Assembly (NCBI GenBank): GCA_004298155.1
Contig: SCRD01000018.1
Location: forward strand, 186,001 to 250,000
Length of the DNA: 64,000 nt
Direction: 5' to 3'
Source of the DNA: Acidobacteriota bacterium
Lineage (GTDB): Bacteria > Acidobacteriota > Terriglobia > UBA7540
This document shows, piece after piece, positions 1 to 64,000 of the stretch. Position numbers and translations under genes: made by a program. The notes beneath the pieces are model-generated. The model was not told the origin of the DNA. It saw only the letters and a program-made list of their open reading frames with translations, and did not search any database. Position 1 is the stretch's first letter. The number at the start of each line of letters is the position of its first letter.

Positions 1-2
1 GT

Positions 3-3000
3 TCAGCTCAACGTTTGAATGGGCAGATTCTCTATGGTTCCGTTGCCGGAACAGTTTCCGACCAGACAGGAGCAGTAGTGCCTGGGGCGGCTATCACGAT
101 TGTCAACAACGACACAGGCTTTACTCGAAATACCACTTCGGCGTCGGCCGGTGATTACCGCCTCACCGATCTTCCCGGGGGAACCTACACGCTGACAGTG
201 ACGGCACAAGGTTTCAAGCCGGTCAAACAGACAGGCATTAGCGTTGCCGCCGGCTCAGTAAACCAACAGAATGTGCAATTGAGCGTGGGAGCTGTGACGC
301 AGGAGGTAACCGTTTCCGGCGCTGCTGCTACGCTGCAAACTCAGCAGGCAAACGTTCACACGACCATTTCGAATTACGCCGTGCAGAACTTGCCGCTGAA
401 CATCTACCACAATTTCCAAAGCGTTGAACTGCTCGCTCCCGGTGTTGTATCTCTTTCATCCATTTCGGGCAGCTACCCCAACTCTTTGGCTGATACGCCG
501 GACCGCTCATTTGCCATCAACTCGAACGGCCTGCCGCAGCACATCAACACTTCTCGTGTGGATGGCGCCACAAATGTGTTCTTGTGGCTGCCTGACCATA
601 TGGTGATCATCCCTCCTGCAGCTACGGTCCAGGAAGTGAACGTCCAGACCTCCAATTACAACGTCCAAAAAGGGCTGACGATGGGGGCTGCAACCGATGT
701 GATCACCAAAGGCGGAACAAACCAGTTCCATGGCCAGCTCTACGGATTTCACACCGATGCGGCACTTGGTGCCCAGAATGCTCTAGTCCATACTTCTAAT
801 GGCAAGAAGCCGAAGAACATTCAGAACAACGACGGCGTGGCTGTCGGCGGACCCATCGTCAAGAACAAGTTGTTTTTCTTCGGCAACTGGGATGGATACT
901 ACCAGCGCAATGAGGCTGCCGACCAGTTCCTGATTCCGCCCACAGATATGCGGAACGGAGACTTCTCGCAGTACCTCGGGGCGCCTCTCTATTCGGATGC
1001 TGCCCATACCAATCCGATCAACGTCTGCACCACCAGCGGTGGCACCACTCAATTGCGAGGGGGCATGATTTTTGATCCCACCACCGGCGATCCAAATACC
1101 GGTGCGAATCGCTGCGTCTTCACCGGGAATATTATTCCGACCAGCCGTATCTATCAGGGTGCCAGCAGCTTCTGGCAACTGATGGCGCCTTACACTCCGA
1201 ACTATACGCTGGGCCAGGCGTTTAGTGAAACTACTGCAGTCAACGACCTCCGCCTGCGCAATTCGGCCTGGAACCGGAACATCTATACCGGCAAGGTTGA
1301 CTACAATATCAGCGACCGCCAGACCGTGTGGGGCAAATACACTCTCCAGAAAGCCCTCCTGAATGACGGGGTTGATTACGGAATCGCGGGACGGGGCAAC
1401 GGCACTGGAATCAGCGACGACACTGCCCAGACCGTGACCATCGGGCACACGTGGACGGCAAAATCCAACCTTGTACTGACCGGACATATTGGCTTCACCC
1501 GCATGGGCGAAAAGAATTCGACGGCCGACTTCGGAAAGAACTACGGGCAGGACGTTCTCGGCCTTGCCAACAGCAACACTCCGACCAACGATCAACGGTA
1601 TAGCGGTATGCCCGGGATTGCCATAAGTGACTTCACCACTCTCGGGAATAATTCATCCTGGCAGCCGGTGCAGCGCAACGACTGGCAATTGACGCTGGAT
1701 GAAAATGGCACATGGATCAAGGGCAAGCACTCGATTGTGTTTGGCTTTGATGCGTCGCACAATCACATGAACCATTGGCAGCCGGAAATCGTCTGCTGCC
1801 CGCGTGGATATGTCATCACCTCGGATTACAATACGTTCCTGAATCTGACACCCGGAAATGCGGCGACCGTCTACGATGCTACCGGGAAGTCCAGCACCTT
1901 TAACCCTGCCATCTGGAACGGAGCGGCAGCGTTCGACCTTGGGCTGGCAAGTGAGGTTGAAAACGGCCAGCAGTTTATTAAGGCCACCAACAAGGATTGG
2001 GATGAAGCTCTCTACATTGGAGATACCTTCCGTCTCACACCCAAACTGACCATTGATGCCGGTCTCCGATGGGAGTACTATCCACTCATCACCAGGGATG
2101 GCGTCAGCAAATTCGAGGTCTATGACGCCGCCACCAACCAGCTTTATCTGGGCGGGCTTGGCAACCATGACACGCACCTCAATAACACGCCTGTTGGAGT
2201 AACCAGCAGCAAGACGCTGTTTGCTCCTCGCCTGGGGCTTGCCTATCAGTTCAACGACAAGACGGTCGTGCGCGCTGCGTTCGGGATGAGCTACGACACG
2301 CTCCCGCTCGAACGGCCTCTGCGTGGGTTCTGGCCATACACGATTGGTGCTGACAACAATGTTGTGCTTCCTGGGGTCAGCAGCGCCGTCACCCAGTACC
2401 TCCCGTATGCAAGCTTTGACACGTCAAAGAACACGATCAACAACATTCCCGGCTCACCTGTAAACGGGGGTGTGGGACTGGCCAATGGCGTGCCACTCAT
2501 CCAGGCCCCTACTGGGTTCCAGTCGGGTATCATCACTCCTCCCAGCGACGTTACCATCGGGACGTTGGCGCCTGGGGACTTCAAGCGCGGCTATGTTGAA
2601 TTCTGGAACTTTACCGTCCAGAGGAAATTACCCGGCGAAGTCCTGTTGAACGTGGGCTACGTCGGAAACCATCTGGTCCACGAATTTAACGGTCGCGATG
2701 CCAACGCTGCTCCACTGGGGGCTGGGAATAACGGTTCGCCTCTATACCTGCCATTCGGCCGCCCGCAGTCCAGCGGAACTTTCCTGTTCCAGGGATACCT
2801 GGATTCCCACTACAACTCTCTGCAGGTGTCTCTCGATCGTCATGTCACTAACGGCCTTTTCCTTCAGGGCTCCTATACCTACTCGAAGGTGATTGGCTAT
2901 ATGGATGACGAGGGATGGGAAAATGGTCTGCGATTCAACTGCACGTCGAACTCCCTGTTGCCCCAGGGTTGCCAGTCGCTGAACCGGCACACTCTGAGTT

Positions 3001-3569
3001 TTGACCACACGCACGTGCTGAAGATGGCGTTTATCTATGACCTACCCTTCGGCGCAGGCCAGAAGTGGGCGAACACAGATCGGGCTGCCAGGGCAATCCT
3101 GGGCGGTTGGCAGATCAATGGCATCGTCACGGGCCTCAGTGGAAGCCCCCTCTACGTGACCCAGACCAGCAGCTTCCTGAACACTCCAGGCACATCTCAG
3201 GTCGCGGATTTCTCCGGCGACCTGCAGATGATCAAGGGGACAGGACGCCACGAACAATGGTTCAACACGACTGCCTTTACCCCGGTTGAAACTGTGCGAA
3301 TCGGAAACGGGGGGCGAGGCAACTCGTGGTTGAGAGGTCCCGGGCTGATGCAACTCGACCTCAGCCTATTCCGCAACTTCAAGCTCACGGAGCGGTTCGA
3401 TCTGAAGGTGCGGGCTGAGACGCTGAATTTCGCTAACCATCCTCACTGGAGTAATCCGAGCACAAGCTGCTCCATCACAAGCACTGGCGTCTGCGGTGGA
3501 AGCCTTGGGCAGATCACCAGCGCGTTCGGAGAGAGGATCTTCCAGTTAGGAGCCGAAATCGACTTCTAA
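3..3569 (+). CDS. TonB-dependent receptor, Oar-like, with N-terminal carboxypeptidase-regulatory domain (5' end cut by window)
   Basis: An outer-membrane receptor that should import a large substrate, probably oligosaccharide or peptide, with TonB energy. The frame is open from base 3, and the first residues (SAQ-LNGQILYGS) look like the end of a signal peptide, so the true start lies upstream; the TTG at 15 is not a convincing start. Residues about 5-90 form a carboxypeptidase-regulatory beta-sandwich (GTVSDQTGAVVPGA, then GTYTLTVTAQGF). A plug-like stretch follows (residues 95-240, ending in VITKGGTNQFHG), then a long beta-barrel rich in aromatic and Asn residues. The protein ends in Phe (IFQLGAEIDF), the usual barrel-terminal signature. 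The length of about 1190 aa fits acidobacterial Oar-like receptors. A strong terminator follows, so the unit ends here. The substrate is unknown. Confidence 0.93.
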   Translation, partial: SAQRLNGQILYGSVAGTVSDQTGAVVPGAAITIVNNDTGFTRNTTSASAGDYRLTDLPGGTYTLTVTAQGFKPVKQTGISVAAGSVNQQNVQLSVGAVTQEVTVSGAAATLQTQQANVHTTISNYAVQNLPLNIYHNFQSVELLAPGVVSLSSISGSYPNSLADTPDRSFAINSNGLPQHINTSRVDGATNVFLWLPDHMVIIPPAATVQEVNVQTSNYNVQKGLTMGAATDVITKGGTNQFHGQLYGFHTDAALGAQNALVHTSNGKKPKNIQNNDGVAVGGPIVKNKLFFFGNWDGYYQRNEAADQFLIPPTDMRNGDFSQYLGAPLYSDAAHTNPINVCTTSGGTTQLRGGMIFDPTTGDPNTGANRCVFTGNIIPTSRIYQGASSFWQLMAPYTPNYTLGQAFSETTAVNDLRLRNSAWNRNIYTGKVDYNISDRQTVWGKYTLQKALLNDGVDYGIAGRGNGTGISDDTAQTVTIGHTWTAKSNLVLTGHIGFTRMGEKNSTADFGKNYGQDVLGLANSNTPTNDQRYSGMPGIAISDFTTLGNNSSWQPVQRNDWQLTLDENGTWIKGKHSIVFGFDASHNHMNHWQPEIVCCPRGYVITSDYNTFLNLTPGNAATVYDATGKSSTFNPAIWNGAAAFDLGLASEVENGQQFIKATNKDWDEALYIGDTFRLTPKLTIDAGLRWEYYPLITRDGVSKFEVYDAATNQLYLGGLGNHDTHLNNTPVGVTSSKTLFAPRLGLAYQFNDKTVVRAAFGMSYDTLPLERPLRGFWPYTIGADNNVVLPGVSSAVTQYLPYASFDTSKNTINNIPGSPVNGGVGLANGVPLIQAPTGFQSGIITPPSDVTIGTLAPGDFKRGYVEFWNFTVQRKLPGEVLLNVGYVGNHLVHEFNGRDANAAPLGAGNNGSPLYLPFGRPQSSGTFLFQGYLDSHYNSLQVSLDRHVTNGLFLQGSYTYSKVIGYMDDEGWENGLRFNCTSNSLLPQGCQSLNRHTLSFDHTHVLKMAFIYDLPFGAGQKWANTDRAARAILGGWQINGIVTGLSGSPLYVTQTSSFLNTPGTSQVADFSGDLQMIKGTGRHEQWFNTTAFTPVETVRIGNGGRGNSWLRGPGLMQLDLSLFRNFKLTERFDLKVRAETLNFANHPHWSNPSTSCSITSTGVCGGSLGQITSAFGERIFQLGAEIDF

Positions 3570-3653
3570 TATTGGCTGCCGGAAGTATGCTGCAAGGGCT
3601 GCAGCAACCGGTCCGCTGCGGCATGCCTCGGCCTAACCTGAATCACTGATAAG

Positions 3654-3691
3654 AGCGGGTGGGGACTGAACAGCCTCCACCCGCTTTTTTT
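3654..3691 (+). terminator. Rho-independent terminator after the TonB receptor
   Basis: A perfect 9-bp stem, AGCGGGTGG (3654-3662) with CCACCCGCT (3677-3685), is followed directly by six more T residues. It lies 85 bp past the receptor stop codon. Confidence 0.9.
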
Positions 3692-3783
3692 ATTGTGCCA
3701 TCGGGCAATGCCGCCAACAGAAGCGCCGGCAGGCGTAAGCCGGAATCTAGCTCCAGTTATCCTCGGCTGGTACAATTGAAAAG

Positions 3784-5292
3784 ATGGCAGGAAACATTCG
3801 GCGCCTATTATCACTGGCTGTTTTGCTCACGGCGTTGAGCTCCGTTATTTTCGCGCAGTCGGAGAATCTGGCTGAGCAATCCAATCAAGCCAGGGAGCTG
3901 ATGGCTTCCGGGCGGTACGATGACGCCATCCCGATCTACCGTGCGCTGGTGAAGGCGGTGCCCGGCAACGCTGGACTGATTACGAACCTTGGCCTGGCCT
4001 TCCATATGGCCGGTCATGAGCAGGAAGCCGTAGCCGAACTTACGAACGCTCTAAAGCTTGAACCCAAGGACATTCCGGCCCACCTCTACCTTGGGTATGC
4101 CTATCTGAGCCTTGGAGAGCCCGCGAAGGCCATTCCTCATCTGGAGATTGCGGTACGCGCCGATCCCTCCGATGGAGCCTCCAGGGGGAACCTTGCCGAA
4201 GCACTGTTTGCTGTAAAGAAATTTCCTGAGGCGGCAGCCCAGTTTGAAAAATTGTCTCAATCAGATCCAGGAAATCCGCAGGTGTGGTACCGGCTTGGCA
4301 TTTGCTATCAGGAATTGTCTCAGGAAAGCTTTGATGATCTGCAAAGGACCGCAACCGGTTCCAGCTACTGGCTGGCGCTGGTGGCCGATTCCCGCGCCAA
4401 AGCCATGCAGTTGAGCAGCGCCTTCTATTTATACCGGCAGGCAATTGCCAGGAACCCGAAAATGCGGGGCGTCCATGCGGCTCTGGCGGCGGTCTACGAG
4501 AAATCGGGTCATTCTGACTGGGCGAAGACGGAGCAGCAGCGAGAAGCCAAGCTCGGAAAGCCGAACTGCGCGTTTGAGAAATACGAGTGCGCACTCAGCG
4601 CCGGGAACTATCGAGAGTTGGCAGCGCTGACAGGCAAAACCCCCGAGATTTACTACTGGAAAACCAGGGCCTACCAGAAGCTTGCGATTGATGCGATGGG
4701 TCACCTGGGGCAGCTTCCTCCTTCGCCTCAGCTCCACGAACTGCTTGCCAAAATCCAGACGGACGAGCGCCAGTTTCCGGGGGCCGTTCAGGAATGGCAA
4801 AAGGCTTATGAGCTTTCCGGGAAGGACGCCGATGTCGGGACCCAATTGGTCGTTGCCCTGTTCCAGGTGCAGAATTTCACCGGTGCCCGACAGTTGTTGG
4901 AGGCGCTGCTCCAGCAGAGGCCGAAGTCTGCGGAATTGAACTATCTTTATGGGTTCACACTGCTGAGTCTTAAGCAGCCTGGAGACGCTGCACACTATCT
5001 GGAACTATCACTGCAGATCGACCCTCGATTACTTCCCGCTCACAGTTCGCTGGCGCAGGCTTACCTGGCAATCGGCGAATCGAAACAGGCCATACCGCAC
5101 CTCAAGGCGGCCCTGCCGATCGACCGGGACGGCAGCATTCATTACCAGCTTGCCCGCGCTTACCAGTCGAGTGGTCAATCTGAGCTGGCTCGGACGATGC
5201 TTCAGCAATACCAGCAGATTCATAACGCGCGTCAGGCCGAGCAGCAGACCCTGCAGCAGGAAGTCCAGATCACTGCGCCCGGGCCGGGCTAA
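3784..5292 (+). CDS. Exported tetratricopeptide-repeat protein
   Basis: A 502-aa protein with a signal peptide (basic MAGNIRR, hydrophobic core to about residue 22, cleavage near IFAQ-SE). It is built almost wholly of TPR units, for example NLGLAFHMAGHEQEAVAEL, AHLYLGYAYLSLGEPAKAI and HSSLAQAYLAIGESKQAI, with a less regular middle around residues 190-290. It probably acts as a periplasmic scaffold for protein-protein contacts; the partner is unknown. No clear Shine-Dalgarno precedes the ATG, but a TACAAT hexamer lies at 3771-3776, only 7 nt before the start, so a leaderless transcript is possible. The -35 match is poor. It lies between a TonB receptor and a convergent FG-GAP protein. Confidence 0.85.
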   Translation: MAGNIRRLLSLAVLLTALSSVIFAQSENLAEQSNQARELMASGRYDDAIPIYRALVKAVPGNAGLITNLGLAFHMAGHEQEAVAELTNALKLEPKDIPAHLYLGYAYLSLGEPAKAIPHLEIAVRADPSDGASRGNLAEALFAVKKFPEAAAQFEKLSQSDPGNPQVWYRLGICYQELSQESFDDLQRTATGSSYWLALVADSRAKAMQLSSAFYLYRQAIARNPKMRGVHAALAAVYEKSGHSDWAKTEQQREAKLGKPNCAFEKYECALSAGNYRELAALTGKTPEIYYWKTRAYQKLAIDAMGHLGQLPPSPQLHELLAKIQTDERQFPGAVQEWQKAYELSGKDADVGTQLVVALFQVQNFTGARQLLEALLQQRPKSAELNYLYGFTLLSLKQPGDAAHYLELSLQIDPRLLPAHSSLAQAYLAIGESKQAIPHLKAALPIDRDGSIHYQLARAYQSSGQSELARTMLQQYQQIHNARQAEQQTLQQEVQITAPGPG

Positions 5293-5337
5293 GCCGTGCC
5301 GGTGACGGGATGAGAGTCAATGTGCCGGCCCAGACCG

Positions 5338-7017
5338 TCAGGAAGGCTCGTCCACCTTCAGAAACTGGTTGGCCTTGACGCCCTTGAGGCGCTGAACGGT
5401 TCCGCTCGGCCACCGGATCTCAACCTCATCAACTGTTGAAGTTGTCCCCAGGCCGAAATGGACGCCGAAGTGGCTGGATGAAGCGTAGCCGACAGCGCTG
5501 GTCATCTCATTGTGCTGGTCCCCGATGCGAACGCGCGCGCCCATGCCGTCACGGTTGCTCTTGTGCCCCACAAGGTTCAGCACCAGCCAGTTGTTGCCAC
5601 CCGGGCTGATGTTTTCCCACACCTCCGCCGGCCCTTCCAGCGATGAGGTCACCACGTCGATCCTGCCATCCCTGTTGAGGTCAGCAAAGGCCGCACCCCG
5701 ATGCGCCTGCGGGACCTGGAAATCATTTCCAGCGTCGCGCGAGAGGTCGGCGAACGTACCGTTTCCGAGGTTGGCAAAAATGCTGTTCGGCTGCTTGTAG
5801 GTGGTTGCCTCAAACAGTTCGACGTTGTTGTCCACGTGGGAATTTGCTGTGAACAGGTCCTTTAAGCCGTCGTTATTGAAGTCGAAAACGCCGAGGCTCC
5901 ACCCGCTTCGTGGAGCAGAGAGCACACTGAGCCCGCTGCTGTAGGTTGCGTCCTCGAACATGCCCTTGCCCACGTTGCGGAACAATGGATATGTTTCGTT
6001 GGATAGGTCGGTGACGAAAATATCTGGAAGGCCGTCATTATTGTAGTCGCGGAAATCGACTCCCATGTTGGAAACAGGCTCGCCGTTGTTGAGCAGCGCG
6101 GCGCCTGCGAAAAGCCCCACTTCCTCGAAGGTCCCATTGCCGAGATTGTGATAAAGGAAATTGGGCATGTTGTCGTTCGTAACGTAGAGGTCGATGCGGC
6201 CGTCGTTGTCGTAATCGGCAAAACCGACCGCCATTCCGCGCCCGACGTGTTTCCCGAAGCCGGCCTGGACCGTTACGTCCTCAAAAGTGCCGTTATGACG
6301 GTTCCGGTAAAGCGTGCAGGTGAGTCCTTCAAAATATTTGGGATGGCAATAAGTTCGCAGATTGCGGGCACGGTCCCCGCAAAAGCGACTATGTTCCATA
6401 GAGAATTTTGAGTAGTTGACCACAAACAGATCAAGCCAGCCGTCATTGTCATAATCAAACCATCCGGCTCCGACGGCCCACTTGTCGCTCTTGATGCCCG
6501 CATGCAGGGTGACGTCTTCAAACGTCCCGTCGCCCCGGTTCCGATAGAGGATGTTATGGAAAACACCGGCGACAAAGAGGTCCGTGCGACCGTCGTTGTC
6601 GTAATCGGCCGCGGCCGCTCCCATAGAGTAGCCTTCGCCTTCAACCCCCGCCTGCTGGGTGATGTCCGTAAATTTCATTCCGCCTTCGTTACGGTACAGG
6701 CGGTTAAAGTATCTGGGGCTATCCTTCTTCATTGAAGGCAGGGAGGCGCCGTTGGTGAAAAAGATATCCGGCAAACCATCGCCGTTATAGTCGAAAAGTG
6801 CCACGCCTCCGGCCATGGTCTCGATCAGGTGCTTCTCAGGCGTGGGGCTGTTCTGGACCGTGAAATTCACTCCACCGGAAGCGGCAACGTTGCGGAAGTG
6901 GATGGGATCTACTTTCGGAGAGCTCTGGGCCCCAAATCCGAAACGGCTGGCCAGCAGGGGAAGGCAGAGCCCCGCACCCGCTCTCAGCACATCGCGTCTG
7001 GTCAATTGTTCGGCCAT
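5338..7017 (-). CDS. FG-GAP/VCBS repeat protein with C-terminal ASPIC/UnbV domain (CRTAC1 family)
   Basis: An exported calcium-binding beta-propeller protein. Seven Asp-rich VCBS/FG-GAP loops are visible (DYNGDGLPDIFF, DYDNDGRTDLFV, DYDNDGWLDLFV, DYDNDGRIDLYV, DYNNDGLPDIFV, DFNNDGLKDLF, DLNRDGRIDVV). An ASPIC/UnbV domain closes the protein (GARVRIG, VEIRWPSGTVQRLKG). I chose the ATG at 7017 because it puts a Tat-like signal (TRRDVLRAGAG) at the N-terminus. An in-frame ATG at 7062 adds 15 residues without a better ribosome site. Such proteins are frequent in Acidobacteriota and Planctomycetota, often with TPR domains, and the neighbour here is an exported TPR protein. Function unknown; extracellular binding or adhesion is likely. 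Confidence 0.9.
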   Translation of the reverse strand: MAEQLTRRDVLRAGAGLCLPLLASRFGFGAQSSPKVDPIHFRNVAASGGVNFTVQNSPTPEKHLIETMAGGVALFDYNGDGLPDIFFTNGASLPSMKKDSPRYFNRLYRNEGGMKFTDITQQAGVEGEGYSMGAAAADYDNDGRTDLFVAGVFHNILYRNRGDGTFEDVTLHAGIKSDKWAVGAGWFDYDNDGWLDLFVVNYSKFSMEHSRFCGDRARNLRTYCHPKYFEGLTCTLYRNRHNGTFEDVTVQAGFGKHVGRGMAVGFADYDNDGRIDLYVTNDNMPNFLYHNLGNGTFEEVGLFAGAALLNNGEPVSNMGVDFRDYNNDGLPDIFVTDLSNETYPLFRNVGKGMFEDATYSSGLSVLSAPRSGWSLGVFDFNNDGLKDLFTANSHVDNNVELFEATTYKQPNSIFANLGNGTFADLSRDAGNDFQVPQAHRGAAFADLNRDGRIDVVTSSLEGPAEVWENISPGGNNWLVLNLVGHKSNRDGMGARVRIGDQHNEMTSAVGYASSSHFGVHFGLGTTSTVDEVEIRWPSGTVQRLKGVKANQFLKVDEPS

Positions 7018-7257
7018 TAGCAGGCAAATTTCCACGATTTTTTCATTCGGATATCTTGCCATTGCAGGAGATTTTGAGTCAACTCATCGCGGCAGTGATG
7101 GGAGTATGAAGGCGACCGTTCCAGCGCTGCCGCTGGGATATAATGCCGGTGAGCCAGATTGTATCGTGGGAAACGGAGCTCTGTGCCGGTGGCAGGCAAC
7201 TGGGAACATCTCAGCATGCGCCGCCAACGCACCCGTTGACGATCAGGAGCCAGTTTC

Positions 7258-8214
7258 ATGCAAAATATCCGTGCTGCCGCTGTGCAATTCGAACACGTCC
7301 CTGGAGGCAAACAGGCGAACCTGGCCAATATCCGGGCATTTGTTGAGCGGGCCGCGCGCGAGCATGTCGATCTAATCCTGTTCCCGGAGTGTTGCATCAC
7401 GGGCTACTGGTTTCTGCGTCATCTTTCGCGCCAGCAAATCGCGGCGCTGGCTGAACCAGTTTTTGACGGGCCGTCATCGCAGGAACTCAAAGCCCTGGCG
7501 ACCCGGCACGGGATGACTGTAGGCGCGGGACTCCTGGAAGCGGCGGAGGACGGAGCTCTTTACAACACCTACGTTGTCGTCATGCCTGACGGCACGGCGC
7601 GCCGCCATCGCAAGCTCCATGCGTTTGTCAGCGAGCACATCTCCAGCGGATCGGATTACACCGTTTTCGACAGCCCGCAGGGGTACCGCGCCGGCATTCT
7701 GACCTGCTATGACAACAACCTGGTTGAAAACGTCAGAATCACGGCGCTCGCAGGGGCCGAGGTCCTCCTGGCTCCGCACCAGACCGGAGGCTGCCGCACG
7801 CATAATCCCTATTTGATGGGAACCATCGGCCGCCGATTATGGGACGAGCGGACACGGAACCCGATGGCGATCGAGAACGAATTTCGCGGCCCCAAAGGCC
7901 GGGGCTGGCTGATGCGATGGCTCCCGGCCCGTGCCCATGATAACGGCATCTTCCTGATTTTCAGCAACGGCGTGGGTGTTGACGACGACGAAATCCGTAC
8001 TGGCAACGCCATGATCATTGATCCCAACGGCCGGGTACTGGCGGAAACCTGGAAGGCGTGCGACGACATGGTGGTCGCCGATCTGGATGGGTCGCTGGTG
8101 GCCCCGAGCGTCGGGCAGGCTTTCCTGAAGGCCCGCCGGCCTGACCTTTACCGCCCGCTGACCGAAAAGACAGGGCGCGAAGAAGACACGCGAAGTCTGA
8201 AATTTAAGGAGTAG
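7258..8214 (+). CDS. Carbon-nitrogen hydrolase (nitrilase superfamily amidase)
   Basis: A cytoplasmic amidase-type enzyme of 318 aa that hydrolyses a non-peptide C-N bond. The catalytic triad is visible: Glu44 in LFPECCITGY, Lys119 in RRHRKLHAF and Cys150 in GILTCYDNN. The length is typical for the superfamily. The ATG at 7258 follows a CAGGAG ribosome site about 9 nt upstream. A TATAAT hexamer at 7139-7144 may be its -10 box, giving a leader of about 100 nt, but no good -35 is seen. It is divergent from the FG-GAP gene and convergent with the ECF transporter genes. The substrate cannot be read from the sequence; N-carbamoyl-amino acid amidase and aliphatic amidase are among the options. Confidence 0.9.
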   Translation: MQNIRAAAVQFEHVPGGKQANLANIRAFVERAAREHVDLILFPECCITGYWFLRHLSRQQIAALAEPVFDGPSSQELKALATRHGMTVGAGLLEAAEDGALYNTYVVVMPDGTARRHRKLHAFVSEHISSGSDYTVFDSPQGYRAGILTCYDNNLVENVRITALAGAEVLLAPHQTGGCRTHNPYLMGTIGRRLWDERTRNPMAIENEFRGPKGRGWLMRWLPARAHDNGIFLIFSNGVGVDDDEIRTGNAMIIDPNGRVLAETWKACDDMVVADLDGSLVAPSVGQAFLKARRPDLYRPLTEKTGREEDTRSLKFKE

Positions 8215-8305
8215 CGGCCCGGTGCGGGACTGGTCTTTGCGGCCCTTTGATGGGCTGCAACCGGATGGCAACCGCTGGCGGCGACTGCCTTCCGGTAGAT
8301 ACCTC

Positions 8306-9127
8306 TCAATGTTCATGCCGGTGCAGATGCGAATGGGTGTGGACCTCTCCCGACTTGTGCACATGCAGATGTGAGTGAAGCAGTCCCGTGCTTTTCAGCA
8401 GAGACGCATCGCTCAAGACCTGAGACGGCGGCCCAGCGGCGGCAATACGCCCCTCGTGGAAAACAAAACATTCATCTGCGATGTCTTCGATGATGTCGAG
8501 GTCGTGCGTTGTGGTGACCACGGTCTTGCCGCCGGCTCTTACCCTCACCAGGAAATCGATCATGTGGCTGGCGCTCCTGGGGTCGAGCGCTGCCGTGGGC
8601 TCATCGAGCAGCAGGATCTCCGGGTCCAGAATAAGGACGGAAGCCAGCGCAACGCGCTTCTTCTCGCCCATGGAAAGGTGGTGCGGCGAGCGATCTTTCA
8701 GATGTGGGATCTCCATCATCTCAAGCGTTTCCGTAATTTTTCTGCGGATATGGTCTGCCGGCCACCGTAGCTGGAGGGGCCCGAAAGCTACTTCATCAAA
8801 AACCGTCGGGCAAAAAAGCTGGACATCCGGGTTCTGAAAAACGAGGCCGACGCGTTGCCGGAAATCCATCCCGAAACCGTCGTTCTGGATGCTCTCTTCG
8901 GAAAGCGGCTTGCCGCAAAAGCGCACCGTCCCTTCATCCGGGAAGCAGAGTCCGTCCAGGATGCGCAACAGCGTTGATTTGCCCGAGCCGTTTGCCCCCA
9001 GCAGCGCGACCCGCCGGCCCGCGTTCACCGTCAGGTTCAGGCGGTCCAGCGCCGTCACCTCGTGGTAGCGATAGGTGACATCGCAGATCTCATAGACTGG
9101 CGCCTGCCCGGCGCTTGGTGTATTCAT
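8306..9127 (-). CDS. cbiO: Nickel/cobalt ECF transporter ATP-binding subunit with His-rich tail
   Basis: The ATPase of an energy-coupling-factor importer for Ni2+ or Co2+, acting on the inner face of the membrane. Visible motifs are Walker A GANGSGKST (residues 44-52), Q-loop Gln98, signature LSMGE (151-155), Walker B ILLLDEP (171-177) and switch His208. The last 23 residues (251-273) contain ten histidines, mostly in alternating HxH pattern, a likely metal-binding tail that supports a transition-metal substrate. The start codon overlaps the stop of cbiQ (ATGA), so the genes are translationally coupled. It is the last gene of the operon. Nickel versus cobalt cannot be decided; nikO is the alternative name. 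Confidence 0.92.
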   Translation of the reverse strand: MNTPSAGQAPVYEICDVTYRYHEVTALDRLNLTVNAGRRVALLGANGSGKSTLLRILDGLCFPDEGTVRFCGKPLSEESIQNDGFGMDFRQRVGLVFQNPDVQLFCPTVFDEVAFGPLQLRWPADHIRRKITETLEMMEIPHLKDRSPHHLSMGEKKRVALASVLILDPEILLLDEPTAALDPRSASHMIDFLVRVRAGGKTVVTTTHDLDIIEDIADECFVFHEGRIAAAGPPSQVLSDASLLKSTGLLHSHLHVHKSGEVHTHSHLHRHEH

Positions 9128-9945
9128 CGTCCCAACCAGAACGCGATGATCGAAACCACGGCAAACACCCCTAGCATCACACGGTCGAAGCTCCGGACGT
9201 GGAATTCATCCAGAGTTGAAAAGTCGCCGCGATAGCCGCGCGACTGCATTGCCAGGTAGACCTCGTTGCTCAGGTCGAATGTTTTCGACATCAGTACACC
9301 CGCGCTCGATGCGGCTAGCCTGCGCCGTTCGCGGCCCGCGAGCTCGCCGACCATGCGGCTGCGGCGCGATTCAAACATGGCGCTCGCGCTTTGAAGCACC
9401 AGGAACAGGTAACGGTACGTCATGCCCAGAATGGCGACCAGCACCGCCGGCACGTGCAGCACCCGCAGCGCCTTGAGGATGTGGCTCCACGGAGTTGTGA
9501 GGACCAGCAGCACGCACAACGTGGCTGCAGTTTCCACCCGCAGCACCAGATAGCCGGCGCTCACAAGGCCCTGGGCAGTGACGCTCCATCCAAGCGTGTG
9601 AAGGTGGTAGACCACGCGCCCTGGTGTGACAAAGGGAGCTGGAAGAGCAATCACGCCTGTAAACAGCAACACCGGGATCCACACTCTTTTCAACAGAACT
9701 CCGAACAACACGTTCGAAAGCACGGCCAGCACGACGGCAACGGCAAACAGTCCGGCAATCACTGCAAAACTTCGTGCCGCCGCCGCGGCCACAATCAGGG
9801 CAAGAATGCCCAGCAGCTTGACGCGGGGATCAAGCCGCTGGAGCAGACCTTCCGCCCGCGCCGTCTGTTCGGCGTAAAAGGCGTGCTCCATGGCGTTCAC
9901 AAAGCTTGCCGTGGTACGTTCCAAAAAGCCGTGCTTTGCCGCCAT
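9124..9945 (-). CDS. cbiQ: Nickel/cobalt ECF transporter transmembrane T component
   Basis: The coupling (T) subunit that links the ATPase to the substrate-binding membrane subunit. It has 273 aa and about five or six hydrophobic spans (for example residues about 46-95 and 105-122), with the charged coupling region ESRRSRMVGELAGRERRR in the second half, typical of CbiQ/EcfT. The frame is open far upstream through the cbiM gene; I chose the ATG at 9945 because MAAKHGFLERTTASF is the usual start and lies 2 bp after the stop of the upstream gene. It ends in a 4-bp overlap with the ATPase gene. Confidence 0.9.
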   Translation of the reverse strand: MAAKHGFLERTTASFVNAMEHAFYAEQTARAEGLLQRLDPRVKLLGILALIVAAAAARSFAVIAGLFAVAVVLAVLSNVLFGVLLKRVWIPVLLFTGVIALPAPFVTPGRVVYHLHTLGWSVTAQGLVSAGYLVLRVETAATLCVLLVLTTPWSHILKALRVLHVPAVLVAILGMTYRYLFLVLQSASAMFESRRSRMVGELAGRERRRLAASSAGVLMSKTFDLSNEVYLAMQSRGYRGDFSTLDEFHVRSFDRVMLGVFAVVSIIAFWLGR

Positions 9946-9947
9946 CG

Positions 9948-11063
9948 CTAGGTCTCCTCCGTGTGCGCCGGGGCGCGGGCAGGCCCGGGGCGGGCCTTCT
10001 GCGCAATCCAGCCGGCCAGAATTATGAGGAGGATAATGGCCCCGATTCCGAAGATAGCTGAAAGGATATAACCGAAGGCCGCGCTGCGCACAAACGGCGG
10101 AGAATAGTCGGGGAAAGGCGCGGTCCACAGGCTGGAAAGACGTTCGAGGCCACTTGGGGCCGCAGCCGGCGGGACGACATTTTTTGAGGCCGCTGCCATT
10201 TGTTGCCTCGCAGCAGGGTCCACAAAGTCGCGAACACTCCATTCGCCCCACGCTTTTCCTGCCGCCAGCAGGCCCAGCGGCGTCAACACCATCAGCAGCC
10301 CGACGGCGGTCCACAGCGGCCTTGCGGCCCTCCAACCGCTGATGGGCGCTGTCAGCCGCGCGCCCCCGGGCGGCAGCGGAAGACCGGGTGCCGTGAATCG
10401 GAGCAGCTCGGGATTCGCACGTTGCAGGTAAGCCACCACGCCGCCCGTAACCACCAGTTCCGCCAGACCAGCAAAAGTAAGGTGCCCGATCATAATGGCC
10501 GGGATCGCAATTCCCAGCGGGTAGGGTGCGTATAGGGGTGCACCCGTGGCGCTCTTGAAGAAATAGGGCTGAAGTCCCAGTTCCAGGGCGGCGCATAGGG
10601 CCGCTCCATTGATGGCCAGATAGCCGCCCAGGGCAGCCGCCACGACGCGCCGTGATGATGTGATGGGAGACCGGCCCGCTCCTGCGCGATAAACCAGCCA
10701 GGCCACAAGCGATCCTACGATGGCCATGTTGAAACAGTTGGCACCCAGGGCCGTAACGCCGCCGTCGCCAAAAAAGAAAGCCTGTATGAAAAGCGCCGTT
10801 GAGATGCCCAGAATAGAGGCCCACGGACCCAGTACAATACTGGCGATCGCAACGCCCAGCGGGTGTGCTGTTGTGCCGCCCGGGATGGGAATATTGAACA
10901 TCATGATCACGAAGGAAAACGCTGCAAAGACGGAAACCATCGGCACCAGACGCGTCAGCAGAAGCTTGCGCGTCTTTCGCAGGGCCACGTACCAGAACGG
11001 CGCTGCGCCGGCGTATAGCGCCGCACATGTGGTTGGGCTGAGATATCCGTCCGGGATATGCAT
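9948..11063 (-). CDS. cbiM: Nickel/cobalt ECF transporter substrate-binding subunit, fused M and N domains
   Basis: The metal-specificity (S) subunit. The protein begins MHIPDGYLSP, the diagnostic CbiM/NikM N-terminus whose His2 ligates the metal. Several membrane spans follow to about residue 220. Then comes a periplasmic segment and one more span with PSGLERLSSLW, recognisable as the NikN/CbiN PDGLE-type domain, so M and N are fused in one 371-aa chain. It is the first gene of a compact three-gene operon (gaps of 2 bp, then a 4-bp overlap). No cobalamin biosynthesis, urease or hydrogenase genes are nearby to show how the metal is used. Confidence 0.9.
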   Translation of the reverse strand: MHIPDGYLSPTTCAALYAGAAPFWYVALRKTRKLLLTRLVPMVSVFAAFSFVIMMFNIPIPGGTTAHPLGVAIASIVLGPWASILGISTALFIQAFFFGDGGVTALGANCFNMAIVGSLVAWLVYRAGAGRSPITSSRRVVAAALGGYLAINGAALCAALELGLQPYFFKSATGAPLYAPYPLGIAIPAIMIGHLTFAGLAELVVTGGVVAYLQRANPELLRFTAPGLPLPPGGARLTAPISGWRAARPLWTAVGLLMVLTPLGLLAAGKAWGEWSVRDFVDPAARQQMAAASKNVVPPAAAPSGLERLSSLWTAPFPDYSPPFVRSAAFGYILSAIFGIGAIILLIILAGWIAQKARPGPARAPAHTEET

Positions 11064-11104
11064 CGACTTATTATCGTGCAGAGGGTCTAAAACCGCGAAG
11101 TCTA

Positions 11105-11129
11105 ATTATAGTTCGAATTGAAGATCGAA
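11105..11129 (-). promoter_or_regulatory. Candidate promoter and operator of the Ni/Co transporter operon
   Basis: Read on the minus strand, a perfect TATAAT (11110 to 11105) lies about 40 nt upstream of the cbiM start. Next to it is an inverted repeat, TTCGA (11112-11116) and TCGAA (11125-11129), where a -35 box would be expected; no good -35 is seen. This would suit a metal-responsive regulator, but it does not match the known NikR operator. Inference only. Confidence 0.3.
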
Positions 11130-11259
11130 TCGTGATGTGAGCGGCCTGGAAGACTGCGGTCTATCTGGAGCATATCGTCTCCACCTGCAGGAACACCATG
11201 AACAGTGTGCGGCAAGCCGGCGGCGCCCCGAAACTCTGCGAAGAGTTTGAACATATCTT

Positions 11260-11287
11260 TTGCACTTTGGTGCAGGTGCGGTACACT
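11260..11287 (+). promoter_or_regulatory. Candidate promoter of the ROK kinase with internal inverted repeat
   Basis: TTGCAC (11260-11265), a 16-bp spacer and TACACT (11282-11287) lie about 40 nt before the kinase ATG. The -35 overlaps the inverted repeat TGCAC (11261-11265) / GTGCA (11270-11274), a possible operator. Confidence 0.4.
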
Positions 11288-11327
11288 TTTCGCGCAGGGT
11301 CAGGAAGATCAGCGTAAAGGCGGAACG

Positions 11328-12308
11328 ATGACAGAAACCGGCGTTTGCTATGTGGGAGTTGATCTGGGCGGCACGAGCCTGAGGGCGCTCGTTGCTGACG
11401 ATGCATACAAAACTCTGGGTGTGAAGAAAATCCGGACGCCCGTCACCGGCGGGCCGGCACGGCTGATTCATCGGATTGCAACTCTGGTGGAGAGCACGCT
11501 CAAGGAGGCGGGAATCACCCGGTCTCGGGTGCGGGCGGTGAGCGTGGGCGCTCCGGGGCCGATTGACCGCTCCCGCGGCATTGTGGAAGAGGCGCCGAAC
11601 CTGGGCTGGAAGCGTGTTCCGCTGCGCGCGGAGCTTCGCCAGATGCTGCGTGTCCCGGTTTTTGTGGAGAATGACGTCAACGTGGGCCTGGTGGGCGAGC
11701 ACGTGCTGGGTGCGGGGCGCGGGGCGAAGAATGTAGTAGGCATTTTTGTCGGCACAGGGATCGGTGGCGCGCTGATCCTGGACGGCAAGCTTTATGAAGG
11801 CAGCCGCGGAGGCGCGGGAGAGATTGGCCACACCGTTCTGATGGTTAACGGCCCGCTCTGTGGATGCGGACGGAGAGGCTGCGCGGAGGCGCTGGCAAGC
11901 CGCACGGCCATGGAACGTGATGTGCGCGCGGCGATCAAGAACGGGCGGAAGAGCAGCGTTCTGAAGATCATGAAGAAAAAAAACAAGGAGCGCATGACCA
12001 GCAGCATCATTGTTGCGGCCTTGAAGAAGAACGACCTGGTGATGAACGAAGTGCTACAACGCGCGCAATTCCATCTGGGAATTCTGGCCTCGAATGCCGT
12101 GAACCTGCTCGACCCGGAATGCGTGGTGTTCGGCGGCGGCATCGTCGAGAGATTGAAGGAAGCGTACGTCGGTCCGATTCGGGAAACGGCCTATCAGTAC
12201 TTTCTGCGGCCAGAGGACCGCGGCCGGGTAAGGATCGTGCCGGGCAAACTGGGCGATAATGCTGGAGTGTTGGGCGCCATCGTTTTGGCAAAACAGCGGC
12301 TGTTGTGA
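11328..12308 (+). CDS. ROK-family sugar kinase (glucokinase-like)
   Basis: A cytoplasmic ATP-dependent hexose kinase of 326 aa. It has the phosphate-binding GVDLGGTSLRA near the N-terminus, the sugar-binding/catalytic ENDVNVGLVGEH, the ATP site GTGIGGALI, the hexose contact EIGHT and the zinc motif CGCGRRGCAE, all hallmarks of ROK kinases. The ATG at 11328 is preceded by AAAGGCGG; the longer open frame from 11205 lacks a ribosome site and adds non-conserved residues. Residues about 200-225 form a Lys/Arg-rich insertion (MKKKNKERM). Glucose is a reasonable substrate, but N-acetylglucosamine or another hexose is equally possible, given the GH20-type enzyme elsewhere in the window. Confidence 0.9.
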   Translation: MTETGVCYVGVDLGGTSLRALVADDAYKTLGVKKIRTPVTGGPARLIHRIATLVESTLKEAGITRSRVRAVSVGAPGPIDRSRGIVEEAPNLGWKRVPLRAELRQMLRVPVFVENDVNVGLVGEHVLGAGRGAKNVVGIFVGTGIGGALILDGKLYEGSRGGAGEIGHTVLMVNGPLCGCGRRGCAEALASRTAMERDVRAAIKNGRKSSVLKIMKKKNKERMTSSIIVAALKKNDLVMNEVLQRAQFHLGILASNAVNLLDPECVVFGGGIVERLKEAYVGPIRETAYQYFLRPEDRGRVRIVPGKLGDNAGVLGAIVLAKQRLL

Positions 12309-12475
12309 AAGGCGGCTGGCGGCGAAGCCGGAGGATGAAAGAACATAAGGCAGGGCGCGCGATTTCGCTTCTCGCTTCCTCCCCGGTGACTCTTCATATT
12401 GCGCCGGTCACAGCGCGCCTGCATGGGATTCCCAGAGGTGCGGCTCTTCATTTCTTGCATGCGGCAGCAGTCGGG

Positions 12476-13858
12476 CTAGAGTGATCCCCTCAACACAAAG
12501 TAAGTTGAGTGTCGCCAGTGTGCGGCGATGGATTCCTCCGGCTGCTGCGTGACAATAACTTGGAAACATTCCGTCTGCACGGATGAATCCGATAAAAAGC
12601 GGTTAAGAGAAACAGCAGGCCCCGGGTCGGGCTCAATGAGAGCCAGTCTTTCGAGCGCGGCATAAAGGATCTGGCCCGCGGGAGACATTAATGTTTCAAA
12701 GCCGGTTGTGGCAAAGCTGATTGTGGCTCCTGTCTCGTAGAAGTACCAGGCCAGGCACGCGCAGAGAGTGACGGAATTTTCGAAGCTTTCAACCGTCTCC
12801 TCGCGGGTGTCAGGGACCCACGGATCAAACACCAGCCGCAGGCGCCGATCGTCTTCGCGGGTGAATTCCCGGACCTTTAGTTTCCCTGCCTTTGCCGTAG
12901 CTTTCCAGTCAACGTGGCGGGCGGAGTCGCTTTGCTGGTAGTTGCGGATGGCGTAGAGGTCGTGGCTGCGCCCTTTCAGGTAACTATCCTGTTCACTTCC
13001 GAGCTGTGGGAGGATCTCGAAAAATTTTTCAGTGGGCTGAACGCTCGGCAACACCAGCACCTCGCGGCCACAGGGAATGGTGCGCGTCTTGCGAATAAAC
13101 CCAAAGGGGAAGCGTGTGCTGACACGGAAGCTCCCCTGCGTATAGCGGCCTCGCTTTGGAAAAGTGAGCATCACGTCCGGGTTGGCAGAAGAGCGGCGGC
13201 GAAGGTAGGGAATATAAACGTCCTGGTTGAGAATGGCCGGTGGAGTCGCCCGAGGCTGACTTCGGCGTTTTGGCCGGAGATCAGCGCGGCCGGAAACCGT
13301 GACGGAGAACGTCGGGAGAAACCGCTTCTGGTTTTCCACCCGCAGCCGGGCCAAAACAGCCTGCCCGGCAAATACGCGATCGGGGAGGGTGAGGTCCAGC
13401 TTTAGACCCTGAAGGGCAATTCTGGACATCACTCCCGAAGCCAGTATTCCGGCAAGCAGGCAGGAGAGGATAATGAACAGAAGGTTGTTTCCCGTGTTCA
13501 ACGCTGCCGCCGTAATGACCAGGATCATTCCCAGGTAAACAGCGCCTTCGCGCGTGAATTTGTACTCCAGCCCGGCCATCCAGTGCTGGAGTGCTGTGCG
13601 CCGCGCAAGACCTGGAACAACGCGCAAGGCGACAAGCGCCGTAAGCAGCAGGGAAAAGGCCGCCACAACCGCCGCCGGCTTGTACTGCCCGGACTGGCTG
13701 AGGCCGGTCGCGTATAAGGCCAGGAATAGCGCCAGCGCGAGTCCGAGAAGCGCTACAAAAAACCGTCGCCAGGCCGCGCGGTCGATCGCTGGGAGCCAGC
13801 TCCGCGCTACCGCATGGGGACCATTCACAAACCTGCCGGACTTGACATCAAAGCCCAT
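12476..13858 (-). CDS. DUF58 domain membrane protein
   Basis: A 460-aa protein with two hydrophobic hairpins (about residues 34-80 and 107-145), a beta-rich extracytoplasmic-like segment and the DUF58 core YAIRNYQQSDSARHVDWK (residues 302-319), followed by a VWA-like C-terminal region. DUF58 proteins usually work with MoxR ATPases. The matching MoxR gene lies 2 kb away on the same strand, upstream rather than adjacent. I chose the ATG at 13858 because AGGTGA sits 7 nt before it; the open frame continues upstream to 14140 but reads non-conserved sequence into the divergent promoter region. Role inferred from family: chaperone-linked assembly of membrane or periplasmic complexes. Confidence 0.85.
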   Translation of the reverse strand: MGFDVKSGRFVNGPHAVARSWLPAIDRAAWRRFFVALLGLALALFLALYATGLSQSGQYKPAAVVAAFSLLLTALVALRVVPGLARRTALQHWMAGLEYKFTREGAVYLGMILVITAAALNTGNNLLFIILSCLLAGILASGVMSRIALQGLKLDLTLPDRVFAGQAVLARLRVENQKRFLPTFSVTVSGRADLRPKRRSQPRATPPAILNQDVYIPYLRRRSSANPDVMLTFPKRGRYTQGSFRVSTRFPFGFIRKTRTIPCGREVLVLPSVQPTEKFFEILPQLGSEQDSYLKGRSHDLYAIRNYQQSDSARHVDWKATAKAGKLKVREFTREDDRRLRLVFDPWVPDTREETVESFENSVTLCACLAWYFYETGATISFATTGFETLMSPAGQILYAALERLALIEPDPGPAVSLNRFLSDSSVQTECFQVIVTQQPEESIAAHWRHSTYFVLRGSL

Positions 13859-14061
13859 CAAATCACCTGTAATTATTCTACGGCACAATCCAGCCTCATC
13901 TTGAATGGCCGGCCTGGACGGTCTATGTTCGTGACATTTTAACCATTTGTTTAAATTCGAGGCATGGCGTGAAACACTGCGGCTGCTTTGTGCGTCTAAC
14001 AAGCTGTGTGGTGAGAAGCGAGGTAATGGGGCGATCACCACAGAAAGCGAGGAAAAAAGCC

Positions 14062-14862
14062 ATGACCAGGGAAGGAGCGTATAATTCAAAACTCGTTCAG
14101 AAAGCATTCTCAATTGGAAGTTGTCTCGCGTTGATTTCACTGTTGTTCCTGTTCACGCCGGCAACCGTCCGCGCGGATGTGGGGCCGTCAAGCGCTGAAA
14201 TCGCCGCGGGCGTCCAGGGGCGCATGTACAATGCCGGCATTTTCAAGCACGGTGAGGTGAATGTGCAGGTAAGCAACGGAGTTGCGACCCTGACGGGCGC
14301 CGTGGACAGTTACGGCCAGGAACTGCGTGCGGTCCGCGCCGCCCGGCGCCAGCGGGGCGTGACCGGCGTGGTGGACAACATTCGGGTGAGCGCCGAGGAC
14401 GCCAGTCCACAACAGATTCTGGAGAAGGCGCGGCACCAGGTGCTCCTTTATCCGTACTACACGATATTTGACAACATCACCCTGTCGATGGAGGGGAGCC
14501 AGTTGACCGTGGCTGGCCAGGTTACGCAGCCTTACAAGAAGTCCGATCTCGGCAACGTCCTCGCCGACATTCTGGGTGTAACAAAGCTGAGGAACGATAT
14601 TCAGGTGTTGCCAACTTCATCGTTTGACGACCATATCCGGCTGGCGATTGCGCGGCGAATTTACGGCGATCCGGGCTTCTTCAACTATGGAAATCAGGCC
14701 AACCCGTCCATCCACATTGTTGTCGACAATGGGAATGTGGTCCTCGAAGGAGTCGTTAACAGCAATGTTGATCGGCAGAAGGCCGAGATCGATGCGCGCT
14801 TTGCGACCACCTATTTCGGGCTGAAAAATAATTTGCGCATCGCATCGCAAAAATCTGCGTAA
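14062..14862 (+). CDS. Periplasmic protein with three BON domains
   Basis: A 266-aa protein with an N-terminal signal (basic start, hydrophobic SCLALISLLFLFTPATVRA). Three consecutive BON-type units follow: about residues 38-100 (VQVSNGVATLTGAVDSYGQ), 105-175 (LSMEGSQLTVAGQV) and 180-262 (IHIVVDNGNVVLEGVVNS). BON domains bind phospholipid and are found in OsmY-like stress proteins and secretins. The ATG at 14062 has GAGG about 10 nt upstream; an in-frame ATG at 14026 is possible but has worse spacing. It is divergent from the DUF58 gene and followed by a strong terminator, so it is probably monocistronic. Confidence 0.85.
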   Translation: MTREGAYNSKLVQKAFSIGSCLALISLLFLFTPATVRADVGPSSAEIAAGVQGRMYNAGIFKHGEVNVQVSNGVATLTGAVDSYGQELRAVRAARRQRGVTGVVDNIRVSAEDASPQQILEKARHQVLLYPYYTIFDNITLSMEGSQLTVAGQVTQPYKKSDLGNVLADILGVTKLRNDIQVLPTSSFDDHIRLAIARRIYGDPGFFNYGNQANPSIHIVVDNGNVVLEGVVNSNVDRQKAEIDARFATTYFGLKNNLRIASQKSA

Positions 14863-14871
14863 CTCTTTGCC

Positions 14872-14907
14872 AACCTGTGGCGGGCATCGTTCCGCCGCGG
14901 GTTTTTT
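14872..14907 (+). terminator. Rho-independent terminator after the BON-domain gene
   Basis: A 12-bp stem, AACCTGTGGCGG (14872-14883) with CCGCCGCGGGTT (14892-14903), contains two G-U pairs and an 8-nt loop, and runs into a T tract ending at 14907. It starts 10 bp after the stop codon. Confidence 0.88.
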
Positions 14908-14965
14908 CTCTGCGGCACTCTGTTGACATAGGCGGATGCGGCGCTGGCCTGGCCAGCCCTGATGA

Positions 14966-14995
14966 TTGACAGACTGCCGCTGGGCGTACTAATGT
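14966..14995 (+). promoter_or_regulatory. Candidate promoter giving a leaderless transcript
   Basis: A perfect TTGACA (14966-14971), an 18-bp spacer and TAATGT (14990-14995) end 7 nt before the ATG at 15003. Transcription would start at or next to the A of that ATG. Confidence 0.4.
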
Positions 14996-15002
14996 TGTAT
15001 GC

Positions 15003-15221
15003 ATGCCATCTAAAGACGATAGTAAGCAGTTAGCTCAAATTGTGAGATTGGACCAGGTGGATTCACTCCAGGTGCTTTCATCCAAGACCGGCATTCCCTC
15101 GGAAAAGCTGGCCGGGCGTTGGCTGTCAAGTTCGCAAGGGGACGCCCATCGCGCTTCCGGCAAAAAGCTGAAGCCGTTCACTCCTCCCAAGGGGACGGTT
15201 CCGCACTCCACGAGTTCCTGA
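15003..15221 (+). CDS. Small hypothetical protein, weak ribbon-helix-helix resemblance
   Basis: A 72-aa ORF not overlapped by any better gene, with a consensus -35 and a plausible -10 directly upstream (leaderless start). The segment QVDSLQVLSSKTGIPSEKLA resembles the helix A-turn-helix B pattern of CopG/RHH proteins (Leu at the first helix, Thr-Gly-Ile turn). The C-terminal third is basic and low in hydrophobic residues. No toxin-like partner is adjacent; the next gene is a DUF1648 membrane protein 90 bp downstream. It may be a small DNA-binding protein or a chance ORF. Confidence 0.35.
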   Translation: MPSKDDSKQLAQIVRLDQVDSLQVLSSKTGIPSEKLAGRWLSSSQGDAHRASGKKLKPFTPPKGTVPHSTSS

Positions 15222-15310
15222 ACCGCTTTTTTCACGAAAGTTGCGAGCCGCGTCGTTCGGATTCCCGCCTTGGCGTTGCTGTGTGTACAATGGCTGCCGG
15301 AGGCGCTCCG

Positions 15311-15802
15311 ATGCCGAAACTTGCTGCCGCCGCGCTCGCGCTCTATTCTGCATTCCTGATCGATACAAGCCTTCCCAATTTGCCCTCGCGAATTTCAACA
15401 CATTTCAATATGGCGGGCGAGCCGGATGGCTGGGGCTCGCCGCATGCGTTGTGGCTTATGCTCGGCTTGCAGGTGCTGCTGGCTGTTCTCATGTTTTCCA
15501 TCCCGTTCCTGGGGCGCCGGTTTCCCGCATCCGTGCATTTTGGCACAGCAAATCTCGGCGACTTCACACCCGAACAGCGTGACCGCGTCTGGCCTTTACT
15601 CGACCGGATGGCGGGATGGATGGGTGTTGCCACCAGCCTCTTTTTTGTCTACGTCATTCGCGAGGTCATCCACGCGGCAAGCTCCTCCCGTCCGCGATTT
15701 CGTGTCGGCTGGGTTGCTGCCCTCTTCGTGGGCGCCATGGCGGGCATTTCAATCCATTACGTGCGGCGTATCAATCGGGTGGTCCGGGGGAGTGGGCACT
15801 GA
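15311..15802 (+). CDS. DUF1648 domain membrane protein
   Basis: A 163-aa protein with four hydrophobic spans. The first two flank the DUF1648 signature (LPSRISTHFNMAGEPDGWGS, about residues 24-43), as in SdpI-like and regulator-associated membrane proteins. The ATG at 15311 is chosen because GGAGG lies 7 nt before it; the open frame begins further upstream but lacks a ribosome site there. It ends 73 bp before the convergent moxR stop. Function unknown; DUF1648 proteins are sometimes immunity or signal-transducing membrane proteins. Confidence 0.8.
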   Translation: MPKLAAAALALYSAFLIDTSLPNLPSRISTHFNMAGEPDGWGSPHALWLMLGLQVLLAVLMFSIPFLGRRFPASVHFGTANLGDFTPEQRDRVWPLLDRMAGWMGVATSLFFVYVIREVIHAASSSRPRFRVGWVAALFVGAMAGISIHYVRRINRVVRGSGH

Positions 15803-15875
15803 GGGTTTCCAGGCGTGAATGTGCCGGTAACGTTGGGCAGATTGACAGCGCCGGCCGCGGAATTTGCGGCGAAGC

Positions 15876-16847
15876 CTACAACGGCACCGGAACGCTCTCC
15901 ACAATTTCCCTTAAAATCGTTTCCGCCTGGCTTGAGCGCTTCAATGTGGAAGCGTAGTTGGAACTCACCACCGCGCGGTGGGCAAAAACCGGAAGCACCA
16001 GACGCTTGAAGTCGTCCGGGATGCAGTAATTCCGCCCTTCCACAAGCGCCAGGGCCTGCGCAGCCCGGTAGAGCATCATCGAGCCCCGGGGGCTCACCCC
16101 CAGGGCCAGGTCCGGATGCTGCCGCGTCTTTTCCACGATGGCCAGAAGGTATTGGATGAGCGCGTCGTCAACGCTTACCCGCCGCACCGCCTGTTGAACT
16201 TCCACGACCTCTCCAGCCGTCATGCTGGGCTGGATCTTCGAGATCGGGTCAGCCAGGGCGGAGTTCTTCAGAATCTCCTTTTCGCTTTCCGCCGGAGGAT
16301 ATCCGATTCGCAGCCGCATGAGGAAGCGGTCAAGCTGGGATTCCGGAAGAGGGTAGGTCCCATGATGCTCCACAGGATTCTGCGTGGCCACCACCATGAA
16401 AGGCTGCAACAACGGATAGGTATGGTTGTCAACAGTCACCTGGAATTCGTTCATAGCCTCGAGCAGCGCGCTCTGCGTCCTGGGCGTGGTCCGATTGATC
16501 TCATCAGCGAGAACGACGTTGGCAAAGACGGGACCGGGCCGGAACTCGAAGCGTTCAGTCTGCTGGTTGTAGATGCTGATGCCGAGCACGTCCGAAGGCA
16601 GCATGTCAGACGTGAACTGGATGCGCTGGAATGAGCAGTCAAACGACCGCGCCAGCGAATGCGCCAGCGTGGTCTTGCCAACGCCGGGAACATCCTCTAT
16701 CAGCAGGTGCCCGCGGGCAAACAGCGCGACGAGGGCAAGCTGGACCACTTCATTTTTTCCGCGAATAACGCTCTGAACAGACTCCCGCACGCGGCGGAGC
16801 AGTTCGGTTGATTCAGTAACTGTTGGATTGGCCGGCGTCTTTTCCAT
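15876..16847 (-). CDS. MoxR-family AAA+ ATPase
   Basis: A cytoplasmic AAA+ chaperone ATPase of 323 aa. Visible are Walker A EDVPGVGKTT (residues 51-60), Walker B VVLADEI (111-117), sensor 1 in ATQNPVE (Asn157), and the C-terminal lid with SPRGSMMLYRAAQALA. Length and motif order fit MoxR. These ATPases act with DUF58/VWA proteins to mature or insert partner complexes; the likely partner is the DUF58 gene at 12.5-13.9 kb, separated by three plus-strand genes. No clear Shine-Dalgarno precedes the ATG. Confidence 0.92.
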   Translation of the reverse strand: MEKTPANPTVTESTELLRRVRESVQSVIRGKNEVVQLALVALFARGHLLIEDVPGVGKTTLAHSLARSFDCSFQRIQFTSDMLPSDVLGISIYNQQTERFEFRPGPVFANVVLADEINRTTPRTQSALLEAMNEFQVTVDNHTYPLLQPFMVVATQNPVEHHGTYPLPESQLDRFLMRLRIGYPPAESEKEILKNSALADPISKIQPSMTAGEVVEVQQAVRRVSVDDALIQYLLAIVEKTRQHPDLALGVSPRGSMMLYRAAQALALVEGRNYCIPDDFKRLVLPVFAHRAVVSSNYASTLKRSSQAETILREIVESVPVPL

Positions 16848-17260
16848 ATCGTCTGGAGGCCGTTGATGGGCGGGACGCTTGTCCCATCATCATGCAAGCG
16901 CCATGCCGCGGAGGGCGGGGGCCCGGGTGGGGAATCGTCTGCCCGATTGTCCTGCCGCCAACAGCAGGTCCCGTTGCTTTTGCGTCTCCATCACAGAACA
17001 CTTCGGCCGGCGCCGCCTGGTTCTTGAGAAAATCCGCATATCGAAGGGCATAGTGGAAGTCTACACCGCACCTGACCCGCCGGCCATAAAACGCAAAGCG
17101 CGGCGTAAATTGCTACCCGCAGGTCAGCAGGACGCCGGAAAAGTTTTTTGTGGGAAACTCTCACGGCGAGTCTGCGCGCGGTGTGCAGGCGGGGAGCTTC
17201 TGCCCTTCTAAGAGGCCGCGCTAGACCAGGGCGGTGAAATCTGCTATTTTGAATAACCAC
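16848..17260. other. Intergenic region between moxR and tRNA-Val
   Basis: 413 bp of GC-rich sequence with several overlapping short frames but none with a family motif or ribosome site. It presumably holds the moxR promoter (minus strand) and the tRNA promoter (plus strand). I see no convincing repeat or RNA. Confidence 0.5.
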
Positions 17261-17335
17261 GGGCGATTAACTCAGCGGTAGAGTGCCACCTTCACACGGT
17301 GGAAGCCACAGGTTCGAGTCCTGTATCGCCCACCA
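17261..17335 (+). tRNA. tRNA-Val (anticodon CAC)
   Basis: A complete cloverleaf. Acceptor GGGCGAT pairs with ATCGCCC, the D-stem is ACTC/GAGT, the anticodon stem CCACC/GGTGG holds the 7-nt loop TTCACAC (anticodon CAC), and the T-stem ACAGG/CCTGT holds TTCGAGT. The gene encodes its own CCA end. Confidence 0.95.
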
Positions 17336-17453
17336 TTTTCAGCCTTTAAGGAATGAATGATTCAGGCCAGTCTTCGGGCAGCGCCCGAGTGCACAGGTCC
17401 GAGTCGGTCACCAGTCCGATTTGCCCAAATGTAGCTGGGGCGAGGAGCGTCGA

Positions 17454-18698
17454 ATGAGAATCCTGTTGCAGCAAAGCTGCATCTTCCTACTGCTGTTTTT
17501 TGCCGGTACTTTTAACCATTTACTTCTCGCTCAGGACCAGGCGCTGAAGGCCGTTTATCCCGCAGGATACAAGTCCAAGAACCTGCCCTACAGTCCCGCC
17601 GTGCTTGCAGGCAACACCCTTTACGTTTCCGGGCAAGGTTCGTTGAATGGTGCCGGGAACATGCCGGAGGATTTTCGCGGCCAGTTCCGCCAGGCCCTTC
17701 AGAACCTGCAGAATGTGCTGCGAGGGACGGGAATGGATTTTGGAAATATTGTCTGGCTGAACGTATACCTCACCGACATGGGCAATCTTTCGGCCATGAA
17801 CCAGGTCTATTGGAACACTATCGGCGCGAACCCTCCGGCGAGGACTATCCTGCAAATTGCCGCGCTGCCCGCCGGGCAAAAAGTGGAAATCAATTGCATT
17901 GCCGTCGCGGACACGCACCCGAGGCGTGAGATCTGGCCGTCCGGGTGGAAGCGAGGCCCGCACATCGATCCTCCAGCAATCCTGGCTGGAGACGTTCTCT
18001 ACATATCGGCGCAGGGAGACAGTAATCCTTTGACAGGAAAGCGCCCCTCCGACTTTCCGGGCGAAGTCAAACAAGCTCTCGATAATGTTGGCGAGGTCCT
18101 GAAGGCGGCCAACATGAGTTATAAGAACGTCGTGTGGGTCAACCCCTACATGGAGGCGGGTAGCAGGCAGTCTTATGGGGAGATGAACAAGGTTTACGCC
18201 ACTTATTTCGAATTTGGCGATACGCCGGGGCGCGGCACCATCAACGTGGCAGGCCTTCCAAATGGGGAGCATATTGTTTTCAGTTGTATCGCCGGCGCAG
18301 ACCTCGCGAAGCGCAAGGCAGTGAAGCCGCGCAACATGCCTCCCAGCCCGACGGCAAGCCCGGGCGTTCTTTACGGCAACACACTTTATCTATCCGCCAA
18401 GGATGGGTTTATTCCGGGCCAGGGCCTGGTTACCAGTGAATTCGATTTGCAGCTTCGGCAATCAATGAGGAACCTGCTGGACGGCTTGGAGGAAGCTGAT
18501 ATGGATTTCTCGAACGTCGTGTGGTCAACCGTCTACCTGCGAGGCATGCAGGACTACGGCCCGATGAACGGCCTCTATAAAACTTTCTTTCAGGGCATGT
18601 TCCCGGCCCGCACGACCTTGCAGCAAAATTTCGAGACGGGCGTGCCAGGCGCGGAGCAGATTTCCGTCATCGCAGTCGGGACAAAGCCGGCGAAATGA
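17454..18698 (+). CDS. Exported protein with three tandem RidA (YjgF) domains
   Basis: A 414-aa protein: signal peptide (residues 1-26, cleavage near LLLAQ-DQ), then three RidA-like domains at about 33-152, 158-281 and 292-410. Each repeats the opening pattern (AVLAGNTLYVSGQG, AILAGDVLYISAQG, VLYGNTLYLSAKDG) and the central NIVWLNVYL-type strand. The conserved substrate Arg is kept in all three (Arg130 PPAR, Arg260 TPGRG, Arg386 FPART), but the Glu of the VEINCIA motif is only in the first (Glu145). RidA normally is a cytosolic homotrimer deaminating enamines/imines; here three copies in one exported chain may form a pseudo-trimer. The ATG at 17454 has GAGG about 10 nt upstream. It is followed by an aldo/keto reductase on the same strand. 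Confidence 0.88.
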   Translation: MRILLQQSCIFLLLFFAGTFNHLLLAQDQALKAVYPAGYKSKNLPYSPAVLAGNTLYVSGQGSLNGAGNMPEDFRGQFRQALQNLQNVLRGTGMDFGNIVWLNVYLTDMGNLSAMNQVYWNTIGANPPARTILQIAALPAGQKVEINCIAVADTHPRREIWPSGWKRGPHIDPPAILAGDVLYISAQGDSNPLTGKRPSDFPGEVKQALDNVGEVLKAANMSYKNVVWVNPYMEAGSRQSYGEMNKVYATYFEFGDTPGRGTINVAGLPNGEHIVFSCIAGADLAKRKAVKPRNMPPSPTASPGVLYGNTLYLSAKDGFIPGQGLVTSEFDLQLRQSMRNLLDGLEEADMDFSNVVWSTVYLRGMQDYGPMNGLYKTFFQGMFPARTTLQQNFETGVPGAEQISVIAVGTKPAK

Positions 18699-18828
18699 GG
18701 GAAATTCCTGTCGCAATGGCGGGAATGTTAAGGTAAACTGCGGTCATCAAGCGCTGAGAGAACTATCAGCGGAACCCATTCGCCTTCGCGGTTCCCGAAG
18801 GCTAACTTTTCCGGCAAAGGAGCAAGCT

Positions 18829-19821
18829 ATGAGCAAGGATGTTTCTCGCAGGAAATTCCTGGAAGGCCTTGCAATCAGCAGCGCAGCAGGCGTAGGAATC
18901 CTGACAGGCCTCCACGGCACGGCGGAAGGCGCTACGGTCGAGCGCCTCCCTCACCGGATGCTCGGACAAACGGGTGAAAGCGTATCAATCCTGGCTTTTG
19001 GCGGCGGCAGCCGATTCGGCATGTACAAAGACGAAGAGATGTCGCTCGAAGCGCTGAATCGCGCCCTTGATCTGGGGATCACCTATGTTGACACGGCCCA
19101 TGCCTATGGCAGTCCCGCTGGCGAAAGCGAGCGGCGCATCGGCAAGGTTTTGAAGACGCGGCGTAAGGGAATCTTCCTGGCCACGAAAATTGAGGACCGA
19201 ACGCGGGATGGTTTCCTGCGCGATCTGGAAATCAGCTTGAAGCGCCTCGGCATGGACCATGTGGACCTGGTGCACATCCATAGCCTGGGTTTTGCGGATG
19301 ACCTGGCCAAAATTGAAGCACCCGATGGCGCCATGAAGGGCCTGGTGGAAGCCAAAGAGCAGAAGATGACCCGCTTTATTGGAATGACCAGCCACACCGA
19401 CGGCCCGACCATGGCCAGGGCAATCGAGAGGCATCCGCTGGACTGCGTGCAGATGGCCCTGAATGCGGCGCGCAACGGAAAATTCGAAGCCACGGCGCTG
19501 CCTGCCGCGCAAAAGAAAAAGCTGGGCATCATCGCCATGAAGATCACGGGGCAGGAATTCCTTCTGGGCGACGGCCCGGGCAAGACCAATATCAATGAGC
19601 TGCTCAGCTATTCGGTGAGCCTGCCGGTTACCACCGGAGTGATTGGCATGCCCAAGGTGGAGGACATTGACCACAACGCGTCGTTGCTGCGCCACTTCAA
19701 GAAGCTGGACGAAGAGGCGATGGAGCGCATCCGGCAGCAGATGGCGCCCTCTACTGAGCCGCTGACCAAAAAGCTCGTCGGGCATCTCGACGTCGACCAC
19801 AACCACGTCTGCTGGGCATAA
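18829..19821 (+). CDS. Aldo/keto reductase with twin-arginine signal
   Basis: A 330-aa NAD(P)H-dependent oxidoreductase. The N-terminus (SRRKFLEGLAIS) is a Tat signal with a hydrophobic stretch to about residue 35, so the enzyme is probably exported folded with its cofactor. The AKR catalytic residues are visible: Asp88 and Tyr93 in YVDTAHAYG, Lys120 in FLATKIE and His151 in LVHIHSLG. The ATG is preceded by AAAGGAG. The C-terminus ends DVDHNHVCWA, with a Cys and His cluster that may hold a metal. It may form a unit with the RidA-repeat gene 130 bp upstream. Substrate unknown. Confidence 0.9.
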   Translation: MSKDVSRRKFLEGLAISSAAGVGILTGLHGTAEGATVERLPHRMLGQTGESVSILAFGGGSRFGMYKDEEMSLEALNRALDLGITYVDTAHAYGSPAGESERRIGKVLKTRRKGIFLATKIEDRTRDGFLRDLEISLKRLGMDHVDLVHIHSLGFADDLAKIEAPDGAMKGLVEAKEQKMTRFIGMTSHTDGPTMARAIERHPLDCVQMALNAARNGKFEATALPAAQKKKLGIIAMKITGQEFLLGDGPGKTNINELLSYSVSLPVTTGVIGMPKVEDIDHNASLLRHFKKLDEEAMERIRQQMAPSTEPLTKKLVGHLDVDHNHVCWA

Positions 19822-19827
19822 AGTTTG

Positions 19828-19854
19828 TAGAGACGCCCTGGCAGGGCGTCTCTA
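19828..19854. terminator. Perfect hairpin between convergent genes
   Basis: An 11-bp perfect stem, TAGAGACGCCC (19828-19838) with GGGCGTCTCTA (19844-19854), and a 5-nt loop lie in the 45-bp gap between convergent genes. There is no T tract, so it may be a bidirectional processing or stop signal, or a member of a dispersed palindromic repeat family. Confidence 0.55.
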
Positions 19855-19866
19855 TATTCCTCGCTA

Positions 19867-22269
19867 CTATTTCACAAATTGAATAATGCCAAACCGCGTT
19901 GGGACGTGGAAGGAGCCGCCCTCCGGAATGGTGCTCCAGGACATGAAGCGCCTTTGATGGTCTTCGCCTTGCCCGTCGGCACGGAACAGGTTGAGCCGCC
20001 ACTCCGCGCCGGCAAAGATTTCTTTTGCTCCCAACGCTTCGGCAGGAATGCGCATCTCGCAGGTCCAGATGTGATGTGCTGCATCGATGTGCGTGGCGTG
20101 GTCATAGCCGGAGTCCCAGTTGGCGTCGTTGAACGGCGACTGGTCCTTGTTGATTTCCAGGTCAATCCAGAGGTTGTTGGGCGAAACCTCAAACTCGTAG
20201 TAATGGTTCACGCGTTCGGGTTGGGCATTAATGAATACCTCCACCACGTCACGGTCCCATAGCCCCCATTTTTCGGCTGCGGGGTTCGCGTCGTCGTAAA
20301 TGTTCAGAGTTTCATACTTGCAACGATAGGCGAAGTAGACGTACCGCGGCGTCCACACGGTGGCCATTTCCGTTGCAGATTGCGGATATGGCTTCTCGCC
20401 GGTCATGTCGTGGTCCATGACGACCCAATTGGCCGACTTCCACACTTTCTTATCAAGGTTGCCGTCGGGGACAAAATCCCCAGGCGAAAATTTTGAAATA
20501 ATACGGGCGCTGCTCGTATAACTCATGCTTTGCCTCCCTTCAGACTCGGTTAAGAGAGCGTTGACCTCGCGGCGCGAAAGCCCTGGGCTGGGAATGCCGT
20601 GGCACTTTTCCAGATCGGTTGCGCCGCGGATTGTTCCCATCATCCTGCTTTCGAGGCTTGCCGCTTCTTCGGAATGTCCTGGCGTCTTCCGCAAGCTTTC
20701 GATTTTCTTTTTCAGCATTCCAAGCGCTTCATAATCTTCGATGCCCTGGCGCAGCATCTCCCATCTGGTGCTGTCAATCGGGCCGTTCTCCCCCGGATAG
20801 ACAAGGAAGCTGTCGCCGGAATGCCAGCGGCTTTCAGGCTGTTTCCAGACGTCGTCCGGCCAGGACTGATACGCCCACCGGGTATAACCGGCAAGCCCGT
20901 GCTGGAATGCGATCCAGGGGAGCAGGCGTGATTCCCATTGCGGCGAGTAGATGAAAGTGTTGGGCGAGGCAGTATCGCAGGACGTGTAGAAAGCGGTTGG
21001 CCCCACCGCACGCCGCTCTTCCAGCAACTTGCGGACGGCGGCGCGCCGTGAGAGCGCTCCGTAATGCAGAATCAGTTCACCGGCCGTGGCTGACTCCTCG
21101 CTTGAACTGCCTCCCGCTAAAGATATCTTCAGCTCGGGAGCGTCGGCCTTGAGGACGTTGAAAATTCCATTCATGATGGCTTGCGGCTTTTCGTCGAACC
21201 CGATGTAGGTGCGGTCAAGCCAGCCGTGCTGCTTGAGATGGCGCACCAGCGCCGGCAGAAAAGTTCCCCAGGCGTCGCGGTAAGCTGTGTCGCCAACGTG
21301 GGTGGGGCACACGCGCAATTTGCCGGTGGCAGTGTCAATGTATCCAATGTTGCAAAGCGAGGTCTGCCCTGGCCCGTCCACCATGGAGAAGCACTGGATG
21401 GATTTGTTGATTCCCGCTTTCATCATCATTTCCACGTAGCGGTCGAATACGGAGAAATCGAACTGAAATTTTGATGCCTGTCCCGCCTGATATTCTCCCG
21501 GAAAACGCCACTCCACCATGGAGGGATATACGAAGCCGGTCTGCGAACGCCATGGATCGTAAACAATGCTGGTGGAAATGGATTTTTGCCCGTGCGCGGC
21601 GAGGTTTTGCGCATAGGCTTCAAGCAGCTTCCAGTGTTCCGGCGACCAAAGGGGTACTTGGGCCACGCGGGCCACGGCAGCCGGGTCCTGCCAGATGTTG
21701 AGATAAAAGCCGCCCTTCGTCATGCCGGGCAGGGTGAAATCGAGCACGCGGAGCGAAAGGTCAAACTGCCTGCTCTCGCTGCCCGCCTTAATCGTGAGCG
21801 CGCCTTTGTAATCACCCGGGTTGGCCTCCGCAGGGATGGAAATGGTGAGCCAGATTCCCTGGGTCCAATCTGGTTTGATTTCAGGCGGGGGCGACGTGAG
21901 CAGCGGGTCCGCCATAAGTTCTCCGCGCTCGACCACCGGCACGTAACCGGGATAACGGATCTCCACCCAGGAGCAGGGAAGCGATTTCGAGCCCGCAGCG
22001 CTGGTGCTTTCGCAAATTGCCTTGAACGGTTGAAGTGTCTGTGTTGCGCGAACGGCAAATTGCATGGAGACGATTTCATTCCGGAAGGCTTCGGTGCTTA
22101 CCTCGGGGCCCTGGGAGGTCGCAATGCTGGCCGGAGTGAGACGCATATCGGCTCCCACTTCCCACGCCTGCAATGTGCTGTTTTCGGCCTGGGCGTTTGC
22201 GGCAATCAGAACGAAAAACAATTCAGCCAGCAACAGCGCGATGATCGAAACAGATCTGAGGCGAGTCAT
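19867..22269 (-). CDS. Exported glycoside-hydrolase-like protein, DUF4091 plus C-terminal CBM9-like domain
   Basis: An 800-aa secreted protein. The signal peptide covers residues 1-28. A beta-sandwich region comes first, then a TIM-barrel-like region (YIGFDEKPQAIM holds a candidate acidic pair). The DUF4091 signature follows at about residues 463-526 (GYTRWAYQSWPDDVW, QGIEDYEALGML). The last ~190 residues resemble a carbohydrate-binding module of family 9/DOMON type (VYFAYRCKYETLNIY, DVVEVFINAQ, WTCEMRIPAEAL). The ATG at 22269 has AGGAG 9 nt upstream; the longer frame to 22464 overlaps the divergent promoter. It probably acts on a polysaccharide or glycoconjugate outside the cell. It is divergent from an amidohydrolase gene. 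Confidence 0.85.
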   Translation of the reverse strand: MTRLRSVSIIALLLAELFFVLIAANAQAENSTLQAWEVGADMRLTPASIATSQGPEVSTEAFRNEIVSMQFAVRATQTLQPFKAICESTSAAGSKSLPCSWVEIRYPGYVPVVERGELMADPLLTSPPPEIKPDWTQGIWLTISIPAEANPGDYKGALTIKAGSESRQFDLSLRVLDFTLPGMTKGGFYLNIWQDPAAVARVAQVPLWSPEHWKLLEAYAQNLAAHGQKSISTSIVYDPWRSQTGFVYPSMVEWRFPGEYQAGQASKFQFDFSVFDRYVEMMMKAGINKSIQCFSMVDGPGQTSLCNIGYIDTATGKLRVCPTHVGDTAYRDAWGTFLPALVRHLKQHGWLDRTYIGFDEKPQAIMNGIFNVLKADAPELKISLAGGSSSEESATAGELILHYGALSRRAAVRKLLEERRAVGPTAFYTSCDTASPNTFIYSPQWESRLLPWIAFQHGLAGYTRWAYQSWPDDVWKQPESRWHSGDSFLVYPGENGPIDSTRWEMLRQGIEDYEALGMLKKKIESLRKTPGHSEEAASLESRMMGTIRGATDLEKCHGIPSPGLSRREVNALLTESEGRQSMSYTSSARIISKFSPGDFVPDGNLDKKVWKSANWVVMDHDMTGEKPYPQSATEMATVWTPRYVYFAYRCKYETLNIYDDANPAAEKWGLWDRDVVEVFINAQPERVNHYYEFEVSPNNLWIDLEINKDQSPFNDANWDSGYDHATHIDAAHHIWTCEMRIPAEALGAKEIFAGAEWRLNLFRADGQGEDHQRRFMSWSTIPEGGSFHVPTRFGIIQFVK

Positions 22270-22368
22270 AGGACATCTCCTGTGCGCAAGATTCTGGGGC
22301 GTTCGACGGTCCAATATGGACCTTCGAAAGCTGCCTGCCGGTTTTACGGATGCTTTCCAACTACTTCG

Positions 22369-22405
22369 TTGACGTGCGACTATGGCAAGAGTAATCTTCA
22401 GATTA
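22369..22405 (+). promoter_or_regulatory. Promoter of the amidohydrolase gene with palindromic operator candidate
   Basis: TTGACG (22369-22374), a 17-bp spacer and TAATCT (22392-22397) form a good sigma-70-type promoter. The -10 is the left half of a perfect palindrome, TAATCT-TC-AGATTA (22392-22405), so a dimeric repressor could block it. The start codon is at 22450. Confidence 0.5.
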
Positions 22406-22449
22406 CCCTCGAAGCGAAATTCTACACCATAGGAGAGACCACAGGCATT

Positions 22450-23664
22450 ATGGATCGACGACAATGGCTTGGAATGTTGGGGGCCACCCTGGTTGGCAGG
22501 CCCGGACCCGCGGCCCTATCCGCCCAATCTCGCGCGGCACAGCCTCACCAGGGCGAGGGTTCGCAGATCTATCTCAGCGAGTTTCAGCCGAAAAGCATGC
22601 TGAAAGTCCCTGCCACCGACATCGAGCGGGCGAAATTCCCGGTGATCGATATTCATACGCACCTGTCGTTTTCCGCGGTCAATACCAGGGGCGTGCCCAT
22701 GAGCGAGAAGATGCGGTTCCTTGCCGAGCCCGCCGACCTGCTGGCCGTGATGGACCGGCGCAACATTCACACCCTTGTGGACGTCACCGGCGGCTTCGGC
22801 CAGGGACTTGTGGATGCAGTCCGAAAGTTTCACGCGCCGCATCCGGACCGTTTTCTCGTTTTCACCGAGCCCTGGTATCCGAAAGCCAATCAGCCGGGCT
22901 ACGCGAAATTCCAGGCCGATACCATTGAAAAGGCCCACCAGGCCGGCGCCAGGGGATTGAAGGTCCTTAAGACCCTCGGCCTCTACCTGCGCGAAAACGT
23001 CACCTCGGGGCCGCTGGTCAAGATTGATGACCGGCGCTTTGATCCGATGTGGGAAGCCTGTGGAAGCCTGGGGATGCCGGTGGTAATCCATACCGCCGAC
23101 CCGGACGCCTTCTTTTTGCCTACCAACCGCTTCAACGAGCGCTACGAAGAACTGAACCATCATCCCGACTGGTCTTTTTACGGCAAGGATTTTCCCAAAA
23201 AGCGCGAACTGCTCGACGCGCGGGACCGCGTCTTTGCCCGGCACCCTCGAACGCAGTTTGTGGCGCTCCACGTCGCGAGCCTCGCCGGAGACCTTCGAGA
23301 CGTCGGGGCGCTACTCGACCGGCTGCCGAACGTCCATGTGGAAACGGCGGCGCGGATCAACGAACTCGGCCGCCAGCCGCGCTATGCCCGCAAGTTTTTT
23401 GACAAGTACCAGGACCGCATCATATTTGGCACTGATGCCGTGCCGCCGCCCTACGGCAACGTCACTCCGCAGCAGATTTTCGGAGATCAGCTCTATCAGA
23501 TTTATTGCCGGTTCTTTGAAACCGAAGACGAATATTTTGATTACGCTCCCGCGCCAAAGCCGCCCCAGGGCCGGTGGCAGATTTACGGGATTGGCCTGCC
23601 CGACAGCATTCTGCGCAAGGTCTACTACGAAAACGCGGCACGATTGCTGAAAATCAAAGTCTAA
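22450..23664 (+). CDS. Exported metal-dependent amidohydrolase (TIM barrel)
   Basis: A 404-aa hydrolase of the amidohydrolase-2 type. Metal ligands are readable: His69 and His71 in VIDIHTHLS, a later His in VVIHTADPDAF, His in ALHVASL and the Asp of IIFGTDAVPPP. The N-terminus MDRRQWLGMLGATLVG has an RR pair and a hydrophobic stretch, a weak Tat-like signal. I chose the ATG at 22450, with AGGAG about 15 nt upstream. The same frame is open to 21586, but that part runs antisense through the neighbouring gene. It precedes the DUF4832 gene on the same strand. The substrate is unknown; decarboxylases and lactonases belong to the same fold. Confidence 0.87.
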   Translation: MDRRQWLGMLGATLVGRPGPAALSAQSRAAQPHQGEGSQIYLSEFQPKSMLKVPATDIERAKFPVIDIHTHLSFSAVNTRGVPMSEKMRFLAEPADLLAVMDRRNIHTLVDVTGGFGQGLVDAVRKFHAPHPDRFLVFTEPWYPKANQPGYAKFQADTIEKAHQAGARGLKVLKTLGLYLRENVTSGPLVKIDDRRFDPMWEACGSLGMPVVIHTADPDAFFLPTNRFNERYEELNHHPDWSFYGKDFPKKRELLDARDRVFARHPRTQFVALHVASLAGDLRDVGALLDRLPNVHVETAARINELGRQPRYARKFFDKYQDRIIFGTDAVPPPYGNVTPQQIFGDQLYQIYCRFFETEDEYFDYAPAPKPPQGRWQIYGIGLPDSILRKVYYENAARLLKIKV

Positions 23665-23799
23665 TCGAGCGGTAGCGCGGATCTCCAGGGTTGAGGTCCG
23701 CGGTTCTGCCCGCGGAGCACATCAAAAGCCACAGACCGCAACGACGGCGGCCGGCGCCACCCTGCCGGGCCGCGTGTGGGCCAATCAAAGGAGAGGCTG

Positions 23800-25209
23800 A
23801 TGAATCGAATGAAAATCGCTGGTCTTGCCGTGACGCTGATGTCTTCAGCGGTGCTGGCGTTTGCGCAGAACCAGAATGTTGTGGTGCGCCCCAAGGAGAT
23901 TGACACCGTCCTGGTCAATCCCGGCATGGGAGTCCAGACGTTCCAACGGTTCAACGGTGACGCGCTGAATGCGGGGCTGCGGTGGTCTGAGCGGGGCCCT
24001 ACGGAAATTCTGCAGCCGGCGGGCGAGGTCCCAGACTTTCCTGGGAGCTCAATCTCCTATTGCCGGTGGTTCTGGAACGTGCTCGAGCCGGAACACGGCA
24101 AGTACAATTGGGGCATCATCGACACGGCGCTCGAGCAGGCGCGATTGCACCATCAGACGCTGGCCATCCGAATGATGCCCTACGACGAGCGAGACCCTCT
24201 TCCGGAGTGGTATCGGAACTCCGGCGCTCATCGCGCCAACAAACCCACCGATCCGGACGGCAAGATCTGGCAGCCGGATTTTACGGACCCGCTCTACCTG
24301 AAGTATTGGGGAGACCTGGTTGCGGCGGCAGGCGCACGCTATGATGGCAATCCCTATCTCGAAATGGTGGACGTTTCCTCGATTGGCTACTGGGGCGAGG
24401 GCTGGAGCAATTACATGCCGGTGTTCCAATATCAGAAAGCCCTGATTGATATCTATCTCGACGCTTTCAAGCGGACGCCGCTGCTGATGAACTTTGACCA
24501 GGCGGAGGCGCTGGCTTATGGGGTCTCGCACGGCACGGGGTGGCGACTCGACTGCTGGGGAGACATGGGCATGCTGCGTGGTGAGAAAGAGTCGGGACGC
24601 TCGCTGATGCTTGACCGCTACCCCGAACAGGTGGTGGAGACCGGCATTCAGGATGCCTGGATGCGCAGCCCTGTATCGCTTGAAAGCTGCGGTGTGGCGG
24701 GCACCTGGCTCAAGTTCGGATACGACGTCAACTACATTCTGGACCAGGCGCTGCGCTGGCACGTCAGTTCCGTCAACATCAAGTCGTCGGCTGTACCTCC
24801 GCAGTGGAAAAAGCAATTTGAAGAGTTTGAGAAAAAGATGGGCTACCGGTTTATTCTTCGGAGGCTGGAATATCCCAGGGAGGTCCGGCCCGGCGAGATG
24901 ATGCCTGTCAACATGTGGATTCTCAACGCAGGCGTTGCGCCCGTCTATCGGGATTATACCCTTGCCGTTGATCTCTCTTCATCCGACAGCCACGCGGTGA
25001 TCAAGACCTCAGCCGATGTGCGAAAGTGGCTGCCTGGCGATGCCGTGTTTGAGGGAACGCTTTTCGTCCCGCAAACTCTCAGGCCCGGCCAGTATCACTT
25101 CCGGGTGGGATTGCTCGATCCCTACACCGGACTCCCGGCCATCCAGCTCGCGATTGAAGGCCGCCAGCCGGACGGCTGGTACGATCTGGGCACGATCGAG
25201 GTGCACTGA
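23800..25209 (+). CDS. Exported DUF4832 protein, glycoside-hydrolase-like TIM barrel
   Basis: A 469-aa secreted protein with a signal peptide (MNRMKIAGLAVTLMSSAVLA, cleavage near AFAQ). The opening VNPGMGVQTFQRF and YCRWFWNVLEPEHGKYNW are typical of proteins carrying DUF4832, whose barrel resembles beta-galactosidase-type hydrolases. SSIGYWGEGWSNY holds a candidate catalytic Glu. The C-terminal ~110 residues form a beta-sandwich, likely the DUF4832 part itself. The ATG at 23800 has AAGGAGAGG upstream; the open frame starts 24 bp earlier. It lies in a cluster of secreted carbohydrate-related genes. The substrate is unknown. Confidence 0.82.
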   Translation: MNRMKIAGLAVTLMSSAVLAFAQNQNVVVRPKEIDTVLVNPGMGVQTFQRFNGDALNAGLRWSERGPTEILQPAGEVPDFPGSSISYCRWFWNVLEPEHGKYNWGIIDTALEQARLHHQTLAIRMMPYDERDPLPEWYRNSGAHRANKPTDPDGKIWQPDFTDPLYLKYWGDLVAAAGARYDGNPYLEMVDVSSIGYWGEGWSNYMPVFQYQKALIDIYLDAFKRTPLLMNFDQAEALAYGVSHGTGWRLDCWGDMGMLRGEKESGRSLMLDRYPEQVVETGIQDAWMRSPVSLESCGVAGTWLKFGYDVNYILDQALRWHVSSVNIKSSAVPPQWKKQFEEFEKKMGYRFILRRLEYPREVRPGEMMPVNMWILNAGVAPVYRDYTLAVDLSSSDSHAVIKTSADVRKWLPGDAVFEGTLFVPQTLRPGQYHFRVGLLDPYTGLPAIQLAIEGRQPDGWYDLGTIEVH

Positions 25210-25326
25210 CCCGCTCGCAGGCGTGCGAAGAACTACACCGAAGGATGCATCAGCACGGAGTGGAGCATTAGCACCAGGAGGTTGTAACAAAGGCTTTTGC
25301 TTGCGTCATCCTGAGCACGTCAGGTT

Positions 25327-25438
25327 GTCATTCTGAGCGCAGCGAAGAATCCCGGCATTTGCTTAAAGCAATACGGGAATCCTTCGCGGAGTTTACCCTG
25401 ATTGAACTGCGGTGATCCTTCGCTCCGCTCAGGATGAC
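25327..25438. repeat. Dispersed palindromic repeat (REP-like), copy 1
   Basis: The left arm at 25327-25351 begins GTCATTCTGAGCG. The right arm at 25414-25438 ends CAGGATGAC and is its inverted complement with 3 mismatches in 25. A third partial arm (GGAATCCTTCGCGGA, 25376-25390) and a partial GTCATCCTGAGCA (25304-25316) lie inside and beside it. The element fills most of the 371-bp gap 25210-25580. The rest of the gap holds only a weak candidate promoter for the next gene (TTTTCA 25469, GATAAT 25492). A related copy is at 33.4 kb. Confidence 0.8.
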
Positions 25439-25580
25439 AGGCAAAGGGCACAGGATGGCGGGTGATCTTTTTCAACAGTCCAATAACTTCAGATAATATA
25501 TACGGCGGGTGGTAAGCCGGATCCGAAGGGCCTGCCGATAAGCTGTCAAGAGGTCATCTAAATCTCACGGGAGCATTATC

Positions 25581-28500
25581 ATGACATTCAGGAAATTTGC
25601 AGTTGGATTCAGCCTGGCGCTTTCGCTTGCCCTGGCGCAGGCGGCGCAGGCCGCAAGTGTGCGGGTATGGGAAGGCACGATCAGCATTCCAACCTACCTG
25701 CTGGGGACCGAAGATCCAAACCCGCAGTTTCCGCTGGTGAACAGCAATAATATTTATCCCTACACTGCACTGGATGATCTAACGGACAATCGCGAGCCGA
25801 AAACATACCGTGCGATCTATCTGGAAAACGAGTACCTGAAGGCCACGATCCTGCCGCAGATGGACGGCAGGGTCTATTCGCTTTATGACAAGGTGGCCAA
25901 ACGCGAAGTCTTTTACCGGAATAACGTGATCAAGTACGGAATGGTGGGCCTGCGGGGCGCGTGGATTTCAGGCGGCGTGGAATTCAATTTTCCGAACGGC
26001 CACACGACGGACACCGTGTCTCCGGTAGACGTGCGCTTTCGCCAGAATGCCGACGGCAGCGCCACCGCGGTGGTGGGTGACGTGGACCAGGTGAGCGGCA
26101 TGCACTGGGAGGTTGCGCTCACGCTGCGGCCCGGCGTGGCGCATCTCGAGCAGCGCGTCACGCTTTTTAACTCGACGCCGCTCACGGGGCTCTACTGGTG
26201 GTGGGCAAACGCCGCCGTTCCGGCCGCACAGGATATGCAATTCATCTATCCGATGCGGCTGGCCAATCCGCATTCGCACACCCAGATCTGGACCTTCCCC
26301 ATGTGGAAGGGAGTGAATTACAGCTGGTATAAGGACGTCCATCACGCGACGTCGCTGTTTGGCGTGGACGTCCACCGGGCGTTCTTTGGAGCTTACTACC
26401 ACAATTCCGACAACGGCGTGATCCACGTGGCCGACTACCATCAGGTGCCGGGCAAGAAAACCTGGACGTGGGGCAACGCAGGCGACGGCCGCATCTGGAT
26501 CCATCTGCTGACTGACAACGACGGCCAATATTGCGAGATCCAGTCAGGCCGCTTCCAGACGCAGTTGAGCCAGGAATTCATACCGCCGCAGAAAGTCGAG
26601 TCATGGACGGAATACTGGTATCCGGTTGCGGGGCTTGACGGCGGTTTTGTGGATGGCACGCCGCAGATGGCGATTAACGTGATCTACCCGTCATCGAACG
26701 CAGCAGGGAAGTCCGCAGTCGTGCTTGCCGTCAGCCCGGCCGTGTCTCTGCGTGGAGCAAAGATTGAAGTGAAGATGGGGCCCAAAACCGTGAAGGACTT
26801 TTCGCCCATTTCGTTGGAGCCGTTGACCACCAGGAAATTTACGGTTCCGGTTGCCGACGCGGCCGCCGCAAAGAAGCAGCTGGATGTTACCATCCTGAGC
26901 GCCGACGGGAAGACGCTGCTTCACTGGTACGCTGGAGATCCCGTTGACGGGAATCCCAACCCCTCGGTGAAGCCCGGCGAGCAGGAAGTTAACCAGAAAC
27001 CGGACGGTGAATTGTCCATCGAAGAGCTTTTCCTGCGCGGCGTGAACGACGAAAAGGAAGGGAGAAAGCTGCAGGCGGCGAGCATTTACAAAGAGGTCCT
27101 GAAACGGGACTCCGGGTACGTGCCGGCACTGCTCAAGGCCGCTGAGGAGGATTATGATGCCGCGGACTTTCAAGACGCCGAAGCATTGATGGCCCGCGCC
27201 CGGGCACGCGATGCCAAGGACCCGCAGGTGGGGTACTTGTCAGGGGTGATCTATAAAGGGGAAGGGAAGTCGCGCCTTGCCCAGGACGCCTTCTGGTCTT
27301 CATTACGATTTGGCGGAGCAGAAGCTCCGGCGCTGACTGAACTGGGCGAAATCGCCATTCAGCAGAAGCAATATGACCGGGCGGAAGAGTTGCTGCGCAG
27401 GGCGCTGAGCTACAATCCTGATGACGGAGTGGCGCAGAGTAACCTGGCGGCGGCGCTCAGGCTGGATGGGCATCTTAAAGAAGCCTCTGAGGCAGCCGGG
27501 CTGGCTGTTGAAAAGATGCCGATTCTGCCTTATGCGCTTGCCGAACAGTGGCGCGTGGAGACGGCGCTCGGCGCCGGCCCTGCTGCCTCGCGGGCGGCAG
27601 AAGTGTTCAAGAGTGTAGTAGGCTACAGGCCTCAGAGTTATCTCGAAGCCGGAGCGTGGTATCGGCGATTGGGCGATCTGGCCTGCTCGGATTTTGTACT
27701 GCGGGCCGGGACGAAGAATCTGGCGGCGAAAGACGTTTCTCCACTGATTTATTACTACCTGGCGGCGAATGCCTGGGACGAGGGCAATGCTGAACAGGCT
27801 TCGGCTGCGGCAAGCGAGGCGGCAAAGGCGGATGTCGAAGCTGTTTTTCCGAACCGGCCTGAGGATGCCCGGGTGCTGCGTGAAGTGCTGGCGCACAACT
27901 CCTCTGAAACGCACGCGAAATACCTTCTCGGGAACTTCCTTTTTGCCCATTCGCACTATGCGGAGGCCGCGGACTTGTGGAAGCAGGCTGAGGGCGAAGG
28001 GTTCCATTACGCGGTGCTCTATCGGAACCTTGGTGTGTACGCTTTGCGAGTGCAGAATGATCCCGCGGCCGCCGCCCGGTATTATGCCAGCGCCATCAAA
28101 CAGGCTCCCGAAGACTTTCGGCTCTACGTGGATCTGGATGAAATCTATACCCAGCTGGGGCAAACTGCCAACCGCGAAAAATTGTTTGCCAGCGCACCTC
28201 CCCGAGTTCTTGGCCATGATACGGTGCGCGCGCGCAGAGTGCTGTTGAATGTGGAGGAGCGTCGTTACGATCAGGCTCTGGATGCGCTCAAAGAGCACAA
28301 CTTCAAACCGTGGGAGGGTGGCCGCGTCATACGCGAGCTTTTTGTATTGGCCAATTTGGAAAAGGGTCGCGAGGCCTTTGAAGCAGGAAAGTTTAAGGCG
28401 GCGGAAGAATCCTTCCGGGCTGGACTGGAATATCCCGAAAATCTGGGCGTTGGTAAGCCCGAACATCCTCAGGATGAAGAAGCCCTTTACTGGCTGGGCC

Positions 28501-28862
28501 GCGCGCTTGATTCACAGGGTCAGAAGCGCCAGGCACGCAGCGCGTGGCAACAGGCGGTTAGCCAGATGCGCGCGGGAGAGGATGAAGCCGAAGAGCGCGG
28601 CGGCGGACCGTCAGGATTTTATGCCGCGCTGGCGCTGGACCGCCTGGGACGCTCCGAAGAGGCCTCTCGTATTCTGGATGGCATGGCAAGTGAATTGACG
28701 ACGGGCCGGAAGTCGGCTTTTGACTATTACCTTGCCGGGCTGGTCAAGAACTACCGCAAACAGGACGGCCAGGCAACCGCGGATTTCCGTCGCGCACTTG
28801 AGTTGGACCCGGGGCTCTGGCAGGCACGCCTGGAACTTCAGCGTAAGGGCGAGCCGGAATAA
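25581..28862 (+). CDS. Exported DUF5107 protein with C-terminal TPR array
   Basis: A 1093-aa protein with signal peptide (residues 1-24, ending AAQAAQA-AS). The DUF5107 module spans about residues 30-370 (YRAIYLENEYLKATILPQMD, GRVYSLYDKVAKREVFYRN, GAWISGGVEFNFP, LYWWWANAAVP) and has the look of a galactose-mutarotase-like/hydrolase beta-sandwich. A linker beta-domain follows, then TPR-like repeats from about 480 to the end (AALLRRALSYNPDD-type units). GGGAG precedes the ATG. DUF5107 proteins commonly accompany carbohydrate-active enzymes, and this fits the neighbours: DUF4832 upstream, a NodB deacetylase and GH20 downstream. The role is probably recognition or processing of a glycan at the cell surface. 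Confidence 0.87.
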   Translation: MTFRKFAVGFSLALSLALAQAAQAASVRVWEGTISIPTYLLGTEDPNPQFPLVNSNNIYPYTALDDLTDNREPKTYRAIYLENEYLKATILPQMDGRVYSLYDKVAKREVFYRNNVIKYGMVGLRGAWISGGVEFNFPNGHTTDTVSPVDVRFRQNADGSATAVVGDVDQVSGMHWEVALTLRPGVAHLEQRVTLFNSTPLTGLYWWWANAAVPAAQDMQFIYPMRLANPHSHTQIWTFPMWKGVNYSWYKDVHHATSLFGVDVHRAFFGAYYHNSDNGVIHVADYHQVPGKKTWTWGNAGDGRIWIHLLTDNDGQYCEIQSGRFQTQLSQEFIPPQKVESWTEYWYPVAGLDGGFVDGTPQMAINVIYPSSNAAGKSAVVLAVSPAVSLRGAKIEVKMGPKTVKDFSPISLEPLTTRKFTVPVADAAAAKKQLDVTILSADGKTLLHWYAGDPVDGNPNPSVKPGEQEVNQKPDGELSIEELFLRGVNDEKEGRKLQAASIYKEVLKRDSGYVPALLKAAEEDYDAADFQDAEALMARARARDAKDPQVGYLSGVIYKGEGKSRLAQDAFWSSLRFGGAEAPALTELGEIAIQQKQYDRAEELLRRALSYNPDDGVAQSNLAAALRLDGHLKEASEAAGLAVEKMPILPYALAEQWRVETALGAGPAASRAAEVFKSVVGYRPQSYLEAGAWYRRLGDLACSDFVLRAGTKNLAAKDVSPLIYYYLAANAWDEGNAEQASAAASEAAKADVEAVFPNRPEDARVLREVLAHNSSETHAKYLLGNFLFAHSHYAEAADLWKQAEGEGFHYAVLYRNLGVYALRVQNDPAAAARYYASAIKQAPEDFRLYVDLDEIYTQLGQTANREKLFASAPPRVLGHDTVRARRVLLNVEERRYDQALDALKEHNFKPWEGGRVIRELFVLANLEKGREAFEAGKFKAAEESFRAGLEYPENLGVGKPEHPQDEEALYWLGRALDSQGQKRQARSAWQQAVSQMRAGEDEAEERGGGPSGFYAALALDRLGRSEEASRILDGMASELTTGRKSAFDYYLAGLVKNYRKQDGQATADFRRALELDPGLWQARLELQRKGEPE

Positions 28863-29217
28863 ACACAGTTAGCTGGCTTGATTTCACGCGAACCCGTGGG
28901 CAGAGAACATCCGCTGCGAACGAGATTCCATATCTGGACGAGGAGATTGGGCCACCTTAGTGTGCCAGTGCCCCGCCTTCATGTAAATTGCTTTCGAATT
29001 CCTGCGTGTTGCTTCGAAATGGCAGAAATCTATTGACAATTTTATTTCCTTATAGCAGATTAAGCTCGCTGTATAGACATCTGGGTAAAAAGCTGTACCA
29101 TTTCGATACACTGACAAGAGATTTTGGACGGGAACGGTAGATAGTGAACTGCCTCAGAGATGACGTCTTCCGCCATGGGCTGATATTTCAAACAACTCAA
29201 TATGGGTTACTTAACCA
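28863..29217. other. AT-rich intergenic region upstream of the deacetylase
   Basis: 355 bp that becomes AT-rich in its second half. It contains a perfect TTGACA (29033-29038), but the hexamer at proper spacing (CAGATT, 29056-29061) is poor, so the promoter is uncertain. No coding frame with family features was seen. Confidence 0.45.
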
Positions 29218-30855
29218 ATGAGACCTGATAAAGATCGAGAAGGCATGGGCCTGCTGGCGCGGCTTCCAGGGACTTCGTTTTGCCCGTTGAAACGTGCGGC
29301 TGCCACGTGTGGTTTGGCAGCCCTTATTTTTGCTGGAGCTTTGCTTGCCCGGGCGGGAGATCGTGTGGCTCCGCAGAGTGCATCCGGAGTGCGCAAGGCC
29401 GGGCCCGTGTACGTCATTCTCTGGTTTGATACAGAGGACTACGTGCTGCCACAGAGCGACGACTCCGCCAAACGTATCGCAGAGTTTCTGACGTCGCAAG
29501 GGGTACATGCCACCTTTAAGGTTGTTGGAGAAAAGGCAAGAACTCTCGAACGTCGCCACCGCGAAGACGTAATTGCCGCACTTGACAGGCATGCCATTGC
29601 CTATCACTCGAATTATCACAGCTGGCACGCAAGTCCCGCGGAATATGAAGCGAGGCTTGATTGGCAGGACGGTGTTGAGGAGTTTGTGCGGCGTGAGCAG
29701 CCGGGCATTGATGACATCCGGCGTATTTTCGGGAGGATGCCAACCGCCTATGGCCAGCCGGGCAGTTCCTGGTGCCCCGAGGCCCAGCCAGCCGTCCGAA
29801 AAATGGGGATCCGCGTTTATCTGGACGACGGTGAGCAGATCGGTCTTGACGGCAAACCGTTCTGGTACGGTGGGGTCTTGAACATTTTTGACATGAAGTA
29901 CATCAGCGATCTTAGGCCAAATGATAGTTGGACCAACATCGAAGAAGTCAAAGCGAATTTCAAGAAGGCCTATACCGCTCTGAGCCAAAGTGGCGGAGGG
30001 TTGATCAGCATCTATTTCCATCCCTGCGAATTTATCCATAAGGAATTCTGGGACGCAGTAAATTTTTCGCACGGAGCGGAGCCTCCCCGGTCTGAGTGGA
30101 AACTCCCGCCTGTAAAGACCCCCGAGGAACAGGCCCGGACGTTTGCTTTTTTTGAGAAATTTGTCGAGTACATGAAGACCTTGCCGGTGCAATTTGTCAC
30201 TGCTCCCGAAACGCTAAAGCTTTATCCGGACGTGGCTCAGACGCACTCATTCTCACGACAGGACCTGTCTGAAATCGCGCGGAGTGTTCAACCTGCGGTT
30301 TCTTTTCAGGTCCACGACGGCTATGACCTGTCAGCCAGCGAGGTTCTCTGGCTGCTGAACACCTATGTATCGCGTGTGATCGAGAAGGCGCCGAGCCAGT
30401 TCATCGAACTCCATGGGACGCCTCTCGGGCCGAATTCTGACTCCATGGATGCTTCCATGTCTGGAGAAGTCAATGTCCCGTGGTATCAGTTCCAGTGGGC
30501 CATCCAGGACGTTGAGAGTGCTCTCCAGGTTAACGCCCAGGTCCCGACGGTTGTCTGGGTTGGCGGCAATCCTTATCCACCCGAGAGCTATCTGGTTGCC
30601 TTGGCGAATGTCGCGGGCAAGCTGCTAGAGGGCAAACAACCTCCACAGGAGATCACGCTTGCCCCGGCGCAGTTGGATGCAGCGAAGTACGTAGCTAAGA
30701 ATACACCGCAAGTCTGGTCCTGGCCCATCTTTCGTCCAGGGTTTAACGGAAAGCACCTCCTGGACCTTGCCCGATTGCAGGCCTGGACACTGAAACCTGC
30801 GCAGCTTGAAACGTCACAGGGCCGGACGGCCAGCGGGGCATTGCCAAAAAATTAG
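29218..30855 (+). CDS. Exported NodB-type polysaccharide deacetylase-like protein
   Basis: A 545-aa protein with a hydrophobic signal at about residues 26-46 (AAATCGLAALIFAGALLARAG). The N-terminal domain shows carbohydrate-esterase-4 features: WFDTED (Asp71 and Asp74, base and metal ligand) and HSNYHSWH (His130, His134, metal site), followed by GQPGSSWCPEA. The C-terminal ~200 residues form a separate region I do not recognise. The ATG at 29218 has no ribosome site; an in-frame ATG at 29245 follows GAGAAGG very closely, so the start is uncertain and the first residues may be untranslated. It is followed by a GH20 gene 116 bp downstream; the pair could deacetylate and trim an amino-sugar polymer. 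Confidence 0.78.
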   Translation: MRPDKDREGMGLLARLPGTSFCPLKRAAATCGLAALIFAGALLARAGDRVAPQSASGVRKAGPVYVILWFDTEDYVLPQSDDSAKRIAEFLTSQGVHATFKVVGEKARTLERRHREDVIAALDRHAIAYHSNYHSWHASPAEYEARLDWQDGVEEFVRREQPGIDDIRRIFGRMPTAYGQPGSSWCPEAQPAVRKMGIRVYLDDGEQIGLDGKPFWYGGVLNIFDMKYISDLRPNDSWTNIEEVKANFKKAYTALSQSGGGLISIYFHPCEFIHKEFWDAVNFSHGAEPPRSEWKLPPVKTPEEQARTFAFFEKFVEYMKTLPVQFVTAPETLKLYPDVAQTHSFSRQDLSEIARSVQPAVSFQVHDGYDLSASEVLWLLNTYVSRVIEKAPSQFIELHGTPLGPNSDSMDASMSGEVNVPWYQFQWAIQDVESALQVNAQVPTVVWVGGNPYPPESYLVALANVAGKLLEGKQPPQEITLAPAQLDAAKYVAKNTPQVWSWPIFRPGFNGKHLLDLARLQAWTLKPAQLETSQGRTASGALPKN

Positions 30856-30971
30856 TTGCATCGTCCGGCTTCGGCTGTCGCCTTAGACACCTGAACTCAA
30901 AAAGTATTCTAATGGCCGAATTTATAAAGCCTGCCACTCACTATTGACCTGTCTTTTCTGGAGATTGAAAT

Positions 30972-33284
30972 ATGCGGCGAATCAAAAACTCTCGTCAATT
31001 CTTTCCTAGTCTTATTTGTGCCGCCCTTCTGACGGGGACGACTATGCTTGCTGCTGTCCAGTCAGGGCCGTTCAGCAGTGGGTATACGGTGATTCCACAG
31101 CCGCAGAGAGTGGAGTTGAAGGGCGGGGATTTTGAGGTTGGCAGTGGATGGCGGCTGCAACTGGGGCAAGGTGTGAAGCCTGACGACGTGGCGGTGGAAG
31201 GCCTGAAAGAAGGTTTCGAAGCGCGCCACGGGATCGCGCTCGAGACACGCGGGCGGGGCAATGCAATCGAGCTGGTGATCCAGCAAGGATCGGTCGTGAT
31301 TGGGCAGGCGGCGGACAAGAACAAGCGGGCTCTGGAGGAACAGGCGTACAGGCTGGAACTGGCCGGCACCGGAATCAAGATCACGGCCAACGCGCCGACG
31401 GGATTGTTCTATGGGGTTGAGACGCTGGTCCAACTGGTGAAGCATGCTGAAGAAAAACGGTGGCTGCCAGTGGCGGAAATTACGGACTGGCCGGACCTCG
31501 AGCAGCGCATCATCTACTGGGACGATAATCATCATCTGGAGCGGATGGACGTACTGAAGCAGGCTATGAAGCAGGCGGCGTTCTATAAAATCAACGGCTT
31601 TTCCATCAAACTGAACGGACATTTCGAGTTCAAGAGCGCGCCGGAGGTTGTGGACCCCTATGCGCTGTCGCCAGCCCAATTGCAGGAGTTGACGGACTAC
31701 GGGTTGAAGTACCATGTGCAGTTGATTCCGTTTCTGGACGGCCCGGCGCACATTGCGTTCATCCTGAAGCATCCGGAGTACGCGAAGCTGCGGGAGTTTC
31801 CGGACAGCAACTATGAGTTGTGCACCACGAACCCGGACTCCTACAAGCTGCTGGAAGGAATGTACCAGGACCTGCTGGACGCCAACAAGGGCGTGAATTA
31901 TTTTGTGCTCTCGACCGATGAGCCCTATTACGTGGGAATGGCCGACAACGAGCAATGCGATGAGGGGCAACTGGCAAAAAAGCTGGGAAGCGTGGGCAAG
32001 GTGGAAGCGCAATTTCTCGATCAGGCTGCGGGCTATCTTCACGAGCGGGGCCGAAAGGTGATCTTCTGGGGAGAATATCCCCTGGTGGCTGAGGATATTC
32101 CCTCACTGCCATCCTATCTGGTGAATGGCGAGGTCTACGGGCCGGAATTCGACCGTGCTTTCAAAGAGCGCGGAATCCAGCAGATGATTTACACATCGAC
32201 TGAAGGCGTCGAGCCCTGGTTCCCCAACTACTACGGGCTGCCTCCTTCACAGCTTTTCAATCGCGTCCGAATTGGCGACCGGCTTGATGAAATGTACCGG
32301 CTTATTTCCTTCGACTCATCGCGGCAGAATGCCGGTCTCATCGGCGTGTTTATTGCGGGATGGGGTGATGAAGGGCTCCATCCAGAGACGTTCTGGCTGG
32401 GATACGCAACCGCGCCAGCGTGGGCATGGCATCCAGGCTCGCCTGCGCCTGCCGAGGCGCGCGACAGCTTTTATCACCTGTTCTACGGCCAGGGTGGCCA
32501 GAATATCGGACGGCTTTACCAATTGATGAGCACGCAGGCGGAGTTCTGGGATAGCAGTTGGGACGTTGAACCCTCCAGCGTCCGCAAGCCGCTGTTCGGA
32601 AACTCCTATCAGATCTTTAAACCCAGGCGGCCAGAGCGCGACCAAATCCTGCCGCTGCCGCCGGTGCCGCAGGGCGAGTATCTGAGGCTGGGCTATGACT
32701 GGGGCAAGGCCAATGCCCGCCGCGTGCAGATGGCACAGGATTCGATGCCGGCCAACGATGAACTGCTGGACCTGCTTCACATGAACCTGAGGTCGGTGGA
32801 GTTCCAGAAATACAATCTTCAGGTCTACCTGTCGATTGCGGGGTTGTACCGGCAGAATCTGGACATGATCGAGGAGATGAACGAGGTCGACGAGGCGCTG
32901 AAGCAGGCGCAGGCCGCCGCTGCGAATGTCGAGTTCGAGCCAGCAGTCGCGGCGCTGGACCAGGCGCTGGATATTGTGGAAGGGATTCGAGGCCAGAGGA
33001 ACGTGGCTTATCATCGAGCGGTGGAGACGTGGTACGAAAGCTGGCTTCCGCGGGTGGGGGAGGCGAACGGGCGGAAATATCTGGATGAAGTGGATGATGT
33101 GAAGGACCACCTGCCCGTGCGGACGGTTGACATGAGCTATCTGATCTACAGGGAGCTCCTGTTGCCCCTGGGAAAGTGGTATGACGAGGTGGAGAGCGTT
33201 CGCAACCACTATGCGAAAGCGCACGGCCTGCCACTACGGGACACCAAACTTGACTGGAAAGACTACGAGACGCAGGCACGATGA
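30972..33284 (+). CDS. Exported glycoside hydrolase family 20 (beta-N-acetylhexosaminidase-like)
   Basis: A 770-aa enzyme predicted to release terminal N-acetylhexosamine. The signal peptide covers residues 1-28. A GH20b-type N-terminal domain spans about 35-160 (YTVIPQPQRVELKGGDFEV, EEQAYRLEL). The TIM barrel starts at about 175 (NHHLERMDVLKQAM, INGFSIKLNGHFEF). The catalytic Asp-Glu pair is Asp316-Glu317 in VLSTDEPYYVG, where classical enzymes have GGDE, so it is divergent. The last ~150 residues are helical with charged repeats and are not part of GH20. GGAG precedes the ATG. Substrate preference is unknown; the close deacetylase suggests chitin-like or peptidoglycan-like material. Confidence 0.87.
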   Translation: MRRIKNSRQFFPSLICAALLTGTTMLAAVQSGPFSSGYTVIPQPQRVELKGGDFEVGSGWRLQLGQGVKPDDVAVEGLKEGFEARHGIALETRGRGNAIELVIQQGSVVIGQAADKNKRALEEQAYRLELAGTGIKITANAPTGLFYGVETLVQLVKHAEEKRWLPVAEITDWPDLEQRIIYWDDNHHLERMDVLKQAMKQAAFYKINGFSIKLNGHFEFKSAPEVVDPYALSPAQLQELTDYGLKYHVQLIPFLDGPAHIAFILKHPEYAKLREFPDSNYELCTTNPDSYKLLEGMYQDLLDANKGVNYFVLSTDEPYYVGMADNEQCDEGQLAKKLGSVGKVEAQFLDQAAGYLHERGRKVIFWGEYPLVAEDIPSLPSYLVNGEVYGPEFDRAFKERGIQQMIYTSTEGVEPWFPNYYGLPPSQLFNRVRIGDRLDEMYRLISFDSSRQNAGLIGVFIAGWGDEGLHPETFWLGYATAPAWAWHPGSPAPAEARDSFYHLFYGQGGQNIGRLYQLMSTQAEFWDSSWDVEPSSVRKPLFGNSYQIFKPRRPERDQILPLPPVPQGEYLRLGYDWGKANARRVQMAQDSMPANDELLDLLHMNLRSVEFQKYNLQVYLSIAGLYRQNLDMIEEMNEVDEALKQAQAAAANVEFEPAVAALDQALDIVEGIRGQRNVAYHRAVETWYESWLPRVGEANGRKYLDEVDDVKDHLPVRTVDMSYLIYRELLLPLGKWYDEVESVRNHYAKAHGLPLRDTKLDWKDYETQAR

Positions 33285-33363
33285 GGGCAGGGAATCTCTC
33301 AATCGGGCGACATAAGATGTATGGGTCCAGATGGACCAGTTGAACAGAGATCCTTACTACGGT

Positions 33364-33459
33364 GTCATTCCGAGGGCCGATATTCGTGATCGGCCCGAGG
33401 AATCTGCTTGAGTTTCACACCGTAAGTTACCAGCAGATTCCTCGCTTCGCTCGGAATGA
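33364..33459. repeat. Dispersed palindromic repeat (REP-like), copy 2
   Basis: The left arm GTCATTCCGAG (33364-33374) continues as CGAGGAATCTGCTT (33396-33409) after an inserted inner palindrome, GGGCCGAT (33374-33381) with ATCGGCCC (33389-33396). The right arm (33432-33459, starting AGCAGATTCCTCGC and ending CGGAATGA) is the inverted complement of the joined left arm. It shares the GTCATTC core with the copy at 25.4 kb. It occupies the 241-bp gap between the GH20 gene and the permease. Confidence 0.8.
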
Positions 33460-33525
33460 GGTTCGGAATCGTGTATGACCCAGGACACCAACCCGATGTT
33501 TGATCTTTTTGTGAGGTCTCACTAA

Positions 33526-34899
33526 GTGGCGGAACAAACTGGGACATCTTCTCTGGAAGCTCTGGGTTATAAACCCCAATTCAGGCGGGTGCTCAAGCTC
33601 CGGGACCTTATCATCTACGGCCTGGTCATTCTGACTCCCACCGCGCCGTATCCGGTCTATGGAATTATTCAGGACGTTTCGCTGGGACATGCCGCGCTGG
33701 CCTATCTCGTGGCAATGGTGGCCATGCTTTTCACGGCGGTAAGTTATGGAAAAATGTCCGGGGCTTATCCTGCAGCCGGTTCAACCTACACGTACGCCCA
33801 GCGCGCCCTGAGCGAGCATATCGGCTTTCTCGCCGGATGGTCGATGATGTTGGACTACTTTTTAATTCCGTTGCTGAGCGTCATCTACTCGGCGCTGATC
33901 GCTGCAAGGTACGTCCCCCAAGTTCCGTATATGGTCTGGGCGTTCTTCTTTACGGTGGCGATTACGCTCATCAATATCCGGGGAATCAGCGTGACGGCGC
34001 GGGCCAGCAAAGTGATGATGGTGATCCTGAGTTTTTCCGCGATTCTCTTTGTCGTTCTGGCGGTGCACGTAGTTACCGGAGCCCATGGCTGGAGCGGCCT
34101 GATCGTGCCGCACGCTGTCTACAACCCTGCAACGTTTAAGCTGCGCCCCATGATGCTGGGCGCCGGCATCGCAACGCTTTCGTATATTGGTTTCGACGCC
34201 GTTTCCACGCTCGCCGAAGACGTCGAAAACCCGGAGAAGAACGTTGCGATTGCAACGGTCTCGGTTTGCATCATTCAGGCGCTTTTCTGTGTTGTGCAGG
34301 TCTACCTGGCTGAGATTGTCTGGCCGGATTATCACACCTTTCCCAAGATCGACACAGCGATCCTGGATATTGGAAAGCTCCTGGGCGGACCGGTGATGCT
34401 GGGCTGGATCACTTTTGTGTTACTGGTTGCCGGATTGGCAAGCGCTTTGACGGGGCAGGCGGGCGCCTCGCGGCTGCTGTTTGGGATGGGCCGCGACGGG
34501 GTGATTTCGCGCAGGGTTTTTGCTTATGTTGATGAGAAATATTCCACGCCGACTCGCAGCATTTACGTTATGGGCGGGGTTACTTTGCTCGGCGCGATTC
34601 TGATCCGTTTTCAGCTCGCCGTTGAACTTCTGAACTTCGGCGCCTTTGTCGGTTTTATTCTGGTGAATCTCAGCGTGATTCGTCATTACTATTTGCGCCG
34701 GCGGGAGCGGAGCGGCCTGGCCTTTTTCACAAATCTGATTTTCCCCGCAGCCGGCGCGCTCGTCTGCGGTTATGTCTGGATGAGCCTTTCGACTCCGGCC
34801 AAGATCGTGGGATTCATCTGGCTCGGCCTGGGAGTTGCGTATCTGGCTTATCTGACAAAAGGCTTCAGTCGAAGTCCAATAAAACTTGAAATCGCATGA
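33526..34899 (+). CDS. APC-superfamily amino acid permease
   Basis: A 457-aa integral membrane transporter with about twelve hydrophobic spans. The first span carries the APC pattern LRDLIIYGLVILTPTAPYPV, and SGAYPAAGSTYTYAQRAL is the conserved region after span 2. GASRLLFGMGRDG marks the loop between spans 8 and 9. It imports or exchanges amino acids or amines by secondary transport. The GTG start at 33526 has GTGAGG about 10 nt upstream. An M20 peptidase lies 120 bp downstream on the same strand, so the pair may serve peptide or amino-acid use. Confidence 0.92.
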   Translation: MAEQTGTSSLEALGYKPQFRRVLKLRDLIIYGLVILTPTAPYPVYGIIQDVSLGHAALAYLVAMVAMLFTAVSYGKMSGAYPAAGSTYTYAQRALSEHIGFLAGWSMMLDYFLIPLLSVIYSALIAARYVPQVPYMVWAFFFTVAITLINIRGISVTARASKVMMVILSFSAILFVVLAVHVVTGAHGWSGLIVPHAVYNPATFKLRPMMLGAGIATLSYIGFDAVSTLAEDVENPEKNVAIATVSVCIIQALFCVVQVYLAEIVWPDYHTFPKIDTAILDIGKLLGGPVMLGWITFVLLVAGLASALTGQAGASRLLFGMGRDGVISRRVFAYVDEKYSTPTRSIYVMGGVTLLGAILIRFQLAVELLNFGAFVGFILVNLSVIRHYYLRRRERSGLAFFTNLIFPAAGALVCGYVWMSLSTPAKIVGFIWLGLGVAYLAYLTKGFSRSPIKLEIA

Positions 34900-35021
34900 A
34901 GTACTGAAAAATGTCACCCACTGTGGCATGCTAAGAAGCTGCGGGTAACCGCCTTATCCTGGCTTAGAAGCTTCCCTCTCACGAGTCTCGCAGTGATCCA
35001 TTCATAGGAAGGAACAACCTG

Positions 35022-36326
35022 ATGCCGCTTGACGCTACCCTCAGAAACAAGCTTTCTTCATTCGTGGAGAGCCATCGCGACCGCCTCGTTGAGATTATTG
35101 GTGACCTGGTTCGGATCCCGTCAGAAAACATGCCGCCTGCAGGAAACGAAGAAGCCTGCCAGCAATACGTGGCGGATTATCTGAAGCGGCAGGGGCTGGA
35201 GACGGAATTATATTATTTCCGCGACGTCAAAGGATTGAAAGAGCATCCGCTCTTCTATTACAAAGAGCGGCAATACAACAATCGCCCGAATGTGGGAGCG
35301 CGGCGTAAAGGCCGGGGCGGGGGCCGTTCGCTGGTACTCTCCGGGCATATTGATACCGTTCCCAAGGGCACCCAGCCATGGACCCGCGATCCGTTTGGCG
35401 GAGAAGTGGAGGGCAATCTGCTTTATGGCCGCGGCTCAAATGACATGAAGGGCGGCGTGGGCACGAATCTGTTTATGGCGGAGGCCCTGCGCGAACTGGG
35501 CATTGAATTGAAAGGCGATCTGATGATTGAGACGGTTTCAGACGAAGAGTTTGGAGGCGTCAACGGAACAATCGCCGGTCGGCTGAAGGGCTACAACGGT
35601 GATGCCGCCATCATCACGGAGCCTTCGTTTTTGCGAATCTGTCCTGCCCAGCGCGGCGGCCGCACGGTACATATAACCCTTTGTTCCACTGGAGGCGTTC
35701 TGCCGGAGGGAAAATTTCCCACCGGGGTGATCGATCCCATCCGATATTTCCTGCTCAAGATGCAAGACTTCGCGGAAGAGCGCAAGAAGAAAGCACCGGT
35801 CCATGAATTTTATTCGGACTCGGTGGATCCCGTACCTGTTTCAATTACCAAGCTGACGACGGGCCCCTGGGGAACAAAGGAGCCGATTACGATTCCTGAG
35901 ACCTGCCAGATCGAGATGTATTGGCAAATGATGCCGGGTGAGAAGCAGGAGGAGATTGAAAAGGACTTTCACGACTGGTTCGAGGGAATCATGAAAGCTG
36001 CTCCGGAGCTTTTCCCGGTGAAACCGAAGATTGAGTTCCCGATTCGCTGGCTGCCGGGGTCGGCCATCGCGCGGAACGAGCCGCTGATTAGCGAGCTTGC
36101 AGAATGCGCCGGCAGCGTGATGGGCAAAGGGCCGCTCGTCCAGGGTATCGAGGCCCCATGTGATATGTACGTATTCCACCAGGCTTTCAATACGCCGGCG
36201 GTGCTGTGGGGACCGCGCGGGGGCAACACTCACGCCGCTGACGAGTATGTGGAAATTGACTCGGTGATTGCCGCCGCCAAAGCCCAGTTGCAGTTTGTTT
36301 GTCAATGGTGCGGGGTTGCAGGTTAG
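35022..36326 (+). CDS. M20-family zinc peptidase/deacylase
   Basis: A 434-aa di-zinc hydrolase of the ArgE/DapE/carboxypeptidase G2 group. Metal and catalytic residues are visible: His109 and Asp111 in LSGHIDTVPKG, Asp141 in GRGSNDMKGG, the Glu175-Glu176 pair in SDEEFGG, and a C-terminal His in NTHAADEYVEI. A dimerisation domain lies between. No signal peptide is seen, so it is cytoplasmic. AGGAAGG precedes the ATG. Upstream is an APC permease, which suggests uptake and cleavage of a peptide or acylated amino acid. The exact substrate is unknown. Confidence 0.92.
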   Translation: MPLDATLRNKLSSFVESHRDRLVEIIGDLVRIPSENMPPAGNEEACQQYVADYLKRQGLETELYYFRDVKGLKEHPLFYYKERQYNNRPNVGARRKGRGGGRSLVLSGHIDTVPKGTQPWTRDPFGGEVEGNLLYGRGSNDMKGGVGTNLFMAEALRELGIELKGDLMIETVSDEEFGGVNGTIAGRLKGYNGDAAIITEPSFLRICPAQRGGRTVHITLCSTGGVLPEGKFPTGVIDPIRYFLLKMQDFAEERKKKAPVHEFYSDSVDPVPVSITKLTTGPWGTKEPITIPETCQIEMYWQMMPGEKQEEIEKDFHDWFEGIMKAAPELFPVKPKIEFPIRWLPGSAIARNEPLISELAECAGSVMGKGPLVQGIEAPCDMYVFHQAFNTPAVLWGPRGGNTHAADEYVEIDSVIAAAKAQLQFVCQWCGVAG

Positions 36327-36389
36327 GTGGGGCCGCGCCAATTAGAGTTGCAAGAAACCTGCTGGAACTGGTAGAAAAGATAGATGCAG

Positions 36390-36463
36390 TGGGAGGTCGT
36401 CTAACGGTAGGACTGCAGACTCTGGATCTGCGTATCGGGGTTCGAATCCCTGCCTCCCAGCCA
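36390..36463 (+). tRNA. tRNA-Gln (anticodon CUG)
   Basis: A complete cloverleaf. Acceptor TGGGAGG pairs with CCTCCCA, the D-stem is GTCT/GGAC, the anticodon stem GCAGA/TCTGC holds the loop CTCTGGA (anticodon CTG), and the T-stem CGGGG/CCCTG holds TTCGAAT, ending in CCA. An integrase remnant starts directly after it, so its 3' end was probably an attachment site. Confidence 0.95.
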
Positions 36464-36464
36464 C

Positions 36465-36743
36465 TCATTCCACAAAATTTGACTGGCCCATCCAATTCCC
36501 CGGACTTTGTTTCTTGCGGCTGTCTTGCGGATTGCTGCGGACTTGCCATGACACCGGGCTCATCAACAAACGCCACGTTGGCCCAGGGACCAATTGGCCG
36601 TAAATATCTGCAATTACCTGGATCGGGCCAGGCCCCATCTGCTCCCGTAAGTACGTGAGTGTTGCGCCTGCCTGGATGAGCAGGTTTCCGTGAGTGTGGC
36701 GAAGGTCATGGAACTGGACCCCGAGTGGCCCTGGAAGTACCAA
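36465..36743 (-). pseudogene. Tyrosine recombinase (phage-type integrase) C-terminal remnant
   Basis: The minus strand encodes the C-terminal catalytic part of a tyrosine integrase: FHDLRHTHGNLLIQAGATL (His-x-x-Arg box), then IADIYGQLVPG with the nucleophile Tyr. The N-terminal core-binding domain and first catalytic Arg region are absent. After LVPG the frame is broken: restoring one missing base near 36585 would continue as ANVAFVDEPG and SPQQSARQPQ, the tail expected for this family, which is now in another frame. The gene ends 1-2 bp from the tRNA-Gln CCA. It is therefore a decayed remnant of an element that integrated into the tRNA gene. It cannot be active. Confidence 0.8.
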
Positions 36744-37143
36744 GAAGGATCAGGGTAATAGGAATAGGACCTGTTCTCCCACCAGGAAGGGCGAGTTAGC
36801 GGCGCCCAATTGCCGTTTTAAGCGGCTCGCAAACCAAGGTCCTCAGCTCTGCGAAGGGACCTGCCCAATCTCGTTTTGGCGAACCATAGACACTTGTAAA
36901 TACCATTGCTTAATCAAAAAATCAGATGTATATTATCGCGCGACCGGATGTTACACAGAAACTCACTGAAGTAACCGCTTGCTAAACTGAGGGGGCTTCG
37001 CAAGTTAAGGTAATGAGCGTGATTTGCGCACCAGTTAATCCGTCGTCAGCGTGAGGTGCCGGCGGCAGAAATGCTGTAGCGATCGGCATCACGATCATTT
37101 GCAAGGTTTAAGAAACGGACCCGACTTACCTGGAGGCCACCCG
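36744..37143 (+). promoter_or_regulatory. AT-rich leader with promoter for the giant-gene pair
   Basis: This 400-bp gap is clearly AT-richer in its middle. TTGCTT (36906-36911), a 17-bp spacer and TATATT (36929-36934) make a plausible sigma-70-type promoter about 200 nt before the first giant gene. No further coding piece of the integrated element is recognisable here. Confidence 0.5.
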
Positions 37144-40100
37144 ATGAAACGCCCTCGCCTGGACGTCTCAGCCCTTTGTAATCGTCGATGGCCCCGCCTT
37201 CCGAGAACGGGTTTCTCCATCACTGATTTACTGGACAACCAATCACAATTTTCCCTTACGCGCCGTGAGATGCTGGGTTTGGCAGGGACTGCTGCCGCCA
37301 GCCTCCCACTCAAATTCGGCGCACCAGAGGGCCGCCTGCAGTTCATTCCCGGCAACAAACGCGTTGCCTTCAGGCTGGACGGCAGGGAACGGTGGGCAAT
37401 CGATACCCGGCGGTTCTCGGGCACTCCCGCATTGCACGTGGCCCAGAGGAAAAACCTTGTCCATGTCGCGCTGGTCAACGCCCGCTACCCCGGTACAGAG
37501 TTGCCAGCCGGCCTGGAGTGCAAATTGGAGCCCGTGGCAGCAGGCTGGCGTATGCACCTTCGGATGGAATTAGGCGGCTTTCAGGGCGAAGCGCTTTTTG
37601 AGCGCTGGCTGGCTGGCAAAGCGAAACTGCGGTCAGACGTACGGCTGGATAAGAGCATTGCGGGACCGGGGAATTCGTCGCGCCTTCTGCTGGCTGGCCG
37701 CGCGCAAGCTGAATTCATGCCCAACTGGACAATACGCCTGGCTGGTAAGGGAATCGCGCGCCTCAGCGGTTTTGGGGGCGAAACGGTTTCGGACTCTGTA
37801 GCCATTGCGCTGCTCGATCCTGACGAACCCAGCATCCTCAGGAAACCGCCAGAGCGCCGGACCCTGCTGGCCATGTATCGGCATGGAAGGCCGTGGCCGT
37901 TCGAACCGGTTCTTGGAGCGGAAGACGCTTCAAATCTCATGGTTTCTGACAGTGCTTTTGACCGCATCCAGATGGAAGCTGGCGAGGATTTCGACGGAGC
38001 CAGCAGCCAGGTCCTGCTTGCAGATTCGCAGGTGGGCCGGCCCGGAATTGCGTTCATTCCAGCAGGCAACTTTGGTGCGAGCGATGGCAAACCCTTCCGT
38101 CTGCCGTTGCGCAATGCGCGATATGCCATCACGACTGACGCCAGCGGACAGCAGGCGGCGATTGTGGCGAATTACCCGTCCGAGCCCTTGTGGGTCCATG
38201 CTGAAGGCTGCAGCTTTGAAATTGGCAGCAGCGCGGACGACCATACATTTGAAGCCGTCAGCGTGAACGGAAGCGCGCCGCGAATACGCTGTGCGCCTGG
38301 TTTGAATCAGATTGCTGCACCATTGCCCGGGGTTATCGTGCAGGCACGTCCCCTCCAGGAAGGAACACAACTGGCCTTCTTGGAACCTCCGCAGACGTGG
38401 CAGGAACAAATCATACCGGGCAAGATCAGGAAGAAGGAGCAGAAGGAGCAGAAGAAGCAGAATAAAGAGAGCATTCGGCTCCAGGTTCAACCAAGAAAAA
38501 AAACCGGTGGAGCACTCGTTGCGCCTGGAAACACAAGGGGCCAGCACTCGACGAACCCCGCCGAAGGTGGTACTCAGCCGCTGGTTCCATCGGGAGGGTC
38601 GACCACACCCGGCAGGATCTCTGGCGCACCCCAGACCAACCCAGCGGAAGGCGGAACTCAGCCGCGGGTCCCGCCGAGAGAACCGGGGACTCCGTTGCAC
38701 ATCGAGCCGGGAAGCATAAATGTGGTGCTGGGGGGAGGCCAACCGGGAAAACAGAAAATCTTGCCGCATCCGGTGTTCCAGCCGACCTCTGAGCAGAGTC
38801 TCAGCTTTGACATTATCCGGCCTGACGACCTTTTGGCTCTCACTTTCAATTTTTACAACATGACGCTTTCGGCGGGCGTCGGGACGCCAGGCCTGGTTCG
38901 CGTTGACCCGAATCAGCCGGCCTACCTGGTAGTCCAGTTTGGGCCACAGCATATCGCCGAGGAAGCGTTTTTCGAAAGCAATACTCCGCAGCCGCTGCCC
39001 AGGAATGCTGAGCCGCCTATCCCCTCGCGGTTGGCTGGCGGCAGCCGCCTCGCCTTCATCATCCCCGATAACGTCACTGAGATTCCTTATACGCTTGAGT
39101 CTCTACTGAACTGGTCGCAATTTGAACTGAGCGTTACACCACTCGCAACCCCTCCCAAGCCGTTCCGCCTCAGATATCTGTCGACAACTGGATTGGCGAA
39201 GACGGCCAGGGAACCCCAAGTCCAGGCGATCCAAAGTTCTCCCGAGTATTACCAGCAGGTCCAGCCGCCGGCCATCACTACAAAGCCCGCCGCGCCTGAC
39301 GGTAAGAACAAGAAGAGGAACAGGAACCAACAGTCGACCATCCTGGCGCAAAGAGAGATTACACAGGCGCAATTCGCAGGCGGCCTGCAGTTCCTGGCGC
39401 AGCAGATCAAGGAACCCGAGGTTTTCCAGACTGCGCTCGAAGTTCCGTACAGGATCATCCTCTCACCTAGCTATTACGCGGGTTGGGCGCACTCGTTAAA
39501 ACCTGTTGAACACGGCGGGGCCACCGAGCTCTGGCACACGCGGCTCGGTGTCAGGTTTCAGCAAGGGAAGGTTGACGAGCAGGACGAATATTACAGGACG
39601 GTGCGCGCCGTCTGGGCCACGGATTACCAGGCAGGGTGTTTGCCCGCGCCGCAGACTGATACGACCCCGTTTGCGACTCCGACCATCAATGCACGACAAC
39701 GCTATGAGATTGTCAGGCTCTCTTCCGATCCCACCATCACGACTGTTTCTAACGCGGCGTACGAACCACAGCCTATTCAGGTGAACCGACTCATGCTCTC
39801 CACCATCGGCGCCTGGATGAACACAGATGGCGTATGGGAGCCGCCTGAAGACGTCCGAGAGCCGGCGTGTCCGGGCGGGAAATTCTCTTTCAACGTTGAG
39901 AGCTGGCGGCATATTGCCGCCATGGGACGCGACCAGTATGTGCGGATCGTGGAGCGTGGCTACCTGTTCCCGTTCGGCCATCGCGCGGTGAAGATCGTCA
40001 TTACAGAGCGCAAATTCGACCGGACGCCATCCGGGGACATGGCGGCCTATCTCCGCCAGCAGATTTTTGTGGTTGTACGCGAACGCGAAAAGAGTTATCC

Positions 40101-42033
40101 GGCCACAGGCCAGCCCCATCCGCAGGGTCCCCAGATACCATTCCAGACCGTCCGCATCGACACTCTAAGTACCCCGGCGCTGGACCAGCCCGTCAGCATA
40201 CTGCCGGGCGATGCCGCCTTCTGGCCGCGCGTGGACAACCAGGATTTCCAGTTCAAGATGGTGGGAGTGGACTGGGAAGGGAATAAAACTGAGTTTACCG
40301 CACCTCTGATTTTTGTGATTGCGGACTCCGCGCGCAATATGCAGCAGTCTTCCACCATCCTGAATTCTTACAATTCCGATCCTGATAGCACCCGGCGCGT
40401 GCGTCCTTTCTTCGGTCAAAAAGTGGCCTACGCAAAGAACAAGTTGCCGGGCGACACCGCGTTTGAAACCGACTCCATGTCCTTTACGGGCGAGGTGCCA
40501 GAGAACCCGCAGGTCGTTCCGACGGGCCAGCCGTATTTCTATCCAGCCATCAGCCAGTCGGCAGTCCGCATTGCCACTGTTGAGCAACTTACCGGCCGGA
40601 ACGCAGCAACCGACATCGCATATGACGCAACCTACCTTGCGCACGGGATTGAAGCCGCCGCCAACCAGGGCCAGGTGTTTGCCAAACTCCTGAACTCTAT
40701 CCCGCTGGCGTTTGGAGGGTCGGGAGGCGGTTCCGACAAGGTGGGTGGCCTGCTGACCCCCAGCATGGATATTTCCGGGCTTTCACGCCTGCTGGGCCCG
40801 GTAGCAGGCGACCTGGCGACGATAACCGGAGGAACGTTTGACCCCAAACAGTTTTTCAACTCCGCGATGGGCGCCAAGCTCCTCGGTGATATTTCTCTGT
40901 CGGACGTCATCAATTCCGTCAGCAATTTTTCCTCAGCCGTGGAGAAGGTCCCGAAATTTATCACCAGCCAACTTCCCAATGCCGTTCAGACCAGTTTTAC
41001 ATGGCAGCCGGAAGTGCAGGATGCCTCCGCCGGGGCAGGCCAGCCTGCGTTCTTCAAGGTCACGGGCGACCGCAGCCAGGCGCTCACCGTGAACGCCACT
41101 CTGACCAAGACGCTCGATAACAATCCGCCCAGCTATGAAGTCAGCGCCGTGCTGAAAACCTTTGAAGTCCATCTGGTGCCGTCGGTTATCGAGGTTCTTG
41201 TCATCAAGTTCAAGAAGCTCTCCTTCAAATCGATAAATGGAAAAAAGCCCGATGTCAGCGCCGACCTCGATGCCGTCGAATTCGCGGGGCCTCTCAGCTT
41301 TATTAACGGGTTAAAGGACCTGATCCCGACAGACGGATTCAATGACCCGCCCAGTCTGGACGTAACGCCGCAAGGAATCGAAATGGGATACTCGCTGGGA
41401 TTGCCCCCGGTCAGTATCGGCCTGTTCAATCTCTCAAACGTGAGTCTTGCAGCGCGACTGAATATCTATTTCACCGGCGACCCTATCACTTTTGAATTTG
41501 ATTTCTGCCAGGAAGAGCAACCCTTCCTCCTTACCGTCTCACTGTTCGGGGGCGGGGGATATTTCGGACTCACGCTAACGCCAGCGGGAATTCGACGGAT
41601 GGCTGCGGAGTTCGAATTTGGCGGCAGCTTCTCACTGAACCTTGGCGTGGCCAGTGGCGGCGTTTATGTGATGGCGGGATTTTCCTATGCGTACACCAAC
41701 GGCGACACCGAACTCACGGGTTATTTGCGCTGCGGCGGGTCGCTGGAAGTTCTCGCCATCATCACGGTCTCCGTGGAATTCAAGATGGGGCTGACCTATC
41801 TGTCAGCCGGCAACAAGGTGTGGGGCCGGGCCACGCTGACCGTAGAGGTCAAAGTTCTCTTTTTCAGCCAGAGTGTTGACTTGACAGTGGAGCGCGAATT
41901 CGCGGGCGGCGGCGCGCAGAATGCGGCCCTTTATGGCGCGGGTGCGCCTTACCCGGTGGGAGCTGGTCCCGTGAATTTTGCGGACCAAATGAGCGCTGCC
42001 GACTGGCAGCTTTATTGCGAAGCGTTTGCGTAA
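37144..42033 (+). CDS. Giant protein of unknown family with Tat signal (1629 aa)
   Basis: I do not recognise this family. The N-terminal 35 residues are basic, followed by a twin-arginine signal (SLTRREMLGLAGTAAASLPL, residues 38-57), so export is likely. Residues 60-425 are beta-rich. Residues 428-447 are a Lys/Glu/Gln tract, followed by a Pro/Gly linker to about 520 with the duplicated motif TNPAEGGTQPxVP. A large middle region holds further beta-type segments (VRVDPNQPAYLVVQFGPQ, YRIILSPSYYAGWAHSL). The last ~250 residues alternate hydrophobic and polar residues with many Gly (LTVSLFGGGGYFGLTLTPAG, FEFGGSFSLNLGVASGGVYV), barrel- or fibre-like. The ATG at 37144 has GGAGG 8 nt upstream. The next giant gene begins 13 bp after its stop, so the two form an operon. 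It stands next to an old integration site. Confidence 0.8.
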   Translation: MKRPRLDVSALCNRRWPRLPRTGFSITDLLDNQSQFSLTRREMLGLAGTAAASLPLKFGAPEGRLQFIPGNKRVAFRLDGRERWAIDTRRFSGTPALHVAQRKNLVHVALVNARYPGTELPAGLECKLEPVAAGWRMHLRMELGGFQGEALFERWLAGKAKLRSDVRLDKSIAGPGNSSRLLLAGRAQAEFMPNWTIRLAGKGIARLSGFGGETVSDSVAIALLDPDEPSILRKPPERRTLLAMYRHGRPWPFEPVLGAEDASNLMVSDSAFDRIQMEAGEDFDGASSQVLLADSQVGRPGIAFIPAGNFGASDGKPFRLPLRNARYAITTDASGQQAAIVANYPSEPLWVHAEGCSFEIGSSADDHTFEAVSVNGSAPRIRCAPGLNQIAAPLPGVIVQARPLQEGTQLAFLEPPQTWQEQIIPGKIRKKEQKEQKKQNKESIRLQVQPRKKTGGALVAPGNTRGQHSTNPAEGGTQPLVPSGGSTTPGRISGAPQTNPAEGGTQPRVPPREPGTPLHIEPGSINVVLGGGQPGKQKILPHPVFQPTSEQSLSFDIIRPDDLLALTFNFYNMTLSAGVGTPGLVRVDPNQPAYLVVQFGPQHIAEEAFFESNTPQPLPRNAEPPIPSRLAGGSRLAFIIPDNVTEIPYTLESLLNWSQFELSVTPLATPPKPFRLRYLSTTGLAKTAREPQVQAIQSSPEYYQQVQPPAITTKPAAPDGKNKKRNRNQQSTILAQREITQAQFAGGLQFLAQQIKEPEVFQTALEVPYRIILSPSYYAGWAHSLKPVEHGGATELWHTRLGVRFQQGKVDEQDEYYRTVRAVWATDYQAGCLPAPQTDTTPFATPTINARQRYEIVRLSSDPTITTVSNAAYEPQPIQVNRLMLSTIGAWMNTDGVWEPPEDVREPACPGGKFSFNVESWRHIAAMGRDQYVRIVERGYLFPFGHRAVKIVITERKFDRTPSGDMAAYLRQQIFVVVREREKSYPATGQPHPQGPQIPFQTVRIDTLSTPALDQPVSILPGDAAFWPRVDNQDFQFKMVGVDWEGNKTEFTAPLIFVIADSARNMQQSSTILNSYNSDPDSTRRVRPFFGQKVAYAKNKLPGDTAFETDSMSFTGEVPENPQVVPTGQPYFYPAISQSAVRIATVEQLTGRNAATDIAYDATYLAHGIEAAANQGQVFAKLLNSIPLAFGGSGGGSDKVGGLLTPSMDISGLSRLLGPVAGDLATITGGTFDPKQFFNSAMGAKLLGDISLSDVINSVSNFSSAVEKVPKFITSQLPNAVQTSFTWQPEVQDASAGAGQPAFFKVTGDRSQALTVNATLTKTLDNNPPSYEVSAVLKTFEVHLVPSVIEVLVIKFKKLSFKSINGKKPDVSADLDAVEFAGPLSFINGLKDLIPTDGFNDPPSLDVTPQGIEMGYSLGLPPVSIGLFNLSNVSLAARLNIYFTGDPITFEFDFCQEEQPFLLTVSLFGGGGYFGLTLTPAGIRRMAAEFEFGGSFSLNLGVASGGVYVMAGFSYAYTNGDTELTGYLRCGGSLEVLAIITVSVEFKMGLTYLSAGNKVWGRATLTVEVKVLFFSQSVDLTVEREFAGGGAQNAALYGAGAPYPVGAGPVNFADQMSAADWQLYCEAFA
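38551..38664 (+). repeat. Duplicated proline/glycine linker motif inside the giant gene
   Basis: TNPAEGGTQP is encoded at 38551-38580 and again at 38635-38664, 84 bp apart and in frame, each followed by a Val-Pro dipeptide. The DNA copies have diverged at synonymous positions, so the duplication is old and under protein-level selection or drift. Confidence 0.75.
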
Positions 42034-42046
42034 GAGGGAAAACTTC

Positions 42047-45000
42047 ATGGCGAAGAAACAAACGATTATCTGGACTGCGTTGCCGAACGGCATCTCCAAT
42101 GGCCAACTGCAGCTTTCGGTTTTCGTCTCTCCTCGCCTTCAAACGGATGAAGGATTACCGCGTCCGGCGCTGAGCCAGTTTGATGACTTCAAGAATTGGC
42201 CGAACAAGATAAAGGACATGAAGTTCACCGTGCAGTTTGAAGGTCAGTCGCCTGTTCAAGCAACTCGCGTGGGCCCAGCGGCTGAACCCGACGTGTGGAA
42301 TGCGCTTTTCAAAAGCACCACCTATGTCGAGCCCTACCAGTTCAACGACTACTCTGCCCGGCCCGTGATTTCGCATCCCGTCCTGAACCTCGGCTCGTTC
42401 GTAAAATCACAATACCAGTCGGTTGCAGCGGCCTCGCCCACCCGGCTGCCGTCACGGGCGGTTGTTCTTGAGAGGCTTGCTCCAATATCGCTTTACGCCT
42501 TGCCGGAAGCGGCTTCGCCGGCCAGCCGCACGGGAATGGCGTCGAGCCAGCGGTTTGCAGGCGCGCTCCGCACACAGCAACCGCAGAGTTTGCGGACGGC
42601 GCAGTCAACGCAACGGGCAGTGCGTCCGGTGGTTATCCCGGAAGACCTGACGAGCTTTGTCCGCACACTTCATCCAACTCTCCAGCAGAACGCCAATCGC
42701 AACATCCAAATGCTGGTGCGCGAGCCGTACGCCCTGAAGCCGGCAACGGTAAGCGCCTTCCAGAGCGTCTATCAGGATTTGCAGCAGTACAAGGCCGTCC
42801 GGCCATCTCCCCAGTTGCAGCCTGAACGGGACTTTCTGCTGTTGCGGATATCGAAGCCGGCGCTTCCGGAGGCGGCTCAACCGATTCAACTGCCGGAGAT
42901 AGATTTCCACAAGATCGTGTCGAGCCTGGGAAATTATCCTGAGATCATGAAGGCGCTGGGTCTGGTGATCAATTTGGCAGTACCGCTGCCGGGGAGCTTG
43001 GCAACAAACTCCACCGTGCGGGTCGCGCCCACCTGGTCGTCGGATTCGCAGCCCGCATCTTTCAACACCGACTTTTCACCCAAAACGGCATACGCGGCGG
43101 ACACCAGCAGGTCGTGGTTTGCTCCGCGTCCGGAAACACCCGATTCAGACATCATCGACGGCCAGCTCAAACTGAACGATCACCAGTCGTTCCCGGTGAT
43201 GAGCGTTGATGTGGACGGGTCTGCGTTGAAGATGGCCAACCTTGCTGACCGGCTCGCTTCGGCGGCCCTGGCGGAATCTGAAATGCCCGCGCCTGTGGAA
43301 AGGCATCCGATGATGGAGCGGATGGGGCCGTCTGGCAACGGCTCCGGGAAGACGCGGGCTTCTTCCGGTCCTTCGGGAGAAGTTTTGCCCGGCAATCAGG
43401 CGTTGCGATCGCAATCGACGGCAGCATTGCCGGCCCTGCGCACCGGTGGCCTTTCTGTTTCCAAGACGGGGAAGGCGGAATGGCTGGCCGGCATTTTTGC
43501 CAGAGCCACTCTGAACAATCAGGCCGTCGATAAGAACACTCCGGACCAGGTCACGCTCTATGCCGAAGACGTGGTGCGTGGCTATCGAGTGGACGTTTGG
43601 GATTCAGAAACCACGGCCTGGAATTCTCTTTGCCGGCGCGTAGGGACCTACAACTTTTTTGAGGCCAATATCCTGCGCCAGTATCAGGATGAGGGGTTTG
43701 TGCAGCTGGCCACCACGCAGTCTTCAGTGCAGCCGTCGTCCGGATCGAGCACGCCGCAAGACATGTACCTGCACGAATCCATGTTCGACTGGAACGGCTG
43801 GAGTTTGTGCGCGCCGCGGCCGGGCAAAGTGATCAGCCCTGATAGTACGCCGCAAAGCCTCGACGATCCTGCGGTGGCCCAGCAGCGCGCGCAGAGCGAG
43901 TTCAAAATGGTGGCAACGTTTGTTCCCCAACCGGGCTCACTTCCCAAGCTGCGCTTTGGCAGGACCTATCGCGTGCGGGCGCGTGTTGTCGATCTGGCGG
44001 GGAACAGCCTGACCCATGATGCCCCCAATCCGACAGATTTTTCCAAGGTTACTGATCCGCACACCTACAACCGATTTGAGCCTGTAGTGGGGCCGGTGGC
44101 CGTGCTGACAAAATCGCTTGACGGCTCCAAGTCTCCAGGGGAGGCCTTGTACCGGCCGGTTATTCGAAGCAATTTTGACAAGACCGCGCAGGAGTACGCA
44201 CAGGCTTACGCACAACGTATTTCCGATTCCTCGTATACGGCTTCTACTTTCCGGATTGTCGCTCCGCCCAAGACCAGCGAATTGATGGCCGAAAAGCACG
44301 GAACGCTCGACCTTTCTTCAGGAGCGATGAAAAAAGATCCGGCCACCTATCAGATGGTCGCCAAAATGGCGGACGGAGCTTTTGCGCTGGATCCCATGAC
44401 GAAAAACCCGGTCGCGGACAAGCTGGAAATGCCTTATCTGCCTGACCCGCTTTGCCGCGGAATGTCGATGGTGCTGCTCGACCACGACGGCAACAGTGTG
44501 GGAACGGTCCCGCCAGTTGAATTCTATCCGCAGGGGACCGGCTGGCCACAAGCGCAGCCTTTTTTCATCAAGGTGGTTGAAGGGCAGGGAAAGATTGATT
44601 GGAATTGGGATGATTCAAGCCGCACGCTGACCGTACAACTGCCGAAAGCTGAAGTTGCAAAGTTTGAACTGAGTTCCTATCTGGGCGGGGGCCAGATGGG
44701 TGTTCAGAATCAGGCGGTCCTGGGCGTGTGGAGCTGGATCCAGGAGGCCGGCCCCTCGAATCTGACAATGATACGCAGCGCCGCCGGGCAAGGGCGCTTG
44801 TGGATGCTAACGCCGGCGCGAGAGCTGGTGATGGTCCACGCCGTGCAGCAGCCGCTGATCGCTCCGGCGTTCCATCAGCTTTTGCCAAATCGCCACCTGG
44901 GAGAAACTTTTTCCTACATCGTGGATGACCGCGCAATGCCGGTTGACGGCAAGAGCACGCTGAAAGTGGACGTGCTCGCGAACTGGCAGGAGCCTATCGA

Positions 45001-46684
45001 CGATGCGAACGATCCCAGCGGGCCGAGAACTCAAACCGGTAACGCCCATGTTTACACTCGCGATCTCACGCCGGAAGACACCGCAATCTCCGACACGTTG
45101 GAGATGACGGCTGCCGCAGCGAACCATGAAACGATGGGGCCGCAACCCCTGAAGTCATCCACGCAAAGAATTGAGACGCGGCCTCTGACTGTTCAACAGC
45201 AGGTGCAATCGCACCAAGCACCGGCGCAGGCGGAACAGATGGCTCGCCCGGGCCAGGAATTCACTGCGCGGCCTGAATTCAAGCTTCAGCCCGGTATTCA
45301 GATCCCGAATGATGTGCGGCTCTACCGGCCGCCGAAATACCCCATCGGCCTCGAAAACTTTGGCTATTCCTGGCGGCATGACTTCGGAGATACCAGGTAT
45401 CGCAAGGTCAGTTACCAGGCAGTGGCCACCACACGGTTCAGAGAATATTTCCCTATCGCGAACTCCGACGAGCTGACACGCAAGAGCCCTCCCGTGGCTG
45501 TTGATGTTCCCAATTCCGCGCGCCCCGCCCGGCCAAACGTCCTTTACGTTGTCCCTGCTTTTGGATGGGACCGGAAAGAGAACGTTCGCTTTGATGGAAA
45601 CACACGGCCGGACATCGCGGGTACACCCATCTCGGGAATCAGCGGATTTGGTTCCACCAGCAAACGCATGCCTGGCGGCCTGCGCATTTATATGGACCGA
45701 CCGTGGTATTCTTCCGGCGATGGAGAACTGCTCGGCGTGGTGATCTGGCCCGGCGAATTGCAAGCGCCGCTGAAGTCGCCTGGCATCGTGATCCATCAAG
45801 GCGACCGGCCAAACGTCTCGAGCATGGCCGGAAATTTGCAACCCCAGCAAAGATCAAATCGATCAGTCCTGGCGAGGACAGCGCAGATTAGTTCCGGGTT
45901 GCCGGAGTCGCTGAGGCCGGTCGTTACCCAATGGGGGATTGATCCGATCTGGGAAGCGAACCCCCTGCCCGCGGAGCGGCCCTCGTTTGAGCACTTCAAG
46001 AACACCGCCCAGGTCGGCGTGCATCTCACGCTTCCGGAGCTTCAGGGTTTGCAGGACCCATCCGCCACATACTATGACGTCGGAGTCGCCGCCTACAAGC
46101 CTGAGTACGATAAGGACCGCCGGCTGTGGTACTGCGATCTGGAGATCGACGCTGGCAATGCTTACTTCCCCTTCATTCGCCTGGCGCTCGTTCGGTACCA
46201 GCCAAACTCACTTGCCAACGCGCACCTTTCCGGTGTGGTCCTTGCGGACCTGGCGCAGCTCACGCCGGAGCGTACAGCGGCCATAACCTACGACCCCAAT
46301 AACCCTAATGATGTCGATATTGTGATCGCGGGACTCAGTTATTCATCTACAAGCGCGGGCAAAGGTCCCAGCCTGGTTGAAGCCACGCTCGAAACCAATC
46401 CCACCAGCACTGACGACGAGACTGCATGGATACCCGTCCCTGACGGTACGATGGTCCTGCAAGCAAAGCCACTGGGCATCTACAGCGTCTGGCGTTACCG
46501 CCTTCGTCTGCACCGGCTCAAGGTCCCCAAGAACCAGGCGCTGCGGCTGGTGATCAAGGAATACGATATCCTTCAGGCCGACGCAATCAACCAGCAGGGC
46601 CGGGCAGTGTTGGCCGCGCGCGGGCCGGTTACGGGGCAACGGTTGGTTTATGCCGAGGTCCTGAAAGTTCCGCCCATCCACTGA
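42047..46684 (+). CDS. Giant protein of unknown family, no signal peptide (1545 aa)
   Basis: I do not recognise this family. The N-terminus (MAKKQTIIWTALPNGISNGQ) has no hydrophobic signal. Residues 130-490 are rich in Ala, Pro, Ser and Gln with few motifs. From about 500 the sequence becomes structured (VVRGYRVDVWDSETTAWNSL; MYLHESMFDWNGWSL). RFGRTYRVRARVVDLAGNSL near residue 636 looks like an Ig/fibronectin-type strand pair. Near the end, LRLHRLKVPKNQALRLVIKE suggests another beta domain. No transmembrane segment is seen. The ATG at 42047 follows AGAGGG at about 10 nt; the open frame begins 21 bp earlier and overlaps the upstream stop. Tight spacing indicates a shared function with the Tat-exported giant protein. 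How this partner would reach the same compartment is unclear. Confidence 0.8.
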   Translation: MAKKQTIIWTALPNGISNGQLQLSVFVSPRLQTDEGLPRPALSQFDDFKNWPNKIKDMKFTVQFEGQSPVQATRVGPAAEPDVWNALFKSTTYVEPYQFNDYSARPVISHPVLNLGSFVKSQYQSVAAASPTRLPSRAVVLERLAPISLYALPEAASPASRTGMASSQRFAGALRTQQPQSLRTAQSTQRAVRPVVIPEDLTSFVRTLHPTLQQNANRNIQMLVREPYALKPATVSAFQSVYQDLQQYKAVRPSPQLQPERDFLLLRISKPALPEAAQPIQLPEIDFHKIVSSLGNYPEIMKALGLVINLAVPLPGSLATNSTVRVAPTWSSDSQPASFNTDFSPKTAYAADTSRSWFAPRPETPDSDIIDGQLKLNDHQSFPVMSVDVDGSALKMANLADRLASAALAESEMPAPVERHPMMERMGPSGNGSGKTRASSGPSGEVLPGNQALRSQSTAALPALRTGGLSVSKTGKAEWLAGIFARATLNNQAVDKNTPDQVTLYAEDVVRGYRVDVWDSETTAWNSLCRRVGTYNFFEANILRQYQDEGFVQLATTQSSVQPSSGSSTPQDMYLHESMFDWNGWSLCAPRPGKVISPDSTPQSLDDPAVAQQRAQSEFKMVATFVPQPGSLPKLRFGRTYRVRARVVDLAGNSLTHDAPNPTDFSKVTDPHTYNRFEPVVGPVAVLTKSLDGSKSPGEALYRPVIRSNFDKTAQEYAQAYAQRISDSSYTASTFRIVAPPKTSELMAEKHGTLDLSSGAMKKDPATYQMVAKMADGAFALDPMTKNPVADKLEMPYLPDPLCRGMSMVLLDHDGNSVGTVPPVEFYPQGTGWPQAQPFFIKVVEGQGKIDWNWDDSSRTLTVQLPKAEVAKFELSSYLGGGQMGVQNQAVLGVWSWIQEAGPSNLTMIRSAAGQGRLWMLTPARELVMVHAVQQPLIAPAFHQLLPNRHLGETFSYIVDDRAMPVDGKSTLKVDVLANWQEPIDDANDPSGPRTQTGNAHVYTRDLTPEDTAISDTLEMTAAAANHETMGPQPLKSSTQRIETRPLTVQQQVQSHQAPAQAEQMARPGQEFTARPEFKLQPGIQIPNDVRLYRPPKYPIGLENFGYSWRHDFGDTRYRKVSYQAVATTRFREYFPIANSDELTRKSPPVAVDVPNSARPARPNVLYVVPAFGWDRKENVRFDGNTRPDIAGTPISGISGFGSTSKRMPGGLRIYMDRPWYSSGDGELLGVVIWPGELQAPLKSPGIVIHQGDRPNVSSMAGNLQPQQRSNRSVLARTAQISSGLPESLRPVVTQWGIDPIWEANPLPAERPSFEHFKNTAQVGVHLTLPELQGLQDPSATYYDVGVAAYKPEYDKDRRLWYCDLEIDAGNAYFPFIRLALVRYQPNSLANAHLSGVVLADLAQLTPERTAAITYDPNNPNDVDIVIAGLSYSSTSAGKGPSLVEATLETNPTSTDDETAWIPVPDGTMVLQAKPLGIYSVWRYRLRLHRLKVPKNQALRLVIKEYDILQADAINQQGRAVLAARGPVTGQRLVYAEVLKVPPIH

Positions 46685-47028
46685 AACCTGCAGAATGTGG
46701 TCGGTCCGAGCATTGTGAAATAAACTCTGTCGTCTCCTGGCGCCAGGACTTGGGCACAATAACGTTATCAAAGGGTTTCCAGACGGATATCGGGCGCGAC
46801 AGGCAACATCCAGTTCGCGGCGGAGTGACCGCGGATGATTTCCGCTGAAATCAGGTGCTTATTTTTCGCACCAGTTTTGCCCGGAATTCCATGATTGTAC
46901 AGGATCGGCATTGGCTGTTAAAGTAAGGCAGAAGAAAGCCTTTCCGTAGGAGTATTCAAATCCCGGCAGAAAAACCTCAACATGGCACGCGAAGCAGCTT
47001 TCCCAGGGTAACCACCTGGAACAGATGG
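46685..47028. other. Intergenic region after the giant-gene operon
   Basis: 344 bp with no convincing coding frame, terminator or repeat. It must contain the end of the giant operon transcript and probably the promoter of the TPM gene, but I cannot point to either. Confidence 0.45.
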
Positions 47029-47832
47029 TTGCGAGCACCGTTCGTTGCGCTTTGCCTTGCGACGTTTTTTGCCACAGGCGCACTGGCACAGAAGCCTCAG
47101 GACCTGAAACCTCAGGGATATGTCAACGACTTTGCCGGGGTGATCAACCCGGAAACGGGAAGGGAGTTGAATTCCCTCTGTACCGAGGTGGACCGGAGGG
47201 GGCAGGCCCAAATCGCCGTTGTGACAGTGAAGTCGCTCGGCGGCGAGCCGATTGAGAATTTCTCAATTGACCTGGCAACGCGCTGGGGCATTGGGCCCAG
47301 GCAGAAAGACCGGGGCGTGTTGATCCTCCTTGCACCCAACGATCGCCGATATCGTTTTGAGGTTGGGTATGGCCTGGAGCCAATTTTGCCTGATGGTCTT
47401 GTGGGCGAGTTTGGCCGGCAGGCAAGACCGCTGCTTCGAGAAGGAGATTATAGCGCCGCGTTATTGCTAATGACGCAGCGTGTGGCTGCCACCATCGCGA
47501 AAGACCGCGGCATAACCCTGGAAGCGCTCGCCGGGCAACCAATCGCTGCGGAACCTCGAGGCGGGCCGTCGCCGGCTGGTGGCCCGAATCTCTTTCCTCT
47601 GCTGATCTTCCTGTTCATTCTGTTCTTTCCGTTTTTGGGATTGCTTGCGCGCCTTCTAGGTGGACGCCGCCGCGACGGGCGCGGGCACAGTGTCTGGTGG
47701 TGGGGCGGCCCATGGTACGGGGGCGGGATCGGAGGCGGCTCGTGGGGTGGCGGAGGATTTGGCGGTGGTGGAGGGTTTGGCGGATTCGGCGGCGGGTCGT
47801 TCGGCGGCGGCGGGGCCAGCGGAGGCTGGTGA
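47029..47832 (+). CDS. TPM-domain membrane protein (YgcG-like) with glycine-rich tail
   Basis: A 267-aa exported protein: signal peptide (residues 1-20, cleavage at ALAQ-KP), TPM domain at 28-158 (YVNDFAGVINPETGREL; DRGVLILLAPNDRRYRFEVG), one membrane span at 188-206 and a C-terminal tail of Trp- then Gly-rich repeats ending GASGGW. TPM domains appear in Psb32/YgcG proteins involved in membrane-protein repair. They often pair with LemA, which is found two genes downstream. The start is taken as TTG 47029 because no ATG or GTG occurs in frame upstream; this start is uncertain. It ends immediately before the nucleotidyltransferase frame. Confidence 0.85.
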   Translation: MRAPFVALCLATFFATGALAQKPQDLKPQGYVNDFAGVINPETGRELNSLCTEVDRRGQAQIAVVTVKSLGGEPIENFSIDLATRWGIGPRQKDRGVLILLAPNDRRYRFEVGYGLEPILPDGLVGEFGRQARPLLREGDYSAALLLMTQRVAATIAKDRGITLEALAGQPIAAEPRGGPSPAGGPNLFPLLIFLFILFFPFLGLLARLLGGRRRDGRGHSVWWWGGPWYGGGIGGGSWGGGGFGGGGGFGGFGGGSFGGGGASGGW

Positions 47833-47847
47833 GTGGGGGCGGAAACC

Positions 47848-48567
47848 ATGGAAGAACTCCTTGCGCAATTGAAGGACAAATTGCAGGCGGCAGCAGGCGC
47901 CAATCTGAAGGCCATCGTACTATTTGGTTCGGCCGCGCGCGGGGAATATCACGCACGCCACTCTGATTTGAATGTGCTCTGCGTGCTCGGGCGCACCCAT
48001 GCGGAAGACCTCGAAGCGCTGCACGAAGCGGCGGCGTGGTGGGAGCAAAAGAAATTCCCCGCACCCCAGATTTTCACTCTGGATGAATTACGGGCCTCGG
48101 CGGATATTTTTGCGATCGAGCTACTTGACATGAAGACGCACCACAGGATGATTTATGGAGAGGATTTTTTCGAGGGGCTGGATGTGCCTATGAAGTTGCA
48201 CAGACTACAGGTCGAACGCGAGCTGCGGACGAACTGGGTGAAACTGCGGCAGGGTATTCTGATGGCCCCGCACAAGGAGCGGGTGTTGATGCGCCTGATG
48301 GACGCGTCCGTATCGACATTTGTCACGCTGTTTCGCCACGCGCTGATTGTGCTGGGCGGGGATCCGCCAGCAGGGAGACGCGATGTTATAGCGGAAATCG
48401 CCCGCTTGAGTGGGGGTCGGCCCGATGCTTTTCTGGCGGTGCTGGATGTGCGCGAAGGAAAGCGCCAGGCCCGCGATGTGAAGGCACGGGAAACCCTGAG
48501 GGATTATCTGGACATGGTTGAGCGGGTAACGGACGAGGTGGACCGCAGGCTGTCAGGCAGCATATAA
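47848..48567 (+). CDS. Nucleotidyltransferase-domain protein (KNTase-like fold)
   Basis: A 239-aa protein with the nucleotidyltransferase signature VLFGSAARGEYHARHSDLNV (Gly27-Ser28, Asp40). The second metal ligand, usually Asp in DxD, is Asn42, so activity may be altered. The rest is mostly helical with an RRDVIAEIARLSG-type segment, resembling a HEPN/KNTase C-terminal helix bundle. GTG 47833 directly follows the TPM stop, but ATG 47848 has GGGGGCGG just upstream and is preferred. It lies between the TPM and LemA genes on the same strand, within 45 bp of each, so all three are probably co-transcribed. The substrate is unknown; minimal nucleotidyltransferases include antitoxin and antibiotic-modifying types. 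Confidence 0.8.
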   Translation: MEELLAQLKDKLQAAAGANLKAIVLFGSAARGEYHARHSDLNVLCVLGRTHAEDLEALHEAAAWWEQKKFPAPQIFTLDELRASADIFAIELLDMKTHHRMIYGEDFFEGLDVPMKLHRLQVERELRTNWVKLRQGILMAPHKERVLMRLMDASVSTFVTLFRHALIVLGGDPPAGRRDVIAEIARLSGGRPDAFLAVLDVREGKRQARDVKARETLRDYLDMVERVTDEVDRRLSGSI

Positions 48568-48609
48568 GCAGGGCCGAACACACGGAATGATTCCATTGGG
48601 AGGGAAACG

Positions 48610-49191
48610 ATGAAAAAAGGCTGGCTTGTGCTGATCGCAGTGGCGCTGGTTGTTCTGATTTTTGGCGGCATGTACGTCAGCTCGCGAAACAGCATGGTGC
48701 GGAAGAATGAGGCAATTAAATCAGACTGGGCGCAGGTGTCAGTGGTACTCGAGCGCCGGGCTGACTTGATTCCAAATCTTGTGGCGACGGTGAAGGGCGT
48801 GGCGGCGCAGGAAGTCACCGTATTTACGGCGGTGGCCAACGCGCGGGCAAATCTGATGAACGCCCAGACTCCCAAAGACAAAATCGCAGCAAACCAGCAA
48901 CTGGACGGAGCGCTGGCGAAAGTGCTGGCGCTGACCGAAAATTATCCCCAGCTGCGGTCGAATGAAAGCTTTTTGAAGCTGCAGGATGAGCTGGCAGGAA
49001 CGGAAAACCGCATTGCCGTGGAGCGGCGCCGCTACGACGATGCTATCCAGGACTACAACGCCTATATCGGGCAGTTTCCAAATAACATTTTCGCGGGTTG
49101 GGCGGGCTTCCAGAGAAACGACGCCTATTTCGCCGCTACTCCGGCGGCGCAGCAACCTCCCAAGGTGGAATTTCCTGCTGCCCGCGAGTGA
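48610..49191 (+). CDS. lemA: LemA-family membrane protein
   Basis: A 193-aa protein with one N-terminal span (WLVLIAVALVVLIFGGMYV). The conserved LemA core follows, with IKSDWAQVSVVLERRADLIP, LVATVKG, and LRSNESFLKLQDELAGTENRI then YNAYIGQFPNNIFA. The remainder is a helical bundle outside the membrane. GGGAGG precedes the ATG. LemA and TPM genes are frequent neighbours; here a nucleotidyltransferase sits between. The 3' end overlaps the convergent DUF4015 gene by 67 bp. The molecular role of LemA is not settled. Confidence 0.92.
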   Translation: MKKGWLVLIAVALVVLIFGGMYVSSRNSMVRKNEAIKSDWAQVSVVLERRADLIPNLVATVKGVAAQEVTVFTAVANARANLMNAQTPKDKIAANQQLDGALAKVLALTENYPQLRSNESFLKLQDELAGTENRIAVERRRYDDAIQDYNAYIGQFPNNIFAGWAGFQRNDAYFAATPAAQQPPKVEFPAARE

Positions 49192-50594
49192 TTGAGATGT
49201 TCCTGCCGCTGCTCACTCCAGGGGCTGGTTATGTCCTCCATTTGGTGCATGGTCAGTCCTGCAGTGGTGTAGACGTTGCGAGGGTTCCACAACATCCAGC
49301 CGTCGCTGCCAAATCTATCGGCGGCCTGAATCTGATCTCTGATCTGGTCGGCGCCGAATTTTCTGCGGTCAAAAGCGTAGTCTCGAAATGCCTGCAACCA
49401 GGGCCTGAAGTGGACCGGATTAAGTCCCGTCCGTTCTTGGGCCCGGGCAAGGGTAAGGCGGATAATATCCAGAGGATCTTTGACAGGGGTCCTGTCGCCT
49501 GGGATGCCGTATTGGAACGTTGAAGGATAGAGCATGGGCGAGATGTAATCGACGATTTTTCCGATGCGCTCGACCTTCTGGCCGATCCCCGTATCATTCT
49601 GGTTCCAGCAGACGTAACCGAAGATGTCAGCTGAGAGGAACACGTTATACGGCGTGAGCCTCTTCCGCGCTTCAGCAAGAAACGCAGCGATTGTATCGAC
49701 CCGTGCAGCTTCATTATTAGGCTCCGAGAAGACCACATTCTTGTTGTCGGGAAACCGGACATAATCAAACTGGATCTCGTCAAAACCCGCCTGTGCAGCC
49801 TCGACGGCAATCTCAATGTTGTAATCGCGGACTTCCTTTTTGAAAGGATCCGTCCATGCCATATTTTCACTGTCGCGCCAGACCTTTCCGTCCTTCGTCT
49901 TTACCGCCAGGTCGGCCTTGGCTGAGGCAAGCGTGTCATCTTTGAAGGTGACGATGCGGGCGATCAGATAGAGGTGCTGCCGATGCAGCTCGCTGAGGCG
50001 CGCTTTCAGGTCCCGTACAGTGATCGTGCTTTGCGCGCCGTCTTCTCTGGCCAGAGGAATCGCGCTCGGGTAGGAGATCATTCCCCGGTCTCCTTTGACG
50101 TCAATGACCAGGGCATTCAGTTCGGTCTTTTCGGTCAATTTAACTGCGCTGCCGCGGATTGTAGAATTGCCGATCGCATAAAATGAAAGGTAGAGGGCTT
50201 TCGGCCGGAACGGGGTCAGCGTAACCACGGGTGCACTGCTGGTGCACGAACTTAGAGGGAGCTCTGTACGCAAGTAGCCGTCCGCCCTGATGCCGACCAC
50301 ATCACCCGCACCGGAGACCTGGAAGACGCCGTCGCCACCGGTCTTAACGGCGTTGTTCCCCATGGTGGCCAGACCGTCCACGATGGGAAGGCCGGACTTT
50401 GCATCCAGCAATCGCCCGCGACAACCACCCCCGAAACCCGGCAAGGGGGCGAGCGCAAACACGAAGCATAGTGACGCAACCGCCGTGAAGCTTCTAATGC
50501 CGAGCAGGTGTGCCTTTGAGAATATCTTCAAAGACGCGTCCGCTGTCCCTGTCAGTGACCAGATAGCGCGAGATTTCCATGATGTTGTCGGCAT
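49125..50594 (-). CDS. Exported DUF4015 glycoside-hydrolase-like protein
   Basis: A protein of about 489 aa. After an N-terminal hydrophobic segment (FTAVASLCFVFALAPLPG), a short carboxypeptidase-regulatory-like region (GRLLDAKSGLPIVDGLA) leads into the DUF4015 TIM barrel: ALVIDVKGDRGMISYPS, AGFDEIQFDYVRFPDNKN, FLSADIFGYVCWN and ISPMLYPSTF. The Asp/Glu residues in EIQFDYVRFP are candidate catalytic residues. The start is ambiguous: ATG 50594 (GGAAGG upstream) overlaps the deacetylase gene by about 100 bp, while TTG 50531 would reduce the overlap. It follows the deacetylase gene as an operon, so the two probably act on one cell-wall or extracellular glycan. Confidence 0.8.
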   Translation of the reverse strand: MPTTSWKSRAIWSLTGTADASLKIFSKAHLLGIRSFTAVASLCFVFALAPLPGFGGGCRGRLLDAKSGLPIVDGLATMGNNAVKTGGDGVFQVSGAGDVVGIRADGYLRTELPLSSCTSSAPVVTLTPFRPKALYLSFYAIGNSTIRGSAVKLTEKTELNALVIDVKGDRGMISYPSAIPLAREDGAQSTITVRDLKARLSELHRQHLYLIARIVTFKDDTLASAKADLAVKTKDGKVWRDSENMAWTDPFKKEVRDYNIEIAVEAAQAGFDEIQFDYVRFPDNKNVVFSEPNNEAARVDTIAAFLAEARKRLTPYNVFLSADIFGYVCWNQNDTGIGQKVERIGKIVDYISPMLYPSTFQYGIPGDRTPVKDPLDIIRLTLARAQERTGLNPVHFRPWLQAFRDYAFDRRKFGADQIRDQIQAADRFGSDGWMLWNPRNVYTTAGLTMHQMEDITSPWSEQRQEHLNHSRAAGNSTLGGCCAAGVAAK

Positions 50595-51306
50595 CGCCTG
50601 CGTGCCTTCCGTCGAGTGCAAATGCTGCGAGGTATCCTGATTCGGATGCTTCCCGTGTGAGTTTCTGATCATAGATTCCAAACGGCCAGGCCAGCATTGA
50701 AACTTGGATTCCAAGCTTCCGGTCAAGAACGTCCCTGGAGTGGCGAAGCTGGAGATCTACAAATTTGTTGTACTGGGCTGGCGTCATTCGCCTCTTTTCG
50801 ATTTTGAAGTTGGGGTGCCAGTAGGTGTGAGATTGAATGTCAAAAAGTCCGGTAGCCTTGAGCGCACGCAACTGCTGCCAGGTCATGGCGTATGACGCGT
50901 TCGAAATAGCTGAGGGATAGATGAACAGGGTCACAGGAATCCGATATTTTTCAACAAGCGGGAGGGCTTCTGTGTAAACAGATTCGTGGCCGTCGTCCAT
51001 GGTAATGACCACTGAAAGGGGAGGCGGTGGAGGGGCCTTGCCCTCTTTGTACGCTACATAGCGAGCGAGAGGAATGAAATGATAACCGTGCTCCGCCAGA
51101 TATTGAAGCTGGAACTTGAAAACAGAAAGCCTCACTGTCATGCTGTCGGATCGAAACGTGTTAAACCTGTGGTAGTCAAAAATCAGAACTTCGTGGTCGG
51201 AACTCTTGACGGTGCCTGCGCCCTTCAAGGGAGTTAAGGGAAGAAATCCGATGATGAAGAATGCTGCCAAGACCAGTAAAACCCTGTGGTGGATGCCGTT
51301 TCTCAT
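50494..51306 (-). CDS. Exported polysaccharide deacetylase (NodB domain)
   Basis: A 270-aa protein with an N-terminal hydrophobic segment (VLLVLAAFFIIGFLPL) acting as signal or anchor. The carbohydrate-esterase-4 motifs are clear: VVITMDDGHES (catalytic Asp and metal Asp), FDIQSHTYWHP (metal His pair) and MLAWPFGIYDQ. It removes N- or O-acetyl groups from a glycan outside the membrane. ATG 51306 is preferred over TTG 51318; neither has a strong ribosome site. The gene's 3' end overlaps the DUF4015 gene, which indicates coupled translation. Confidence 0.88.
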   Translation of the reverse strand: MRNGIHHRVLLVLAAFFIIGFLPLTPLKGAGTVKSSDHEVLIFDYHRFNTFRSDSMTVRLSVFKFQLQYLAEHGYHFIPLARYVAYKEGKAPPPPPLSVVITMDDGHESVYTEALPLVEKYRIPVTLFIYPSAISNASYAMTWQQLRALKATGLFDIQSHTYWHPNFKIEKRRMTPAQYNKFVDLQLRHSRDVLDRKLGIQVSMLAWPFGIYDQKLTREASESGYLAAFALDGRHAGDADNIMEISRYLVTDRDSGRVFEDILKGTPARH

Positions 51307-51815
51307 TCCGAATGACAAAAAGCCCCATGATTCCCCCCCTGAGGCAGAGTCCTAGAATGCTCCTGACTCAACCGTTCGTCAATAGCTTTTCATTGTGTGC
51401 CTGCTTTTCCACCTGGCCCAAAAGGACCCTGTGCGGGAAGCCTTCAGCGTCGGTCGTGGGGGATGACCGGTTCCGGGCATATGGAGGCTATCGTGGTAAG
51501 TTAACTCCTTGAACACATTATGAAGAACTTACCGGGGGTATGCAAAATTTTTCCATTTCATGCCTGATCATCATTTTAAATGTCCCATGATTTCAATAAC
51601 TTGAGTCCTTGAATGGCTCGGAGCTGGATTGGAAGCTCCATTGCGTGCGCATTCATTGAACGAAAGACACCAACGTGGCTTTTTTCAACCGGCTGGATAA
51701 TAGAGCGACAGGGGCGGCAGGGCTATCTTCTATACAAGGTTTTGACGGACATGTCCGGTCCGGGGGCAGTTGACAAGATGGCGCATGAAGATACTGCTTC
51801 CAATGCGGGTGGGAA
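51307..51815. other. Intergenic region upstream of the deacetylase and small membrane gene
   Basis: 509 bp, AT-rich around 51520-51610, with no credible gene. It contains the 12-bp palindrome CGGACATGTCCG (51746-51757) and a TTGACA (51770-51775) without a good -10. The promoters of the two divergent flanking genes should lie here. Confidence 0.4.
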
Positions 51816-51983
51816 ATGCTGGATGCTATTACGATTTTTCTGGTCGGGCTCATCTGCGGCATAGTTGTCGGCAGGGCTCATCTCACGCAGCAACGGAAAA
51901 AAATCAAGTTCTATGAGTTGTACATTCACCAGCGGTTGGGAGAGTCGTTGCCTCCTGCAGTGGAGCATCTGAGGCCCCGCTAA
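51816..51983 (+). CDS. Small single-span membrane protein (55 aa)
   Basis: A short gene: ATG 51816 preceded by GGTGGGA, stop TAA at 51981. The first 18 residues after Met are hydrophobic (ITIFLVGLICGIVVG), making one membrane span or uncleaved anchor. A basic helical segment follows (LTQQRKKIKFYELYIHQRLG), with a tail ending LRPR. The good ribosome site and the clear membrane-plus-charged-helix design argue for a real gene. Function unknown. It lies between the deacetylase and the beta-lactamase-family gene. Confidence 0.5.
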   Translation: MLDAITIFLVGLICGIVVGRAHLTQQRKKIKFYELYIHQRLGESLPPAVEHLRPR

Positions 51984-52284
51984 GCCGGGAAATCTTAAGA
52001 TTGGCGTCCCCCGGCGGTTAAGGCAGCTTGCGCGCTTTCACATTTTGGGCCATTCTTCCTGCTTCTTTTTCCCCACCCAGAAACCATCAGGTTGCCGACG
52101 CTCTTTTAATCCCAACCTCCCGGACTCTCCTTAAGTCATCCATTCGGAAGACAGACAGAGAAACGACATGAGCCGGAGCTCTTGCAAGGGTCCTCTTGTT
52201 CCAGCCCACTCGAATGGTTCGCGGTGCGGGTTGCACCTTCTTCTTTTCATCCACAACTGAGGACTTCATCGATAAACTGATGAG
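51984..52284. other. Intergenic region before the beta-lactamase-family gene
   Basis: 301 bp with no coding frame, repeat or terminator that I can support. Confidence 0.4.
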
Positions 52285-54231
52285 ATGATCCGAAAACGAA
52301 TAAGGTGGATGGCGTATATTTTGTCTGTTCTGATTTTGCTTGCAGAGAGTAGCACATATCTGTCCGCGGCGCCGATCGCGGCTTCCAAAGCAGACGGCCA
52401 GGCGGACATCGAGGCATTTTCGAACCCCGGAGAAGTGGAGTCCTTCTTCGATAGTTTCTTCCGACGGGCAATGGCCAGATGGCACATTCCCGGCGCTGCC
52501 TTTGTACTGGTGAAGGACGGGCGAGTGATTTTTAGTAAAGGCTACGGATATGCGGACCTGAAAAAGGAAACGCCCGTGGTCCCGGTGCAAACTGTGTTTC
52601 GTGTAGGGTCGGTATCAAAGGTTTTCACGGCAACAGCAGTCATGCAACTTGTCGACGGCGGTAAGCTCGACCTCCACGCAGATGTCAACCAGTACTTGAC
52701 GACATTCAAATTGAGAAATCCTTACCCGCAACCAGTGACGCTGGCCGAACTGCTGACACACTCGGCGGGTCTCGACGCCAGCGTTATTGGGATAGCCACA
52801 AGGAGCCCGACACGGGTGGCTCCGATTGAAGAATTTCTGGCCGGAAAGATGCCCCCCGTCATGATGCCACCCGGGAAGATTTACAGCTATTCGAGTTATG
52901 GGGTGGCGCTGGAGGGCTACCTTGTGCAAAAGATTTCCGGCGAGCCTTTTGATGCTTACATCGGGCAGCACATTCTCCAGCCGCTCGACATGCACAACAG
53001 CAGCTTCCAATTGACGCCAGAACTGGCTACGCATCTCGCTACCGGCTATGAATACCATCGCGGCCGTTATGCTCCGCAGCCTATCGACTATTTCAACATA
53101 AGTCCCGCTGCAGGGCTGTATTCGACCGCCGCCGACATGGCCCGCTTTTTGAGCGCGCAGATGGAAGATGGACGATATGACGGCTCACGGATTCTGAGTG
53201 AACGGTCCGCGCGAGAGATGCATCGCAGGCAATTCACGGACGACCCTCGCCTGGCAGGGCGCACGTTCGGGTTTTATGAGCGTTTTGTGAATGGCCGCCG
53301 CGCGATTGGCCACGGGGGAAACATCCGTGGTTTTGCCAGTCTGCTGATGCTGATGCCGAAGGAGCATGTGGGATTCTTCGTGGCTTTCAACCGGGATGAG
53401 TCGAGGTTTGAAGATTCCCTGATAAACAGCTTCTTCGACCGCTTTTATCCGGCAGCCAACGGCGACGATCCGCCCGCGCCCTTGCACGTGCCGGCGCCTG
53501 ACCTCAAAAAGTTTACCGGAAGATACCAGAGCAATCCGTATTCCCGCCTCACATTTGAAAAGCTGATCACGCTGTATTGGCAGTTTCGCATCACAGCGAA
53601 CCCGGATGGGTCGCTGGAGTTCCACTATCCGCATGACTTCAAACCTTCCGCGCGCTGGACGCCGCTCGCGCCGAATTATTTTTTGTGCAGCGACGGCCAG
53701 GGCCATGCTGTCTTCGATTTCGATTCAGACGGGAGAGTTGTTCACCTGTTTACGGGCCGCGACAGCTACGAAAAGGTGCCCTGGTATGGAACGGCGGTAT
53801 TCCAGGTAACGCTGGTGAAAATGCTGATGCTCATTTTCCTTACCGGGTGTGTATGGTGGCCACTCCGGTCATTGATTCGGCGCGCACGTAAGAGTCTTTG
53901 GAAGCAGACAGGCGCCTGGCACTGGGCCTGGTGGTGCGCCGCCATACTGGGGATTCTTAATTCGTTCTTTATCGTCGAGATGCTGCACCTGCTGACCCGG
54001 ATGGACGACTGGGATTTTGTTTACGGTGTTCCAGCGGTGATCAAAGCGCTCCTGTGGATCCCTATTTTCACTACAGTTCTGTCGGTCGTAGTGCTCTGTT
54101 TTACGGTGCGAGCGTGGAGAGGACAATGGTGGTCAGTATGGGGCCGCGTCCATTACAGCGCGATTTCCGCCGCGGGGCTGGTTTTTATCTGGTTTTATGT
54201 CTATTGGAACCTGCTGGGCTTTCACTATTGA
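52285..54231 (+). CDS. Beta-lactamase-family serine hydrolase with C-terminal membrane domain
   Basis: A 648-aa exported protein. An N-terminal hydrophobic signal ([10 protein letters not shown]) is followed by the class C beta-lactamase/DD-peptidase fold: Ser109-x-x-Lys112 in RVGSVSKVF, the YSS form of the YxN motif in [11 protein letters not shown], and HGGNIRGF as the third motif. Residues about 400-510 are a beta domain like the lipocalin-like DUF3471 tail. The last ~140 residues contain four hydrophobic spans. Such proteins are more often esterases or D-amino-acid peptidases than true beta-lactamases. The ribosome site is weak. It is followed by thiG with no visible link. Confidence 0.87.
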
Positions 54232-54362
54232 GCGGCTTGGGGCGTTGTGCGGGCAGCGGCCGGAACCAACATGGGAGGCGACAGCAGCGATCGTGCGTTT
54301 GCTTCCATTACGCTCACTCATATGCCTTTGTATTAAAATGGTCAAAAGGAGATTTTGGACCC

Positions 54363-55142
54363 ATGAACAACGACGTTTTGCGGATTGCCGACAAGGAATT
54401 CCGTTCGCGGTTATTTGTCGGTACAGGGAAATACAAGAGTTTTCAGGAAATGGTGCGCGCGCACGAAGCTTCCGGCGCTGAGGTGGTTACTGTGGCCGTG
54501 CGGCGTGTAAACCTAACGGACAAGAGCAAGGAATCGATGCTCGATTATATCGACAGGGAGAGGTTCTTTATTCTTCCCAACACGGCCGGCTGCTACACAG
54601 CGGATGAGGCCGTGCGGGCAGCCCGCCTGGCACGTGAAGTTGGATTGTCAAACTGGATCAAGCTGGAAGTGATTGGTGACCAGAAAACTTTGTTCCCGGA
54701 TAATTTTGAACTGGTAAAGGCAACTGAAACGCTGGCGCGCGATGGGTTTGTGGTAATGCCCTATACGAACGACGACCTGGTCGCTGCCCGGCGGCTCATC
54801 GATGCTGGAGCGGCCGCCGTGATGCCGCTCGGCGCCCCGATCGGTTCCGGTATGGGAATCCAGAATGTCGCCAATCTGCGGATTTTGCGCGAAATGATTA
54901 CTGAGGTCCCACTTATTGTTGATGCTGGCGTTGGCACTGCGTCCGATGCGGCGCTTGCGATGGAACTGGGTGCGGACGGTGTGCTGATGAATACCGGAAT
55001 CGCCGGCGCTCAGGACCCTGTCCTGATGGCCGAGGCCATGAAGCACGCCATGGCGGCAGGTCGCAAGGCTTACTTGGCCGGCCGCATACCGAGGAAACTC
55101 TATGCAACAGCGTCAAGCCCGCTGGAAGGCGTGGTCCGCTGA
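54363..55142 (+). CDS. thiG: Thiazole synthase
   Basis: A 259-aa cytoplasmic enzyme that makes the thiazole phosphate of thiamin from deoxyxylulose phosphate, dehydroglycine and ThiS-thiocarboxylate. The sequence is classical: [22 protein letters not shown], the Schiff-base Lys100 in [26 protein letters not shown], and [23 protein letters not shown] 54363 has AGGAG about 13 nt upstream; the open frame begins at 54054 inside the preceding gene. No thiS, thiF, thiH or thiE gene is nearby, and I see no TPP riboswitch in the short leader. Confidence 0.96.
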
Positions 55143-55218
55143 GGGCCGGGAAAGATCCATTGTCGAGAGTAAGAACGTCTACGTGCATTCACATTAAAAT
55201 AACCCGAGGGTCGCGGAC

Positions 55219-55587
55219 TTAACGGCGCGTGGGGCTTTGGACGGGTGAACTTTGCTGTGGGCCAGCCGACGACTGCGCCAATCCTTTGTCAGGCAACATG
55301 TAAATGACTTCGCCGGGCCTGGCCAGGCGCAACTGGTCGCGAGCCTGTTTTTCAACGGCTGCGGGATTGTTCTTCAAAGCGTGAATTTTCTGGTCGAGTT
55401 GTTGGTTTTCCTTTGAAATGGTTTGAATCTGCTGCTGGAGAGAGGTGTATTCTTTTTTTTCCCGCCGGAGCGTCATGTATCCATTCCGGCCGAAGATCTC
55501 ATGCATTAGCAAGACCAGGCTGATCAACGCCATCGCAAAGATAGCGTTACGCCTGAGCGTTTTGCGGTCCCAGTCGAAAAGAGTCAT
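55219..55587 (-). CDS. Septum formation initiator, FtsB/DivIC type
   Basis: A 122-aa bitopic protein. A short cytoplasmic N-terminus leads into one span (NAIFAMALISLVLLMHEIFG), followed by a heptad coiled coil rich in Gln/Glu/Leu (YTSLQQQIQTISKENQQLDQ) and the C-terminal motif VEKQARDQLRLARPGEVIYM typical of FtsB/DivIC. It acts in the divisome with FtsL and FtsQ outside the membrane. No Shine-Dalgarno is obvious; TATAAG occurs 7 nt upstream of the ATG on the minus strand, so the transcript may be leaderless. Confidence 0.9.
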   Translation of the reverse strand: MTLFDWDRKTLRRNAIFAMALISLVLLMHEIFGRNGYMTLRREKKEYTSLQQQIQTISKENQQLDQKIHALKNNPAAVEKQARDQLRLARPGEVIYMLPDKGLAQSSAGPQQSSPVQSPTRR

Positions 55588-55946
55588 AAATCTTATAGCA
55601 TGGCCTCAGCTCATGATGGTCCGATTGACGTGGCATGAGCCGCCCTCCGCGAGGAAACCGGCGCAGATGCCAGAATACCACTGTTGCCACCGAAATAGAC
55701 AAGCAAACTGTCGGATTCAAAGATAGGTTTCTTCCTGTCTCGTTATTCAGACGACAAGCCGGCTCCATGGGGATCGATTCGGTTGGCGAGGGTTGAGTGT
55801 CTGGTGTATCTTGAAAATGAGGTATGTAAAACACCAGGAAAAAGCGGACAATACGGGAATCTTCAGGTTGTCCTACCATCACGGTTGGGCGTTCGAAACC
55901 TCGATTACTTGTTTTCCAGCGCCGTCTGCGTTCGCAAGGAGGTCAA
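55588..55946. other. Divergent intergenic region between ftsB-like and cutA
   Basis: 359 bp that must contain promoters for both flanking genes. I see no additional gene, repeat or structured RNA that I can support. Confidence 0.4.
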
Positions 55947-56294
55947 GTGACCGACAAAGTCGTCATCTTGGTAACGGCTTCCAGCCGACGGGAATGCCGC
56001 CGGATTGCCCGACGATTGATTGAAGAGAAACTGGCGGCCTGTGTCAATATTACACAACCCATCCAGTCTATTTATCGTTGGGAAGGCAAAATTAATAACA
56101 ACAAAGAATTCCTGATGTTCATCAAGACCAGGCGCGATCTGTTTCCACAGATCAAATCGGAGATTGCATTAATACACTCCTACCACACTCCAGAGATCAT
56201 CTGCCTGCCTGTCATTGATGGCTCGCCGAACTACCTGCAATGGGTTAGCGATTCCGTGCGAGCATCCACAGGAGCAGTAGTCTCGAACGAATAG
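55947..56294 (+). CDS. cutA: Divalent-cation tolerance protein CutA
   Basis: A 115-aa PII-like trimeric protein. Family signatures are VVILVTASSRRECRRIARR at the start, KLAACVNI with the conserved Cys, IYRWEGKI, and HTPEIICLPV followed by YLQWV. Length is typical. The GTG start is preceded by a near-perfect AAGGAGGT. CutA was linked to copper tolerance, but its true role remains unclear. It is probably transcribed alone; a strong promoter follows it for the next gene. Confidence 0.95.
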   Translation: MTDKVVILVTASSRRECRRIARRLIEEKLAACVNITQPIQSIYRWEGKINNNKEFLMFIKTRRDLFPQIKSEIALIHSYHTPEIICLPVIDGSPNYLQWVSDSVRASTGAVVSNE

Positions 56295-56717
56295 CACAAG
56301 GCGCAGCCAAGCCTCCTGCAATGTTGCCATCGAGTCCCGCCGCCGATTATTTACTATCAAACCAACAACTTTGTCGTACTTGACAGTTTTCTCATTAAAA
56401 GCTAGACTTCTTGCATCTCTGGTAATTGGATTTGAACAAGTCCAATTGACTAAATGAGATACGAAAAACAGCGTTCGGCATCTGGTCATTCGATAGTACT
56501 TGCTCGTTCCTCGATTATGATGACATGCCGAAAATCCCAATTCTTCCGGGACCTGCTCAAGCTAGCCGTTTTAAGAGACTTGGGCGGATCAACCCGTAGC
56601 GATTTTGGATCATTTGTTTTCCTTCAAGTTTTCTCCAAGGGTTTCAGGGAATCCAGCCGGGGCAGGGATCCAGACAACGGTAAGTCGATATTTAAAGGTC
56701 AGGAGGGGAAGACACCA
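56295..56717 (+). other. Long leader region of the first beta-propeller gene
   Basis: 423 bp without a credible gene. From the promoter at 56380-56408 it would give an untranslated leader of about 300 nt, longer than usual, so it could fold into a regulatory structure. I do not recognise a known riboswitch in it. Confidence 0.4.
56380..56408 (+). promoter_or_regulatory. Strong sigma-70-type promoter
   Basis: A consensus TTGACA (56380-56385), a 17-bp spacer and TAGACT (56403-56408) lie in AT-rich DNA downstream of cutA. It would drive the beta-propeller gene starting at 56718. Confidence 0.6.
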
Positions 56718-57902
56718 ATGTTGAAATACATGAGATGGCCTGTCTGGAGTTTTGCCCTGTTGGCGCTTTTGCCGGTTGGTGTGTTTGCTCAAGGCTTCGT
56801 CTACACCAACAATGACACGGCAGCCAACTCCATATCTGCTTATGCCTTCGATGTGAATGGAGCTTTGAGCAGTCTTACCGGTTCTCCTTTCTCGACTGGC
56901 GGCAATGGCAGCGGCGGGGGTTTTTATGCCGCGACCCGCATCGTTGTTGTTAACAATATCCTTTATGCTTCAAATTCCGGCAGCAACACGATCAGCGCCT
57001 TTTCGATAGACCCCGTCTCAGGGTTCCTTACGCCGGTGAACGGTTCGCCATTTTCAACAGGGACCTTCAATGATCCCCTCCAATCCGGGATCTCACTGGC
57101 GGCCACGCCGGACGGCAAGTTTCTGTATGCGGGGAGTACCGGCTTAGGGGGCCAGATCGCGACCTTCAGCATCAACGCATCCGGTGCGCTCACGGTCGCA
57201 GGGTCTCCTATTCCAAGCGGTGGTGCGATGTCAGCTTTGAAGGTCACGCCGGATGGCAACTACCTTATTGCCCCGATTCCCGCAACCCGCGGGATAGCGG
57301 TATTCGCTATTCATGGTCCCGGGAACCTGCACGAAATTCACAATTCACCTTATGTTCTTAGCGCCGATGCCGCCACCAGCGTAGATATCAATTGTCCGGG
57401 CAACCTGCTTTTTGCTGGAGGGAGCGCGGGCGATATTTATGTGTTCAGCTTTTCATCCGGGCGGCTATCGGCCGTGGCAGGTTCACCGTTCTCAACGGGG
57501 ACTACCAGCAACAAAGTGGTTGCACTGAGCACTGATGACGTTACCCTCTTCGCAAGCAACCAGAGCAACAACACCGTGACGGCTTTCGCTGTGGGGTTGG
57601 GCGGCACCCTGACTCTTCCGGGATATTCGGTCAATGCCTCAGGGTCAAGCACGATTGATCCCAATCCTTATCCCGGTGGCCTGGCCGTGGGCAAAGATGG
57701 CCTATTCCTTTTTGGAGCTGATCTGAATTCTACCAGCAGTGGTGGTGGTGGTTTTTCGGTATACGGCCTGAAAGGTTCCACTCCAATCAGTTTTGTGTCA
57801 TTGACGCCTACGGGTCAGTCGTCTGGGTTGCAATCGTTGGCAGCTTATCCGGCGAAGTCTTGCACGGGCGTCCCTCTGGCGGCCCCGAACCATCCAAAGT
57901 AG
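56718..57902 (+). CDS. Exported lactonase-like beta-propeller protein, copy 1
   Basis: A 394-aa protein with signal peptide (WSFALLALLPVGVFAQ-GF). Repeated blades follow the pattern of YncE/YVTN and 6-phosphogluconolactonase-like propellers: YTNNDTAANSISAYAFDVNG, YASNSGSNTISAFSIDP, FLYAGSTGLGGQIATFSIN, LFASNQSNNTVTAFAV. The ATG at 56718 is preceded by AGGAGGGG; the frame is open further up but without features. A close paralogue follows 400 bp downstream. Acidobacteriota carry many such proteins; enzyme activity is unproven and a binding or surface role is as likely. Confidence 0.87.
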   Translation: MLKYMRWPVWSFALLALLPVGVFAQGFVYTNNDTAANSISAYAFDVNGALSSLTGSPFSTGGNGSGGGFYAATRIVVVNNILYASNSGSNTISAFSIDPVSGFLTPVNGSPFSTGTFNDPLQSGISLAATPDGKFLYAGSTGLGGQIATFSINASGALTVAGSPIPSGGAMSALKVTPDGNYLIAPIPATRGIAVFAIHGPGNLHEIHNSPYVLSADAATSVDINCPGNLLFAGGSAGDIYVFSFSSGRLSAVAGSPFSTGTTSNKVVALSTDDVTLFASNQSNNTVTAFAVGLGGTLTLPGYSVNASGSSTIDPNPYPGGLAVGKDGLFLFGADLNSTSSGGGGFSVYGLKGSTPISFVSLTPTGQSSGLQSLAAYPAKSCTGVPLAAPNHPK

Positions 57903-58304
57903 ACCTTTTCGATGCGGCAAAGTGGCTTGGCGGAAGTGATCAGGATTCAAGCCGATTTGCCCGACCCCAAAATGACTTTATATATACCCGCCTGCGACAG
58001 CCGAGTTGTCCTTGCCGCTTCGGCCCTTTGACAGTCACAGTAGTGTGTCGGAGGGAATTCGCGGACGCGCGCTTCCCGGCGATCGAGCGTCTTCTGCAGG
58101 TTCTGCCCGTGCTATTTCGGGACGGCCTAGCCTTCCTGCTTTTTCGCGTTTGCGAGTAAGCGGGGAGATCGCTCTTGTTTGTACCTTCCTGCATCTGCTC
58201 GATTCACTTTCGCTTGCGTTTGATCAGTACTTAGGCGATGCTACATGGAAAGAGCCTGATATAACTGCAGTCATTAGCGCGAACTCAAGGGGAGGGGCGG
58301 GCTG
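57903..58304. other. Gap between the two beta-propeller paralogues
   Basis: 402 bp with no coding frame showing family features and no clear terminator. It does not resemble the leader of the first paralogue, so the duplication seems limited to the coding regions. The promoter of the second copy may lie here or transcription may read through. Confidence 0.4.
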
Positions 58305-59870
58305 ATGCTGAAACACGGTAGGTGGACTGTCTGGAATCTGGCCCTGCTGGTTTTGTTCCCAGCGGGCGTAGCAGCTCAGAACTTTGTTTACACCAACAAT
58401 GACAAGACCGTTGCAAATTCGATTTCCGTTTTTTCTGTTGACGCGAACGGCGCCTTAGGCACTGTTGTCGGCTCGCCTTTCGTGACCGGCGGCGCTGGAA
58501 ATGGGTCAGGCCTTTATTCGCCTAACCGAGTAATTGTTGCGAACAATTTCCTGTTTGCTTCGAACTCCGCAAGCAATAACGTTAGCGCCTTCGCCATTAA
58601 TACGGGAACTGGTGTTCTGACGGCCGTAGCGGGGTCCCCTTTTCCCACAAACGCATTTGACGATCCCGGTCATTCCGGCATTTCACTGGCAGCCACACCG
58701 GATGGCAACTTTCTGTATGCGGGGAGTACCGGCTTTGGCGGCCAGATCACGATCTTCAGCATTAACTCATCGGGTGCGCTCACAATGGTGGGAGCCGCAC
58801 CGGTGCCGTCGGGCGGGCCGGTTTACAGCATGAAAGCGACCCCGGATGGCAAATTTCTCGTGGCTGCGCTTGCCCAAACCAGCCAGCTTGCCGTATTCGC
58901 CATTCAGTCCGGTGGCGCCCTCCAGGCGGTTGCAAATTCTCCGTTTGCGGTCAGCTCCGATGCCGCCACCGGCGTCGATATCAACTGCAGCGGTAATCTG
59001 CTTTTTGCCGGGGGAACAGCGGGCACGGTTTACGGTCTCAATATCGCTGCTGATGGACAGCTTTCCGCGGTGACAGGCTCGCCTTTTGTGACGGGCCTTC
59101 CAACCACTCAGGTGGTGACTCTAAGTACAGACGACAAAATGCTTTTTACGAGTGACCCGGCTGACAACACCGTAGTTGCCTTTAATGTGGGAACTAACGG
59201 CAGCCTGAATGTTCCTGGCACGGCCGCGGCCGCCGGAACCGGCGCTTTTTCTCCGGGCGGACTTTCAGTAAGCAAGGATGGCACGTTCCTATATGCCGCT
59301 GATACTGCCGTTACGGGAGGATTTGGAGGAATATCGACTTTCACTTTGGGCTGCGCCCTGCCGGCCAGCCTTGATTCACTAACCTCGACGGGGGTCACTT
59401 CCCAATTGCATTCTGTTGCGGCGTATCCGGCTAAAGCCTGCTCCAGTCCTGCCCCCCCGTCGGGTCTTACGGCCGACCTGCAGATTTCTACAAGTCCGCC
59501 ACCGGGTTTTATCCTGGAAGCTACGCTCAGCCTCGACGGCAGCGTAGTTGTCGACCCGCTGACTCAGCCTGTTACCATTCAAATGGGGAACTTCTCTGTT
59601 AGCCTGCCCTCTGGTTCGTTCAAGACGTTTCAGAATGGAACCAACAAAGGCACGTACCTGTTCCAGGGTGTCCTCGGGGGATCCACGCTGAAGATCCAAA
59701 TCGTACCGGTTGCCGGGAATCAGTTTCAGATTTCCGCCTACGGCAAACAGGTTGATCTGACCGGCATGTCGAGCCCCGCAACCGTGACGCTGGGAATCGG
59801 CGAAAATTCTGCAAGCACCAGCGTTGCTCCGGCCTTTGGACAACTCCGTGGCAACTGGCGCGACTTCTGA
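58305..59870 (+). CDS. Exported lactonase-like beta-propeller protein, copy 2, with extra C-terminal domain
   Basis: A 521-aa paralogue of the preceding propeller protein. The signal peptide (WNLALLVLFPAGVAAQ-NF) and blades (YTNNDKTVANSISVFSVD, FASNSASNNVSAFAINTG, FLYAGSTGFGGQITIFSIN) align with the first copy through residue ~390, including the ending YPAKAC. It then has about 130 extra residues (LTADLQIST onwards) forming a beta-rich domain with repeated Ser/Gly. GGGGAGGGG precedes the ATG. The domain addition is the main difference and may change location or partner. Confidence 0.87.
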   Translation: MLKHGRWTVWNLALLVLFPAGVAAQNFVYTNNDKTVANSISVFSVDANGALGTVVGSPFVTGGAGNGSGLYSPNRVIVANNFLFASNSASNNVSAFAINTGTGVLTAVAGSPFPTNAFDDPGHSGISLAATPDGNFLYAGSTGFGGQITIFSINSSGALTMVGAAPVPSGGPVYSMKATPDGKFLVAALAQTSQLAVFAIQSGGALQAVANSPFAVSSDAATGVDINCSGNLLFAGGTAGTVYGLNIAADGQLSAVTGSPFVTGLPTTQVVTLSTDDKMLFTSDPADNTVVAFNVGTNGSLNVPGTAAAAGTGAFSPGGLSVSKDGTFLYAADTAVTGGFGGISTFTLGCALPASLDSLTSTGVTSQLHSVAAYPAKACSSPAPPSGLTADLQISTSPPPGFILEATLSLDGSVVVDPLTQPVTIQMGNFSVSLPSGSFKTFQNGTNKGTYLFQGVLGGSTLKIQIVPVAGNQFQISAYGKQVDLTGMSSPATVTLGIGENSASTSVAPAFGQLRGNWRDF

Positions 59871-60193
59871 TGCAGGCAAGAATACGAGCCCTGCGTTTGC
59901 GGGAAGATGCAGAATAGAGGCGCAAGTTCAGCATGATCATACTGCCGTTGTAAAGCCTCTCCGCCAGGATCAATGGCATCAAGAGCCATGATGATGCCCC
60001 AAGGCCCTCCCGGCACTCCCCTGGCTTTCACCACGCCTGAGCGAACCCCAACCGGGTAACTCATGTTATGGTTTGGACCAAGCAAGTCGAGGGGTGTCAT
60101 CTCCATGCCTGCATGGGCCATCTGTCCAGCGGTTCCGGGCTTCTCTGGATGGGCGGGCGCAGTCTTGTGTCGTTCGTCATTTCGTTAGCTGGT
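59871..60193. other. Convergent intergenic region
   Basis: 323 bp between convergent genes with no coding frame or clear terminator hairpin that I can support. Confidence 0.4.
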
Positions 60194-63100
60194 TCACTTG
60201 AACCGTTTGCGGAACTTCAGCTCCAAGCCGAAAATACCGTTCTGATCACGGAAGCCCCGCACGGACATGCGAGGGTTGACAGTGAATTCGAATTCGATCA
60301 CGCGGTATTGCGAGTTGGCCGTGCTGGTTTCATAGGTCAGGGTCAGGGCTGGTGAGAGTTGTTGCTCGACGGTGAGGACAGGGCCACTCAGTGTCCCGAG
60401 TTCGGTGCTGGCGGGTGAAAACTTGATGCGACTGACCCCGAACAAGCGTTGGATTCTTCCCGTCATCTGACTTGAGAGCGCCTGCGAAAGCAAGGCGCTT
60501 GCGCTGGCAGAGGAGAATGGGTTCTTGGCTTCGGGAGAGAACTCTTCCATGCGCCTGGAGTATCCGAACGCCAGCAGCGAGAGGATGTCTGCTGTTGGAA
60601 GCGGAGGATCAGACCGGTAGGAGAACCGTATTTGATCAGGCGGCCCGGAGATCTCAAGCGTCAGGTCATACTTCTCGACGCGCGTGTGCACCTGGAGATC
60701 AAGGACCGGTTCAGTCCGGAAAGGGTTGGCCATCGAGATATCGCCGCGGGTCAGCGTGTAGCGATTCCCGCGGAAGATGGTATCGCCACTGCGCAGGTAG
60801 ATGTTGCCCACAATTACGGGATTGGCAAGGGTCCCCTGCACGTGCAGATCGATATCAGAGACCAGACGGAGGTCATGCGTCTCAATGCGAACGGGCCGGG
60901 CCGAGGCGAGGCCCACATTGAGGCTGATACTGGAAGCAAAGTTCGAAGGCCGGGAAACATAAGGTCCGCCAAACGGGTTGGGTCCGGAGATGAAATCGAC
61001 CAGGTTCAGGTTTTCGCTGGCGAAGAGGTTCCGCACGACGACGTCTCCGCTGAGTTGCCCTTGCGCAGTGGTCCCGACCAGAGTCAGGTTACCGTCCAGG
61101 ACCGATGTGAAGTCAGCTGGATAGCGCACGCGGGCCTGGGAAAGTTCCGCCCGGATCTGGTAGCGAGGCGTGTCCTGCAAGACCAGGAAGCCGGTAAGGC
61201 TGACGGTCCCGCCACCGATGGTTCCTTTCAGAGAAGAGACGACCGCACGCTCTCCTTTAAGCTTGATGGTGCCATTCACGGCATTCAGCCGGAATGGTAA
61301 GTCTGAGTACCCAAGCCCGACATCTTTGACCTGGATCTCGCCGCTCAATTGAGGTTCTGACAACGAACCCCGGATTCGCAATTGCAGATCTGATTCTCCC
61401 GTGGCCTGCAGGCCGCTCGCCAGCAGGCTGAGTAATGTCGCAGCCGCTTTCCCTCTGGCGGAGATGTCAAGTGTGGGACGATGCCCAAAGTGGATGGACC
61501 CACCCGCTACAAAATTGGTGGAAGGGCCCTGCAGCCGAAACTGGTTGAGCTTAAGGTTTCCGCCGGCGTAGCTGATCTCCACTGGGCCCTCGTTTGAAAG
61601 CGCAAGTGAAGGGAAGTTGATCTGGAGTTGCTGGATTTGGCTGCTTCCGGCCAGTTGGCCGCTCTGCTTGAGCGGTCCTTCCAACGAGAAGGCGCCGCTG
61701 GCGGAAATCGCCGCTGCGATTGAATGTCCCGAAAACTCTTCGATCCAGGGGTCCATGCGCATGCCGGAATACTGTCCGGAAAGTTGCAGGGGCCAGTTGC
61801 CACGCGTCTCCAGATTTCCGGCCATCTGAAAATTCCCAGCCTGTCCGCTCCCGCCCTTGATCTGAAGTTTGATCTGCTGGTCCTGCCAATCCCCTTCGCC
61901 ATGGACGCTTCCGAGTTGCTGCCCTTTCCAAGCCAGTCCGGTGACATCGACACCTAAATGCAATTGCGCCTTGTCAAAAGACCCTGCACCCTGGAGATTG
62001 AAACTGACCAGGCCGGTGATCCGATCGTTTGCTTCTGATCGGGCCATTTGCGGGTTGAGAAAGTGGATTTGGTCCAGCGGAAAGTTCCGGCCGTGGAGGT
62101 TAGCGGAAAACGTGCGCTCGGCCGGATTAATCTGCATGCTTCCATCCGCGCGTCCATGGCCTTCAACGAGCTTAAAGTTACTGATATTCCAGTTGGATTT
62201 AGTGGCAAGGATATCCGCCGATAACAAATCAAACGGGACTCCGGCGAACTCCCCTTCGTGAACGGCGATCTGGCCGTGGCCGGACAGGCTTTCCACCGTA
62301 CCTTCAACCTGGGCCTGGCCAGAGATCAGGCCCTGCATTGAAGGTTTCAAATTCAGGGCAGCGCGCAGGCCCGCCACAGGGGTTTCCTTCGCTGCGGCAC
62401 TCAATCGAACTTTGCTGTGGGGTTCGAGCCTCCAGCCCTCGAGGCCTGCATCGACATCCAAGACCAGCGAACTCGTTCCCAGCTTCAACTGCCCAGATTC
62501 AATCTGGGCCCTCTGGGCAGAAACTGCGATGCCAGCCTGAAAGCTGTCCCATGTCCACCCTCCGTAATTGAAGGTCCCGGTGCTGACTTGGCCCTCGATC
62601 TCAGGGTTTGAAAAAGTTCCGGATATTTTGCCAGTGAAGACGGCCTGACTGTGCAGCACAACCGGAAGCGGATTTCGAGTCTCAATCAGGATCCTGGCAG
62701 CAGGACGCCATTCTTCGAAGTCTGAAGTCACGAATCTAAGGGTCAGCGAAGACCGGTTGTCGCCAAGAGCGCCTTGAGCAGCCATTGTAGAGCGGGGCGC
62801 CGAAATCTGCGCGTAATTGAGCGTCATCATGAAGCGTCTTCCCATCGCGAACGACCCTTTTGCTTGTCCGCTCAATGGGAGTCCCGTAACCTTCTGCTCT
62901 CGCGGAGGGCTGAATCGAAGGTCGAACTGGCTTTGCAACCCGGTACGCTCCCGCCATTTTGCACTGACCGTTCCGTTGACGACAGATTGAGGGTGCAAAT
63001 CCTCAAAGGCACCCATTAGATGCGGTGTAGCTTGCATCAGGGCGGTAAGGTCCAGGTTCCTGAATTGACTATGCAGGGCCACTTGCCGGGGAGTTTTAGC

Positions 63101-64000
63101 CAACCACACGGTGGCGTCGCCTTCTGCTCTTGCCTTGAGGCCAGTGAGCGTGAAGTTGGGGACTCTCAGCACGTTCCCGGCAATTTGGTAATCGGAAGTG
63201 AAATTCAAATTACCAGGGTTGATTTGCCGCGTCCTCAGCTTCAGATCACGCGCACGAATGCGGCCTTGTGCTGAAATCCCCTTTGCATCATAGTTCCCCG
63301 TCCCGTCCACATAGAGATAACCGCTTTCAAGCGGTGTAATCCTGAAAGCACGGGCGAATTTCTGAAGGCCGCCGTTTGTACGGAATTCAAAGTTTGCGGC
63401 GACCTGCGGCGCCCAACGCAGGGCCCCGGCAAGATGTCCACGAAAGTTTTCGATTTGCCAGGTAAGGGCCGGCACTTCAATCTGGTTGCCCGAGAGCCTG
63501 AATGTAGCGGCTAATGAGAGGTGCGGCCAGGTGCGGCCATGCCAGTCGATTGCGCTATCGGACGAGGCGATAGAGCCCAGGTAATGGCGGTCCCGGCTGA
63601 ATTGCACCTGGACCGCAGCGTTCCGGCCGGCCAACTGGAAAGGAATGCGCTGATTATTCCATCGCAAGGTAATGTGGCTTAGCGTCAGACGTTCGATCTC
63701 CAGGTTCAGCAATTCAGTCAGGCTCCGGTCGTTGGGGGGCTTTGCGGTGGCGCCTGGAAGATTGGTTGAGCCATCCGGGTAAGTTTGGACACGCAGTTCG
63801 GCCTCCTGCCACTGGAGGCTCCGAAGCAGAAGTCTGAACTGCGAAAGGGATTGCGGGCTGATGTTTGCCACCACATCGCTGGCTGAAAACAGAGGTTGAC
63901 TGAAGTCTTTCTCAAGTCCGTGGATTACCAGCCTGCGGATCCTGACTCTGAGGCGTAGAGGGCTGAACTCCATTCCTGCGAGCTCGACCTTTCCTCCGGT
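60194..64000 (-). CDS. tamB: Translocation and assembly module protein TamB-like (5' end cut by window)
   Basis: At least 1268 aa in an open frame running to the window edge. The visible N-terminal part (TGGKVELAGMEFSPLRLRVR, then IHGLEK) is the AsmA/TamB chorein-like start, but the membrane anchor would lie beyond the window. A very long beta-rich repeat region follows. The C-terminal DUF490/TamB domain is clear (FSYRSDPPLPTADILSLLAF, SQMTGRIQRLFGVSRIKFSP, LTYETSTANSQYRVIEFEF, ending ELKFRKRFK). TamB spans the periplasm and is thought to move phospholipids or assist outer-membrane protein assembly with TamA/BamA; that partner is not in view. The ATG at 63973 is not a likely start. Confidence 0.92.
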   Translation of the reverse strand, partial: TGGKVELAGMEFSPLRLRVRIRRLVIHGLEKDFSQPLFSASDVVANISPQSLSQFRLLLRSLQWQEAELRVQTYPDGSTNLPGATAKPPNDRSLTELLNLEIERLTLSHITLRWNNQRIPFQLAGRNAAVQVQFSRDRHYLGSIASSDSAIDWHGRTWPHLSLAATFRLSGNQIEVPALTWQIENFRGHLAGALRWAPQVAANFEFRTNGGLQKFARAFRITPLESGYLYVDGTGNYDAKGISAQGRIRARDLKLRTRQINPGNLNFTSDYQIAGNVLRVPNFTLTGLKARAEGDATVWLAKTPRQVALHSQFRNLDLTALMQATPHLMGAFEDLHPQSVVNGTVSAKWRERTGLQSQFDLRFSPPREQKVTGLPLSGQAKGSFAMGRRFMMTLNYAQISAPRSTMAAQGALGDNRSSLTLRFVTSDFEEWRPAARILIETRNPLPVVLHSQAVFTGKISGTFSNPEIEGQVSTGTFNYGGWTWDSFQAGIAVSAQRAQIESGQLKLGTSSLVLDVDAGLEGWRLEPHSKVRLSAAAKETPVAGLRAALNLKPSMQGLISGQAQVEGTVESLSGHGQIAVHEGEFAGVPFDLLSADILATKSNWNISNFKLVEGHGRADGSMQINPAERTFSANLHGRNFPLDQIHFLNPQMARSEANDRITGLVSFNLQGAGSFDKAQLHLGVDVTGLAWKGQQLGSVHGEGDWQDQQIKLQIKGGSGQAGNFQMAGNLETRGNWPLQLSGQYSGMRMDPWIEEFSGHSIAAAISASGAFSLEGPLKQSGQLAGSSQIQQLQINFPSLALSNEGPVEISYAGGNLKLNQFRLQGPSTNFVAGGSIHFGHRPTLDISARGKAAATLLSLLASGLQATGESDLQLRIRGSLSEPQLSGEIQVKDVGLGYSDLPFRLNAVNGTIKLKGERAVVSSLKGTIGGGTVSLTGFLVLQDTPRYQIRAELSQARVRYPADFTSVLDGNLTLVGTTAQGQLSGDVVVRNLFASENLNLVDFISGPNPFGGPYVSRPSNFASSISLNVGLASARPVRIETHDLRLVSDIDLHVQGTLANPVIVGNIYLRSGDTIFRGNRYTLTRGDISMANPFRTEPVLDLQVHTRVEKYDLTLEISGPPDQIRFSYRSDPPLPTADILSLLAFGYSRRMEEFSPEAKNPFSSASASALLSQALSSQMTGRIQRLFGVSRIKFSPASTELGTLSGPVLTVEQQLSPALTLTYETSTANSQYRVIEFEFTVNPRMSVRGFRDQNGIFGLELKFRKRFK

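Follow-up and report, generated by a model that had tools for sequence, protein, structure and literature searches.

Among the described systems closest to the locus analysed here are the Tat hitchhiker complexes (the formate dehydrogenase FdnGH, the Ni-Fe hydrogenases and PaoABC), which, like this locus, have one subunit with a twin-arginine signal, an untagged partner and adjacent genes. Hitchhiker export of untagged partners has been established for other Tat complexes (PMC10924467, PMC4273604). The largest known Tat substrate is 142 kDa (PMC13186574), and the working size limit of Tat is ~150 kDa (PMC6708511). The window, a stretch of 64,000 nucleotides from an Acidobacteriota bacterium (contig SCRD01000018.1, positions 186,001 to 250,000), contains two giant genes, termed P1 and P2. 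A first-pass annotation made from the letters alone had described them as tightly linked ORFs of 1629 and 1545 aa with a 13-bp gap, belonging to no recognised family. Both ORFs were found to be intact and on the + strand, with exactly this spacing, and each is present in one copy in the genome, which groups with Acidobacteriota. The features of the pair were as follows.

37144..42033, + strand: gene P1, intact ORF of 1629 aa, 177 kDa
37144..37176, + strand: pre-signal motif MKRPRLDVSAL of P1, from comparison of N-termini (family consensus M-x(2-3)-R-L-[ND]-[LVI]-x-x-[LIV]-R)
37252..37320, + strand: Tat signal (twin-arginine type) of P1, SLTRREMLGLAGTAAASLPLKFG, covering residues 37-59 and read from the sequence (SLTRREMLGLAG...)
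37321..38730, + strand: N-terminal extension of P1, ~residues 60-529, confined to one P1 class, from the alignment and profile start positions
38731..41325, + strand: beta-rich core of P1 (AlphaFold, pLDDT mostly >90 up to ~residue 1190)
41326..41907, + strand: C-terminal amphipathic antiparallel beta-meander of P1, residues 1395-1588, barrel-like (VIA-align)
42047..46684, + strand: gene P2, intact ORF of 1545 aa, 170 kDa, with no signal peptide and with Ig/FN3-like domains

Support for the ATG start of P1 at 37144 comes from CTGGAGG, a good ribosome-binding site, and from the N-terminal motif MKRPRLDVSAL, which is common to relatives (compare MARNRLNLSSVR and MQPTRLDLSALR). Invariant columns in the alignment of the P1 core comprised the motifs TELWHTRL and GRDxYVRxV..PFGHRA..TERKF, and the glycine-rich beta C-terminus was among the best-conserved parts of the protein. 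Searches of Pfam, NCBIfam, PHROGs, PADLOC and PDB sequences with single proteins and profiles gave nothing significant for either protein, so that neither was assigned to a separate known family, and no homology was found between P1 and P2. A known anti-phage defence system was rejected, as no PADLOC model matched. A phage origin or a phage structural protein was also rejected, there being no match in PHROGs and both proteins being absent from 50,697 phage genomes. The sole IMG/VR contig with the pair (3300004093_000021, 16.7 kb) is labelled viral in that database.

Relatives of P1 were collected by a scan of GTDB species genomes, which yielded 145, of which 80 loci were kept; further loci were obtained from plasmid records and from genomes of the same phylum. 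In ~90 loci from more than 12 phyla, P2 came after P1 in the same orientation, with a median gap of 14 bp (n = 92). Only two exceptions to this order were observed among loci with enough sequence, a short Paraburkholderia fragment (L060) being left out of the full-P1 count. Both exceptions consisted of one lone P1, in the sister genomes of L077 and L088, each of which contains two P1 and two P2 genes, including another pair in which P1 and P2 are adjacent. When 347 Acidobacteriota genomes were searched with profiles, P1 was detected in 14 and full-length P2 in the identical 14. A weak P2 match was obtained in two more of these genomes, at least one of which (L150) contains a distant sister pair. 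This sister pair, which has the same gene order as P1-P2 and is also carried by Chlorohelix, Microvirga and Tistrella plasmids, aligns to P2 mainly across ~170 residues and consists of giant genes of ~1230-1700 and 1200-1400 aa.

L150:1764-9982: distant sister pair
L156:6850-15582: distant sister pair
L157:6952-15324: distant sister pair
L158:7202-15666: distant sister pair

None of the genomes checked contained a full-length copy of one partner and lacked the other. The distance matrices of P1 and P2 were correlated with an r of 0.909 (highest of 2000 shuffles, 0.18), which, as linked genes share ancestry, means that P1 and P2 stayed together and not that they touch. P1 and P2 form a nearly inseparable pair, maintained across more than 12 phyla. 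The proposal that these linked giants form an undescribed two-component system was strongly supported by the shared phyletic pattern, the adjacency in a fixed order, the co-divergence and the lack of any known family. A nameless two-gene module kept together over such a range must do something useful.

Phyla are interleaved in the P2 tree (FastTree with local support values, the phylum labels of MAGs being taken as given), with Caballeronia grouping with Nitrospira and Bradyrhizobium with Acidobacteriaceae, each with a support of 100. This mixing of phyla, combined with the matrix correlation, indicates that the pair travels as a unit, and copies of the pair are also present on conjugative or large plasmids. 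An old tRNA integration site had been suggested beside the pair in the window, where two features were detected.

36390..36463, + strand: tRNA-Gln (anticodon CTG), a putative old attachment site (ARAGORN)
36465..36719, - strand: decayed tyrosine-recombinase fragment (C-terminal part), VQFHDLRHTHGNLLIQAGATLTYLREQMG..., 2 bp from the 3' end of the tRNA-Gln

The pair starts ~700 bp from the tRNA-Gln, and the recombinase remnant matched Pfam Phage_integrase with an E value of 0.012, short of the cut-off. The suggestion is plausible, but as no second exact copy of the tRNA-Gln 3' end (attL/attR duplication) was found in the window's genome, an island is at most plausible; an empty site of the element was not found either. 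For the pair in general, the tRNA is an incidental neighbour, since relatives are found on plasmids and in other, unrelated surroundings.

The first-pass annotation had also assigned to P1 a Tat signal and a glycine-rich beta C-terminus, and to P2 an Ig-like strand pair but no signal, and had suggested a large two-component assembly (a surface, secreted or binding complex), with mixed targeting among its reasons. The signal (SLTRREMLGLAGTAAASLP) and the C-terminus of P1 are both real, and P2 was confirmed to combine Ig-like domains with the absence of a signal. A Tat signal was detected in 44 of the 99 P1 homologues, as against a mean of 2.4 and a maximum of 7 for shuffled N-termini. The N-termini of P2 open directly with a conserved domain, and motif matches in these proteins (3/92) were at the level of chance and inside the shuffled range. 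TatC is encoded in the window's genome (E value, 3e-68). In the long class of P1, which includes that of the window, a conserved R-L-N-L-x-x-[LI]-R motif is located ~20 to 60 residues ahead of the Tat signal, and traces of this motif were observed even in some signal-less P1 proteins of this class. Tat-bearing P1 proteins of 329-363 kDa were detected in Sinorhizobium meliloti, Agrobacterium vitis, Rhizobium and Ruegeria; these forms, on rhizobial and Ruegeria plasmids, are 3043-3311 aa in length and have canonical Tat signals.

L042:14284-23403: giant Tat-bearing P1
L059:12164-21322: giant Tat-bearing P1
L061:12233-21553: giant Tat-bearing P1
L043:13900-23835: giant Tat-bearing P1

In A. vitis, the pair, whose P2 is divided into two parts, is located a short distance upstream of genes bearing the annotation dpdE-H.

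A gene for TatA was found close to the pair at four loci.

L065:17842-18027: tatA, Symbiobacteriaceae, 12 bp after P2
L059:26688-26855: tatA, S. meliloti pC, 49 bp after P2
L133:1-204: tatA, Zipacnadia, ~300 bp before P1
L069:9527-9865: tatA, uncultured bacterium, ~20 bp before a Tat-bearing ORF

All four of these loci have a P1 with a Tat signal, a modest association (Fisher p = 0.04). As the last two loci are sisters, they represent three independent cases of linkage, and adjacency by chance is unlikely. A second S. meliloti copy (L162) consists of the pair without an annotated tatA alongside. These data support export for a subset of lineages, and the part of the earlier proposal that concerned secretion stands to that extent; support did not extend to a surface location. 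We give about even chances to the reading that P1 and P2 are two subunits of an obligate assembly that is exported by Tat in many lineages, with P2 hitchhiking, and that has spread as a gene pair.

The remaining P1 homologues (55/99, ~55%) have neither a Tat signal nor a signal of another kind, which rules out export as a universal function, and about half of the loci have no recognisable signal on either P1 or P2. Furthermore, P1 (177 kDa) and a 1:1 complex (347 kDa) are both above the known Tat range of 142-150 kDa; P1 may therefore have been misread as a Tat cargo, or P2 may stay inside. The pair could, accordingly, be primarily cytoplasmic (a scaffold, storage protein or carrier), with Tat signals having been added to P1 repeatedly and P2 never being exported. 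This would fit with the signal-less P1 proteins, with the lack of signals above chance in all of the P2 proteins, with 11 changes of Tat state on the P1 tree and with a size beyond that of known Tat cargo (PMC13186574). It is, however, an unlikely reading given that signals are kept in whole clades, including the four rhizobial and Ruegeria forms, that tatA is linked to the pair in the loci listed above and that secreted enzymes or Ig proteins adjoin several pairs.

No third gene conserved family-wide was found beside the pair, the neighbours being lineage-specific (synteny within Saccharicenans was discounted), and no recurring immunity-like partner gene was found there. Several of these neighbours are secreted or extracellular. 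Peptidases were present near some pairs, namely an astacin (L058), a subtilase (L137) and an M35 peptidase in Ruegeria, with a matrixin near the Microvirga sister pair. The Ruegeria pair also has a zinc-dependent phospholipase C nearby, and a weak GH19 match was detected near some copies. Big_3 Ig-domain proteins lie beside two Actinomycetota pairs (L094 and L141), a polysaccharide deacetylase with LysM neighbours the Symbiobacteriaceae pair (L065), and one Streptomyces P2 contains a peptidoglycan-binding-like insert that is slightly short of the cut-off. A secreted-looking protein of ~400 aa is encoded 10-43 bp after P2 in four Actinomycetota.

L125:17051-18310: ~400-aa secreted-looking protein
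L128:16909-18099: ~400-aa secreted-looking protein
L136:16897-18126: ~400-aa secreted-looking protein
L139:17176-18432: ~400-aa secreted-looking protein

One of these proteins was searched against Pfam and gave no match; it is possible that they represent a lineage-specific third component. In the window, inspection by eye of the region after the pair (47029-49191) suggested a secreted TPM-like protein whose tail is rich in glycine, as well as two ORFs, one small and nucleotidyltransferase-like and the other LemA-like.

The AlphaFold model of P1 residues 530-1629 had a mean pLDDT of 82.7. The C-terminal meander matched OmpG with a Z of 12.8 and FhaC with a Z of 11.5 (rmsd of 4.0 Å over 168 residues), and its last 10-12 strands exhibited a strong, regular hydrophobic/polar alternation. 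This barrel-like match spans only ~170-190 residues of the model and could be a common arrangement; as whole-model TM-scores were ~0.1, no overall fold is claimed. Outside the meander there was no clear fold match to the model, and Foldseek comparison of P1 to a viral library gave no meaningful match. A tachylectin-like propeller suspected by eye at the N-terminus of cyanobacterial P1 was rejected, as neither Pfam nor PDB yielded a match to a family of this type.

As the best structural matches of this C-terminus are outer-membrane barrels, FhaC among them, P1 might be an integral outer-membrane beta-barrel with P2 as its exported passenger, as in two-partner secretion. We regard this as highly improbable. 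Pairs occur in the single-membrane Streptomyces, Paenibacillus and Kutzneria, which makes an integral outer-membrane barrel unlikely; in addition, the protein continues for ~40 residues past the meander instead of ending with a beta signal, Pfam yielded neither POTRA nor ShlB at E values of up to 10, and P2 has no signal. Barrel proteins are, moreover, exported unfolded via Sec and not via Tat. A lipid- or membrane-binding role for the C-terminal sheet would fit better than an integral outer-membrane barrel.

A further explanation is that the pair forms a secreted membrane-active complex directed against microbes or hosts, in which the P1 sheet would insert into target membranes and the Ig domains of P2 would provide targeting. 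The alternation and barrel-like geometry of the P1 C-terminus, the patchy and plasmid-borne distribution, and the presence of astacin, subtilase, matrixin, zinc-dependent phospholipase C and weak GH19 matches near some copies are consistent with such a complex. Such alternation would, however, equally characterise a membrane barrel or lipid-binding groove; no Pfam match to a known pore-forming toxin family was obtained, and the variation of neighbours between lineages and the lack of a recurring immunity-like gene also argue against this explanation, which we consider rather improbable.

The fold of P2 was read through an Acidobacteriaceae homologue (L089; AlphaFold model of the first 1200 of 1225 residues), for which the mean pLDDT was 88.8. 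This model contains Ig/FN3-like beta-sandwich domains from ~residue 555, with middling VIA Z values of ≤8.6.

Under the reading of an obligate assembly with hitchhiker export, P1 and P2 would fold and bind to each other in the cytoplasm. In the Tat-bearing lineages, including that of the window, the Tat translocase would then export the complex by virtue of the P1 signal, P2 being the hitchhiker, and in a few lineages the co-encoded TatA may serve this oversized cargo. Outside the cell, the Ig-like domains of P2 would act as a binding arm and the C-terminal amphipathic beta-sheet of P1 would bind lipid or membrane, so that the assembly would serve free-living bacteria as an accessory binding complex, either secreted or at the surface. 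In signal-less lineages, the assembly would stay cytoplasmic or exit by another route. A bolder proposal, which we put forward tentatively and judge to have somewhat less than an even chance, is that these pairs represent a hitherto undescribed type of giant Tat cargo. In this view, two obligate subunits would make up a folded complex of ~350 kDa (up to ~500 kDa in rhizobia) that a single signal takes across the Tat translocase, sometimes with a dedicated TatA in the same operon, encoded by a two-gene module that moves between phyla. What is new here is the protein families and the conserved pair, which matched no known kind; the role of the pair is inferred. If Tat export is correct, then P1 alone (177 kDa, and ~330-360 kDa in rhizobia and Ruegeria) would exceed the largest known Tat substrate of 142 kDa, and with the linked TatA genes it would become possible to test directly how Tat adapts to cargo size.

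The pair differs in several respects from each of the closest known systems. In comparison with the Tat hitchhiker complexes, no cofactor-binding family or motif was recognised in P1 or P2; each of P1 and P2 is larger than the whole of FdnGH (142 kDa, PMC13186574), and some copies of the pair bring their own TatA. Two-partner secretion (FhaC/FhaB) also involves two large adjacent genes, and the C-terminus of P1 resembles FhaC in barrel-like geometry in a partial match of 168 residues, but P1-P2 has no POTRA/ShlB match (Pfam, E up to 10), carries a Tat rather than a Sec signal and occurs in single-membrane bacteria. Alpha-2-macroglobulin and complement C3 have similarly long Ig-like arrays, and proteins of this kind were the top Foldseek matches of P2 (E value, 8e-7). 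The TM-score was, however, 0.11, and P2 has no A2M Pfam domains and no thioester CGEQ, so the resemblance probably goes no further than a common arrangement of beta-sandwich domains. Giant Ig-repeat surface proteins and adhesins are likewise very large and beta-rich, with Ig-like domains; P1-P2, in contrast, has no Sec signal or anchor, is non-repetitive and, as a pair, is conserved over its full length in different phyla.
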